From positions 1 through 45,235 of the forward strand of contig WRIB01000014.1 of NCBI GenBank assembly GCA_009782955.1: DNA of 45,235 nucleotides. The letters run 5' to 3'. Below, one piece after another: positions 1 through 45,235 of the stretch. Made by a program: the position numbers and the translations under genes. The stretch's first letter is position 1; every line of letters starts with the position of its first letter. The DNA is from Treponema sp. Its GTDB lineage: Bacteria; Spirochaetota; Spirochaetia; Treponematales; Breznakiellaceae. The notes below the pieces were generated by a model. It was not told the DNA's origin and did not search any database. It saw only the letters and a list, made by a program, of their open reading frames with translations.

Positions 1-2475
1 TTCCTTTCCCGGTTTTTTTCCGGCAAGTGCAGGAAGCAGTACCTTGGGCAGTTCGTTGGCAAGTTTGGCAAGGCTCGCTTCTCCGGAAAAGAAGTTTTTC
101 TTTCGTTTCCATTCCCGTTCAAGCGAACCTTCCATTTCCAGCATGGGAAGCAGGGAAAGTATCAGGAAAAGCTTTTCTCCGGCCAACAGTGTGCGGTTTT
201 TATAGGTTATGCTTCCCCGCAGCCCACGGTATTGATTGCGATCAATAATCATCTCATCGTAGTGTTCTTTTACAGTTTTTAGCCTTTCCCAATCCAGGGT
301 AACATATTTCTTTCCTTTAACTGTTTCGACAGGAAAGAGTTCTGTTCCCAGCTTTATGGTGTTGGTAAAATCCGGCCGTTGTTTTCTTTCGGCTCTTTTT
401 CTTCGGACGTCTGTTTCCGGGCCGTCGCTCACCCCTCCCAATTCGGAAAGAAGCAGAGGACTAATCCGCTTAAGGGTTTCCAGTGAAAGAGGGCTTACCG
501 ACATGGCGTACATTTTTGTTGTGCGTACTATTTCTCCTGCCACAATATACCGCGGTGAAGCAATATCGTCACCACGCTTGAACATAACCGATCCGGGATG
601 AATCATAATTCTGTCTGCCGTAAGACTCCTGTAGGTTTCCGGTGCAAGCCTTCCTCTGGGCTTCCCGTCCCGTACACAAACAAACTGAATTAGTCCACGG
701 CCAATGCAGCACAGGTAATCTTCGGTACTACCTCCTTCCGAGATTGGAATACCCATAGACGAAACGATTTCTTCCAGTTGAATGGTAACATTGGCAATTT
801 CCGCCATAGCACGTTCGTCAAGGTAATTGTTATCGCAGAAGCTTTGCTTGTGTTCTGAGCTGGTGTAAGCGCTGTATAGTTTTAGATACGAAACAAAATC
901 TCCGTCCGGGTCGCGGAAACGATGGTGTGCCCGGCGTGCGTCCATTTCTTCGCCGGGCGGCAGCAGGTAGGGGCTTTGCGTAGAAAGAAACGCTGCGGCA
1001 ATTACCGTTTCTTCAATTACCTGGGGATACTTAAGCAATGCTTCAACAATGATCCTTGAATGCCGGGGCGGAAGGGGAAATTCCGTCATCATCTTCCCGA
1101 TGGATGAAAGCGTTCTGTCTTCTTCCAGTGCGTCAAGGAGTTTAAGCGTTTCTATGGCGCCGATAATGCCTTCTCTCCCCGGTGAGGAAATAAAATCAAA
1201 TCCTTCAAAATCGGTAATTCCCAGATCGGCCATGCGGAGCACTACTTCGGAAAGATCGGTACGGTGGATTTCTTCGGTTGTAAAAAGAGGTCGGCTTTCA
1301 AAATCTTTGCGGGTATAAAGGCGGTAACAGCTTCCTTCCTGTGTACGGCCTGCCCGGCCTTTGCGCTGGTTAGCTGATGCACGGGAAACGGGAGACTCCA
1401 CGAGGCTCGAAGTAAATGTCCGTGGACTGTAGAAATTCAACTTGGAAAGACCCGAATCAATAACAGCGGTAATCCCGTCTATGGTTACCGATGTTTCCGC
1501 AATATTTGTGGCAATTACCACCTTGGTTTTCCCCCGCGGTGCCTCTTCAAAAACCCGTTCCTGTTCTTCCTTGCCAAGCCTGCCGTACAGCGGAAGTATG
1601 TAAAGATATTTTCCTGCGGTACCATTGGTCAGACGTGTCATACAATCCTTGATTATCTTTTCTCCGGGAAGGAAGATAAGGATGTCGCCGGGACGTTTTT
1701 CGCTGATAAAGCGTTCCGTAATGTTTTCGATTTTAAGGAGCTGGGCTTCTGCGCTTACATTTCCGCCACCGCGTTTTTCCCGTTCCCCCCATTTTTTGTT
1801 TCTGGTGTTTGTCCGTTCCGTGTCTTTACCATGCGCCCTTTCCGACTGTACAGTGTGTGTATTAAGAAGCGGCGGATCGTACACCAGGGTAACAGGAAAA
1901 GTTTGCGCTTCTATTTTAACAATCGGACATTGGCCGAAATATTCGGAAAAGACAACGGCATTGATTGTTGCGGACGAAACAATTACTTTGAATTCTTTGC
2001 GTTCTTCAAGCACCCGTTTAATAAGCCCCAGAATAAAGTCGATGTTAAGGCTCCGTTCATGGGCTTCGTCGATGATCATTACCGAGTACCGGGAAAGCCA
2101 CGGGTCAAGCTTCATTTCCTGTAAAAGTATTCCATCTGTCATAATTTTAATTTTGGTATTGTTACCTGTCCGGTCTTCAAAACGCATCTTGTAACCGACC
2201 GGGCAAAGCGGATCTCCGGGGCTGTTAAACCCTAATTGGCGTGCAATAAAATCGCTTACCGAAAGGGCGGCAATGCGTCGGGGCTGGGTAACACCGATAA
2301 TTCCATCGTTGTTAAACTCAGCATTCACTGAATAACCGGCTTCGCGAAGTATTACGGGAAGCTGGGTAGTTTTTCCCGAACCGGTAGGGCTTTCTACCAC
2401 AATTGCCTGATTTCCCTTTAGAGCGGCAAGGATACGGTCTTTATGCTGATATACAGGAAGATCCAAATAGTTCAT
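1..2475 (-). CDS. hrpA: DEAH-box ATP-dependent RNA helicase, HrpA-like (partial, 3' end off window)
   Basis: The reading frame is open from the ATG at 2475 to the left edge (825 codons, no stop), so the C-terminus is missing. Visible motifs in order are Walker A (TGSGKTTQ, residues 31-38), TQPRRIAA (63-70), DEAH (136-139), SAT (168-170), the late helicase motif QRKGRAGRTQEG, the helicase-associated region, and an OB-like stretch (IHPGSVMF followed by YIVAGEIVRTTKMYA). The family uses ATP to remodel RNA and works in the cytoplasm. From memory spirochaete HrpA proteins are about 820 residues, far shorter than E. coli HrpA (about 1300), so little is probably missing. It is divergent from ppdK with only 61 bp between start codons. 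There is no obvious ribosome site upstream of the ATG; a TATACT hexamer lies about 14 bases upstream. Confidence 0.9.
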   Translation of the reverse strand, partial: MNYLDLPVYQHKDRILAALKGNQAIVVESPTGSGKTTQLPVILREAGYSVNAEFNNDGIIGVTQPRRIAALSVSDFIARQLGFNSPGDPLCPVGYKMRFEDRTGNNTKIKIMTDGILLQEMKLDPWLSRYSVMIIDEAHERSLNIDFILGLIKRVLEERKEFKVIVSSATINAVVFSEYFGQCPIVKIEAQTFPVTLVYDPPLLNTHTVQSERAHGKDTERTNTRNKKWGEREKRGGGNVSAEAQLLKIENITERFISEKRPGDILIFLPGEKIIKDCMTRLTNGTAGKYLYILPLYGRLGKEEQERVFEEAPRGKTKVVIATNIAETSVTIDGITAVIDSGLSKLNFYSPRTFTSSLVESPVSRASANQRKGRAGRTQEGSCYRLYTRKDFESRPLFTTEEIHRTDLSEVVLRMADLGITDFEGFDFISSPGREGIIGAIETLKLLDALEEDRTLSSIGKMMTEFPLPPRHSRIIVEALLKYPQVIEETVIAAAFLSTQSPYLLPPGEEMDARRAHHRFRDPDGDFVSYLKLYSAYTSSEHKQSFCDNNYLDERAMAEIANVTIQLEEIVSSMGIPISEGGSTEDYLCCIGRGLIQFVCVRDGKPRGRLAPETYRSLTADRIMIHPGSVMFKRGDDIASPRYIVAGEIVRTTKMYAMSVSPLSLETLKRISPLLLSELGGVSDGPETDVRRKRAERKQRPDFTNTIKLGTELFPVETVKGKKYVTLDWERLKTVKEHYDEMIIDRNQYRGLRGSITYKNRTLLAGEKLFLILSLLPMLEMEGSLEREWKRKKNFFSGEASLAKLANELPKVLLPALAGKKPGKE

Positions 2476-2536
2476 ACTATAAAGGTAGTATAAAATGCCG
2501 GAATATGGTATATGATTAAAATATTGGAGGATTTTG

Positions 2537-5194
2537 ATGGCTAACGAAAAATACGTATATTTCTTTGGCGAAGGAAAGGCCGAAGGAGATGCAAAGATGA
2601 AAAATACTCTGGGAGGTAAAGGTGCCAATTTGGCGGAAATGACCAATTTGGGTATTCCCGTTCCCCCGGGTTTTACTATTTCTACCGACGTATGCGCTGC
2701 ATTTTATGAAAATAATAATAAATACCCCGCAGGTCTCGAAGAAGAAGTGATTGCCGTTTTGGGCAGGCTTGAAAAGGTAATGGGAAAGAAACTCGGCGAT
2801 CCCGACGATCCGTTGTTGGTTTCGGTACGCTCAGGCGCTGCTGTTTCCATGCCCGGCATGATGGATACAATACTCAACCTGGGGATGAACGATAAATCCG
2901 TTCAAGGGCTTGCCGGCAAGACAGGAAATCCCCGCTTTGCATGGGATGCATACCGGCGTTTTATCCAGATGTACGGCGATGTGGTAATGGGAGTTCCGCA
3001 CGAGGCTTTTGAACATGCATTAAGCTCTGCAAAAAAAGCAAAAAAAGTGGAACTGGACACCGCTCTGGATGCAAAAGACCTCGAAAAAATCGTAGAGGAA
3101 TACAAAAAACTCGTCCGTCAGCATAGTAAAAAGGACTTTCCCCAAAAGCCGCTGGAACAGCTATGGGGTTCGGTAAATGCCGTTTTTGGTTCATGGATGA
3201 ACGAACGGGCGATCAAATACCGGCAGCTTAATGAGATCAAAAATGTTAAAGGTACAGCCGTTAATGTACAGTCCATGGTTTTTGGCAACTTTGGCGAAGA
3301 TTCAGGTACCGGAGTTTGCTTTAGCCGGGATCCTTCTACCGGAAAGAACGAATTCTACGGTGAATATCTAATGAATGCCCAGGGCGAAGATGTCGTAGCG
3401 GGAATCAGAACACCGGAAAAGATCGCTACCCTGGCAAAGAAAAACAAAGTAGTTTACGATCAACTAATAGCAATAAAAGACAAGCTGGAACATCACTTTA
3501 AAGACATGCAGGATCTGGAATTTACCGTTCAGCAGGGTAATCTGTTCCTTCTTCAGACCCGGAACGGTAAACGGGCCGGGGGCGCAGCGGTTAAGTGCGC
3601 CGTCGATATGGTAGCGGAAAAACTCATTACCAAAGAAGAAGCGATATTGCGGGTCGAACCTGGTCATCTTGATCAGCTTCTTCATCCGATGATCGACCCC
3701 AAGGCGTTAAAAGGCATCAAATCTCTTACCAAAGGTCTCAACGCTTCCCCCGGCGCCGCAACAGGACGTATTGTCTTTTCCGCTAACGATGCCGAAGCAT
3801 GGCATGCCAAGGGCGAAAAAGTGCTTTTGGTTCGTAAAGAAACCAGCCCTGAAGACATCGGCGGTATGGTTGTTGCCCAGGGTATCCTCACTTCTACCGG
3901 CGGCATGACAAGCCATGCGGCAGTTGTTGCCCGCGGCATGGGTACGCCATGTGTTGCAGGAGCCAAGGGCGTTTTCGTCCAGGGAAAGAAAGTAACAATT
4001 GGTGTCAAGAATTACAAGGAAGGGGACTGGATTTCCATAGACGGTTCTACCGGAGATGTTTTTGACGGACGGCTTCCCCTTGTTGAGCCGAAAATTTCCA
4101 AAGACATGAGTACCTTCCTTTCCTGGTGCGATGAAGTCCGCGCCGGTTCTGTACGGGGAAATCTTAAAGGTTTTGAAGTGTGGACCAATGCAGACCAGCC
4201 GGGAGATGCAAAGCGCGCCTTTCAATTCGGAGCTCAGGGAGTTGGCCTTTGCCGGACAGAACATATGTTCTTCGACAAGGCAAAGTTAATACATTTCAGG
4301 GCAATGATCGTTGCCGAAACGGAAAAAGAACGAAAAGCCGCCCTTGCCAAAATACTCCCGCTTCAGAAAAAAGATTTTTACGGGATATTCAAGGCTATGG
4401 AAGGCCGGCCTGTTACTATCAGGCTTCTCGATCCGCCGCTCCATGAATTCGTTCCCCACACCAAAGAAGAGCAGGCGGAACTGGCCGCTTACCTTAAGGT
4501 AAAGCCTGTCGCTCTCCAGCCTAAAATCGATGCTCTTCACGAAGCAAACCCGATGCTGGGTCACCGCGGCTGCCGTCTTGCCGTTACATACCCTGAAATT
4601 TACGATATGCAGGTAGAGGCCATTGCCCTTGCCGCTGCGGATTGTGTAAAACAGAAGATTCCCGTTAATCCGGAAATCATGATCCCCATTGTTATTACCG
4701 CACGGGAACTCAAACTTCTGCGGCCCAATGCGGAAGCGGTGTTAAAGCGGGTCTTTGACAAAGCCGGTATTAAGCTTCATGTAAAGATCGGTACGATGAT
4801 CGAAGTACCGCGCGCCGCAATTACGGCTGCACATGTAGCCAAGTATGCAGACTTCTTCAGCTTTGGCACCAACGACCTTACCCAAATGACTTTTGCATTC
4901 AGCCGGGACGATGTGGCATCCTTCCTGCCGGTATACCTGGAAAAGAATGTGCTTGATGTGGATCCTTTTAAATCTATCGACGAACAAGGAGTAGGCTACC
5001 TTATCCAGCATGCAACATCGGAAGGCCGGAAAGTGAATCCTTCATTGCAGGTAGGGATATGCGGCGAACACGGCGGCGATCCGCAGACTATAGACTTCTG
5101 TTACCGTTCCGGGCTGACCTATGTGTCTTGTTCGCCGTTCCGCGTACCTTTGGCCCGGCTTGCCGGCGCTCAGGCGGTAATTAGGAATAAATAG
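2537..5194 (+). CDS. ppdK: Pyruvate, phosphate dikinase
   Basis: PPDK interconverts pyruvate, ATP and phosphate with PEP, AMP and pyrophosphate in the cytoplasm; in fermentative bacteria it often runs glycolytically. The protein is 885 residues, normal for the family. The N-terminal nucleotide-binding part has KTLGGKGANLAEM-like sequence (here KNTLGGKGANLAEM) and SVRSGAAVSMPGMMDTILNLG. The phosphohistidine loop is GGMTSHAAVVARG with the catalytic His near residue 460. The C-terminal PEP domain has GTNDLTQMTFAFSRDD and the catalytic Cys in GICGEHGGDP. I chose the ATG at 2537 rather than the TTG at 2534 because the GGAGG at 2526-2530 is 6 bases from the ATG and only 3 from the TTG. It appears monocistronic, followed by two hairpins. 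Confidence 0.97.
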   Translation: MANEKYVYFFGEGKAEGDAKMKNTLGGKGANLAEMTNLGIPVPPGFTISTDVCAAFYENNNKYPAGLEEEVIAVLGRLEKVMGKKLGDPDDPLLVSVRSGAAVSMPGMMDTILNLGMNDKSVQGLAGKTGNPRFAWDAYRRFIQMYGDVVMGVPHEAFEHALSSAKKAKKVELDTALDAKDLEKIVEEYKKLVRQHSKKDFPQKPLEQLWGSVNAVFGSWMNERAIKYRQLNEIKNVKGTAVNVQSMVFGNFGEDSGTGVCFSRDPSTGKNEFYGEYLMNAQGEDVVAGIRTPEKIATLAKKNKVVYDQLIAIKDKLEHHFKDMQDLEFTVQQGNLFLLQTRNGKRAGGAAVKCAVDMVAEKLITKEEAILRVEPGHLDQLLHPMIDPKALKGIKSLTKGLNASPGAATGRIVFSANDAEAWHAKGEKVLLVRKETSPEDIGGMVVAQGILTSTGGMTSHAAVVARGMGTPCVAGAKGVFVQGKKVTIGVKNYKEGDWISIDGSTGDVFDGRLPLVEPKISKDMSTFLSWCDEVRAGSVRGNLKGFEVWTNADQPGDAKRAFQFGAQGVGLCRTEHMFFDKAKLIHFRAMIVAETEKERKAALAKILPLQKKDFYGIFKAMEGRPVTIRLLDPPLHEFVPHTKEEQAELAAYLKVKPVALQPKIDALHEANPMLGHRGCRLAVTYPEIYDMQVEAIALAAADCVKQKIPVNPEIMIPIVITARELKLLRPNAEAVLKRVFDKAGIKLHVKIGTMIEVPRAAITAAHVAKYADFFSFGTNDLTQMTFAFSRDDVASFLPVYLEKNVLDVDPFKSIDEQGVGYLIQHATSEGRKVNPSLQVGICGEHGGDPQTIDFCYRSGLTYVSCSPFRVPLARLAGAQAVIRNK

Positions 5195-5206
5195 TTAAGC
5201 TTGTTT

Positions 5207-5240
5207 GAAAAATCGGTTTTTTAACCGATTTTTCCCGTAA
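5207..5240 (+). terminator. Rho-independent terminator after ppdK
   Basis: A perfect 12-bp inverted repeat (GAAAAATCGGTT at 5207-5218, AACCGATTTTTC at 5223-5234) surrounds a four-T loop. It begins 12 bases after the ppdK stop, and the 3' arm itself ends in a run of T. This fits an intrinsic terminator; it could also work on the opposite strand because of the A-run at its start. Confidence 0.8.
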
Positions 5241-5251
5241 ATCTAGGTGAG

Positions 5252-5284
5252 TTGTTCGGAAGCCGTGGTTTCCGAACAATTTCT
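5252..5284 (+). terminator. Second hairpin downstream of ppdK, possible back-up terminator
   Basis: A 10-bp inverted repeat (TTGTTCGGAA at 5252-5261, TTCCGAACAA at 5270-5279) encloses an 8-base loop and is followed by TTTCT. The T-tract is short, so it may be a weak second terminator or just a stable hairpin between the convergent ppdK and the lipoprotein gene. Confidence 0.45.
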
Positions 5285-5372
5285 GCTTAAATATCAGGTG
5301 TTACGCATCTTAAAGTTTGTCTTTTTGTTCAGGTACTGTGTCTTTTATGCGTTCAGGCGTTGCATTATTGTT

Positions 5373-6041
5373 TTACTGATAATATTCATCTCTGTCTGTG
5401 TCAGCGGAATGTGAAGAAGCTTTTCCTTCCAATGATTTTAGCAGAAAGGCCTGATCAAACAATTTAGCCAATTCCTCTCCCTGGACGCGGGTAAAATACA
5501 TGGAAGATGCAGATGATTCTGAAATACTTTTGTTGACGCCGCTTTCTTCTTTGGCAGCCATTTGGCGGGTAGCAAAATATGGTGCATTGTTCCTGAAGCG
5601 ATAACCCAGTTCAATAAATGGCGAAGAACTGTATGTTGCGGAAAACTTTAATGTCTTCCACAGTAATCGTCCTTTAAATTTTCCGTAAACTGCTCTGGAT
5701 TTATTATATGTGTCAGTAAGTTTTTTGTTGGAAAAATCTTCATTATAACGGTTTAATGCTTCAACAAAAAGCTGCCGTCCTGCTTCATCCCAGAATTGCT
5801 GGTATTGGGCCATATTATGACTCCATTCAAGGGCAACTTCATTTTGCCGCGGATAGAAAACTATTTCTACAGCTGTTTCTTTTAATTGGGATGACAGGAG
5901 TTGATCCAAAGAAACGTTTACGGAACCTATTAAAAAAGGATCAACATTGGCTATCATGCTGGGATGGCTTGGGGCTTTTTCCGTGTGGCTGCATGAAATA
6001 GCCAATACTGCCGCTGCAAGAAAAACTATATACTTTTTCAT
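5373..6041 (-). CDS. Predicted lipoprotein of unknown function
   Basis: A 222-residue protein starting MKKYIVFLAAAVLAISC, which is a typical lipoprotein signal: charged N-end, hydrophobic core, and a Cys at residue 17 preceded by AIS. The frame is open upstream to an ATG at 6080, but that would put an extra 13 residues in front of the signal peptide, so I prefer 6041. The mature part is hydrophilic, without a motif I recognise. It is predicted to be anchored to a membrane by acylated Cys17. It is divergent from the haemolysin-III gene, and convergent with ppdK. No function can be assigned. Confidence 0.75.
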   Translation of the reverse strand: MKKYIVFLAAAVLAISCSHTEKAPSHPSMIANVDPFLIGSVNVSLDQLLSSQLKETAVEIVFYPRQNEVALEWSHNMAQYQQFWDEAGRQLFVEALNRYNEDFSNKKLTDTYNKSRAVYGKFKGRLLWKTLKFSATYSSSPFIELGYRFRNNAPYFATRQMAAKEESGVNKSISESSASSMYFTRVQGEELAKLFDQAFLLKSLEGKASSHSADTDRDEYYQ

Positions 6042-6126
6042 TCTTACAAGTATTGCAAATTTAGAGAAAAAAAACAACATTATATCTGCAACCTAAACAG
6101 CTTTGGCAGTGTCAACAATAATAGTT

Positions 6127-6798
6127 ATGAAACAAAACTATTATTTTCAGGACGATCAATCAATTGGAGAAGAAATAGCAAATTCTGCTCTTCATGGTAT
6201 AGGCGGCTTTTTGGGAATATTCGGCATGGTACTTCTGATTAACCATGCAAAGTCATCTCTGCCGGCTTTAATAATTTTTGCTTCGGCGATGATACTTATG
6301 TTTTTTATTTCGACGGTTTACCATGTTCTCCCTGTACAAAAAATAAAGAAGCTGTTCCAAATCTTCGATCATCAGGCTATTTATATTTTTATTGCAGGAA
6401 CGTACACTCCGTTTTGCCTTTTGGCTCTTAAAGGCCCATTGGGTATTATTTTACTATGCTTTGAGTGGATGCTTGCACTGACGGGGGTTATACTTTCGGC
6501 GCTTAGCTTTAATAAAATAAAAAAAATAGAAATGATCATTTATATCCTAATGGGATGGGCAATAATTGTAGGCTTTATACCTTTAGCCAGCGCCCTGCCG
6601 GTGCAAAGTTATCTTCTTCTGTTTGCAGGCGGCCTTGCATACACTGCCGGAACATTCTGGTACCGTGCCGGAAAAGACAAGCCTTCAAAAATGCGTAAAC
6701 GTTTGTTCTGCGGTCATGTGATTTGGCATGTTTTTGTCCTTGTCGGAGCGGTTTGCCACTGGTTCTCGATTTGGTTTCTTTGTCTTAGCGCAGGGTAA
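6127..6798 (+). CDS. Haemolysin III / PAQR-family integral membrane protein
   Basis: About 223 residues with seven predicted membrane segments. The family's metal-site residues are visible: GEEIANSALHGIG near the N-terminus, STVYH, FDHQAIYIFIAGTYTP, and the late pair GHVIWHVFV and GAVCHWFS. These match the bacterial haemolysin III (YqfA) branch of the PAQR superfamily, thought to be zinc-dependent membrane hydrolases; true haemolysis is not established for most members. The ATG at 6127 gives a normal family N-terminus; an in-frame TTG at 6103 would add 8 residues, and neither has a clear ribosome site. Its last 14 bases overlap the 3' end of the convergent tonB gene. Confidence 0.88.
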   Translation: MKQNYYFQDDQSIGEEIANSALHGIGGFLGIFGMVLLINHAKSSLPALIIFASAMILMFFISTVYHVLPVQKIKKLFQIFDHQAIYIFIAGTYTPFCLLALKGPLGIILLCFEWMLALTGVILSALSFNKIKKIEMIIYILMGWAIIVGFIPLASALPVQSYLLLFAGGLAYTAGTFWYRAGKDKPSKMRKRLFCGHVIWHVFVLVGAVCHWFSIWFLCLSAG

Positions 6799-7366
6799 AC
6801 CGTACCGGGTAACGATAACGAACAGCCACTTCCTGCCCATTGGCCATTGCAGGGCTTCCTTTAAGGCCAAGAAATGCTTTTTGAGCTGCTTCGCCGAACC
6901 CGCGGTCGGGGGGATCTTCTTTTAATACAGTTACGCTTCTTACCAGTCCTTCGCTGTCTACAAAAACTTCCAGGTAAACTGTTCCTTCAATTTCCGATCT
7001 TTGGGCTATGGGCGGATAGATCACTCTTCTCTTTAATTCCTCTTCCGAAAATCTGGGCAATTGGGAAACAAGGTGCATTGGAAAAAATTCAACGGCATCT
7101 CCTCCGCCCGTATATGTCTCACCGGATTCAATATCGTCGGATTCCATTATTACTTCTGCGACGGTTTCTGATGTTGTTGAAATTGCAGGGGGAAGTTTGG
7201 GAAGCTCTTCCTTAATGTCTGTGATCTTCATTATATCGGGACGTTCTACCACCGCGCTTACTACCGTTTTAATGGTAAATACTGCAAAAAAGAGAAGCAA
7301 TACATGAATCAGGATCGCCATACTTATTGATACGGCACGATCCCTAATATTTGATTTTTTAATCAT
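6785..7366 (-). CDS. tonB: TonB-family energy transducer
   Basis: TonB carries energy from the ExbB/ExbD proton channel to outer-membrane receptors. This 193-residue protein has one N-terminal membrane anchor (roughly residues 14-36), a short acidic periplasmic linker, and a C-terminal TonB domain: YPPIAQRSEIEGTV, then VFVDSEGLVRSV, then FGEAAQKAFLGLK, ending in RYRYPVRFTL. The linker lacks the long Pro-rich spacer of enterobacterial TonB, so it may span a shorter distance. It is the last gene of exbB-exbD-exbD-tonB and overlaps the upstream exbD by 8 bases. The 3' end overlaps the convergent haemolysin-III gene. Confidence 0.9.
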   Translation of the reverse strand: MIKKSNIRDRAVSISMAILIHVLLLFFAVFTIKTVVSAVVERPDIMKITDIKEELPKLPPAISTTSETVAEVIMESDDIESGETYTGGGDAVEFFPMHLVSQLPRFSEEELKRRVIYPPIAQRSEIEGTVYLEVFVDSEGLVRSVTVLKEDPPDRGFGEAAQKAFLGLKGSPAMANGQEVAVRYRYPVRFTLR

Positions 7367-7757
7367 TTTTTACCACAAAACTTACAACCCTGTATTCCAG
7401 AAGTTTTAAAATTTCGATTACGGAATTTATCTTGCCGTATGGTGTGTTTTTATCCGCCAAAATATGCACCCTTGTATCGGGGGCACGGCGGTAAGTTTCG
7501 CCCAAAGCGTCCTCTACCGTGTTTAATTCTACAGGAAGCCCGTCGAGATACAGCGCCCCATCCTTGTCTATCCAGATTTCCAGATTTTTTTCCGAACTGG
7601 TTCGCTTTGCCCTGTCCGCTTCGGGATATTCTATCTTTACCTCACGGCGAAAGTTAATCAATGCAACAAGCATAATAAATATCAAAAGGAGAAAAGCCAC
7701 ATCGCTCATGGCGTTCATCGGTACGATGGGATTTCTTCGTTCCCGCAGTATTTTCAC
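7359..7757 (-). CDS. exbD: ExbD/TolR biopolymer transport protein (second copy)
   Basis: A 132-residue ExbD-type protein: short cytoplasmic N-end (RRNPIVPMNAMSDVAFLLLI), one membrane helix containing the family's essential Asp (in SDVA), and a periplasmic domain ending in YRVVSFVVKND. With ExbB it forms the proton-driven motor that energises TonB. The start is 2 bases from the stop of the first exbD, and the end overlaps tonB, so the genes are translated as one operon. Two tandem exbD genes suggest a hetero-oligomeric ExbD; this is inferred from arrangement. Confidence 0.92.
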   Translation of the reverse strand: MKILRERRNPIVPMNAMSDVAFLLLIFIMLVALINFRREVKIEYPEADRAKRTSSEKNLEIWIDKDGALYLDGLPVELNTVEDALGETYRRAPDTRVHILADKNTPYGKINSVIEILKLLEYRVVSFVVKND

Positions 7758-7759
7758 GG

Positions 7760-8164
7760 CTATTCCCCGCGGTTATGCAGCGAAAAAGAAAATGAATCAA
7801 CCCTGTTTTCCTGTGCCAGTTCCACAAAGGAAACCACATTTTGCCAGGGAGCATTTTCGTCAATGCTAAGGATTACAGCTGTGTTTGGCTGTTCGGCAAT
7901 TGCAGAGCGAATTTTTCCGGAAGCTTCATCAAAACTCAATGGGTTCCCCATAAAAAAAAGCGAGCCTGTTTGATCAATGCTAAAGCGCAGTAATTCGTCC
8001 CGGGGCACCAATAATACCGAATCTTTTCTGGGCAGGTTTAACAAAAATCCCCTGTTAACGTTAAAACCCGCAATTACAATAAAATATATGATAAGAAGAA
8101 AAGCCATGTCGGAAAGAACGCTTGAATTTTCTATGCCGCTGCGGGTTTTTCGTTTAATCAGCAT
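7760..8164 (-). CDS. exbD: ExbD/TolR biopolymer transport protein (first copy)
   Basis: About 134 residues, starting MLIKRKTRSGIENSSVLSD, with one membrane helix carrying the conserved Asp (SDMAFLLIIYF) and a periplasmic domain. The open frame extends to an ATG at 8188, but the ATG at 8164 matches the family N-terminus and has AGCAGG about 5-8 bases upstream. Either start overlaps the end of exbB (11 bases for the preferred one), which indicates translational coupling. It is clearly diverged from the second ExbD, so it is an old duplication rather than a recent one. Confidence 0.9.
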   Translation of the reverse strand: MLIKRKTRSGIENSSVLSDMAFLLIIYFIVIAGFNVNRGFLLNLPRKDSVLLVPRDELLRFSIDQTGSLFFMGNPLSFDEASGKIRSAIAEQPNTAVILSIDENAPWQNVVSFVELAQENRVDSFSFSLHNRGE

Positions 8165-8819
8165 GTTTACCTGCTGATGTATGTGCATTACCTTTTGACA
8201 AAGCAGTGATCAATTCCGAACAGGCCTGTTCTGTTCTTATTGCAAAACGGTCTACAAAACTTGCAAGTATGTAGTGAGCGCTCATGGCAATAATTGCAAT
8301 AATAAGGCCAAAAACCGTGGTAATAAGCGCTTCATAAATGCCATTTGCTACAATCTGGGCATTAACTTCTGTTGCTTCTGCAATGGAACGGAATGCTCCA
8401 ATCATTCCGGAAACTGTTCCCAAAAAACCTGTCAGCGGCGCAAGGGAGCCAATGGCCGTTAAAAAGTTAAAACCGGATTCAAGAGAATTGATGCAGCCCA
8501 GAGCTTCGGTTGTTACCGCCTTTTCGAGCCTGTCTTCGTTTAAATCCGAGTGATGTACCAGCGCCAGAAGAACCCTGGCTCCCATGTTCCTGCCGGCAAT
8601 AGGCTCAAGAAAAGCTGCGGAATCCTTGATGTTTCCTTTTTTAGTTGTATCAAGCACTTTGGAAGCCAGTTCATTGATTTGGAGCTTATGCCGGACAAGA
8701 TACAAAACACGGTCAATAATTATCGCCATTGCAGTTACGGAAAAAACAAGGAGCGGCCACATAAAAATCCCGCCCATTTTAAAAAGTTCCAACAATGAAA
8801 ATGCAGTGTTACTTTCCAT
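8154..8819 (-). CDS. exbB: ExbB/TolQ/MotA-type proton channel subunit
   Basis: A 221-residue membrane protein with the MotA/TolQ/ExbB fold: an N-terminal helix (GGIFMWPLLVFSVTAMAIIIDR), a cytoplasmic loop, and two C-terminal helices including LAPLTGFLGTVSGMIGAF and NGIYEALITTVFGLIIAI. The family forms the pentameric inner-membrane channel around ExbD helices. It is the first gene of the exbB-exbD-exbD-tonB operon. It lies 28 bases downstream of the plsC gene, so the operon may share a transcript with plsC. Confidence 0.93.
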   Translation of the reverse strand: MESNTAFSLLELFKMGGIFMWPLLVFSVTAMAIIIDRVLYLVRHKLQINELASKVLDTTKKGNIKDSAAFLEPIAGRNMGARVLLALVHHSDLNEDRLEKAVTTEALGCINSLESGFNFLTAIGSLAPLTGFLGTVSGMIGAFRSIAEATEVNAQIVANGIYEALITTVFGLIIAIIAMSAHYILASFVDRFAIRTEQACSELITALSKGNAHTSAGKHAD

Positions 8820-8847
8820 AAAAATCCTCGATTTATTTTGCTAATAA

Positions 8848-9576
8848 TTATTGTTGTTCAAGAGCTTCCACTATGTTTGAACGGAGTTTTTCGGCAAGAA
8901 GTGTTTTCCGGTCCTGGGGGGACATATCCGCTGGATTTACAGGATTTAGAAAATGAACACTTACAGGGCCTGAAATGACACGGTAGGTTTTTTCAAATAC
9001 ATCATAACTGCCGCGGATTGCTATGGGAACAATAAGTGCATCAGAATGAGTAGCCAGTTTTAGGGCGCCTGGAAGGAACGGTCCGACTTCATATCCTCTG
9101 CTCCTTGTTCCTTCCGGGAAAATAAGCATGGCTCCTCCGGCCTTTATTCTTTTTATTCCCTGATTGATGGTTTTTAGCGCTTTTCGCGGTTTTTTGCGGT
9201 CAATAAAAAATCCTCCCAAAAGAAAAATCCATAGATTTATTCCCGGTATTAACATAAGTTCTTTTTTGGCAATAAATCCAAAAGGCCGGCCCGAATAAGC
9301 CAGTGCAAGGATTATATCAAATATTCCAACATGATTGGATACAAAACAGATCCCGCCATTTTTAGGGATATTATCCCTTCCCGTTACCGTCATTGAACAA
9401 CCGGAAATTAACGTTACAATTCTTGCCCAGAATTGGGCAAGTTTATAAAGGAAATAATCCATTGATTGATTTAAACCTATAAAACGTAATATAAAAAAAG
9501 GAATGGCAATCGGTACAAAGATGAGCAAGACAATAGTGGTAACGATGAAAATCATTACTGTTTTTATCAGTCCCAT
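8848..9576 (-). CDS. plsC: 1-acyl-sn-glycerol-3-phosphate acyltransferase (PlsC family)
   Basis: A 242-residue protein with an N-terminal hydrophobic segment (VMIFIVTTIVLLIFVPIAI) and the acyltransferase motifs in order: SNHVGIFD (the NHxxxxD catalytic box), FIDRKKPRKAL, FPEGTRSRG, and VPIAIRGS. It is predicted to transfer an acyl group to lysophosphatidic acid at the membrane to make phosphatidic acid for phospholipid synthesis. The ATG at 9576 has AGGAGC 6 bases upstream. It sits between a HAD hydrolase and exbB on the same strand. Confidence 0.92.
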   Translation of the reverse strand: MGLIKTVMIFIVTTIVLLIFVPIAIPFFILRFIGLNQSMDYFLYKLAQFWARIVTLISGCSMTVTGRDNIPKNGGICFVSNHVGIFDIILALAYSGRPFGFIAKKELMLIPGINLWIFLLGGFFIDRKKPRKALKTINQGIKRIKAGGAMLIFPEGTRSRGYEVGPFLPGALKLATHSDALIVPIAIRGSYDVFEKTYRVISGPVSVHFLNPVNPADMSPQDRKTLLAEKLRSNIVEALEQQ

Positions 9577-9606
9577 AAACGCTCCTTTTTTGTTCTGTCA
9601 GATGAG

Positions 9607-9647
9607 TTTGATCTAAACCTGACATTTTGGAACAGTCTCAGATCAAA
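9607..9647. repeat. 8-bp inverted repeat between the HAD hydrolase and plsC
   Basis: TTTGATCT at 9607-9614 is perfectly repeated in inverted orientation (AGATCAAA at 9640-9647), and the repeat overlaps the stop codon of the HAD gene. The loop holds TTTTGGAACA, which is also one arm of a hairpin near 20.78 kb in the opposite orientation. There is no T-run, so a terminator role is doubtful. Confidence 0.35.
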
Positions 9648-10254
9648 ATACGCCGAGTAATTCCAGATCCTTGCGGGCTTCTTCCGGGTTTGTCCATAAA
9701 AATGAATGAATTCCCATGGCCAATGCGGCATTAACATTCAGTTCCAGATCGTCAAAAAATACCAGTTCTTCTGCTTTGCAACCCAAACGTGATAAAAGAA
9801 TACCATATATCTTATTATCCGGTTTTACCCTCCCCACTTCGCAGGAAAAAACATTGGTATCCATAAGATCAAAGACAGGTAATGTATCTTTTATACGATC
9901 CAAAAAATCCTGGACCATATTCGAAAGTATCCCAAGCTTAATACCGGAAGTTTTTAGTTCCCTGATTAGCTTTTCCGATTTTGGATTCACGTGGGACCAG
10001 CTTTCCATGTCACGGACAATAAGTTTTTCCAGCAAATCCGGATCGGCAAAGACCCCAATATCTGTTAAAATATGTTTATAAAATCCAATTCCATCAACAA
10101 GACCCTGATCATAAATTGACCTGTTGTCCCAATATATTTTTTTCATAAGAGATTCATCTATTCCTGCCATATCTGCCATGTCCTTCATGGCGTCTGCGTC
10201 CTGGAAAAATGCTATTACTCCGCCATAATCAAATGCAACTGCCTTTATGCTCAC
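9643..10254 (-). CDS. HAD-superfamily (subfamily IA) hydrolase
   Basis: A 203-residue haloacid dehalogenase-like protein, probably a small-molecule phosphatase. Motif I is FDYGGVI (nucleophile Asp), motif II is LGILSN, the conserved Lys is in GRVKPDNKIY, and the acidic motif is FFDDLELN. The helical cap lies between motifs I and II. The second Asp of the usual DxD motif is replaced (DYG), as in the DxGGV group of subfamily IA. I prefer the GTG at 10254 because GGAG lies 5 bases upstream and HAD proteins usually start just before motif I; the frame is open to 10353, but that would overlap mfd. The substrate is unknown. Confidence 0.82.
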   Translation of the reverse strand: MSIKAVAFDYGGVIAFFQDADAMKDMADMAGIDESLMKKIYWDNRSIYDQGLVDGIGFYKHILTDIGVFADPDLLEKLIVRDMESWSHVNPKSEKLIRELKTSGIKLGILSNMVQDFLDRIKDTLPVFDLMDTNVFSCEVGRVKPDNKIYGILLSRLGCKAEELVFFDDLELNVNAALAMGIHSFLWTNPEEARKDLELLGVF

Positions 10255-10312
10255 ATCAGCTCCTGTTGCCATTATAGCATAAAACTGCTTTACGGGGAAG
10301 AACAGATTTGTT

Positions 10313-13300
10313 TTATCCGGTAAGGGCTTCCAGTTTTTCGCGGATAAAAACACTTTTTTCCTTAAGCCCTATACTGCCGATTTTCAGCAGTATTACATTG
10401 GGTTGTTTTGGATCCAGTTTAACTTTTCCGGAGCTTTCCTTAATAAGCCGCAGGAGTTTGTCAACCTGAACTTTGTTTACTTTGCTGAATGTTACTTTAA
10501 CAAAACCATTCTTTTCTTTCAGCGAAGAAATGGCAAGTTCTCTGCAGATGATCCGAATTTCTGCGAGAGCCAGAAGGCTCTCCGCTTCATCCGGCGGCGG
10601 TCCGAATCGATCAACAAGTTCTGCGTGTACTCTTTCCAGTTCTTCCTTGCTCCTTACAGCAGCGATTTTTTTGTACATTTCCATTTTTTCCTGCTGACCG
10701 TCTATATAGTTTTCGGGGATAAAGCCGGAGTATTCCAGTTCGAGTAGTGTTTCGGTTTCAGCTTCATAGTTTTCGTTGGAGAGTTTTTGAACAGCTTCAT
10801 CAAGAAGTTTCAGGTAAAGATCAAAACCTACGGAGTAAATATCGCCGCTTTGTTCTTTACCCAAAAGATTTCCTGCCCCGCGGATTTCCAGATCCTTCAT
10901 TGCAATCTTAAAACCCGATCCAAGTTCAGTAAAATCGGAAATAACCTGCAGCCGTTTAATTGCAATTTCCGAAAGCGCTTTGTCACGGGGATAAAACAAA
11001 TACGCATACGCAATCCGGTCTGAACGGCCAACCCTGCCGCGGAGCTGGTAAAGCTGGGAAATTCCGTACATGTCGGCCCTGTCAATGATAATCGTATTGA
11101 CATTGGGAATATCAATGCCGTTTTCTATAATTGTCGTGGACACCAGTACATGAAAACCGCCGTGGATAAACCGGCGCATCACGTCTTCCAGCGCCTGGCT
11201 GTCCATTTGCCCATGGGCCGTTTCTATGGACATTTCGGGGACAAGATGTTCCAGCATGATACGGGTATCCTTTAATGTTTCTATCCGGTTGTGAAGAAAA
11301 AATACCTGTCCTCCCCGTTCGGCTTCCGCCCTTATGGCAGAAACGATTTTCTCTTCGTCAAACTCCCCAATAATTGTTTCGATAGGATGCCGGTTTTGAG
11401 GTGCCGTTGCCAAAAGACTCATATCGCGTATTTTAAGAAGACTCATATGAAGGGTTCGCGGTATGGGGGTGGCGCTTAAGGTAAGACAGTCGACATTGGT
11501 TTTTAATTCTTTAAGCCGCTCCTTGTCTTTGACGCCGAAACGCTGTTCTTCGTCTATAACAAGTAACCCCAGATTTTTATAAATTATGTCTTTCTGTAAA
11601 ATCCGGTGAGTGCCTACAAGTATATCTATTTCTCCTTTTTCCAGTTCTTTAAGAGTTCGTTTCGTGTCTCCGGGTTTTACAAAGCGGGAAAGCATGGCAG
11701 TTTTAACGGGAAATTGACTGAACCTGTCCAGAAAATTATCATAATGCTGTTCTGCAAGTATTGTGGTGGGAGCAAGAAAAGCAGCCTGCTTCCCTCCCAT
11801 TACCGCCTTAAAACATGCCCGGACAGCAACCTCGGTTTTGCCGTACCCAACATCGCCGCAGACAAGACGGTCCATAGGATGAGGTTTTTCCATATCCGCT
11901 TTAATCTCTTCTACACATTGGAGCTGGTCTTCTGTTTCTTCAAATGGAAAAGCTGTTTCGAACAACAGCTGCCATTCACTGTCAAGGGGAAAAGCAAAAC
12001 CGGGTGCGGATTTTCGTTTTGAATAGAGGGTTATCAGTTCCTCGGCAATATCTTCCACGGCTTTTGATACACGGCCTTTTCGGCTTTCCCAGTTCTTTGA
12101 ACCAATCTTGTCCAACCGCGGAGCTTCACCGTCGCTGCCTATGTAGCGCTGTACCATGTTTACCTGTTCAATGGGAACAAAGATCGATTCATCATCCTGA
12201 TATTCAATCTTCACATAATCCCGCTCGTGTCCCAGTGCGCGAACACGTTCAATCCCCTTAAAAAGACCGATGCCGTAATTCAGGTGAACTACATAATCGC
12301 CGGGATTTAGTTCCACAAATGTGTCGATAGGACTGCTCTTTACCCGGTTTAATGAACGGGGAATGCGTCGGCGGCGTCCAAAGATTTCGTTTTCCCCGAC
12401 CACCATAAGTTTAATGTCCGGCAATGAAAATCCGGCGCTTAACGATAGCGAAATGACCGATATTGAAGGGCTCCCAACAGAGGTTTTTTTATTTTTCAAT
12501 TCCAGTAATTGTTTGATCCGTTCAGACTGGACTTCTGATTCCGCCGCTACAGTAATATTCCAGCCCTGTGTAACAAGCGAAGAAAATTCTTCTTTCAGAT
12601 AATTGATATTGCCGAAAAAACTCCGCGGCGGGTCGCATGGTATGCGGATGCGGTTTTTTCCTTCGCTGTGTATAGCCATAAAAGACAGCGTACGGAACTT
12701 CTTCTCTGCCATGGCAAGCATATCGTTAAATTTCAGAAGTATTCGCCCTGGAGCAGGAACAGGTCTTTCCCGTAATGCCTTACGGAAAAGACCCTGATAT
12801 TCCGTTTCCAAAGCCTCCTGGGAATTTTCCATTCTTTCCCTGTCAAGAAAAAACACCAGTGATTCCGGCTGAAGATAATCAAGAATTGTCGATATACCGG
12901 GACCGGTTTTTTCTTCGTTATTAAAAGCCAGAGGAAAAAACAGCTCTTCTCCGCTCATCGTACCGCAGGTTTTTAGTTTATCCAGCAGTTGTGTTATGGC
13001 TTCCGAAGCAGCAATCTTGCCGATACCCCGTGTAAACTCGGATAATTCCGCAATGTTTTTTTCCAGAGTAACTATCGTTTCGTTTGTCCAGATCACTTCT
13101 TTTAGAGGGCGGATGATCAACGACGTGAGTTTTTCTTTACTGGTTCCCTGACTGGAGTCCAGAGGATCAAAACGTTTAATTGATTCCACTTTTTCAAAAT
13201 CCAGCAGTATTCGGTAAGCTTCGTCGTCTCCGCCCATCAGGATGTCCAGCACTTCGCCCCGTAAAGCATATTCTCCCTGAAGCTGAACCCGCGGTACTCT

Positions 13301-13843
13301 TGTATAACCTCGTTCCGAAAGATAAGTTGCCAGAGCCGGGGTGTTAATGGTATCGCCTGCCTTAATCGGAATAAGAAGTTTATTGAAATAACCCGGAGGG
13401 GGCAGGGGAGTAAGAAAAGCGCGCTTTGGAACGATAAGCAGCGGGGAGTTGTTTGCGAATCCGTCGCTGCAGCTTAATAGTCCGGCAAGAGCCTTTGACC
13501 TTTCTCCAAAAACCGATGAGAGCGGGGAGCCTTCACGGTAAGGCAGAGTTCCCCACCATGGAAATAATTGCGGCAAAAGCCTTGGCTCTGCTGCCGCCAG
13601 GATAGCGTTCAGATCTCCGGCCAAATCTTCCGCTTCCCATTCTGTTGGAACTATTGCTATGGCCGGCACAGAAGGTTCTTTATGCCGAAGCAGGGCCAGA
13701 ATCATGGATTGAGCAGATCCTTCCGGGCCTTCAATCTCCAATGGGCCTGTATCATGGCAATTTTTATATTGATCCAAAAGATTCAATACAGAAGGATCGT
13801 TTCGGAGTGCTTCAAGGAGCGGGTTTTGTGACATAATTGGCAT
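10313..13843 (-). CDS. mfd: Transcription-repair coupling factor Mfd
   Basis: Mfd removes RNA polymerase stalled at DNA lesions and recruits UvrA. The 1176-residue protein has the full domain set: N-terminal UvrB-like region, CarD-like RNA polymerase interaction domain (about 505-570, starting VELNPGDYVVHLNYGIG), the RecG-like translocase with Walker A GDVGYGKTE (663-671), Walker B DEEQRFG (764-770) and SATPIPRT (790-797), the QLRGRVGR motif, and the C-terminal TRCF domain (FGPPPDEAESLL). The family usually has 1100-1180 residues. The start may instead be the ATG at 13834 (MSQNPLL); neither has a good ribosome site. It is divergent from the exported-protein gene at 13912. Confidence 0.97.
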   Translation of the reverse strand: MPIMSQNPLLEALRNDPSVLNLLDQYKNCHDTGPLEIEGPEGSAQSMILALLRHKEPSVPAIAIVPTEWEAEDLAGDLNAILAAAEPRLLPQLFPWWGTLPYREGSPLSSVFGERSKALAGLLSCSDGFANNSPLLIVPKRAFLTPLPPPGYFNKLLIPIKAGDTINTPALATYLSERGYTRVPRVQLQGEYALRGEVLDILMGGDDEAYRILLDFEKVESIKRFDPLDSSQGTSKEKLTSLIIRPLKEVIWTNETIVTLEKNIAELSEFTRGIGKIAASEAITQLLDKLKTCGTMSGEELFFPLAFNNEEKTGPGISTILDYLQPESLVFFLDRERMENSQEALETEYQGLFRKALRERPVPAPGRILLKFNDMLAMAEKKFRTLSFMAIHSEGKNRIRIPCDPPRSFFGNINYLKEEFSSLVTQGWNITVAAESEVQSERIKQLLELKNKKTSVGSPSISVISLSLSAGFSLPDIKLMVVGENEIFGRRRRIPRSLNRVKSSPIDTFVELNPGDYVVHLNYGIGLFKGIERVRALGHERDYVKIEYQDDESIFVPIEQVNMVQRYIGSDGEAPRLDKIGSKNWESRKGRVSKAVEDIAEELITLYSKRKSAPGFAFPLDSEWQLLFETAFPFEETEDQLQCVEEIKADMEKPHPMDRLVCGDVGYGKTEVAVRACFKAVMGGKQAAFLAPTTILAEQHYDNFLDRFSQFPVKTAMLSRFVKPGDTKRTLKELEKGEIDILVGTHRILQKDIIYKNLGLLVIDEEQRFGVKDKERLKELKTNVDCLTLSATPIPRTLHMSLLKIRDMSLLATAPQNRHPIETIIGEFDEEKIVSAIRAEAERGGQVFFLHNRIETLKDTRIMLEHLVPEMSIETAHGQMDSQALEDVMRRFIHGGFHVLVSTTIIENGIDIPNVNTIIIDRADMYGISQLYQLRGRVGRSDRIAYAYLFYPRDKALSEIAIKRLQVISDFTELGSGFKIAMKDLEIRGAGNLLGKEQSGDIYSVGFDLYLKLLDEAVQKLSNENYEAETETLLELEYSGFIPENYIDGQQEKMEMYKKIAAVRSKEELERVHAELVDRFGPPPDEAESLLALAEIRIICRELAISSLKEKNGFVKVTFSKVNKVQVDKLLRLIKESSGKVKLDPKQPNVILLKIGSIGLKEKSVFIREKLEALTG

Positions 13844-13873
13844 AAGGCTTTTAATCCGGTTTACCGATAACTA

Positions 13874-13904
13874 TATAATAGAAATCTCTCTTTTGTAACA
13901 GGAG
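13874..13904 (+). promoter_or_regulatory. Candidate -10 box and ribosome site for the 13912 operon
   Basis: A perfect TATAAT lies at 13874-13879 in the short divergent region between mfd and the exported-protein gene. The -35 hexamer at 17-bp spacing (TTAATC at 13851-13856) is poor. AGGAG at 13900-13904 sits 7 bases before the GTG start at 13912, which supports that start. Confidence 0.45.
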
Positions 13905-13911
13905 TTAAGCG

Positions 13912-14892
13912 GTGAAACAAGCTCAAATACGATGGTTTTTTTCTGTTTTTCTGGCGGTAATTTGCATAATACCGGTTTTTGCAGCGGACATCGAACTGTC
14001 CATCCGTTTTTATGATAAAAAGATCTACCATGTTTCAGGACTTTCCGGTGAACCGATTTATGTACAGGTAACATTAACCAATCGGAGCCCTGCTCCTTTC
14101 CGGTTTAAACTGGCCGACGAAAGGGTTTTTTCTATAGATTTTGATATTCGAAACCTTTCAAATCAAAGCCTGGAAATAGCGGATTATTTACGCCGTAAAC
14201 GCAGCGAAAGCCGCAATGTGTATTTCAGGGAAATTACCGTTGAACCCGGAGAATCGTTTTCTTTTGTTGAAGATATACGAAACTACGCAACCCTAAGGGA
14301 TGCAGGTTCGTTTGTGGTTCAGGCCCGCATTTTTCCCGAATTATTCCGTGAGACGGCAGTTTCGACACCCCGTGGAATGCCTTTGGTTTCCAACCGGCTT
14401 AATTTAAACCTTCGGCCGCCGGCTCTGCCCGGTTCCGACAGTATTCCCTTCCAGATGGATGTAGAAACAGGAGCGGTTCTGGTACGGGAAAAATTGCCTC
14501 CCGATGAAGTAATTGCGTATATGCTTACCGCCCGCCAAAAATCCCAATGGGAAAAATTCTTTCTCTACATGGATATGGAAGCAATGATCACCAATGACGC
14601 CGTACGCCGGCGGAGCTGGCTTAATGAATCCGAAGAAGGGCGCATCAGAATGATGGCCAAATACCGGGACGACCTCCGGAATTCCATGGCTGACGAAGAT
14701 ATTGCCCTTATTCCATCTGATTTCAGAATAGAGAACACTTCCCACAACGGAGAATCAGCGAGGGTAGTAGTTACTCAATGGTTCCAGGTAGGGCGTTATA
14801 CAGAAAGACGCCGTTACGAGTACAATCTCCGCAGAAGGGATGACGTTTGGACAATTCAGGATTATACTGTAACCAAGCTGGGAACTGAATGA
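13912..14892 (+). CDS. Exported protein of unknown function
   Basis: A 326-residue protein with a clear Sec signal peptide (hydrophobic FFSVFLAVICIIPVFA, probable cleavage after residue 24 or 25). The start is GTG with AGGAG 7 bases upstream. The first two thirds look like a beta-sandwich (sequences such as GEPIYVQVTLTNRSPAPFRF resemble an Ig-like or intracellular-proteinase-inhibitor fold, a guess). The last 120 residues (from MLTARQKSQWEKFF to VWTIQDYTVTKLG) look like an NTF2-like or lumazine-binding-like module because of the final WTIQDY strand. No enzyme motif is seen. It overlaps the next gene by 4 bases (ATGA), so the two are co-translated. Confidence 0.7.
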   Translation: MKQAQIRWFFSVFLAVICIIPVFAADIELSIRFYDKKIYHVSGLSGEPIYVQVTLTNRSPAPFRFKLADERVFSIDFDIRNLSNQSLEIADYLRRKRSESRNVYFREITVEPGESFSFVEDIRNYATLRDAGSFVVQARIFPELFRETAVSTPRGMPLVSNRLNLNLRPPALPGSDSIPFQMDVETGAVLVREKLPPDEVIAYMLTARQKSQWEKFFLYMDMEAMITNDAVRRRSWLNESEEGRIRMMAKYRDDLRNSMADEDIALIPSDFRIENTSHNGESARVVVTQWFQVGRYTERRRYEYNLRRRDDVWTIQDYTVTKLGTE

Positions 14893-15629
14893 AATTACTT
14901 TTAGCGCTGGGTTCGGACAAAACTTTCGAAAATGTTTCGTTGTTTTTGAAACCGCTTGGTTTTGATCTGATCCGGTACCGTAATGTCCAGAAAGCCATGG
15001 ATAATGTTGATGAAATTGATCCAGAGGGGATCATCATCAGCGCAAAGGATTTTCCCCGGCACTGGAAAACCATGACACGCTTTGTCCGTTGTTTCAGGCC
15101 CAAGAACGAATGTCCGATTGTTATTCTTAAAGGAGATGCCTTTCCCGAAGAAGAGATAAACAAGGCCATGGCTCTGGAAGTCAACGGCCTTGTGCTGGAA
15201 TCACTTAATAACCCCGCCGAAACAGAAAAGATCCAGACCCTTCTTGCCCGCTATGTTGCAGTAGATGATAAACGGACAAACCGCCGTTACCGTCCGGAAA
15301 ACTGGAATAATATAGGTTTTGTTTTTTCTCATCCTATTGATGAAAAACTTATCACCGGTATTGTTAAGACAGTATCCGCGACAGGTATTTCTTTTGAACC
15401 CGATCATCCCGGTCTTGTAGAAGACATAAAAACAAATACCGAAATTCATAACTGTTCCCTGCGTGTTGGTGAGGATATACTTTCTCCTGTCTGTACAGTA
15501 CGCCGGACAGACAGGATTATCACCCTGGAATTTCTTTCTTTCCCCGGCGCAGAAAAAGAAACCCTGGATATTTATCTGGAAAACCTGCCCCTGGAAGAAC
15601 TTAAAGCCAGACAGAAAGCCGCATCGTAA
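14889..15629 (+). CDS. Degenerate receiver-like domain fused to a PilZ-like domain
   Basis: A 246-residue protein. Residues 1-120 have the alternating beta/alpha pattern of a response-regulator receiver (LLLALGSDKTFENVSLFLKPLGF, then GIIISAKDF, then CPIVILKGDA), but the acidic pair and the phosphoacceptor Asp are absent (Ser is found in the expected place). Residues 130-246 resemble a PilZ c-di-GMP domain: an Arg-rich KRTNRRYR start followed by a VSATGISFEP strand. The second PilZ motif (D/NxSxxG) has Val in place of Asp/Asn, so c-di-GMP binding is uncertain. It is coupled to the exported-protein gene by ATGA overlap. Confidence 0.7.
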   Translation: MKLLLALGSDKTFENVSLFLKPLGFDLIRYRNVQKAMDNVDEIDPEGIIISAKDFPRHWKTMTRFVRCFRPKNECPIVILKGDAFPEEEINKAMALEVNGLVLESLNNPAETEKIQTLLARYVAVDDKRTNRRYRPENWNNIGFVFSHPIDEKLITGIVKTVSATGISFEPDHPGLVEDIKTNTEIHNCSLRVGEDILSPVCTVRRTDRIITLEFLSFPGAEKETLDIYLENLPLEELKARQKAAS

Positions 15630-15717
15630 GCCAACTTTATAAAGCATTTTCTCATGTAAGATAAATAAATTGATTAAAAATGATCAAAAATGTTCATTAT
15701 ATTAATTATTTTTTTTG

Positions 15718-15736
15718 CTAAATAATATTTAGAGGG
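15718..15736 (+). promoter_or_regulatory. Palindrome overlapping the ribosome site of the FGE-fold lipoprotein
   Basis: CTAAATAATATTTAG at 15718-15732 is a perfect 15-base palindrome (7-base arms and one central base). Its end shares two bases with the ribosome site AGAGGG at 15731-15736, four bases before the ATG at 15741. It could be an operator or weak RNA hairpin; AT-rich palindromes also arise by chance. The whole upstream stretch 15640-15730 is very AT-rich. Confidence 0.35.
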
Positions 15737-15740
15737 TTAT

Positions 15741-16688
15741 ATGACAAAAAAAATGATTTTGAACATAATTTTTCTTACTATGCTTATTCTTGGATATAAC
15801 AGTTGCATGAAAGCGAATGCACCTGATGGTTTTGTACGAATAAATGGCGGAACATTTACCATGGGGAGTCCTGCTGATGAGCCGCAGCGGGGAGGCAGCG
15901 ATGGTCATATGGACGGTGGCAGAGAAGGTCCGCAACGCAAAATAAAAATAAGCTCGTTTTATATGGGGAAATGTGAAGTAACAGTGGGTGAATTTCGCAG
16001 GTTTGTAAACGCGAGCGGTTACAAGACAGACGCTGAAAAAAATGACGGTACGTTTGTATCTGATATTGGATACGGTCAATGGAGAAAAAAGACGGAAGTG
16101 AATTGGAAAAATCCACATTACGAACAGGATGATAATCATCCTGTGGCATCGGTAACCTGGAATGATGCGGTACAATATTGTAACTGGCTTAGCGAACAAG
16201 AGGGATTAACACTTGCGTATAACATAGACGGAAAAAATGTAATTTGGAACCGTAAAGCAAACGGATACCGGCTGCCGACCGAGGCAGAGTGGGAATATAC
16301 CTGCCGTGCAGGAACAACGACACCATTCAGTACAGGGAACAATATTACAACCGATCAGGCAAATTATAATGGATATTATCCATTCAATGATAATGCCCGG
16401 GGAGAGTGGCGGGAAAGAACAATGCCTGTAGGAAGCTTCGAGCCAAATCCATGGGGACTTTATGATATGCACGGGAATGTGTGGGAATTGTGCTGGGACT
16501 GGTATGAGAGATATCCATCTGAAGACCAAAAAGACCCTCAAGGGCCGGATTCAGGTTCCAATAGAGTAGTACGCGGCGGTTCATGGAATTATAATGGCCG
16601 GGATTTACGTTCGGCCAATCGGAATTCAGTCAGTCCTTCCACCCCGTGGTTTGGTCTTGGTTTCCGAGTGGCGCGGTCCTCTTTGTAA
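15741..16688 (+). CDS. Lipoprotein with a formylglycine-generating-enzyme (SUMF1/FGE-sulfatase) fold
   Basis: A 315-residue protein. The N-terminus has a hydrophobic signal followed by Cys22 (YNSC), a plausible spirochaete lipobox. The FGE-sulfatase domain fills the rest: GGTFTMGSP, FYMGKCEVTVGEF, HPVASVTWNDAVQYCNWLS, YRLPTEAEWEY, GLYDMHGNVWELCWDWY, and RVVRGGSWNYNGRDLRSANR to GLGFRVAR. The catalytic Cys pair that true formylglycine-generating enzymes have in this last segment is absent here, so sulfatase activation is unlikely. Such proteins are often surface or enzyme-scaffold proteins. It is monocistronic by position; AGAGGG is 4 bases before the ATG. Confidence 0.9.
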   Translation: MTKKMILNIIFLTMLILGYNSCMKANAPDGFVRINGGTFTMGSPADEPQRGGSDGHMDGGREGPQRKIKISSFYMGKCEVTVGEFRRFVNASGYKTDAEKNDGTFVSDIGYGQWRKKTEVNWKNPHYEQDDNHPVASVTWNDAVQYCNWLSEQEGLTLAYNIDGKNVIWNRKANGYRLPTEAEWEYTCRAGTTTPFSTGNNITTDQANYNGYYPFNDNARGEWRERTMPVGSFEPNPWGLYDMHGNVWELCWDWYERYPSEDQKDPQGPDSGSNRVVRGGSWNYNGRDLRSANRNSVSPSTPWFGLGFRVARSSL

Positions 16689-16714
16689 ACGTTCGCTCCT
16701 AAATCACAAACATG

Positions 16715-17542
16715 TTATTCACTCTTAAAAATACCAAAAAAATTCCTGTCAACAATCTCTTCCAATTCGATTGCATTGGTTCCCTCCATTGTTCCTGCTT
16801 CTTTTCGTATCTTTGCCGCTGCTTCCAGAATTGCCGGCATATCCGGCCAGGAGGAAAACATTTTGCCCTGCAATGGCTGGTAGGGTGCGTCGGTTTCCAG
16901 CAGCAATCGTTCTGCCGGAAGGGAGGCGAATGATTGTATTGCTTTTTTATGGTTTAGGAGCAGAGTTGTTCCAAGAGAAAAAAAAGCAGGTATGCCTTTA
17001 CGAAGCAGGGCAGAGGCTTCATCGGGTGAACCTGACCAGGAGTGGAAGATAACCGCCGGAAGTTCTTTGAGGATTTTTACATAAGGAAATATTTTGTGCA
17101 TAGCCCGCCGGACATGAAGGACAACAGGTAAATTATACTGCATTGCAATTTCCAGATGGACGGCAAATAATTCATCCTGAATGGCTTCTGTATTCTTATA
17201 GTTCTGCGAATATAAATCAAAACCGCATTCTCCCACTGCGGAAATTCTGTTTTCGGCTGCAAGGGCAGATAAAAGTTCCAGTTGATCCCGAAAATCAGCG
17301 GCAGAACAATTGGTTTTTTCACTTACTACTAAAGCCGGAAGCTGGGGGTGAACGGCAAAACAAAGAAACAGCGGCGCTGCTCCTTCATTTTTGGCTGCGG
17401 CAGACAATTTTTCATGCAGTAAAAATTCTTCTTTACCGCAGGAACTTGCGGCGCAGGCTATGTTCAATGAACGGCGTTCTTCTTCGGCATTAGGATGCAA
17501 ATCAAGTAAATCCAATGGATGTGCGTGTGCATCGCTTGCCAT
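16715..17542 (-). CDS. TatD-family metal-dependent hydrolase/nuclease
   Basis: A 275-residue TIM-barrel amidohydrolase-like protein. Metal ligands typical of TatD are visible: DAHAHP at residues 4-9, GECGFD (Glu), LHVRRA (His), FHSWSG (His) and LLETDAPY (Asp). TatD proteins are 3'-5' exonucleases or related hydrolases in the cytoplasm. The first motif in typical members is DSHCHL or DTHCHL, so the protein is a somewhat diverged member. It is 20 bases downstream of the coiled-coil gene in the parE-parC cluster and ends close to the convergent FGE-fold gene. Confidence 0.85.
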   Translation of the reverse strand: MASDAHAHPLDLLDLHPNAEEERRSLNIACAASSCGKEEFLLHEKLSAAAKNEGAAPLFLCFAVHPQLPALVVSEKTNCSAADFRDQLELLSALAAENRISAVGECGFDLYSQNYKNTEAIQDELFAVHLEIAMQYNLPVVLHVRRAMHKIFPYVKILKELPAVIFHSWSGSPDEASALLRKGIPAFFSLGTTLLLNHKKAIQSFASLPAERLLLETDAPYQPLQGKMFSSWPDMPAILEAAAKIRKEAGTMEGTNAIELEEIVDRNFFGIFKSE

Positions 17543-17562
17543 TTATTCGTCTGCGGGATTCG

Positions 17563-18777
17563 TCATTGCTGGTTATCCCGAAGTGCGGAGTTAATGTTGG
17601 TAATTGTTTTTTGAAGCGATTCAATCTGTTGGGCTTGTGAAACATTTTGCGATCTTAGGCTTTCCAATTGTCTGTCCCTCTCTGCAATGGTTTGTGATAT
17701 TACTTCATTTTGTTGCTGCAAACCATCCATGGTTTTTTGCAGTTCTGCAAGAGCGGTATTTTGTTTGGCAATGGATTCGGCCTGAACGGAAACTTGCTGC
17801 CGCAGGGCAGCTTCCGCATCGGCTCCCGGAGGAACCGGCGGCAGTGCTTCAACCTGAACAACAACTGCAGAATTGTCCGTGGACTTTTGCGCTTCGGAAA
17901 GGAGCAGCGAAAGGGCGTGTACCGCCGCAACATCACTTGCGTACCTGGCCTGAATGGTTTTTATGGAACTAAAAGCGGAGGTTGCAAGGTATTCATTGAG
18001 GGCGGCTATGCTGTTTTCTGCAGCGCTAAACTGGCGTTCTTCTATTTGGCGTAAAATAGTTGTGTAGAATGCGGCAAGCTGCCTTTCGATAAGGGTTGTT
18101 TTTTCCGCTTCGCTTGAAAGTTTTAAAAGCTCTTCCCTGGCATTTTCTATTTCTGCCCTGCTTTGGGCGGATATGTTTTCCAGAATCAACTGCTGTTCCA
18201 GAAGTTTTTCTTCCCTCTGCCGGATCTCTGCTTCCCGAATCCTTGCCTGTGTTAAAATCTGCGTTCTTTCATGCTGCAAGACGGTCAGGTTTTCCCGGTA
18301 TTCTTCCTGCCTGATCAAAAGTTCTTCCATTGTTTTCTGCTGTTCAGCAGTTAACACTTCCAGTGAATTAAGTATATTAAGCTCGCTATCAATTTCCGCT
18401 AAGCGCTTAATCATTGCTTCAATAGCTTGATCTTTTTCATTAAGCTGACTGTTAATTTCTTTGCGAATTTCCCTAATCAAAGCCCGTTCGGTAACGCCAA
18501 GAACAGCGCCTGATTTGCGGATTTCCGCTGCATCTGTCCGCTGAAACGTAAAGAGCAGCAGTACTCCGGCCGTCAGAAGTACAACAGCGGCAGCATTAAC
18601 AAATAACGGAAAAAGTCCCCGCTTTAATGCCTCTTCTTTGGACGGAATGCCCGGAGCGGTAACAGCATCGCGGGTAGAAGCCGCTTCTATATGCTCGTTG
18701 ATTTCGTTTCGTTCTTCCGCAGAAAATATTTCAATTGCTTTACTATCAACGGAAAATGAATTACTTTCGGTATCCAT
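17563..18777 (-). CDS. Membrane-anchored coiled-coil protein, unknown function
   Basis: A 404-residue protein: a hydrophilic acidic N-terminus (about 50 residues), one membrane helix (about 54-78, LFPLFVNAAAVVLLTAGVLL), then a long Glu/Gln-rich stretch with heptad-like spacing (residues 80-230 and 310-404). With the N-terminus inside, the coiled coil would be periplasmic. The ribosome site GAGGAAC is placed well for the ATG at 18777. It starts 10 bases after the parC stop, so they are probably co-transcribed. Low-complexity composition limits any homology claim; a role in cell envelope organisation is a guess. Confidence 0.75.
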   Translation of the reverse strand: MDTESNSFSVDSKAIEIFSAEERNEINEHIEAASTRDAVTAPGIPSKEEALKRGLFPLFVNAAAVVLLTAGVLLLFTFQRTDAAEIRKSGAVLGVTERALIREIRKEINSQLNEKDQAIEAMIKRLAEIDSELNILNSLEVLTAEQQKTMEELLIRQEEYRENLTVLQHERTQILTQARIREAEIRQREEKLLEQQLILENISAQSRAEIENAREELLKLSSEAEKTTLIERQLAAFYTTILRQIEERQFSAAENSIAALNEYLATSAFSSIKTIQARYASDVAAVHALSLLLSEAQKSTDNSAVVVQVEALPPVPPGADAEAALRQQVSVQAESIAKQNTALAELQKTMDGLQQQNEVISQTIAERDRQLESLRSQNVSQAQQIESLQKTITNINSALRDNQQ

Positions 18778-18787
18778 GGTTCCTCGC

Positions 18788-20713
18788 TTATTTTCCGCTG
18801 TCTACAGCCAGCGCTTCTTTTGCCGAAAGCCGTACACCGCCTGCCTTAATGCCCTTTACATTGTAATCCTGAGCCTTAAATGCTTCGGATAGAACTTTAA
18901 GACGCGGCTTTGGCTTGTATTTAACGGCAAATGTAAATTTGGGTCTGGTATCGCCATGAAGAACCGTACAACCGTCGGGAAGCAGGGCATAATCCTTATT
19001 CATTATCCACCCTTCAATCTGGAAACGTTTAATACAGGGATACCCGGTTTTTGGTTCCGCATAAATCAGGGTAAAGATTATCGAAGAAATAATGTCTTTG
19101 TTTGCTTGTCCTATATATACCGCTTTTGGACCGATAAAAGCTTTTTCCGGAATATCCGTTACCGACCAGAGACCATTGCCCCGCATTACAAGAATGCGAT
19201 CAAAAGGAGAAAGTTCTGCTACTACTTCGCCTCCGGATACGGAAGTACCAAGGTAGCCGCTTGTGTTGTCATATTTAAGCTGCACATCCTTGCGTACTAC
19301 TTCTTTTACGTCAATCTTGTCAAAAAGACCGACCTTGGTTCGCCGTTTTCCTCCTTCAAGTTCTTCATCGGCTTTAATTTTACCGATAATACCGTCCAGA
19401 AAACGCAGTGCATAGGCTGTTATGTTTTTCAGGTGATGATTTATTTCCTTAATCCGGGCATTAATCGTATCCATTTCTTCCCGGGCTTTGTTGATGTCGT
19501 AAAGCGAAATCCGTCTGATGGGAATTCTCAGCAAATGTTCAACATCACCGGTGCTGACTCCCCGCGGCCCGATTTCTTTGGCAAAGGGCTTAAAGCCGGC
19601 AATTACCGCATCGTTAACCCCCTTGACGGTTTTCATTTTTTCTATTGCTTTGTAAATTCGCTCTTCAACAAAGATCCGTTCCAGATTTCTAAGGTGAAGT
19701 TTATCCTGCAGTTCGCTTTTTTCCAGTTCCAGTTCTTTGGTGAGTATTTTTACCAGTAGTTTGGAATGATACTTAATTACATCGGTTATTTTCATAACCG
19801 AAGGAAGGCCGTTTCTGATAACAAGAAGATTTGCCGAAATGGACTGTTCGCACTCTGTAAAGCCAAAAAGAGCGTCAACCGTTTCTTCGGAATATACTCC
19901 CCGTGCAAGGCGGATTTCAATTTCTACTTTTTCCGTAGTAAAGTCGCTTATTCCCTGTATTTTAATACGTCCCGCTTTGGCTGCATTTTCTATACTGTTA
20001 ATGATGCTTTCTGTTGTTGATCCGTAGGGAAGTTCACGGATAACAATACGTTTCGGGTCCGAAGTATCAAGCTTTGCCCTGACAAGTACTTTGCCGTTGC
20101 CGTCCTGATAATCCGAGACATCTACCTGTCCTCCGGTTGGGAAATCGGGATACAGTTCGAATTTCTTTCCCTGAAGGCAGGCCTTTTCCGCTTCGAGCAC
20201 TTCGAGTACATTGTGCGGCAGTATTTTGGTGGACATACCAACGGCAATTCCTTCGGCACCGATAACAAGAATTACGGGAATCTTTGCCGGAAAAAGAACA
20301 GGTTCTTTTTTTCTGCCGTCATATGAATCTACAGTGGGAGTCAGCTTGGGATTGTAAAAAATTGCCTTTGCCAGGGGAGTCGAACGGCATTCAATATAAC
20401 GAGGCGCCGATGCTTCGTCGCCGGTATAGATATTGCCGAAATTTCCCTGCCTGTCTATAAACAGATCCTTATTGGCCAGAACAACCAGGGCGCTGCCTAT
20501 GGACGCATCTCCGTGGGGGTGGTACTGCATACAATGGCCGACTATATTGGCAACTTTGTGGAATTTTCCGTCGTCCATTTCAAAAAGAGAATGGAGTATA
20601 CGGCGCTGGACCGGTTTTAAACCGTCTTCAAGATCGGGAATAGCCCTGTCCTTGATTACATAACTTGCATATTCAAGGAAATTTCTGTCAAATAGATTTT
20701 TAATGTAAGCCAT
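18788..20713 (-). CDS. parC: DNA topoisomerase IV subunit A
   Basis: Type IIA topoisomerase breakage-reunion subunit, 641 residues. The winged-helix region carries EDGLKPVQRRIL, YHPHGDASIG and the catalytic Tyr in APRYIECR (about residue 106). The tower and coiled-coil regions follow, with a short C-terminal region instead of a full gyrase beta-pinwheel, and no gyrase GQ box that I can see. From memory the Borrelia ParC is also about 626 residues, so the short form is normal for spirochaetes. A GTG at 20719 could add two residues (MP); neither start has a strong ribosome site. Its partner parE is upstream on the same strand but 2.7 kb away. Confidence 0.9.
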   Translation of the reverse strand: MAYIKNLFDRNFLEYASYVIKDRAIPDLEDGLKPVQRRILHSLFEMDDGKFHKVANIVGHCMQYHPHGDASIGSALVVLANKDLFIDRQGNFGNIYTGDEASAPRYIECRSTPLAKAIFYNPKLTPTVDSYDGRKKEPVLFPAKIPVILVIGAEGIAVGMSTKILPHNVLEVLEAEKACLQGKKFELYPDFPTGGQVDVSDYQDGNGKVLVRAKLDTSDPKRIVIRELPYGSTTESIINSIENAAKAGRIKIQGISDFTTEKVEIEIRLARGVYSEETVDALFGFTECEQSISANLLVIRNGLPSVMKITDVIKYHSKLLVKILTKELELEKSELQDKLHLRNLERIFVEERIYKAIEKMKTVKGVNDAVIAGFKPFAKEIGPRGVSTGDVEHLLRIPIRRISLYDINKAREEMDTINARIKEINHHLKNITAYALRFLDGIIGKIKADEELEGGKRRTKVGLFDKIDVKEVVRKDVQLKYDNTSGYLGTSVSGGEVVAELSPFDRILVMRGNGLWSVTDIPEKAFIGPKAVYIGQANKDIISSIIFTLIYAEPKTGYPCIKRFQIEGWIMNKDYALLPDGCTVLHGDTRPKFTFAVKYKPKPRLKVLSEAFKAQDYNVKGIKAGGVRLSAKEALAVDSGK

Positions 20714-20768
20714 AGGCACTTAACAATTTACGGCAAACGGCGGAAAGTAGCAAGAGGTTGAGCTTGTT

Positions 20769-20800
20769 CCAAAACTCCGGTAGTTTTGGTTAGGTTTCTT
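20769..20800. repeat. 8-bp hairpin between the sensor kinase and parC
   Basis: CCAAAACT (20769-20776) and AGTTTTGG (20782-20789) form a perfect stem with a 5-base loop. It lies just downstream of the sensor-kinase stop and upstream of parC. On the minus strand no T-run follows, so it is a poor terminator for the kinase. TGTTCCAAAA at its left edge recurs as TTTTGGAACA at 9.63 kb. Confidence 0.4.
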
Positions 20801-23259
20801 TAAAAGGGTATTGTAATGTCAAAGGTGAGTCCATGTCCTTTTTTGCTGTTAAGCTGTATGGTTCCCTGTATTTCTTTTAATGAGTCCCGTACAAGGTTTA
20901 GGCCTATTCCCCGCCCGCCGTGAAGGTCTTCTTTTTCCGAAGTACTGAAACCAGTACTGAAAATAAGGTTTGAAAGGAGTTGTTTGTTGGTTTTATCGGC
21001 CTCCGGGTTTTTTAACAGGCCCAATGCCAATGCTTTTTGTGCAATTGCATCAAAATTCAGCCCATTGCCGTCATCGGCAAGTATTATCCGGACCCTGCCA
21101 TTTTCTGTTTTTACATTAAGGGTAATTTTTCCTTCTTCGCTTTTGCCCAGAGCCAGTCGTTCCTCCGGCGTTTCAATGCCATGGTAAACGGCATTACGTA
21201 CAAGCTGTGTAAGAATTTCTTTTATCGCACGCTTTTGATCATGGATCAGAGTTTTTTTGTCAAATGTTTCCACGGTAAGCGCTGCTTTTTTATTTTCGTC
21301 GGCAGCAACCCGTTTACATATTTGCTTTAAAGCATCAATAAATACATCTTCTTCTTTTTTGTTTTCGTTTTTTGCGGAACTGTTAAAATCCCGAATCCGT
21401 TTGAGGATATCTTCCAGTTTTTCTTTTTCTTTCTGAAGTTTTTCCAGTTCAACGGTAATGTGCAGTATTTCGTCAAATTGAATCTCTGTTTCTTTTTCCC
21501 GCAATTTTTTTATTATTGTTTCCAGTTCATGGAGTTTTTCACCGTAAGCGGAAAGCCCTACAATTACTGCATTGGATTTTACTGCATGGACAAGCTGGTA
21601 CAGTTTTATCAAAAGCTCCCTGTTTTTGATTTTTTTGTTTTTTAATAATGCGTTAATACGGCCAAACTCGTCATCGGTATCTTCAATAAAATCCGCAAAA
21701 ACGTCCTGATCAACCTGCATTACTTCAAAAAGATTGCGCATTTCGTTCTGCTGCCGCGCTTCTTCTTCGGCAAGCTGTTTCTTTAAAAGAGTTTCGGCAC
21801 TGATGTCCTGTATTGTGCCCATTACAAATATTTCACCGCCGCCCTGATCTACAGGGGCAAAGAGACAACGTAATGTCTTGCTGAAATTTGTTTCGGTACT
21901 GATATATGTAAATTCCGCAAGGGGATTCATATCTTCCAGCATTTCTGCATCTATTGATTTGTCCATGATCATGGTAAAGTAATCGCCGATTATGCCGAGT
22001 TCTTTTGCACTAAACGATTTTTTAAGCAATGCGGTAAACGATTTACCCTGTAACTGCCTGGTTGAAAGTACGTCTTCCATGGCTTTGGAATAAGAAGGCT
22101 GTATTTTATATTCCCTGTCCATTAAAAAAAGACCTTCCTTTAGGTTGTCACGCATGGCGGCAATTTCGTCGCGTTGGGCCTGGATATTTTGAATTAAACT
22201 GATTGTTTCGGTAATATCCTGGATAAGAATAACAAAACCCAGAGTGCCGCCAGATTCGGAAGTAACGCGGTTTTCCCACCCGGAGTAGATCTTTCCAGGT
22301 CTGTGGGGCAGGGTAAATTCAATTTCTCTGCGGAGTTCTGATTCGCCGGGACCGCCGCTTTTTTCTGCGTGCAGACCTGTCAATAATTCTTCCGGCCAAT
22401 TTTCCAGACCCTGTATAGAAGCGCCCTTTTGAATTTCTCCCAATGCGGGAAATAGTTCATGGGCCGTTTTATTGGATCCCGTATAAGCCATACCACGATC
22501 AAGAACGACAAAGGCATCCCGAATCAGATCCATAGTGATGGCATGGGCCTTGGGCGCAAGGTCAAACATGTCGTTCATGATTATGTTATAGAAAATTATA
22601 AAATTGGATATGACCATAACAAATGGAGTAAAGAGGATGCCGGCAAAAGCCGATTCGAAAAAGTACGAAAGTGCAACATAACTGAAATTGGCAATAAGCG
22701 GTGCAAGGGCGCTGATTAAAAGCAGAATAAGGGCAAGCCGCTGTGTACGGTTTTGCTTTACCATGCTGCGGATAATGACAATCAATGTAAGGGCAATACA
22801 AAAAAGCGGATAAAAAGTGCCAACCAGATAGAGGCGGCCAGGTACGATATATAACCCCAAAATAGGATGGTTAACATCATAATTATACTCCAAATACAGC
22901 AATTGATGATATTCAAAAGTTGCAACTACAAGATAAAACAGGATCGGAACAATGAGTATGGGGAGAAAGTAGTATTTTTTGGGTAAACGTATTTCGCAGT
23001 ACTCTGCCACAAAGAAGAAGAAAAACGGAGTCATAAATGTACCGCCAAGATACTCTATTTTTGTGGCAATAATTCCTCCTCCCACGCTTCCGCTTGATAT
23101 TTCGAGCAAATACCCCAGGTTATAAAAAAAGATAAATGCCAGGCAGTATATAAACTTATAACGTTTTTCGCTTCGGCACCGTTCAATGGTAACAACGAAC
23201 ATATATACGGTAAGGGTAATGGATGCAAAAATTAAAAGCCGGACTATTATCAGCGCCAT
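20800..23259 (-). CDS. Sensor kinase: 7TM input, two PAS domains, central Hpt-like site and CheA-like ATPase
   Basis: An 819-residue protein. Residues 1-230 are seven or more membrane helices resembling the histidine-kinase 7TM input module. Two PAS-like regions follow (about 235-350, with a PAC-like FVILIQDITE end, and about 365-490). Residues 510-590 contain an Hpt-like helix with LVHAVKSNA, His558 being the likely phosphoacceptor. A helical linker leads to a HATPase domain whose N box is LVRNAVYHGIETPEERLAL (686-704), which is the CheA form, followed by DDGNGLN (729-735) and GGRGIGLNLV (781-790). No CheW-like domain follows; the protein ends after the ATPase. Its receiver partner is probably the gene whose 21-codon remnant lies just upstream. 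Confidence 0.85.
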   Translation of the reverse strand: MALIIVRLLIFASITLTVYMFVVTIERCRSEKRYKFIYCLAFIFFYNLGYLLEISSGSVGGGIIATKIEYLGGTFMTPFFFFFVAEYCEIRLPKKYYFLPILIVPILFYLVVATFEYHQLLYLEYNYDVNHPILGLYIVPGRLYLVGTFYPLFCIALTLIVIIRSMVKQNRTQRLALILLLISALAPLIANFSYVALSYFFESAFAGILFTPFVMVISNFIIFYNIIMNDMFDLAPKAHAITMDLIRDAFVVLDRGMAYTGSNKTAHELFPALGEIQKGASIQGLENWPEELLTGLHAEKSGGPGESELRREIEFTLPHRPGKIYSGWENRVTSESGGTLGFVILIQDITETISLIQNIQAQRDEIAAMRDNLKEGLFLMDREYKIQPSYSKAMEDVLSTRQLQGKSFTALLKKSFSAKELGIIGDYFTMIMDKSIDAEMLEDMNPLAEFTYISTETNFSKTLRCLFAPVDQGGGEIFVMGTIQDISAETLLKKQLAEEEARQQNEMRNLFEVMQVDQDVFADFIEDTDDEFGRINALLKNKKIKNRELLIKLYQLVHAVKSNAVIVGLSAYGEKLHELETIIKKLREKETEIQFDEILHITVELEKLQKEKEKLEDILKRIRDFNSSAKNENKKEEDVFIDALKQICKRVAADENKKAALTVETFDKKTLIHDQKRAIKEILTQLVRNAVYHGIETPEERLALGKSEEGKITLNVKTENGRVRIILADDGNGLNFDAIAQKALALGLLKNPEADKTNKQLLSNLIFSTGFSTSEKEDLHGGRGIGLNLVRDSLKEIQGTIQLNSKKGHGLTFDITIPF

Positions 23260-23277
23260 TTGTTTCCTGTAATATTT

Positions 23278-23343
23278 TTAAAAGGTGTTTTTATCGATAT
23301 TCCTCACAATTCTTGAATCGTCAACTACCAGAACTGTTTTCAT
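23278..23343 (-). pseudogene. 21-codon remnant of a CheY-like response regulator
   Basis: The ATG at 23343 follows a strong ribosome site (AGGAGG, 9 bases upstream). It encodes MKTVLVVDDSRIVRNI, the unmistakable first strand and helix of a CheY-type receiver with its acidic DD pair, and then stops after five more codons. The phosphoacceptor strand and everything else of the receiver are missing, and there is no receiver sequence in the remaining 18 bases before the kinase ATG. Thus an internal deletion is the simplest explanation. The next gene is the sensor kinase, the expected partner. A translated leader peptide is an alternative. Confidence 0.7.
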
Positions 23344-23386
23344 TAAACGAGTCCTCCTGCTGTCATCTCGCCGGCTCGCATGCACA

Positions 23387-23443
23387 CGCCGCTTTAGCGG
23401 CGAATTATAATAATTTCCTTCCGCTCGAGGGCCAAATGCCCTC
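23387..23443. repeat. Two GC-rich hairpins between parE and the receiver remnant
   Basis: Hairpin one: CGCCGCT (23387-23393) and AGCGGCG (23396-23402), 7-bp stem with a 2-base loop as drawn (looser in practice). Hairpin two: GAGGGC (23427-23432) and GCCCTC (23438-23443), 6-bp stem with a 5-base loop. The 106-bp stretch is more GC-rich than the AT-rich spacers elsewhere. Neither hairpin is followed by a T-run on the minus strand. Confidence 0.45.
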
Positions 23444-23449
23444 ATGCAA

Positions 23450-25288
23450 TTATCCAGCGTCTTCAATAAGATTTTTCATGATATATTCACGCCGTTCCGG
23501 TGTGTTTTTTCCCATATAAAAAGAAAGTACCTGGGGTACTGCTTTAAGGGTATTCACCGATACAGGTACAAGATGCATTTTTTCCCCTATAAACTGACCG
23601 AATTCTTTTGGGCTAATTTCGCCCAGACCCTTAAAACGGGTTACTTCACTGGAACCGCCCAAAGCTCCCAAAGCTTCGTCGCGTTCTTTTTCGTTGTAAC
23701 AGTACCGTGTTTCTTTTTTTGTCCTTACACGGAAAAGTGGAGTCTCGAGGATAAAAATATGTCCGCTTGTAACAAGTTCTTCAAAGTACGAAAGAAAAAA
23801 AGTAAGCAGTAAATTCCTTATGTGAAAGCCGTCAAAGTCTGCGTCGGTTGCAATGACGATACGTGCGTAACGGAGTCCTTCAATATCGTTTTCGATACCA
23901 AGGGCGGTCATTAAATTGTACAGTTCTTCGTTTTTATAAATTGCCGTTTGTTTTTTGCCGTACATATTTTCGATTTTGCCCCGAAGTGCAAAGATCGCCT
24001 GAGTCATAACATCACGGCTTGTAACCATTGATCCGGCGGCGGAATCACCTTCGGTAATAAATATGGTGGAAAGCTCTCCGTGTTTTCCGTCTTCCAGGTG
24101 ATACTTGCAGTCCTTAAGTTTGGGAATCTTCAGCGATATCTTCTTTGCCGCTTCTCTGGCTTCTTTTTTAACGGCGTTAAGTTCCGTCCTGAGCTTTTCG
24201 TTGGAAACAATTTTCTGTTCGAGTTTTTTTGCAGCCAGGGGATTACGGTGAAGCCATTCATCCACACCTTCCCGTACTGCCTGAACTATCCAGGATCTGA
24301 TGTCGGTGTTTCCCAGTTTATTTTTGGTTTGACTTTCAAAAACAGGGCTTTTTATTTTTATCGCCACAGCTGCTGTTGTTCCTTCCCGGATGTCTTCGCT
24401 TTTGTAGTCTTTTTTAAAATACGCCTGTATACCTTTAAGAAACCCTTCTTTAAAAGCTGAAAGGTGCGTACCTCCGTCAGCGGTGTATTGACCGTTTACA
24501 AAGGAAAAATATTCTTCCCCGTAATTGTTGGTGTGGGTAAAGGAGAATTCAATGTGCTGACCTTTGTAATAACCGATTGGATAGAGTATATCGTCTCCTG
24601 TTTCTTCGTTTAACAGATCGAAGAGCCCTTGTTTGGAAATATAATTTTTACCGTTCAGCGTCAGAGTCAGACCCGAATTGAGGTATGTGTAGTTTTGTAT
24701 TCGTTTTTCAACGAATTCTGCATTAAAACGATAGTTTTCAAATATGGAATTATCCGGTGTAAATTCAACAAAAGTTCCGTCCTTGCGCGCTGCAGCAGGC
24801 ATTGATGCTGCGCATTTTCCTTTGCGTTGATTTTTTAATATGCCCTGTTCAAAAACAGCTTCTGCAAAATCCCCGTTTCGTATCGACACCACACGGAAAT
24901 GGGAGGAAAGTGCGTTTACCGCTTTGGTTCCGACCCCATTAAGGCCCACCGAAAACTGAAATACATCGTCATTGTACTTGGCCCCGGTATTGATAACCGA
25001 CACACATTCTACAAGTTTTCCCAGAGGTATACCGCGGCCGAAATCCCGGATTTTTACCACCGATTTTCCCGGCCCATTATCCTTGATCATCACTTCGATT
25101 TGTTTACCGTTTCCCATAATGAATTCATCAATGCAGTTGTCGATCACTTCTTTTAATAAAACATAGATACCGTCGTCAGGATTGGAACCGTCGCCCAGCC
25201 TGCCAATATACATTCCCGTCCGGAGCCTGATATGTTCCAGAGAAGAAAGAGTTTTTATTTTTGATTCATCGTAATTTAGTTTAGCCAT
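23450..25288 (-). CDS. parE: DNA topoisomerase IV subunit B
   Basis: The ATPase subunit of a type IIA topoisomerase, 612 residues (spirochaete ParE proteins are about 600). The GHKL domain has KEVIDNCIDEF (N box, about 47-57), DFGRGIP (82-88) and GLNGVGTKAVNALS (115-128); the transducer has QTKNKLGN (320-327); the TOPRIM domain has EGDSAAG (413-419) and DADFDG (482-487), ending in RFKGLGE. The usual EGDSAGG has an Ala in place of one Gly. The ATG at 25288 has no ribosome site; TATACA lies 8 bases before it. It is the first gene of the minus-strand cluster leading to parC. Confidence 0.93.
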   Translation of the reverse strand: MAKLNYDESKIKTLSSLEHIRLRTGMYIGRLGDGSNPDDGIYVLLKEVIDNCIDEFIMGNGKQIEVMIKDNGPGKSVVKIRDFGRGIPLGKLVECVSVINTGAKYNDDVFQFSVGLNGVGTKAVNALSSHFRVVSIRNGDFAEAVFEQGILKNQRKGKCAASMPAAARKDGTFVEFTPDNSIFENYRFNAEFVEKRIQNYTYLNSGLTLTLNGKNYISKQGLFDLLNEETGDDILYPIGYYKGQHIEFSFTHTNNYGEEYFSFVNGQYTADGGTHLSAFKEGFLKGIQAYFKKDYKSEDIREGTTAAVAIKIKSPVFESQTKNKLGNTDIRSWIVQAVREGVDEWLHRNPLAAKKLEQKIVSNEKLRTELNAVKKEAREAAKKISLKIPKLKDCKYHLEDGKHGELSTIFITEGDSAAGSMVTSRDVMTQAIFALRGKIENMYGKKQTAIYKNEELYNLMTALGIENDIEGLRYARIVIATDADFDGFHIRNLLLTFFLSYFEELVTSGHIFILETPLFRVRTKKETRYCYNEKERDEALGALGGSSEVTRFKGLGEISPKEFGQFIGEKMHLVPVSVNTLKAVPQVLSFYMGKNTPERREYIMKNLIEDAG

Positions 25289-25333
25289 GTATCAAGTGTA
25301 TACTTTTTGACTATTTTTTTATAGTATCTACCA

Positions 25334-26197
25334 GTGGTTGATCCTGAAAAAAAACCAGATTGGATACGAGTTCGCGCCCCCGGCGGGGAGGAATGGAAAA
25401 AGGTACAATCAATAATTGATCAAAGAGGTCTCCATACAGTCTGCGACGAAGCTAAATGTCCCAATAAAGGAGAATGTTGGGGTATGGGAACGGCAACCTT
25501 TATGATCCTGGGGGATGTCTGTACCAGGCATTGCCGATTTTGCGGTGTTTCAACTGCCAAAACAGGCAGGACTGTCCCGGACACAGAAGCTGTTGAGCTT
25601 GCCCAGGCAGTAAAGGAGTTAGATCTTAGTTATGTTGTGCTAACTTCGGTAGACCGGGATGATTTACCGGATCGGGGTTCAAATCATTTTGCACGATGCA
25701 TCAGTGTAATCAAGGAAATAAATACCATCTGTAAAGTAGAGGCGCTTATTCCTGATTATTTTGGCGATGAGTTGCTGGCGGTTATCAACGCTATGCCGGA
25801 GACAATTGCCCATAATGTAGAAACAGTTCGTTCTCTGCAACAGAATATCAGGGACAGCCGCGCTTCTTTTGATAAAAGCCTGCGAACTCTATCCGAAGTT
25901 AAGAATATTCGCCCTGATATCCTGACAAAATCCAGTTTACTACTGGGTTTGGGTGAAACTGAGGATGAGATTCTGTCTGTAATGGATGATCTCCGGACCG
26001 CAAAGGTAGATATTCTGGTAATGGGCCAATACTTGCAGCCTTCAAAAAAACAAATTCCTGTACAGGAATATATTAACCCCGATATATTTACCCGGCTGAA
26101 AAACATCGCACTGGAAAAAGATTTTAGCTATGTAATTTCTTCGCCTCTGGCACGTACAAGCTACCATGCCCACACCGCCTATCTGCAGCGACCGTAA
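25334..26197 (+). CDS. lipA: Lipoyl synthase
   Basis: LipA is a radical SAM enzyme that inserts two sulfurs into a protein-bound octanoyl group to make the lipoyl cofactor of dehydrogenase complexes or the glycine cleavage system. The 287-residue protein has both cluster motifs: CDEAKCPNKGEC (Cys37, 42, 48) for the auxiliary cluster and CTRHCRFC (Cys63, 67, 70) for the SAM cluster. The C-terminal auxiliary ligand motif is RTSYHA instead of the usual RSSYHA, and the ligand Ser is retained. The GTG at 25334 has no Shine-Dalgarno; TATAGT at 25320-25325 is 8 bases before it. No LipB or LplA is visible nearby. Confidence 0.95.
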   Translation: MVDPEKKPDWIRVRAPGGEEWKKVQSIIDQRGLHTVCDEAKCPNKGECWGMGTATFMILGDVCTRHCRFCGVSTAKTGRTVPDTEAVELAQAVKELDLSYVVLTSVDRDDLPDRGSNHFARCISVIKEINTICKVEALIPDYFGDELLAVINAMPETIAHNVETVRSLQQNIRDSRASFDKSLRTLSEVKNIRPDILTKSSLLLGLGETEDEILSVMDDLRTAKVDILVMGQYLQPSKKQIPVQEYINPDIFTRLKNIALEKDFSYVISSPLARTSYHAHTAYLQRP

Positions 26198-26220
26198 ATT
26201 ATTTTTTTTTAAAAAAGGAC

Positions 26221-26249
26221 TTGACCTTATTATTTTAATTGTGTATTTT
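26221..26249 (+). promoter_or_regulatory. Promoter of tRNA-Lys
   Basis: TTGACC at 26221-26226 (5 of 6 consensus) and TATTTT at 26244-26249 (4 of 6) are separated by exactly 17 bp. Transcription would begin near 26256, about 13 bases before the tRNA. This is the best sigma-70 type promoter in the window. Confidence 0.65.
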
Positions 26250-26268
26250 TGATTTTAGTTATTATTTT

Positions 26269-26341
26269 GGGCCGCTAGCTCAGTAGGTAGAGCATCGCCC
26301 TTTTAAGGCGGTGGTCGGAGGTTCGAATCCTGCGCGGCTCA
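26269..26341 (+). tRNA. tRNA-Lys (anticodon UUU)
   Basis: A 73-base cloverleaf. The acceptor stem is GGGCCGC with GCGGCTC (one G-U pair), discriminator A. The D arm is GCTCAGTAGGTAGAGC. The anticodon stem-loop has 5' arm TCGCC, loop CTTTTAA and 3' arm GGCGG, giving TTT. The T arm is GGAGG TTCGAAT CCTGC, with a G-G mismatch in the stem. CCA is not encoded. The anticodon reads AAA/AAG lysine codons. The mismatch is noted under findings. Confidence 0.93.
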
Positions 26342-26366
26342 TTTCCAGTATTTTTAAGGAGTTATA

Positions 26367-26609
26367 ATGAGCGTACGAGCTACAGAAAGACTTATCGGCG
26401 ACGTAGTAATTGCTTCAGGGCTGCCGAACAGTGCAAAAATGGTTGTCCAGTCCATTGATGAAGAGACAAAGGAAATTTTTACAATTTGGTTTGCCGATGA
26501 TCATTCGGCGCAGACAGGAGTATTTCCTGCCAGTGCCATTGACCGGGCTGAACAAAAAACAGCCGCTGCCAAAAAAACAGTAGCAAAGAAAGCTGCACGA
26601 AAAAAATAA
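26367..26609 (+). CDS. Small protein with a Lys/Ala-rich tail, DUF2158 (YodC)-like
   Basis: An 80-residue protein. Residues 1-60 (IGDVVIASGLPNSAKMVVQS, then TIWFADDHSAQTGVFP) recall the small YodC/DUF2158 beta-barrel proteins, judged only from the spacing of GDVV, SG.P and WF. The last 20 residues are a basic Lys/Ala tail of histone-H1-like composition. AAGGAG lies 6-11 bases before the ATG. It begins 25 bases after tRNA-Lys and may share its transcript. Nucleic-acid binding is suggested by the tail, but no function is known to me. Confidence 0.65.
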   Translation: MSVRATERLIGDVVIASGLPNSAKMVVQSIDEETKEIFTIWFADDHSAQTGVFPASAIDRAEQKTAAAKKTVAKKAARKK

Positions 26610-26622
26610 TTGGTTTTTTCTG

Positions 26623-26720
26623 CCACAAATTGTACAGATAGAAGCAGGTTTTTACAGATAGTATTTTTTTGAATATTATTAATGATCTGTGTTATCCGAA
26701 TTTGTCTGTGTAATCTGTGG
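26623..26720. repeat. Imperfect long inverted repeat of CACAGATT type
   Basis: The left arm (26623-26661, beginning CCACAAATTGTACAGAT) and the right arm (26682-26720, ending GTGTAATCTGTGG) are about 39 bases each and pair imperfectly: the outer 20 bases match well, and the ACAGAT/ATCTGT blocks recur. The loop is AT-rich. On the plus strand the right arm has the ATCTGTG and TCTGTGTAATCTGTGG phrasing that I recognise from many unrelated bacterial genomes. Confidence 0.6.
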
Positions 26721-26763
26721 TTGGATATTAACAAGTCTTTCTTACCAATTGCGAAAACAGGCG

Positions 26764-26772
26764 TGATATACT
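26764..26772 (+). promoter_or_regulatory. Extended -10 box immediately before murG
   Basis: TGATATACT is an extended -10 (TGn followed by a 5/6 TATAAT match). A start about 6-7 bases downstream gives an mRNA leader of only about 5 bases before the ATG at 26784, with no Shine-Dalgarno. This would be a near-leaderless transcript. Confidence 0.5.
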
Positions 26773-26783
26773 ACTCTTAGTTA

Positions 26784-28016
26784 ATGGCAAAAAGTGAGTT
26801 TTGTATTGCTTTTACCGGCGGCGGTACGGGAGGGCACATCTATCCCGGACTGGCGGTCGCCGCTGCTCTTAAACAGGAATTGGAATGCCGGATTTTTTGG
26901 ATTGGTTCAAATAATAAACTTGATGCTTCCATAGTAACCGAAGCTGGTATTGATTTTTTTTCAATTCCGGCCGGAAAGTTAAGACGGAATTTTTCTTTTC
27001 GTAACATCGGCGATTTTTTTAAAGTGGCGGCAGGCTTTTTTGCCGCCAGGAAAATACTAAAGCATGAAAACCCGGCCCTGCTTTTTTCCAAAGGCGGTTT
27101 TGTAAGTGTTCCCCCCTGTGCAGCAGCTGCATCGTTAAAAATACCTGTCCTTACCCATGAATCGGATTACAGTCCTGGACTTGCTACAAGGATCAATGCA
27201 CGTTTTGCCGCAAAAGGCACGGGGCACATTATTACTGCATACCCTGAAACCATGCAACGGTTTCCGGAACAAATTCGGGATAAAGTTGTTGTATTGGGTA
27301 ATCCGGTAAGGACAGTATTTAAAACTGCCGATCCGGCAAAGGGCAGGACATTTCTTGGAGCGGAAGAGGGCGATCGTATACTCCTTGTACTTGGAGGCAG
27401 CCAGGGAGCTCAGGAGTTAAATGAACTTGTACTTGGTTCATTGGATGAACTTACACAAAAATACATTGTAGTGCATCAGACTGGCGCCCAAAAACAGCAC
27501 GCGAGAAGTCGAGCGTGTTTTTCCAATGAAGGTAACACGGCGTGCCTCCCAATAGATTCTTCGGCTACAAAAATTTCTTCTGGGGGCGCATCATGGAAAC
27601 ATGAAACAATTGAATCACAGCGTTATAAACCGTATCCATACATAAAAGAAGAACTTCCCCATGTACTTGCTGCGACAGAGTTGGTTTTGGCAAGGAGCGG
27701 TGCGGGTACAGTATGGGAATGCGCAACTGCGGGGAAACCCATGGTGCTTCTGCCGTTGGCCGGTACAGGTACAAGAGGGGATCAGGTAGAAAACGCCCGG
27801 TTTTTTGAAAATGCCGGTGCAGCTATAGTATTGCCTCCCGATAAAAGAACTGCGGCGGATCTGAAAGAAGTGCTGCAAAAACTGACGGATGAAAAACGGG
27901 AAACAATGGCGGCGGCTTCTGCCAGGGTCGGAAGTTCCGATGGAACGGGAAATATAGTCCGGCTTTTGATTGATACGCTTAAACAGAAAACAAACCAGAC
28001 AGGGGGAGTAAAGTAA
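26784..28016 (+). CDS. murG: UDP-N-acetylglucosamine transferase MurG with an internal insertion
   Basis: MurG adds GlcNAc to lipid I to make lipid II, at the inner face of the cytoplasmic membrane. The protein has 410 residues (family usually 350-370). The N-domain glycine loop is GGGTGGHIYPGLA (12-24); the acceptor-site HESD and the second Gly loop LGGSQGAQELN (203-213) are present, as are HQTG (231-234) and the UDP-GlcNAc site ARSGAGTVWE. The extra length is a stretch at residues 239-279 (27498-27620) which is basic/Ser-rich and unlike the family. It is coupled to cvpA by a TAATG overlap. The ATG has no ribosome site. Confidence 0.93.
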   Translation: MAKSEFCIAFTGGGTGGHIYPGLAVAAALKQELECRIFWIGSNNKLDASIVTEAGIDFFSIPAGKLRRNFSFRNIGDFFKVAAGFFAARKILKHENPALLFSKGGFVSVPPCAAAASLKIPVLTHESDYSPGLATRINARFAAKGTGHIITAYPETMQRFPEQIRDKVVVLGNPVRTVFKTADPAKGRTFLGAEEGDRILLVLGGSQGAQELNELVLGSLDELTQKYIVVHQTGAQKQHARSRACFSNEGNTACLPIDSSATKISSGGASWKHETIESQRYKPYPYIKEELPHVLAATELVLARSGAGTVWECATAGKPMVLLPLAGTGTRGDQVENARFFENAGAAIVLPPDKRTAADLKEVLQKLTDEKRETMAAASARVGSSDGTGNIVRLLIDTLKQKTNQTGGVK

Positions 28017-28474
28017 TGCAGGCACTGGATCTGGTTTATATAATTCTTGCAGGATTGCTTGTCCTAAGGGGTTTTTTAAAGGGCTTTACCGGAGAATTTT
28101 TTTCTATTGCTTCTGTGGCTTTTTCCGTTATAGTTGCAGTTCTTTTTTTTAAATCCGGCGCCGGTTTTTTACGTTCACGTTATTTACAAATGGAACTGTT
28201 TCCGGAGATTCTTGCCTTTTTGATAATTTTTATCGCAGTATTTATTATTGGAAAAATTACCGAGCATGTCATTAAAGACATTATCACCGGTCTTAATATG
28301 AATGTCCTGGATAAAATACTTGGGATAATACTGGGGCTGGCCGAGAGTTTTGCCCTTATTGTTCTTTCATTGTTTGTTTTAACAATCCAGCCCGTTTTTG
28401 ATCCCGCTCCGCTTGTTGAACAAAGTTTTTTTGCCCGGCTTTTTCTGCCGTTTGTGAGGGCTTTCCGTGTTTGA
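28016..28474 (+). CDS. cvpA: CvpA-family membrane protein
   Basis: A 152-residue protein with four predicted membrane segments. The N-terminal LDLVYIILAGLLVLRGFLKGF and the later MNVLDKILGIILGLAESF match the colicin-V-production (CvpA) family, whose members are inner-membrane proteins linked to cell-envelope integrity. Its molecular function is not settled. It starts on the last base of murG and overlaps holB by 8 bases. Confidence 0.85.
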   Translation: MQALDLVYIILAGLLVLRGFLKGFTGEFFSIASVAFSVIVAVLFFKSGAGFLRSRYLQMELFPEILAFLIIFIAVFIIGKITEHVIKDIITGLNMNVLDKILGIILGLAESFALIVLSLFVLTIQPVFDPAPLVEQSFFARLFLPFVRAFRV

Positions 28475-29849
28475 AAATATCCTTTATCAAAACCAGGTAA
28501 TTGATCAACTAAAGTCCGATATTCAAAACGGTTCCCTTGCACCTTCCATTTTGTTTTCCGGCCCTGAATATTCGGGAAAGGGAACGGCTTCGCTGGAATT
28601 GGCCCGGGTTCAAAGCTGTGAAAATGAAACGTTGCGGGGAAACTGGAATTGTTCCTGTTCGTCATGTATTCGCCATAAAAACCTTGTTTCACCGGATCTG
28701 TTAATCCTGGGAAGACGGCGTTTTTTTGAAGAAATCTCCGCTTCTTCGGGAACTTTTCTTCGCAACCCGGAAAACCCCGGGAGCAAGATGCTCTTTTTAC
28801 GTTCTGTCCGTAAATTCCTTTTGCGGTTTAACAACATACTTTGGGAAGATGATCCCAAATTGGGAAAATTAAAAAACCAAATTGATAATCTGGAAGAAGA
28901 ACTGGAAGATATTGAAATTGCCGGCGGCAATGCTGATCTTAATAAAAAATGCGAGGGTATCGTAAAAAAAGCCGTAAAATTGCAGGCTGACGGGCTTGGT
29001 GAACTTATTCCCATAGCGCAGATTCGCAGAGCTGCATATTGGAGCCGCCTTGCTCCGCTGGGAAGACATAAATACATCATCCTGGAAAATGCGGAAAACA
29101 TGCAGGAAGGTGCAAAAAATTCACTTCTTAAAATTCTCGAAGAACCGCCGCCGTATCTTTCGATCATTCTTACCAGTACCCGCCCAATGATTCTTCTTCC
29201 CACCATGCTTTCCCGGCTCAGGGAATACCGTTTTGCCGGACGGAAAACAGAAGAGGAAAAAGAAGTGTTAAACCGTATTTTTCGTGAAACACAGACAATG
29301 GCATCTTCCATTGAGTTATATCTGGATTCTTTTCTGCCGGTTAAAAGTGATACACTTTATGCTCTGGGAGCATTCTTTGCCGCTTCTGTTGCGGCAGAAG
29401 CTGTAAGGGAAACACGGGTAAAAAACCGGGCATACTCAACAGGGCAGACTAACGTGAACGCTGCAAATGAAGGCTTGCTCGGTTCATCTCCTGATATTCC
29501 GGAAGTTTTAATTGATTTGGGAAAGTATACCGCAGATATTGCCGAAACAGGGGCCATGGGAAGGCCTGCTGGCAGTGTGAAGGAAGCAATACAAAAAGTT
29601 CTTGATACGGCCGAACAGTTTGAAATCCCCGGTCTTTTTAGGCGGTTTTTAAAGCATTGCTCGGCGCTTATTTCATCATGGCTGCATAATAAAGGCAATA
29701 ATCCGAATTCTTCTTTGGAGAAAAGTATTGCAGCGGAGCTGTGGCACAGGGAATTAAATCGATCTGCGGCGGAAAACGATTCTTTCAATATTGGTCCGCC
29801 AATGGTACTAGAACGGCTTTTTGAAGCATTAAAAACGGGAATGTTATGA
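28467..29849 (+). CDS. holB: DNA polymerase III delta' subunit with an extra coiled-coil insert
   Basis: The clamp-loader subunit delta', 460 residues. Visible: a modified Walker A (GPEYSGKGT, 32-40), a four-Cys zinc module (Cys51, 62, 64, 67), the segment RHKYIILENAENMQEGAKNSLLKILEEPP, and a collar-like C-terminus. The GTG at 28467 has GAGGG 6 bases upstream. Typical delta' proteins have about 330 residues; here about 90 residues (roughly 78-170), including the acidic coiled coil QIDNLEEELEDIEI, are inserted between the zinc module and the sensor region. Overlaps cvpA by 8 bases and the kinase gene by 4. Confidence 0.88.
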   Translation: MFENILYQNQVIDQLKSDIQNGSLAPSILFSGPEYSGKGTASLELARVQSCENETLRGNWNCSCSSCIRHKNLVSPDLLILGRRRFFEEISASSGTFLRNPENPGSKMLFLRSVRKFLLRFNNILWEDDPKLGKLKNQIDNLEEELEDIEIAGGNADLNKKCEGIVKKAVKLQADGLGELIPIAQIRRAAYWSRLAPLGRHKYIILENAENMQEGAKNSLLKILEEPPPYLSIILTSTRPMILLPTMLSRLREYRFAGRKTEEEKEVLNRIFRETQTMASSIELYLDSFLPVKSDTLYALGAFFAASVAAEAVRETRVKNRAYSTGQTNVNAANEGLLGSSPDIPEVLIDLGKYTADIAETGAMGRPAGSVKEAIQKVLDTAEQFEIPGLFRRFLKHCSALISSWLHNKGNNPNSSLEKSIAAELWHRELNRSAAENDSFNIGPPMVLERLFEALKTGML

Positions 29850-31252
29850 AGCAAATAGTCAGGCATTTACTGCAAATAATTGCAAAGTTGAACAATTCCG
29901 AACAGATACAGGAATATTTTCATTCCTTAATCGACGATATTGAACGTCTGGGGACAGTGCTGGATTCACTTGCAGAAGGGATCCTTGTATGCGATTCTGA
30001 ACATAACCTGATCCTGGCAAATAAATTTTCCGAACGTCTATTGCCTATTTCACGGACAGAAAGGGAAGATGTATGGGTTTGGAAACTTATTGATGACAGG
30101 GAAATTGCAGCATTTTTAAAAACAGCATTGCTTTCCGGCGACCGGGTAAACGAACGTGAATTTGAAACAGAAGTTAAGGGAATAAGGCGGCTCTTGTCGA
30201 TCAGTATTTTCCCCCTGGTTAAGGACTACCAGATTACCGGTTCCCTTGTTCACGTGAACGACATTACCGAAAAACGAAAAAAAGAAGCCAGAATGCGGCA
30301 AATAGAAAGCCTTGCAAGCCTGACAACTCTGGCCGCAGGAGTTGCCCACGAGATTAAAAATCCCCTCGGTTCTATTTCCATTCATATACAGCTTTTGCAG
30401 AAAGCTTTTGCCAAGAACGAAGAACTGTATTACCTTTCCCATCCGGAAGACAGGCCTGACCCGAACTTTAACCAGGGAGAGAAAGGACCGGTAGCATATT
30501 TTTCCATGTTCCATCGCTATATTGATGTGATTAACGAAGAAATAGATCGCCTTAATCATATTGTGGTCGATTTTCTGTTTGCAGTCCGTCCCATGACCTT
30601 GAATTTAAAGGAATCGAATTTTAACAAATTTCTTCAGGAACTGGCGGAGTTTACCGCCTACGAGCTTTCCGATGCCCTGGTTGATTTGGAACTCGAACTT
30701 GACGAAATGCTTCCCCTTCTGGATTTTGATGAACAGCTTATGAAGCAGGCGCTGCTTAACCTGATCCAAAATGCTGTGGCAGCCATTGAAGAGGGAGGAA
30801 AAATAATCCTGAAAACAGAAAGAAAAGACAACGAAGCAATTCTGAGTGTTATTGATACAGGTACGGGAATACCCGATAAAATCCTTGCAAAAATCTTTGA
30901 ACCGTATTTTACTACTAAAGAACGGGGATCTGGTCTTGGGTTAACGCTTGTGTTTAAAATAATCCGTGAGCACAGAGGAGAAATAAACGTTACTTCAAAG
31001 GAAGGTGAAGGAACTTGTTTTACCATTACGCTTCCCATTCCGCAAAGGGACAGGCGTCTTATACCTTCCGGAAGGGAATCGCGCGATGCTTCACTCGCGA
31101 CGATCCCTACTGTTCGCTCGGCGGAGTATCCGGAGGGGAACCTTCGCCCTTTGGGCTCGGCGGAGTATCCGGAGGGGAACCTTCGCCCTTTGGGCTCGGC
31201 GGAGGATACCGGTGAAGGTGATAAGCGTTTTGCAATTCTGGAGGCAAAATGA
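29846..31252 (+). CDS. NtrB/AtoS-like soluble histidine kinase with a repeat-bearing tail
   Basis: A 468-residue cytoplasmic kinase. A PAS domain (about 31-140, ending HVNDITEKRKK) is followed by the HisKA motif VAHEIKNPLGSISIH with His168 as the phosphoacceptor, then HATPase boxes LIQNAVAAIEEGG, DTGTGIPDKIL, and GSGLGLTLVFKIIREHRGE. The family domain ends near residue 398 (ITLPIPQ). The last 70 residues are foreign to the family and contain two perfect tandem copies of a 13-residue unit (GSAEYPEGNLRPL). No membrane segments are present. It overlaps holB by ATGA and the response regulator by ATGA, so the pair is co-translated. The signal sensed is unknown. Confidence 0.92.
   Translation: MKQIVRHLLQIIAKLNNSEQIQEYFHSLIDDIERLGTVLDSLAEGILVCDSEHNLILANKFSERLLPISRTEREDVWVWKLIDDREIAAFLKTALLSGDRVNEREFETEVKGIRRLLSISIFPLVKDYQITGSLVHVNDITEKRKKEARMRQIESLASLTTLAAGVAHEIKNPLGSISIHIQLLQKAFAKNEELYYLSHPEDRPDPNFNQGEKGPVAYFSMFHRYIDVINEEIDRLNHIVVDFLFAVRPMTLNLKESNFNKFLQELAEFTAYELSDALVDLELELDEMLPLLDFDEQLMKQALLNLIQNAVAAIEEGGKIILKTERKDNEAILSVIDTGTGIPDKILAKIFEPYFTTKERGSGLGLTLVFKIIREHRGEINVTSKEGEGTCFTITLPIPQRDRRLIPSGRESRDASLATIPTVRSAEYPEGNLRPLGSAEYPEGNLRPLGSAEDTGEGDKRFAILEAK
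31116..31206 (+). repeat. Perfect 39-bp tandem repeat in the kinase 3' end
   Basis: The 39-bp unit beginning GCTCGGCGGAGTATCC occurs at 31116-31154 and again, without a mismatch, at 31155-31193; a third partial copy (GCTCGGCGGAG) follows at 31194. The unit is 13 codons, so the frame is kept. Just upstream is the 12-base palindrome CCTTCCGGAAGG (31064-31075) and ATCGCGCGAT (31079-31088). Confidence 0.95.
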
Positions 31253-32619
31253 ATTTCCGGCTATTGGTCGTGGATGATGAGAAAAATATCCGAGAAGGCC
31301 TTGCCGCAGGACTGGAAATGGACGGTTATGAAGTGGTAACCGCAAGCGACGGTACGGAAGGCTGGCAGCGTTTTGGAAAGGGAGACATAGATCTGGTTAT
31401 TACCGATTTACGTATGACCGGTTTAAGCGGAGAGGAACTTCAGCGAAAAATCGAAGCCGCTATTCCCGGTTTTCCGGTGATCATACTTACAGGGCATGGC
31501 ACCGTTGAAAACGCTGTTGCAGCCATGAGAAGCGGCGCTTATGATTTTCTTACCAAACCGGTAAATCTTGATCACCTTTCCATGCTGGTCAAGCGTGCTT
31601 TAGCTAATCATGAACTTTCACTTAAGCATAAAAACCTCGAAGAAGCGCTGGCAAAGAACAACCAATATAAAACCATGGTTGGTTCCAGCGCTGTAATGCA
31701 ACAGGTTTTTGATATGATTAGCAGGGCGGCTCCGTCCAAGGCATCAATACTTATTACCGGTGAATCAGGTGTGGGAAAAGAACTGGTCGCCGACGCCCTT
31801 CACGAACTTTCTCCGCGCAAGGGAAAACCCATGGTTAAGGTTCATTGCGCTGCCATTCCCGATTCGCTTATTGAAAGCGAACTCTTTGGCCATGAAAAAG
31901 GGGCATTTACCGGTGCTGTTGCCCGGCGCAGGGGACGATTTGAACTTGCCAACGAAGGAACACTCTTTCTGGACGAGATTGGAGAAATCGATCAGAACAT
32001 ACAAATTAAACTGCTGCGGGTACTTCAGGAAAGAAAATTCGAACGGGTAGGGGGAGAAGAAACCATCGAAACCGACGTACGGATTATTGCCGCTACCAAC
32101 AGGGACCTTAGAGCGGAAATAGAAAAAGGCGCTTTCAGGGAGGATCTTTTTTTCCGCCTTAATGTTGTAAATATCCGTGTTCCCCCTTTACGGGAACGCA
32201 AGGACGATCTTCCGATGCTTATAAGCATTTTTCTCCGTGAATTTTCGCAGGAAAACGGCAAGCAAATAGAAGGCATTGACGATAAAGCACGTACGGCACT
32301 GTACGCTTATGACTGGCCGGGAAATGTCCGGGAACTTCGGAATTGCATGGAAAGCGCCGTGGTAATGGCCAAGGGAAATATTATTGCAGACTCGGATCTC
32401 CCTCCCACTGTCAGGGCCCACAGCGACAAAGGCTGGATACGTATTCCCATTGGTACAAACATGGACGGATGTGAACAAATAATCATTCAGGATACGCTGG
32501 CTTTTCTGAAAGGCAACAAAAGTAAAACGGCTGAAGTACTGGGCATAGGCAGAAAAACATTACACAGAAAACTTGATTCTACCGGTGAAATAAACCCTTC
32601 CGGCAATATGGATACCTGA
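31249..32619 (+). CDS. NtrC-family sigma-54-dependent response regulator
   Basis: A 456-residue activator with three parts: a receiver with VVDDE, phosphoacceptor Asp53 (ITDLRM) and LTGHG; an AAA+ domain with Walker A GESGVGKE, the sigma-54 loop GAFTGA and Walker [12 protein letters not shown]; and a Fis-type helix-turn-helix ([28 protein letters not shown]-like, here starting [18 protein letters not shown]). It activates transcription from sigma-54 promoters after phosphorylation by the upstream kinase. The target genes are unknown. It overlaps the kinase by ATGA. Confidence 0.95.
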
Positions 32620-32651
32620 ACCGCTGACCATGGCAGCCAAAAGAACAGTAT

Positions 32652-33641
32652 TTACTTCTGCAACTGAGCGCAAACCTTATTATAAAAAACGCCCTTTTCT
32701 CCAAGCATATTAAGCGCCCAAATAACTGCACCTGCTACCGGTTGAACATCCAGAAGGGTATATTTAAAACGATAACCCGGATTGTTATTAATAATTTTTT
32801 CTTTTATTGCTTCAACCAACAGGGGATCTTCGCCCTTTACAAAAACCGAGCCTTCAAACACTATATTCAGTTCTTCATTTGTTTTAAAGTTTAGTTCTTC
32901 AATCATGCATGAAATTCCGTTGGCATAGTTATCTGCCGATTTTAAAACAATTTTTTTTGCAATATGGTCATTTTTTGAAACTGCTTCAAACAGTATTTTG
33001 GTACAGGAACCAAGCTCAAATCTGCGGTTATCTGTTTTTTCATAGATTTTTTCTATAAAGTCATGTTTGTTTGAAATGCCGAGTTTTTCGAACAAAGCGC
33101 CCGTCATGCAGGTTTTTTCCCCTTTTCGGAAGAGTTCGCTGTACACTGCGGAAACAACTTTTTGCCCAAGAAACCCGCCGCCTCCGTAATCGTCGGAAAT
33201 AAAACCAACGCCGCCAATTTGCAGCATTTTTCCTTCGCTGTCAATGCCGGCCAGGGTACAGCCTGTTCCGTTATTTGCACAAATACCTGTTCCCAGCGGA
33301 CTTCCGGCAGGAATACCCAGAAAAGCGTCGTTTGCCAGGGTGAATTTTTGCAGGCCGATGTTTTCAATTATTCTGGAAATTATTTTATGCTGAAGGAGTG
33401 TATCGGCGCCCGCTATGCCAAGTACGGAATAAGAAACCTGTTTTATTGTGATTTTATGTTTTAACAGGGTTTGCGTTATAAATTGTCCGAGTTCATCTTC
33501 GAATTGGGTAAATGAACCGGGAAGCGATTCATGATTAAGCGGCCCCCAATGGCAAAAATCTACAAGTGTCCCCGAAATGTCGAATAGTGCAAGGTGGCTT
33601 TTTGTAGCGCCCGTATCCAGGCCTAATACATATTCATTCAA
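32652..33641 (-). CDS. Sugar kinase of the BadF/BadG (N-acetylglucosamine kinase) family
   Basis: A 329-residue ASKHA-fold kinase. N-terminal phosphate-1 motif GLDTGATKSHLALFD, the glycine motif TGICANNGTGCTLAGID, GGVGFISDDYGGGGFLG, and phosphate-2/adenosine region at INIVFEGSVF-like sequence (ELNIVFEGSVFVKG) and QPVAGAVIWAL. This family includes N-acetylglucosamine kinase and related kinases. It is the second gene after the GH4 enzyme (18 bases apart), with GGAG before its ATG. I infer it phosphorylates a sugar or disaccharide for the GH4 enzyme; the exact substrate is unknown. Confidence 0.85.
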   Translation of the reverse strand: MNEYVLGLDTGATKSHLALFDISGTLVDFCHWGPLNHESLPGSFTQFEDELGQFITQTLLKHKITIKQVSYSVLGIAGADTLLQHKIISRIIENIGLQKFTLANDAFLGIPAGSPLGTGICANNGTGCTLAGIDSEGKMLQIGGVGFISDDYGGGGFLGQKVVSAVYSELFRKGEKTCMTGALFEKLGISNKHDFIEKIYEKTDNRRFELGSCTKILFEAVSKNDHIAKKIVLKSADNYANGISCMIEELNFKTNEELNIVFEGSVFVKGEDPLLVEAIKEKIINNNPGYRFKYTLLDVQPVAGAVIWALNMLGEKGVFYNKVCAQLQK

Positions 33642-33659
33642 TTTTTATCTCCGCAATTA

Positions 33660-34940
33660 TTAAATCAAAAGTCCTTTTGGTAAAAAATCCTTATTTGCCT
33701 CTATCATTTCATCAAGTACCGCTTGAGCTTTGTGGTAGTCGCCAATTAAGGGGTGGATCATCAGTGCAGCAAGTGCATCAGCTCTGCTCTGGTTTACAAC
33801 CGCCCTGACGGTAAGTTTTTCGTAGGCTTTAACCGCCTGCATCAAGCCTTTTATAAAAGGGTTGTCCGGATTTGGAAACTGAACAGGCTCTGCACCTTTA
33901 CGATTTACCGTGCATTTAAGTTCCAGCACATCATCTTTGTCCATAAAAGGAACAGCACCGTTGTTTTTTACGTTTACCACATGGTATTCGTTTTTATCGT
34001 TTTCCATGGCATCCACCACCGAAACTGCCGCTGTGGAATATAAAGCGCCGCCCCGTTCTTCCAGTTCTTTGGGTTTGTCTTTAAGATCGGGATTTTTATA
34101 TTTGTCTATAAGGGCTTGTTCAATTTCAACACAAACTTCGCCGCGTGTTTTTTCCGCATGCAAAGCTTTATTAAATTGTGTATCCCTTAAATAGTAATGA
34201 CTTAAATACGATGAAGGAATGGCGGGGATCGCTTCCAGGAGGCGTTCGTCGTAATCAACTTCCGGTATGTTTTTAAACCTGCCGCTGCCTTTCTTTCCAA
34301 GCTGGCTTAACATGTTCTCGCCGTTTACCGTAACGGAAGTAATCCAGCTTAAGTGATTTAACCCTATGTAGTCATAGTCAAATTTATCAGTACCAAGGGT
34401 TTTTGCAATTTCGGCACTCATGTTAATGAAACAGTTGCAAAGACCTATCATTTTTATTGATGTATGATTTAACAAAGCTTCCGCGACTATCCCCGAAGGA
34501 TTGGAAAAATTAATCAGCCATGATTGCGGTGCCAGTTTTTCTATACGCCGCGCTATGTCAAGCATTACCGGCACTGTCCGTAGCGCATTCATAAAACCGC
34601 CGGCTCCTGTTGTTTCCTGTCCCAAAAGGCCGTGTTTTAAAGGAATCTTTTCGTCCCGAATCCGTGCAGCAAGCCCTCCGACTCTTATTTGGGCAAATAT
34701 ATAATCAGAGCCGTCAATTGCTTCGTCCAAATCCCGTGTCAGTATAATCTTGCCGGTAAAACCTTTTGAGGTAAGCATTCTTTGTGCAAGTCCGCCGACG
34801 GTTGTTAGCTTTTCTTCGTTAATATCCATTAAATAAAATGATTCAAAATTAAGGCTGTCCTTTCTGTCAATAAAACCTTCGATTAGCTCAGGCGTATAGG
34901 TGCTTCCAGCGCCAATTACAGCGGCTTTTAGTGTGCGCAT
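33660..34940 (-). CDS. Family GH4 6-phospho-beta-glucosidase-type glycosidase
   Basis: A 426-residue GH4 enzyme, an NAD- and metal-dependent glycosidase acting on 6-phosphorylated disaccharides. Motifs: Rossmann loop GAGSTYTPEL (10-19), NFSNP (144-148), metal ligand Cys168 in GLCN, metal ligand His196 in GLNHLSW, and the late ERGGALYSTAAV. GLCN/GLNHL favours the 6-phospho-beta-glucosidase side over alpha-glucosidase. The ATG at 34940 has no ribosome site; TAGACT with a TTGTTT at 17-bp spacing lies just upstream, suggesting a leaderless mRNA. It precedes a sugar kinase and is divergent from a mutarotase. Confidence 0.92.
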   Translation of the reverse strand: MRTLKAAVIGAGSTYTPELIEGFIDRKDSLNFESFYLMDINEEKLTTVGGLAQRMLTSKGFTGKIILTRDLDEAIDGSDYIFAQIRVGGLAARIRDEKIPLKHGLLGQETTGAGGFMNALRTVPVMLDIARRIEKLAPQSWLINFSNPSGIVAEALLNHTSIKMIGLCNCFINMSAEIAKTLGTDKFDYDYIGLNHLSWITSVTVNGENMLSQLGKKGSGRFKNIPEVDYDERLLEAIPAIPSSYLSHYYLRDTQFNKALHAEKTRGEVCVEIEQALIDKYKNPDLKDKPKELEERGGALYSTAAVSVVDAMENDKNEYHVVNVKNNGAVPFMDKDDVLELKCTVNRKGAEPVQFPNPDNPFIKGLMQAVKAYEKLTVRAVVNQSRADALAALMIHPLIGDYHKAQAVLDEMIEANKDFLPKGLLI

Positions 34941-35010
34941 AATTAAAGTCTAGCGGGTTTTAAAAGGAAAAACAATGCGATGAGTGATAGGTATTCAGGA
35001 ATGGTTTTTA

Positions 35011-35032
35011 TGGTATTATAAAATCAGGGGAG
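35011..35032 (+). promoter_or_regulatory. Extended -10 and ribosome site for the mutarotase gene
   Basis: TGGTATTAT at 35011-35019 is an extended -10 element (TGn plus a 5/6 match); the -35 is poor. The ribosome site AGGGGAG (35026-35032) is 6 bases before the ATG at 35039. The divergent GH4 gene starts at 34940, so the regulatory region is shared in a 98-bp gap. Confidence 0.45.
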
Positions 35033-35038
35033 CAATTC

Positions 35039-36124
35039 ATGAATATAACAAAAAAAACATTCGGTATTCTTTCCGACGGCAGGGAAGCGGAACTCTTTAC
35101 CCTTAAAGCCGGAGAGTTGGAATTTTCTGTTTCCAGTTTCGGCGCTGCATGGACATCGCTCATTATGCCCGGCAAGAACGGCAGGGACGATGTGCTGCTG
35201 GGCTTTTCTTCTCTGGACGGGTATTTGCATAACGGCCCTTTTATAGGTGTTACTGTCGGCCGTTTTGCAAACAGAATAGGGAATTCGGCGTTTAGTTTAG
35301 ACGGAAAAAAATATCAACTGTATCAAAACGACGGCGCAAATACCCTCCACGGCGGCAGAAAGGGTTTTGACAAAAAGCTCTGGAATGCTTTCCCTTACGA
35401 GGATTCAAACGGCGTTTTTGTCCGCTTTGAACTGGAAAGTCCTGACGGCGAAGAAGGTTATCCGGGAAATTGTAAAGCCGCCGTAACCTACGGCCTCTCC
35501 GGCAACAATGAAATTATTGCCGAATACCGGGCTGAACTTGATGCACCTTGTCCTGTCAACCTTACAAATCATGCATATTTTAACCTGGCAGGGGAGGGTA
35601 ATGGTAACATACTTTTACATCAGGTGCTGCTCTATGCTTCTTCGTATGTGGAAAGCAGTTCAAATCTTATCCCTACGGGAAAGCTACTTCCCGTGGCAGG
35701 AACACCCTTTGATTTTACAGCGGCCAAATCCATAAATGCTGACTTTGAGTCTGTCTGCGGAGGCGATATTGCAGCTATCGGCAAGGGTTACGATCATTGT
35801 TATGTAATACAGGGCGGAACAGGCGATACAGGAAAAGAATCCGCTGCCGGCAAACCGGTATTAAGGCCCTGTGCCGAAGTCCGTGAGGCAAAAAGCGGCC
35901 GTTTGCTCAGGCTCAGTACAACTCAGCCGGGCGTACAGTTTTATTCAGGGAATTTCCTGGACGGAATAGAAGGTAAAACAGGATCTATATACAATAAAAA
36001 CGCCGGTTTTTGCCTGGAAACCCAGCATTTTCCCGATTCACCGAACCAGGACAGTTTCCCATCTGCACTCTTTGGTCCAGAAAAACCTTATCGTGAGCAA
36101 GCAATTTTTGCTTTCAGTTGGTAA
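35039..36124 (+). CDS. galM: Aldose 1-epimerase (mutarotase)
   Basis: A 361-residue cytoplasmic mutarotase interconverting alpha and beta aldoses. Signature motifs: GRFANRI (74-80), NTLHGG (His104), NLTNHAYFNLAG with catalytic-pair His178, GYDHCYV (Asp252) and the general base Glu327 in FCLETQHFPDS. An insert of about 15 residues (TGDTGKESAAGKP) lies in a surface loop. It is divergent from the GH4/kinase pair, and together they would handle the products of beta-linked sugar cleavage. Confidence 0.94.
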   Translation: MNITKKTFGILSDGREAELFTLKAGELEFSVSSFGAAWTSLIMPGKNGRDDVLLGFSSLDGYLHNGPFIGVTVGRFANRIGNSAFSLDGKKYQLYQNDGANTLHGGRKGFDKKLWNAFPYEDSNGVFVRFELESPDGEEGYPGNCKAAVTYGLSGNNEIIAEYRAELDAPCPVNLTNHAYFNLAGEGNGNILLHQVLLYASSYVESSSNLIPTGKLLPVAGTPFDFTAAKSINADFESVCGGDIAAIGKGYDHCYVIQGGTGDTGKESAAGKPVLRPCAEVREAKSGRLLRLSTTQPGVQFYSGNFLDGIEGKTGSIYNKNAGFCLETQHFPDSPNQDSFPSALFGPEKPYREQAIFAFSW

Positions 36125-36183
36125 TATCAGCTATTAAAGCATTAATATTTGATTTTTTTTTAATTTTTTTAGTGATCCACTGC

Positions 36184-36212
36184 TTGCATTGTTACAAACC
36201 TTCGGGTATTAT
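36184..36212 (+). promoter_or_regulatory. Promoter of the V-ATPase operon
   Basis: TTGCAT at 36184-36189 and TATTAT at 36207-36212 (5 of 6) are separated by 17 bp. Transcription would start near 36219, giving a leader of about 27 bases that includes AGAGGAATCT before the atpE ATG at 36246. The 120-bp gap upstream is AT-rich with no clear terminator for galM. Confidence 0.5.
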
Positions 36213-36245
36213 GTAAGCCGTATCTTGATCATATAAGAGGAATCT

Positions 36246-36860
36246 ATGGAAATCCAACTTAATGAACTTATTGAAAAAATAAAAAAAGATGGAATTGAAT
36301 CAGCCCAGGCAGGAGCATCCAAACTCAGGGCCGATGCCGAAGCAGAGGCAAAAAAAATAATCGAAGGCGCAAAGCGTGAGGCCGAAGCAATAATCGCCGG
36401 AGGCAAAGCTGACGCAGAGCGGAGCGAAAAAGCCGGTATGGCGGCAGTAGAACAAGCCTCCCGCAATCTGATTCTTGCATTTAAGGGTGAAATTCAGGGG
36501 ATTTTGGATAAATGTATAGCAGAAGCGGTGGGTTCTTCCTATTCCGCCGATGTAATTAAAAGTGTTCTGCCCGATTTAATTAAAAACTGGGCGGTAAAAA
36601 ACACCGATTCCCTTTCCGTAGTGCTTTCCGAAGGGGATTTAAAGAAGCTTGACGATGCTTTTAAGGCTAAACTTGTCTCTGTTCTCAAGGGTGGGGTAGA
36701 GTTAAAGGTAGGAAAAAGCCTCGACAGCGGTTTTCATATTGCCGAAAAAGACGGTTCTGCATTCTACGATTTTTCAGCCGAGGCTGTCGCCAGAATGTTA
36801 TCTGCCTATCTTAACCCCCGCCTGGCCGAAGTTATTAAAACAGCAGGAAAGGGGATATAG
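36246..36860 (+). CDS. atpE: V-type ATPase subunit E
   Basis: A 204-residue peripheral-stalk subunit. The N-terminal half is a long charged helix (residues 1-70, Ala/Glu/Lys-rich, typical E-subunit coiled coil) and the C-terminal half is the globular head that contacts the A/B ring (DSGFHIAEKDGSAFYDFSAE). It acts at the cytoplasmic face as a stator. It is the first gene of the operon; AGAGGAATCT precedes the ATG. A matching G/H stalk subunit was not recognised in the window. Confidence 0.9.
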   Translation: MEIQLNELIEKIKKDGIESAQAGASKLRADAEAEAKKIIEGAKREAEAIIAGGKADAERSEKAGMAAVEQASRNLILAFKGEIQGILDKCIAEAVGSSYSADVIKSVLPDLIKNWAVKNTDSLSVVLSEGDLKKLDDAFKAKLVSVLKGGVELKVGKSLDSGFHIAEKDGSAFYDFSAEAVARMLSAYLNPRLAEVIKTAGKGI

Positions 36861-36862
36861 GT

Positions 36863-37423
36863 TTGAGTTCCCGGAACTACTACTACTTTGTGGCTTCGCT
36901 TCAATCGCTCAATTACGGTGACAAGCCCCCCGTAAGTTCGGAAGAGTTTAGGGAACAGTGTAACAGCGTTTTGCATCCCGACGATGCGGCCCTTCTTAAA
37001 TATTGTTATTATGACGCCAAACTGGTTGTCGAGACGGTTCAGACTACAGGTTCGGCCTTTATTGATCTTCTTATGTTAAGGGAACGGGTTTTGGTGTTGA
37101 ACCTTGCATTTATCCGGGCAGCCAAACTCAAGCGCCCCTCGCCCGGGGATCCTCCCCATGATGTGCCCCGTGCCGAAGCACGCGGAAAAACCGCCTTCGA
37201 AATGGACGACCCACTGGAAGCTACAATCTATATAGACGAAGGCCGCTGGGGCGCTCTGGACGACATGGTGGGCCTTAATCTTTTTGGGGTAAACAATATT
37301 TACGCATACCTGTTAAAACTTCAGTTAATGGAACGGCGGCAGCGTTTCGAGGCTATCCAGGGCGCTGCCAATTACAAGGAACTTTACGATTCAATATTAA
37401 ATGAATACAACTCCAAGGTTTAA
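36863..37423 (+). CDS. DUF2764 protein of the V-ATPase operon (probable subunit-C-like)
   Basis: A 186-residue soluble protein. The start is TTG at 36863 with AGGGG 8 bases upstream, 2 bases after the atpE stop; no better start exists. The sequence (NYYYFVASLQSLNYGDKPP, then YYDAKLVVETV, then LNLFGVNNIYAYLLKLQLMERRQRF) matches the DUF2764 family that sits between subunits E and A in spirochaete, chlamydial and Bacteroidetes V-ATPase operons. It is thought to take the place of subunit C, based on gene order. Its length is far below that of canonical subunit C (about 330). Confidence 0.85.
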   Translation: MSSRNYYYFVASLQSLNYGDKPPVSSEEFREQCNSVLHPDDAALLKYCYYDAKLVVETVQTTGSAFIDLLMLRERVLVLNLAFIRAAKLKRPSPGDPPHDVPRAEARGKTAFEMDDPLEATIYIDEGRWGALDDMVGLNLFGVNNIYAYLLKLQLMERRQRFEAIQGAANYKELYDSILNEYNSKV

Positions 37424-37436
37424 AGAGGAATAGATA

Positions 37437-39200
37437 ATGAAAGAAACCAAGGGAAAAGTCGCCGCTGTAAACGGTAACATGGTAGCTGTTAATTTTGACG
37501 GCGCCGTTATGATGAACGAAGTGGCGTATATCGAAACAGAAGGGAAAAAACTCAAGAGTGAGGTTATCCGAATAAAGGGAAATACCTGCAGCCTCCAGGT
37601 TTTTGAAATGACCAAGGGTATTGTAATCGGGGATAACGTTGAGTTTTCCGGAGACATGCTTGCCATAGAACTGGGGCCGGGCCTCCTTACCCAGGTTTAC
37701 GACGGCCTTCAAAACCCCCTTCCACAGCTTGCAGAAAAATGCGGATTCTTCCTTGAACGGGGAGTGTATCTTGAGCCGCTTCCGCTTGACAAAGAATGGG
37801 CATTTACCCCCGTTGCAAAAGAAGGGGATAAACTTATACGTGCAGATACCATCGGTACCGTACCGGAAGGGGTTTTTACCCACCGGATTATGGTTCCCTT
37901 TAATATGTACAAAGAATATACCGTAAAATCGGTAAAACCTGCAGGAAACTACAAAATTCACGATACCATTGCGGTATTAATCGATGACAAAGGCGCAGAG
38001 ACCAACGTTTGCCTTTCTTTCCATTGGCCGGTCAAGCGGGCGATTAACTGTTACGAAGAACGTTTCAGACCCGAAGAACCGATGGTAACCAAGGTTCGTA
38101 TTGTCGACACTTTCTTCCCCGTAGCCCGTGGAGGTACTTTTTGTGTTCCCGGGCCCTTCGGCGCCGGAAAAACTGTGCTACAGCACCAGACAAGCCAGCA
38201 TGCCGATGTTGACATCGTAATTGTTGCAGCCTGCGGAGAGCGCGCCGGTGAAGTTGTGGAAGTCCTCAAGGAATTCCCTGAGTTAACCGACCCCAAGACC
38301 GGAAAATCACTTATGGAACGGACCGTTATTATTTGTAATACATCCTCCATGCCGGTAGCTGCCCGTGAAGCATCACTGTATACAGCAGTAACCATGGCGG
38401 AATACTACCGTCAAATGGGACTCCACGTACTTTTATTGGCGGATTCTACAAGCCGTTGGGCACAGGCCTTACGTGAAATGTCCGGCCGCCTTGAAGAAAT
38501 ACCCGGCGAAGAAGCGTTTCCTGCCTACCTGGAATCGACCATTGCAGGGTTCTACGAAAGGGCAGGCCTTGTGCGGCTTAAAGACGGTTCAGCTGGCTCG
38601 GTAACCATTGGCGGTACGGTAAGTCCTGCCGGCGGCAATTTTGAAGAACCGGTAACCCAGGCAACGCTTAAGGTAGTTGGCGCTTTCCACGGTCTTTCTC
38701 GTGAACGTTCCGATGCCCGCAAGTTTCCCGCCATTCATCCTCTGGATTCCTGGTCCAAATACAGAAGTGTTATTCCTCACGAAAGGGTCAACTATGCTGC
38801 TAAAATCCTAATTCGCGGTACCGAAGTAGAACAGATGATGAAGGTAGTAGGCGAAGAAGGAACCAGTGTAGAAGACTTTATCATTTACCTTAAAGGTGAG
38901 TTCCTTGATGCGGTATACCTGCAGCAGAATTCATTCGACAAGGTGGATCAGGCGGCAAGTATCGAACGCCAGCAGTATGTCTTCCAGCATATACTCCGTA
39001 TTTTGGGAACCAACCTGGCATTTACCGACAAGGAAGATGCCCGTACCTGGTTTAACGGATTGCGCCAGAAATTTATTGACTATAACTATTCGCCCTGGGA
39101 AAGTGCAGAGTTCAAGAGCATCGAAGCTGAAATACTTGATATGCTCTCCAACAAATCCAGCGGCATAGAACCGGCAGCTGAAGCTTTAATAGCCCGCTAG
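37437..39200 (+). CDS. atpA: V-type ATPase catalytic subunit A
   Basis: A 587-residue catalytic subunit of the V1 ring. The P-loop is GPFGAGKT (239-246); the catalytic Glu is in [10 protein letters not shown]; the A-subunit-specific insert domain and [17 protein letters not shown] are present. ATP is hydrolysed at A/B interfaces. AGAGG lies before the ATG. It is followed by subunit B after 32 bases and is uniform in codon use with the operon. Confidence 0.97.
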
Positions 39201-39232
39201 GACGGAAAGATAGTTTAGAAAGGAATGGATCG

Positions 39233-40528
39233 ATGAAAAAGATTTACAGCAAGATAGAATCGATAACCGGCAACGTAATAACCGTTAAAGCCGAAGGAGT
39301 CCGCTACGGTGACCTGGCAAAGATAGAAACCAGTTTTGGTACATCACTTGCGGAAGTAAACCGTCTTGCAGGAGATATGGTGTCTCTCCAGGTATTTGCC
39401 GGAGGCCGCGGTATTTCGACCGGCGACACAATAGAATTCCTGGGTCATCCCATGGAAGTTTCCTTTTCGGAAAACCTTCTTGGCAGAGTCTTTACCGGAT
39501 CGGGTTCCCCCCGTGATAACGGACCGGAACTTGCAGAAAACCTAATTCCCATTGGCGGCCCTTCGGTTAACCCCAGTCAGCGTATTATTCCGCAGCGTAT
39601 GATACGAACCGGTATTCCCATGATTGACCTTTTTAATACCCTGGTTGTTTCGCAAAAGCTTCCGATCTTTTCCATTTCGGGCGAGCCTTACAACGAACTG
39701 TTGGCACGTATCGCCATGCAGGCAGAAGTCGATGTTATTATTCTGGGCGGAATGGGATTGAAATTCGATGATTATCTCTACTTTAAAGATACCCTGGAAC
39801 AGGGCGGTTCTCTTTCCAAAACTGTTATGTTTGTCCATACTGCCGCAGACCCCACGGTTGAATGTCTTATGATCCCCGACATCTCTCTGGCTGTAGCCGA
39901 ACAGTTTGCCCTGCAGAACAAGGACGTCCTGGTACTCCTTACCGATATGACAAGTTTTTCCGACGCAATGAAGGAAATTGCCATTTCCCAGGAACAGGTA
40001 CCCAGTAACCGCGGTTATCCCGGAGACCTCTACTCACAGCTTGCTTCACGTTACGAAAAGGCCGTTGACTTTGAAACAGCAGGTTCCATTACCGTACTTG
40101 GGGTTACTACAATGCCCGGCGATGATGTTACCCACCCGGTTCCCGACAATACCGGATATATTACAGAAGGCCAGTACTACCTGCGCGGCGGACGCATTGA
40201 ACCGTTCGGTTCCCTTTCGCGGCTTAAACAGCAGGTAAACGGCAAAACCCGCAAAGATCACCGTGCGCTTATGGACGGTATGATCAAGCTTTATTCGGCC
40301 TACAAAGATACCATGGAAAAGAAATCCATGGGTTTTACCATGAGCGCCTGGGACGGGAAGCTGCTTAACTATGGGGAACGATTTGAAAAGGAAATGATGG
40401 ATCTGTCGGTAAACATTCCGCTGGAAAAGGCGCTGGATTTGGGATGGGAAATAATGGCAAGCTGCTTCAGAAGTGAAGAAACGGGACTCCGTTCGGAGCT
40501 TATCAACGAATTCTGGCCGCAAAAATAG
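39233..40528 (+). CDS. atpB: V-type ATPase subunit B
   Basis: A 431-residue non-catalytic nucleotide-binding subunit of V1. It has the beta-barrel N-domain, the family region [18 protein letters not shown] in place of a full P-loop, [17 protein letters not shown] and [28 protein letters not shown] precedes the ATG. It alternates with subunit A in the hexamer. Confidence 0.97.
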
Positions 40529-40559
40529 GATTTATGCAAAAGGAAAGTAGAAACAGGTT

Positions 40560-41159
40560 ATGGCAAAGTTAAAGCTCACAAAAAATGAGCAAAAAAAACA
40601 AAAAGACAGCCTCAAGATGTTTCAACGCTATCTTCCTACATTAATGCTGAAAAAGCAGCAGCTTCAGGCGGAAATTCGTACTGTGGATATCCGGGTAACC
40701 GAGCTGCGGAATATAAAAGAACGAACCGAGGAAAGCTTTAAAAAGTGGATTGGTATTTTTGGAGAGGAAGGAGTTTTTACACCCAGTATATTGCGAATTA
40801 CCAAACTGAAAGCCGGAGAAGGAAATATCGCCGGTGTATCTATTCCGGTTTTTGAAGGTGCAGAATTTGAAACGGAAGTCTACGACCTGATAGAAAAACC
40901 CCTTTGGCTTGACATGGCTGTGGACAATATGAAGAAAGCTCTTTCTTTGGATCTGGAGATGCAGTGTCTGGAAGAGCAGCAGCGCCGTCTCAGAAAAGAA
41001 CTCCAGACCACCAGCCAGCGTGTAAATCTTTTTGAAAAAATAAAAATCCCCGAAGCAAAAGCAAATATTAAGAAAATAGGCGTTTATCTGGGGGATCAGC
41101 AAACAGCAGCCGTGGTACGCGGCAAAATTTCCAAACGGGGAATGGAGAGGGCTCAATAA
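40560..41159 (+). CDS. atpD: V-type ATPase subunit D
   Basis: A 199-residue central-stalk subunit made of two long antiparallel helices (for example KKDSLKMFQRYLPTLMLKKQ-like start here KQKDSLKMFQRY and late LRKELQTTSQRVNLFEKIKIP). It rotates inside the A/B ring and couples to the membrane ring. It overlaps the atpI start by one base (TAATG). The usual F subunit, which pairs with D, was not found. Confidence 0.93.
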   Translation: MAKLKLTKNEQKKQKDSLKMFQRYLPTLMLKKQQLQAEIRTVDIRVTELRNIKERTEESFKKWIGIFGEEGVFTPSILRITKLKAGEGNIAGVSIPVFEGAEFETEVYDLIEKPLWLDMAVDNMKKALSLDLEMQCLEEQQRRLRKELQTTSQRVNLFEKIKIPEAKANIKKIGVYLGDQQTAAVVRGKISKRGMERAQ

Positions 41160-43090
41160 TGGTTGTACCGATGAAGAAAGTGTCCCTCCTCGTGATGGAC
41201 AAAAATAAAAAAGCCTCTCTGGAAAAGCTGCGTGAATTGGGTGTTGTTCATCTGGAAAAGAAAACCGGTTCTTCAAAGGCTCTGACAAAGGTTCTGGACC
41301 GGTATACCCAGCTTGAGATTGCATCGGGAATACTTACCGCCTATGTCTCCAAAAAGAACAAAAAAAACAAAAAAGAAGAATCTCCGAAATTCGAAGGTGA
41401 TCTTGCAGGCCGTGTAGTGGCCCTTTCGGAACGCCGCAAAAAACTTCTTGACTATATGTTTAATCACCAGAGGGAAATGAAACACGTTGAAAAATGGGGA
41501 GAGTTTGAACCAACAGACTTTGCCTATCTAGCCGAAAACGGTGTAAATGCATATCTTTACGATATTTCTCTTAATTCCTTTGAAGTAAATACCAAAGATA
41601 TACCGGTTATTATTCTTCAAACGAATCAAAAAAATCATTCGGTTCAACTTATAGCTTTTGATACTATTCCCAATGAAACTCCCTATCGGCTGACGGAACG
41701 GCCTCTTTCTGTTGTTAAAGAAAGAAATTTATACAGAAGAACCGAAATGAATAAAATTGAAGCGGAACTGACTTCGCTTTCGCCTTTAATAAGCCGGCTG
41801 GAAGAAGAAAAAAAATCCTTGCTTGCAGATATTGAATTTGAAACAGCACGGGCTGGAATGGAACTTATCGATAAAGATATGAAGGACGGCGATGCGGCGG
41901 ATCTGGCGGTTTCCTGGATTTCCGGTTATATACCGGCTCCCGATATGGGAACGCTAAAAAGAGCGGCAAGCGAAAACGGCTGGGCTTTCTGCGCGGACGA
42001 TCCGGCGGAAGACGATATGGAAGTTCCCACAAAACTCAAAAATAACAAACTAACCGAACTGATTTATCCCCTTACAGGTTTTCTTGAAATGTCTCCGGGA
42101 TACCGGGAAACTGATATTTCCGGCTGGTTTCTCATTTTCTTTACCCTGTTCTTCGGTATGATCTTTGGAGACGCCGCTTACGGTACAATTCTTTTCCTGG
42201 TTTCGCTTATCTGTATAGCCAAAACATCAAAGAAAGGCGTACCCCTGATTTTTAAGTTCCTCTTTTTAATGAGTATTTCCAATCTGGTCTGGGGGGTTCT
42301 GACTTGTTCATGGTTTGGCTTTGATGTTGCCCATATACCTCAGATTCTTCAGAATATCAGCCTTCCCCTTATTGTAAATGTATCCGACACGCCGGAATGG
42401 CTTGCTTCCTACAACGCGAACAATTTCTGGATTCAATCGGGACTGGTTGGCGCCCAGGCAACCGTTGAGGTTATGACTCACTCAATTACCACCAATCTGA
42501 TGTTGTTCTGTTTTTCCGTCGCTCTGGTTCAGCTTGGCGTAGCCCATCTTAAGGGAATAATCAGTAACATTAAATCTCCCAAAGTTCTGGCGGAAATCGG
42601 ACAATTGGGGATGCTCTTTGGAATGTACTTTGTAGTACTTTCCCTTGTCGTTTTTAATACCGGATTCGGCGGGGTAAAGCCCTGGCAGTTGTATTCCCTG
42701 ATCGGCGGTTTTGCATTGGTCTTTATCTTTGGGAATTATGAAGGCAGTATTCTTAAATCCATTATTACAAGCTTTGCAAATATCATTACCAATGTGCTGG
42801 GTGTAACCAATGTATTCTCCGATATTATGTCTTACATCAGGCTTTGGGCGGTTGGTTTGGCGGGAGCTTCTATCGCCAGTACGGTGGGTAATTTTGCCAG
42901 TCCTCTGTTGAGCCACTTTATTTTCTTTGTCTTTGGAGTGGCGCTTTTTGTGTTCGGTCACGGCTTTAACATGGTACTTAATGTATTGTCAGTTTTGGTT
43001 CATGGGGTGCGGCTCAATACACTGGAGTTTTCTTCCCATATTGGGCTAACATGGTCAGGTTTTGCATACAAACCGTTTGCTAAACGGTAA
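41159..43090 (+). CDS. atpI: V-type ATPase subunit I (a-subunit homologue)
   Basis: A 643-residue membrane stator subunit. The N-terminal half (1-310) is soluble with coiled-coil parts; the C-terminal half (about 320-640) holds seven or eight membrane helices. The essential Arg for ion transfer is in MSYIRLWAVGLAGAS (about Arg561). It forms the ion path with the proteolipid ring. The start overlaps the atpD stop; the ATG at 41171 (MKKVSLLV) is an alternative start nearer the family N-terminus. Confidence 0.94.
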   Translation: MVVPMKKVSLLVMDKNKKASLEKLRELGVVHLEKKTGSSKALTKVLDRYTQLEIASGILTAYVSKKNKKNKKEESPKFEGDLAGRVVALSERRKKLLDYMFNHQREMKHVEKWGEFEPTDFAYLAENGVNAYLYDISLNSFEVNTKDIPVIILQTNQKNHSVQLIAFDTIPNETPYRLTERPLSVVKERNLYRRTEMNKIEAELTSLSPLISRLEEEKKSLLADIEFETARAGMELIDKDMKDGDAADLAVSWISGYIPAPDMGTLKRAASENGWAFCADDPAEDDMEVPTKLKNNKLTELIYPLTGFLEMSPGYRETDISGWFLIFFTLFFGMIFGDAAYGTILFLVSLICIAKTSKKGVPLIFKFLFLMSISNLVWGVLTCSWFGFDVAHIPQILQNISLPLIVNVSDTPEWLASYNANNFWIQSGLVGAQATVEVMTHSITTNLMLFCFSVALVQLGVAHLKGIISNIKSPKVLAEIGQLGMLFGMYFVVLSLVVFNTGFGGVKPWQLYSLIGGFALVFIFGNYEGSILKSIITSFANIITNVLGVTNVFSDIMSYIRLWAVGLAGASIASTVGNFASPLLSHFIFFVFGVALFVFGHGFNMVLNVLSVLVHGVRLNTLEFSSHIGLTWSGFAYKPFAKR

Positions 43091-43136
43091 TATTTTGGTA
43101 AGATATACTGAGGATTAAACGGAATAGGAGTTTTTT

Positions 43137-43577
43137 ATGGGTTCAAATGTTTTAGGATTGATAGGCGCTGGTCTTGTAATGGGAATTGCTGCTCTTGGCT
43201 CTGCAATAGGTATTGGTATTGCCGGATCTGCTACAATCGGCGCATGGAAGCGCTGTTATAAGGCTAATAAACCTGCGCCTATGACCCTGCTTACCTTTGC
43301 GGGTGCACCTTTAACCCAGACTTTTTACGGATTTATTCTGATGCAACAGATGTTAAACTCTGTATCTGCGAATAACGCAGGGCAGCTTCTTGGCATGGGA
43401 ATTGGTTCGGGTCTGGCTATGGCTTTTTCCGCTATTGCACAGGGCCAGGCGGGAGCCGCCGGTGCCGATGCATTAAGCGAAACAGGCAAGGGTTTTGCAA
43501 ACTATATAGCCGTAGTTGGTATCTGCGAAACAGTTGCTCTGTTTGCCATGGTTCTCTCCATGACAACGCTTGGCTAA
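43137..43577 (+). CDS. atpK: V-type ATPase proteolipid subunit K (ring subunit)
   Basis: A 146-residue protein with four membrane helices arranged as two hairpins (a duplicated c-type subunit). The second hairpin carries the ion-binding Glu131 (VGICETVALF). Residues Thr60-Gln61 (PLTQTFYGF) and Gln102 (AIAQGQAGAAG) match the Na+ ligands of E. hirae NtpK (Thr64, Gln65, Gln110, Glu139), aligned by eye. The first hairpin has no acidic site, as in NtpK. AGGAG lies 7 bases before the ATG. It ends the V-ATPase operon. Confidence 0.93.
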   Translation: MGSNVLGLIGAGLVMGIAALGSAIGIGIAGSATIGAWKRCYKANKPAPMTLLTFAGAPLTQTFYGFILMQQMLNSVSANNAGQLLGMGIGSGLAMAFSAIAQGQAGAAGADALSETGKGFANYIAVVGICETVALFAMVLSMTTLG

Positions 43578-43579
43578 GT

Positions 43580-43611
43580 AAAACGGCAGCGGTAAATACT
43601 AATGCCGTTTT
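43580..43611 (+). terminator. Terminator of the V-ATPase operon
   Basis: AAAACGGCA (43580-43588) and TGCCGTTTT (43603-43611) form a perfect 9-bp stem with a 14-base loop, ending in a short T-run. It starts 3 bases after the atpK stop and precedes ispG at 43621. Confidence 0.7.
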
Positions 43612-43620
43612 ATCGGTAAT

Positions 43621-44793
43621 ATGAATTCGCAGACACTAAAAATAGGCGGCTTTGACCATGTTAAAGCCGTCTTTATAGGAGGCGGTCATCCCGTGGTTGT
43701 TCAGACCATGTGGAAAGACCGCCTTTCTTTTGATACCGTCCGGGGTGAATCCGGAAAGGCGCTTGTTTACCGAATAGAAACCCTGGAAGTAATGGGTTGC
43801 GGGCTTCTCCGTTTTGCCGTGCCTTCGATAGGAGACGCTGAGGTTTTGGGTGAGTTGGCATCCCAAATTTCAGTGCCATTGTGCGCGGATATTCACTTTG
43901 ATTATAAAATTGCTCTAAGATGTCTGGATTTTCCCATTGCCAAGATACGGATTAACCCCGGAAATATTGGCGGCAGAGACAAAGTCCGCCAGGTGCTGGA
44001 GAAAGCCGCCGAAAAAGAAATCCCAATCCGCATAGGTGTCAATGCGGGAAGTCTGCCTGTGGATTTTCGCAATTCACTTCGAAGAGGTATATCGGTAGCC
44101 GAATTGCTAGTCGAGGCGGCCATTCGGGAACTGGCAATATTTGACGAATTCGGCTTTAAACATTTCCTGGTCTCGATGAAAGCCTCCTCTGTTGCCGACA
44201 CGATACAGGCAAACAGACTCTTTAGCAGCCGAAGCAATGTCCCATTGCATATCGGCGTAACGGAAGCAGGCCCTTTGGTTTCCGGAACGGTAAGGAACAC
44301 AGCAGCCCTGCTGCCCCTTCTTGCAGAAGGCATTGGCGATACCATCCGTGTTTCACTTTCCGATACAATGGAAAATGAAGTAATTGCGGGCCGGGAAATC
44401 CTCAATGCCGCCCGGGAAATAGCCGTATCGAATCAAGACACTACAGAATCAACGCAGTATACAGCAGTAATTCCTGGCCGTCTCGGCAGTGGGGTAACAA
44501 TTATTTCCTGTCCCCGCTGCGGCAGGAATGGTTTTGATACAATCGCCTTTACCGAACGCTGGAAAACCCGCCTTTACAGCATGGACAAGGATTGTACCAT
44601 TGCAATTATGGGCTGCGCTGTTAATGGTCCTGGGGAAGCAAAGCATGCAGACATTGGGATTACCGGAGCGGGTAACAGTATAATAATTTTCAGACAAGGT
44701 AAGGTGATAAAAACACTTCGTGTAAAAAGTGATGAAGAAATAGACAAGGCTTTTAGTGAAGAGTTACAAAAACTCAGTATTCGCGCAGATTAA
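43621..44793 (+). CDS. ispG: 4-hydroxy-3-methylbut-2-enyl diphosphate synthase
   Basis: IspG (GcpE) makes HMBPP from MEcPP in the methylerythritol phosphate isoprenoid pathway, using a [4Fe-4S] cluster. The 390-residue protein has a TIM-barrel part (VPLCADIHFDYKIAL, KIRINPGNIGG, RIGVNAGSL) and the cluster part: Cys297 and Cys300 in SCPRCGR, Cys332 in MGCAVNGPGE with Glu339. About 20 residues before the cluster (NQDTTESTQYTAVIPGRLGS) appear as an extra loop. The ATG lies just after the atpK terminator and has no good ribosome site. Confidence 0.95.
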   Translation: MNSQTLKIGGFDHVKAVFIGGGHPVVVQTMWKDRLSFDTVRGESGKALVYRIETLEVMGCGLLRFAVPSIGDAEVLGELASQISVPLCADIHFDYKIALRCLDFPIAKIRINPGNIGGRDKVRQVLEKAAEKEIPIRIGVNAGSLPVDFRNSLRRGISVAELLVEAAIRELAIFDEFGFKHFLVSMKASSVADTIQANRLFSSRSNVPLHIGVTEAGPLVSGTVRNTAALLPLLAEGIGDTIRVSLSDTMENEVIAGREILNAAREIAVSNQDTTESTQYTAVIPGRLGSGVTIISCPRCGRNGFDTIAFTERWKTRLYSMDKDCTIAIMGCAVNGPGEAKHADIGITGAGNSIIIFRQGKVIKTLRVKSDEEIDKAFSEELQKLSIRAD

Positions 44794-44807
44794 TGAATAC
44801 TGTGTTC

Positions 44808-44824
44808 ACTGCGTCTCTGCGTGG
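44808..44824. repeat. Short GCGTCTCTGCGTGG dispersed-type sequence
   Basis: The intergenic stretch after ispG contains TGTTCACTGCGTCTCTGCGTGG-like phrasing, in part CTGCGTCTCTGCGTGG. This wording is familiar from repeats found in many bacteria (CTCTGTGTCTCTGCGTGGT type). Here only one short copy is present. Confidence 0.4.
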
Positions 44825-44844
44825 GTAATAACCTAAACGTATTG

Positions 44845-45235
44845 TTAAAACGGCTCCTCTTTAACCTTTTCCAGGAATATGCCGGAGGCATTAAACCCTG
44901 TAGTAAACGTTATTACCGCTGATGCTGCTTCGAATACCAGTTCCTGTGTTTTTTGTCCTGTTGCTGTGTTCATGGCCACGATTGTAAGTGAGCCGTTTGG
45001 GGAAGGTAAATTCAGCTCTTGTCCGTTTTCTATGGTTGCAACGGGTTTTCCGTTAAGCAGGATGGCGATAGTGACGGCCGCTCCTGTGGCAGATTTTTGG
45101 CGGTTCATCATTATAATCGATTCATATTTTACTACAGTTGATTCGTATATTTCTGTTGCAACTTTTACAGGGCCGTCGTTTTCTATAAACTTTACAAGAT
45201 TTGGCGGCGTAACTTTGCCCGGGAAGTTATTGTCA
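44845..45235 (-). CDS. Partial protein of unknown function (5' end off window)
   Basis: The frame on the minus strand is open from the right edge to the stop at 44845, so the N-terminus is missing; about 129 residues are visible. An internal ATG at 45111 could be mistaken for the start, but the open frame continues upstream with protein-like sequence (FPGKVTPPNLVKFIENDGP). The segment VTIAILLNGKPVATIENGQELNLP suggests a beta-sandwich, surface-protein-like fold. No family is recognised. It is convergent with ispG. Confidence 0.7.
   Translation of the reverse strand, partial: DNNFPGKVTPPNLVKFIENDGPVKVATEIYESTVVKYESIIMMNRQKSATGAAVTIAILLNGKPVATIENGQELNLPSPNGSLTIVAMNTATGQKTQELVFEAASAVITFTTGFNASGIFLEKVKEEPF

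Follow-up and report, generated by a model that had tools for sequence, protein, structure and literature searches.

The window – the whole 45,235-nucleotide stretch of Treponema sp. DNA analysed here – probably holds what is left of a two-component pair that is being dismantled. In an operon that would once have read parE, receiver, kinase, an in-frame internal deletion appears to have removed all but the first 21 codons of a CheY-like response regulator gene. The remnant is likely to persist as nothing more than a leftover leader, the kinase that follows it as an orphan, and the arrangement as a whole as an intermediate in the loss of the module. The features concerned, all on the minus strand, are:

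23450..25288, minus strand: parE-like topoisomerase subunit of 612 aa, upstream of the remnant
23379..23446, minus strand: copy of a dispersed palindromic repeat of ~70 bp between parE and the remnant, without the Shine-Dalgarno of the second hairpin
23278..23445, minus strand: 55-codon open frame that begins at the first ATG of the repeat, 4 nt after the parE stop, and continues in phase through the remnant as far as its stop
23353..23358, minus strand: AGGAGG ribosome site of the remnant, 9 nt 5′ of its ATG (direct reading)
23278..23343, minus strand: 21-codon remnant of a CheY-like receiver gene, comprising beta1 and most of alpha1 and ending Phe-stop
23260..23277, minus strand: 18-nt spacer from the remnant stop to the kinase ATG, containing AGGA (direct reading)
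20800..23259, minus strand: intact sensor kinase of 819 aa (stop included in the coordinates) with HisKA_7TM, Hpt (HAVKS) and HATPase
18788..20719, minus strand: parC-like topoisomerase subunit of 643 aa, downstream of the kinase

The remnant extends from an ATG at 23343..23341 to a TAA ending at 23278, its 21 codons reading MKTVLVVDDSRIVRNIDKNTF and then stop. An AGGAGG, an ATG and a 21-codon frame closed by a stop, with a sensor kinase beginning 18 nt further on, were the core of the original prediction, and direct reading confirms all of them, placing the kinase ATG at 23259. The reading can also be extended: the frame lies on the minus strand, where the order is parE, a 106-nt gap containing the dispersed repeat, the remnant, 18 nt, the kinase and parC. 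The kinase's own ribosome site (AGGA, 23268..23265) is weaker than the AGGAGG of the remnant. From the parE stop to the start of the kinase the minus strand has no flagged terminator; promoter-like sites were predicted in this interval at 23435..23407, within the repeat, and at 23273..23246, in a scan that returned six sites against 6.6 expected in shuffles. A tRNA (26269-26341) is the only known RNA family in the window at gathering scores, and the fold of 131 nt spanning the repeat and the start of the remnant gave a modest z of -2.33, two other repeat copies giving -1.51 and -1.69.

Origin of the remnant by deletion from a CheY-like gene appears well supported. With the receiver of genome G022 as query (itself a Response_reg match of the PF00072 type at 1.3e-26), a search of the window's genome recovered the remnant site at E 5.1e-4, with 77% identity over query positions 1-22 including the stop; 17 of the 21 residues are identical. 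Since this match falls between parE and the kinase, just where G006, G022 and G111 carry full receivers, the likeness is not a matter of chance, and the first strand and helix of a CheY receiver that had been proposed from the window alone are borne out. A Pfam scan of the 21-residue peptide returned no family at E 0.001, although a peptide so short could hardly score. The remnant can be aligned with 29 receivers, two of them without letters at the first positions and all 29 extending beyond residue 21; these, like the 30 kinases compared below (the window's included), come from the loci that were fetched and are a subset of the family. The acidic pair that ends beta1 is present (D8 and D9), while the phosphoacceptor Asp54, Thr84 and Lys106 in the relatives' numbering all lie past codon 21. 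Deprived of phosphoacceptor, switch Thr and Lys alike, the remnant cannot function as a receiver. The original prediction had attributed the missing Asp and all that follows it to a deletion: absence of the Asp is plain from the letters, and comparison with relatives supports the deletion.

How the frame came to end so neatly is suggested by the far end of the intact genes. Four of the five receivers of the kinase's class terminate in K-I-x-F-stop and the remnant in K-N-T-F-stop; because Phe precedes the stop in four of the five, a join at the Phe codon explains both frame and stop. Given an ancestor of 122 codons, some 101 codons would have been lost in frame, the exact join being placeable only with the ancestor in hand. 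The remnant looks unconstrained: Val13 and Asp17 occupy positions where Met and Val are invariant in 29 of 29 receivers, and in a leave-one-out comparison it is changed at two of seven conserved positions, whereas 27 receivers are changed at none and two (G066a and G159) at one each. A stop mutation in place of a deletion is ruled out, only 18 nt separating stop and kinase start, and a causal role for the repeat is unsupported, given the distance from its end at 23379 to the join near 23281. Relocation of the lost receiver to contig C1 of the same genome is likewise ruled out: the C1 receiver, the only close one in the genome, falls outside the parE-locus class and beside the C1-class receiver of G004 (100/98), which makes it a paralogue and not the moved gene; the search behind this statement covers a genome 85.9% complete, the missing part of which could still hold a copy.

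The same locus was read in relatives of this spirochete, whose family inhabits termite guts. Searches for the kinase covered 39 genomes, namely the window's and 38 others of the genus, family and order, as well as 195 family genomes. Orthologues sharing both the N-terminal half and the kinase part occur in G006, G111 and G108, and others cut by contig ends in G066 and G022. In G006, G022 and G111 the order is parE, a full receiver of 121-123 aa and the orthologous kinase – an intact orthologue of the receiver at the very place of the remnant – with parE-to-receiver spacings of -4, -1 and +9 nt and receiver-to-kinase spacings of +2, +9 and +16 nt, respectively. G108 has receiver and kinase on a different contig from parE, and G066 has receiver, CheX gene and kinase on a 3.4-kb contig without parE. 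Downstream of parE in 45 other genomes, among them the congeners G004 and G003, we found receiver and kinase in three, parC in 20 and neither in 22, the contig having ended in several of the last group. The original prediction had allowed that relatives might show the short frame and never a full receiver; the three with a receiver after parE all have it at full length and followed by the kinase.

Within the genus the picture is different. parE was found in three of five members, the window's genome, G004 (97% identity) and G003 (94%), and in both of these congeners receiver and kinase are absent after parE, which is followed directly by parC, at a distance of 62 nt in G004 and with an overlap in G003. 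The 45 nt directly before the parC ATG are identical in G004 and the window. The N-terminal half of the kinase has no match in any of four congeners, among them G001 at only 72% and G002 at 64% completeness. With the entire module missing here from two congeners, the window most likely represents an intermediate in its loss. The parE tree pairs the window with G004 (100/98), G003 branching next (100/99); the states of the module require three changes on it, and their degree of clustering is reached in 148 of 500 shuffles. Ancestral presence followed by several losses would agree with the kinase tree and with the common position and gene order; unclustered states on the parE tree and the frequency of parE-parC adjacency (20 of 45) leave some room for the module having been acquired separately by the window's lineage.

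The kinase itself is an intact frame. Pfam matches above cut-off are HisKA_7TM (PF16927), Hpt (PF01627) and HATPase (PF02518), the middle of the protein may be PAS-like, and the catalytic motifs are present, His, N, G1 and G2 all being kept. At sites invariant in the other members of its clade it has changed at 26 of 274, within the range of its relatives but at the top of it (G108 26/274, G066 24/272, G006 22/270, G022 14/181, G111 15/263); of 69 sites invariant across the 29 other kinases it is changed at 2, the corresponding figure for the others being 0 to 6. A purpose-written two-ratio codon model, run on 810 codon columns from six sequences of which two were partial, estimated omega at 0.10 for the window kinase branch and 0.24 elsewhere (lnL -12776.4). 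A single ratio gave lnL -12792.2, and fixing omega at 1 for the window branch, which is rejected, gave -12917.7; the estimates average over a whole branch and cannot date the deletion, and as the model assumes a single base composition where the genomes differ, omega may be biased down. Our data thus suggest a kinase that has been under selection on average along its branch and was maintained at least until recently. In the protein tree it falls with the parE-locus kinases (98/94) on a branch of 0.37, the longest of the four (the others 0.21-0.29), which could reflect some relaxation. The contrast in change between remnant and kinase is weak (Fisher p 0.04). No intact receiver adjoins the kinase, the sole receiver match beside it being the 21-codon frame, and the earlier suggestion that the kinase has been orphaned is thereby supported.

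The input half of this protein has a wider distribution. Proteins of genus g66 (L095-L102, L104), ~660 aa in length, have the same HisKA_7TM input at 51-65% identity over approximately residues 1-377 and carry another C-terminal half, which in the one scanned (L096) is a Guanylate_cyc domain replacing the kinase; the HisKA_7TM input thus seems common to kinase and cyclase proteins.

A critical issue is what remnant and kinase now do. By default the remnant would be a short translated leader only, its AGGAGG delivering ribosomes to a point 18 nt short of the kinase ATG; that distance is close to the 2-16 nt seen in the three parE-locus relatives, so synthesis of the kinase need not have fallen. 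A role as leader for the kinase is plausible. The kinase would be either idle or phosphorylating another receiver, most plausibly the CheY of a second module on contig C1, which consists of a receiver, CheX (3.5e-22) and a kinase. The C1 receiver is of full length and 69% identical to that of G022, the next best receiver in the window's genome being 36% identical. Over alpha1 (residues 10-26) it agrees with the G022 receiver at 15 of 17 positions and with the remaining four of the kinase's class at 10-14. At residues 102 and 108 it departs from all five, and at residue 105 from four. Signalling from the kinase to this receiver is a possible, candidate case of cross-talk. Modules of the C1 type occur in many family genomes (G000:C1 (L090), L091, L092, L103, L153-L172); Pfam confirmed CheX in the five genes scanned from such three-gene modules, and their kinases have MASE6-like and HATPase matches, with Hpt matched weakly.

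Our preferred reading of deletion, leftover leader, orphaned kinase and an intermediate stage of loss has several observations against it: the truncated form is known from one genome only, the kinase branch is the longest of its clade with 2 of 69 invariant sites changed, the C1 receiver departs from the kinase's class at 102, 108 and mostly 105, and presence of the module is unclustered on a parE tree where adjacency of parE and parC is common. That the entire module is dying – the receiver gone first, the kinase no longer useful and to go next – is a serious contender, if one we would not quite back. It draws on the absence of the module at this locus in both congeners in which parE was found, on the two substitutions in the remnant at positions invariant in all 29 receivers and on the long kinase branch, but has to accommodate an intact 819-codon kinase with all catalytic motifs, conserved sites that have changed just as often as in G108, and an omega well under 1. 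The same absence of excess change at conserved kinase sites would be expected had the kinase been adaptively rewired, that is, had it lost its own receiver as a consequence of already acting on the C1 CheY-CheX branch and been kept for that purpose. This proposal is compatible with the deletion and competes only on present function. The full-length C1 receiver beside a CheX gene and a kinase, its alpha1 match to G022 (15 of 17, the other four 10-14) and the Hpt motif around HAxKSNA common to both kinase classes among the sequences listed speak for it; we nevertheless regard it as rather doubtful, since residues 102 and 108 set the C1 receiver apart from all five class receivers, themselves a clade (100/99), and the full kinase has left no trace in four congeners.

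The remaining alternatives concern the short frame. Were it a selected regulatory leader, an upstream open frame for the kinase, the strong AGGAGG and the 18 nt to the kinase start would be apt, the more so as coupling reaches to about +40 nt at 3- to 10-fold lower efficiency according to the review PMC12548453. However, a neutral deletion stays in frame with a chance of one in three, close spacing is found also in relatives with a full receiver and so need not be new, and the truncated frame comes from a single genome; selection for a leader is in our judgement quite unlikely. Unlikely, too, is a composite linker that has taken the receiver's place as a ribosome relay: the repeat, of a family that targets start codons and inserted 4 nt past the parE stop, would supply a 55-codon frame running through the remnant and closing 18 nt ahead of the kinase. 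Kinase synthesis would thereby stay tied to translation of parE, and the signal would pass to a receiver whose gene lies elsewhere. It is very improbable that the receiver is present in the organism and was skipped by the contig through misassembly or a mixture of strains. The genome, in 94 contigs and 85.9% complete, is probably a metagenome assembly, and the truncated form is seen in it alone; yet the site lies mid-way in a 45-kb contig, the join leaves a neat frame, stop and spacing, the two unusual substitutions in the remnant are not expected from a mere skip, and apart from the C1 paralogue, which is of the C1 class, the next receiver in the genome is only 36% identical. Deletion with an orphaned kinase is therefore the reading we retain. 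So read, the locus is a snapshot of a two-component pair being dismantled, the genomes compared showing the module complete, half lost or missing; the event is of a known kind, of which this is a good example, and the reading predicts cross-talk from the kinase to a paralogous receiver. A literature search for orphan kinases with truncated or lost regulators found nothing.

A finding that may prove more interesting than the remnant is the repeat upstream of it. Matches number 31 in the window's genome (the window copy and 30 more, for example L042, L043, L047, L052, L055, L190, L198 and L251), 22 in G004, four in G003 and eight in G001. Elsewhere the repeat is rare, being present at E 1e-6 in seven of 195 family genomes, four of them in this genus. 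Beyond the genus, related repeats with 77-81% identity occur at L177 (G098), L178 and L184 (G022) and L179 (G178). After copies unaligned past consensus position 60 had been dropped, 55 distinct terminal copies remained, of which 50 end in ATG, and at 38 of these 50 a frame of 60 or more codons begins there. In controls from the same loci such frames followed 282 of 911 CATG elsewhere and 12 of 50 TGCATG, and the other two frames of the copies gave 0 and 2 of 50. Copies at a gene start carry a Shine-Dalgarno-like run in the second hairpin: 35 of 37 copies with the run are so placed, compared with 3 of 16 without (Fisher 6e-8; two contig-end copies are excluded, and several G000 and G004 copies at the same gene are non-independent). 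The window copy, which lacks the run, has a frame of only 12 codons from its last ATG. An fmdB-like gene offers an empty site: in the window's genome (G000) the repeat stands directly before its ATG, in G001 and G002 there is none, in G003 it is partial, and in G004 the gene was not found; a second comparison of this kind, at a C3 gene, gave nothing. As a candidate mobiliser there is a single match to a Y1-type (PF01797) transposase in the genome (G000:C36:17448-17786, L257), with no significant repeat copy within 3.3 kb around it. The repeat suggests that these spirochetes harbour a family of small elements placed at start codons and equipped with a ribosome site; a literature search for repeats at start codons in spirochetes or Treponema found nothing.

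Comparison with known systems places each part of the locus. Stand-alone CheY-like receivers (Pfam Response_reg, PF00072), represented by the 29 family receivers, share with the remnant the start, the acidic pair of beta1 and alpha1, but the remnant is missing ~101 of 122 codons and has no phosphoacceptor. Orphan histidine kinases are kinase genes without an adjacent intact partner, and the window kinase resembles them in just this respect; it differs in that the 5′ end of the former partner is still present, and because that end has been retained in place, the orphaning is directly visible. According to PMC12548453, translational coupling works best at spacings of -4 to +3 nt and is still seen, 3- to 10-fold weaker, out to about +40 nt; like the short upstream frames coupled in this way, the remnant possesses a ribosome site and stops 18 nt short of the following start codon, whereas its origin is a gene remnant and its function putative. 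The same review describes the MIRU of mycobacteria as a short dispersed repeat at start codons with an open frame, and by description, not by sequence, the repeat is alike: short, dispersed, at start codons (38 of 50 copies, together with the one empty-site comparison) and with a frame of its own. It departs from MIRU as described there in that no -4 nt overlap of stop and start with the downstream gene is found, the repeat's frame being open to its end in 26 of 37 copies and, where open, running in phase into the next gene, and in that copies at gene starts have a Shine-Dalgarno in the second hairpin. The repeat thus looks like a MIRU-like element that targets start codons.
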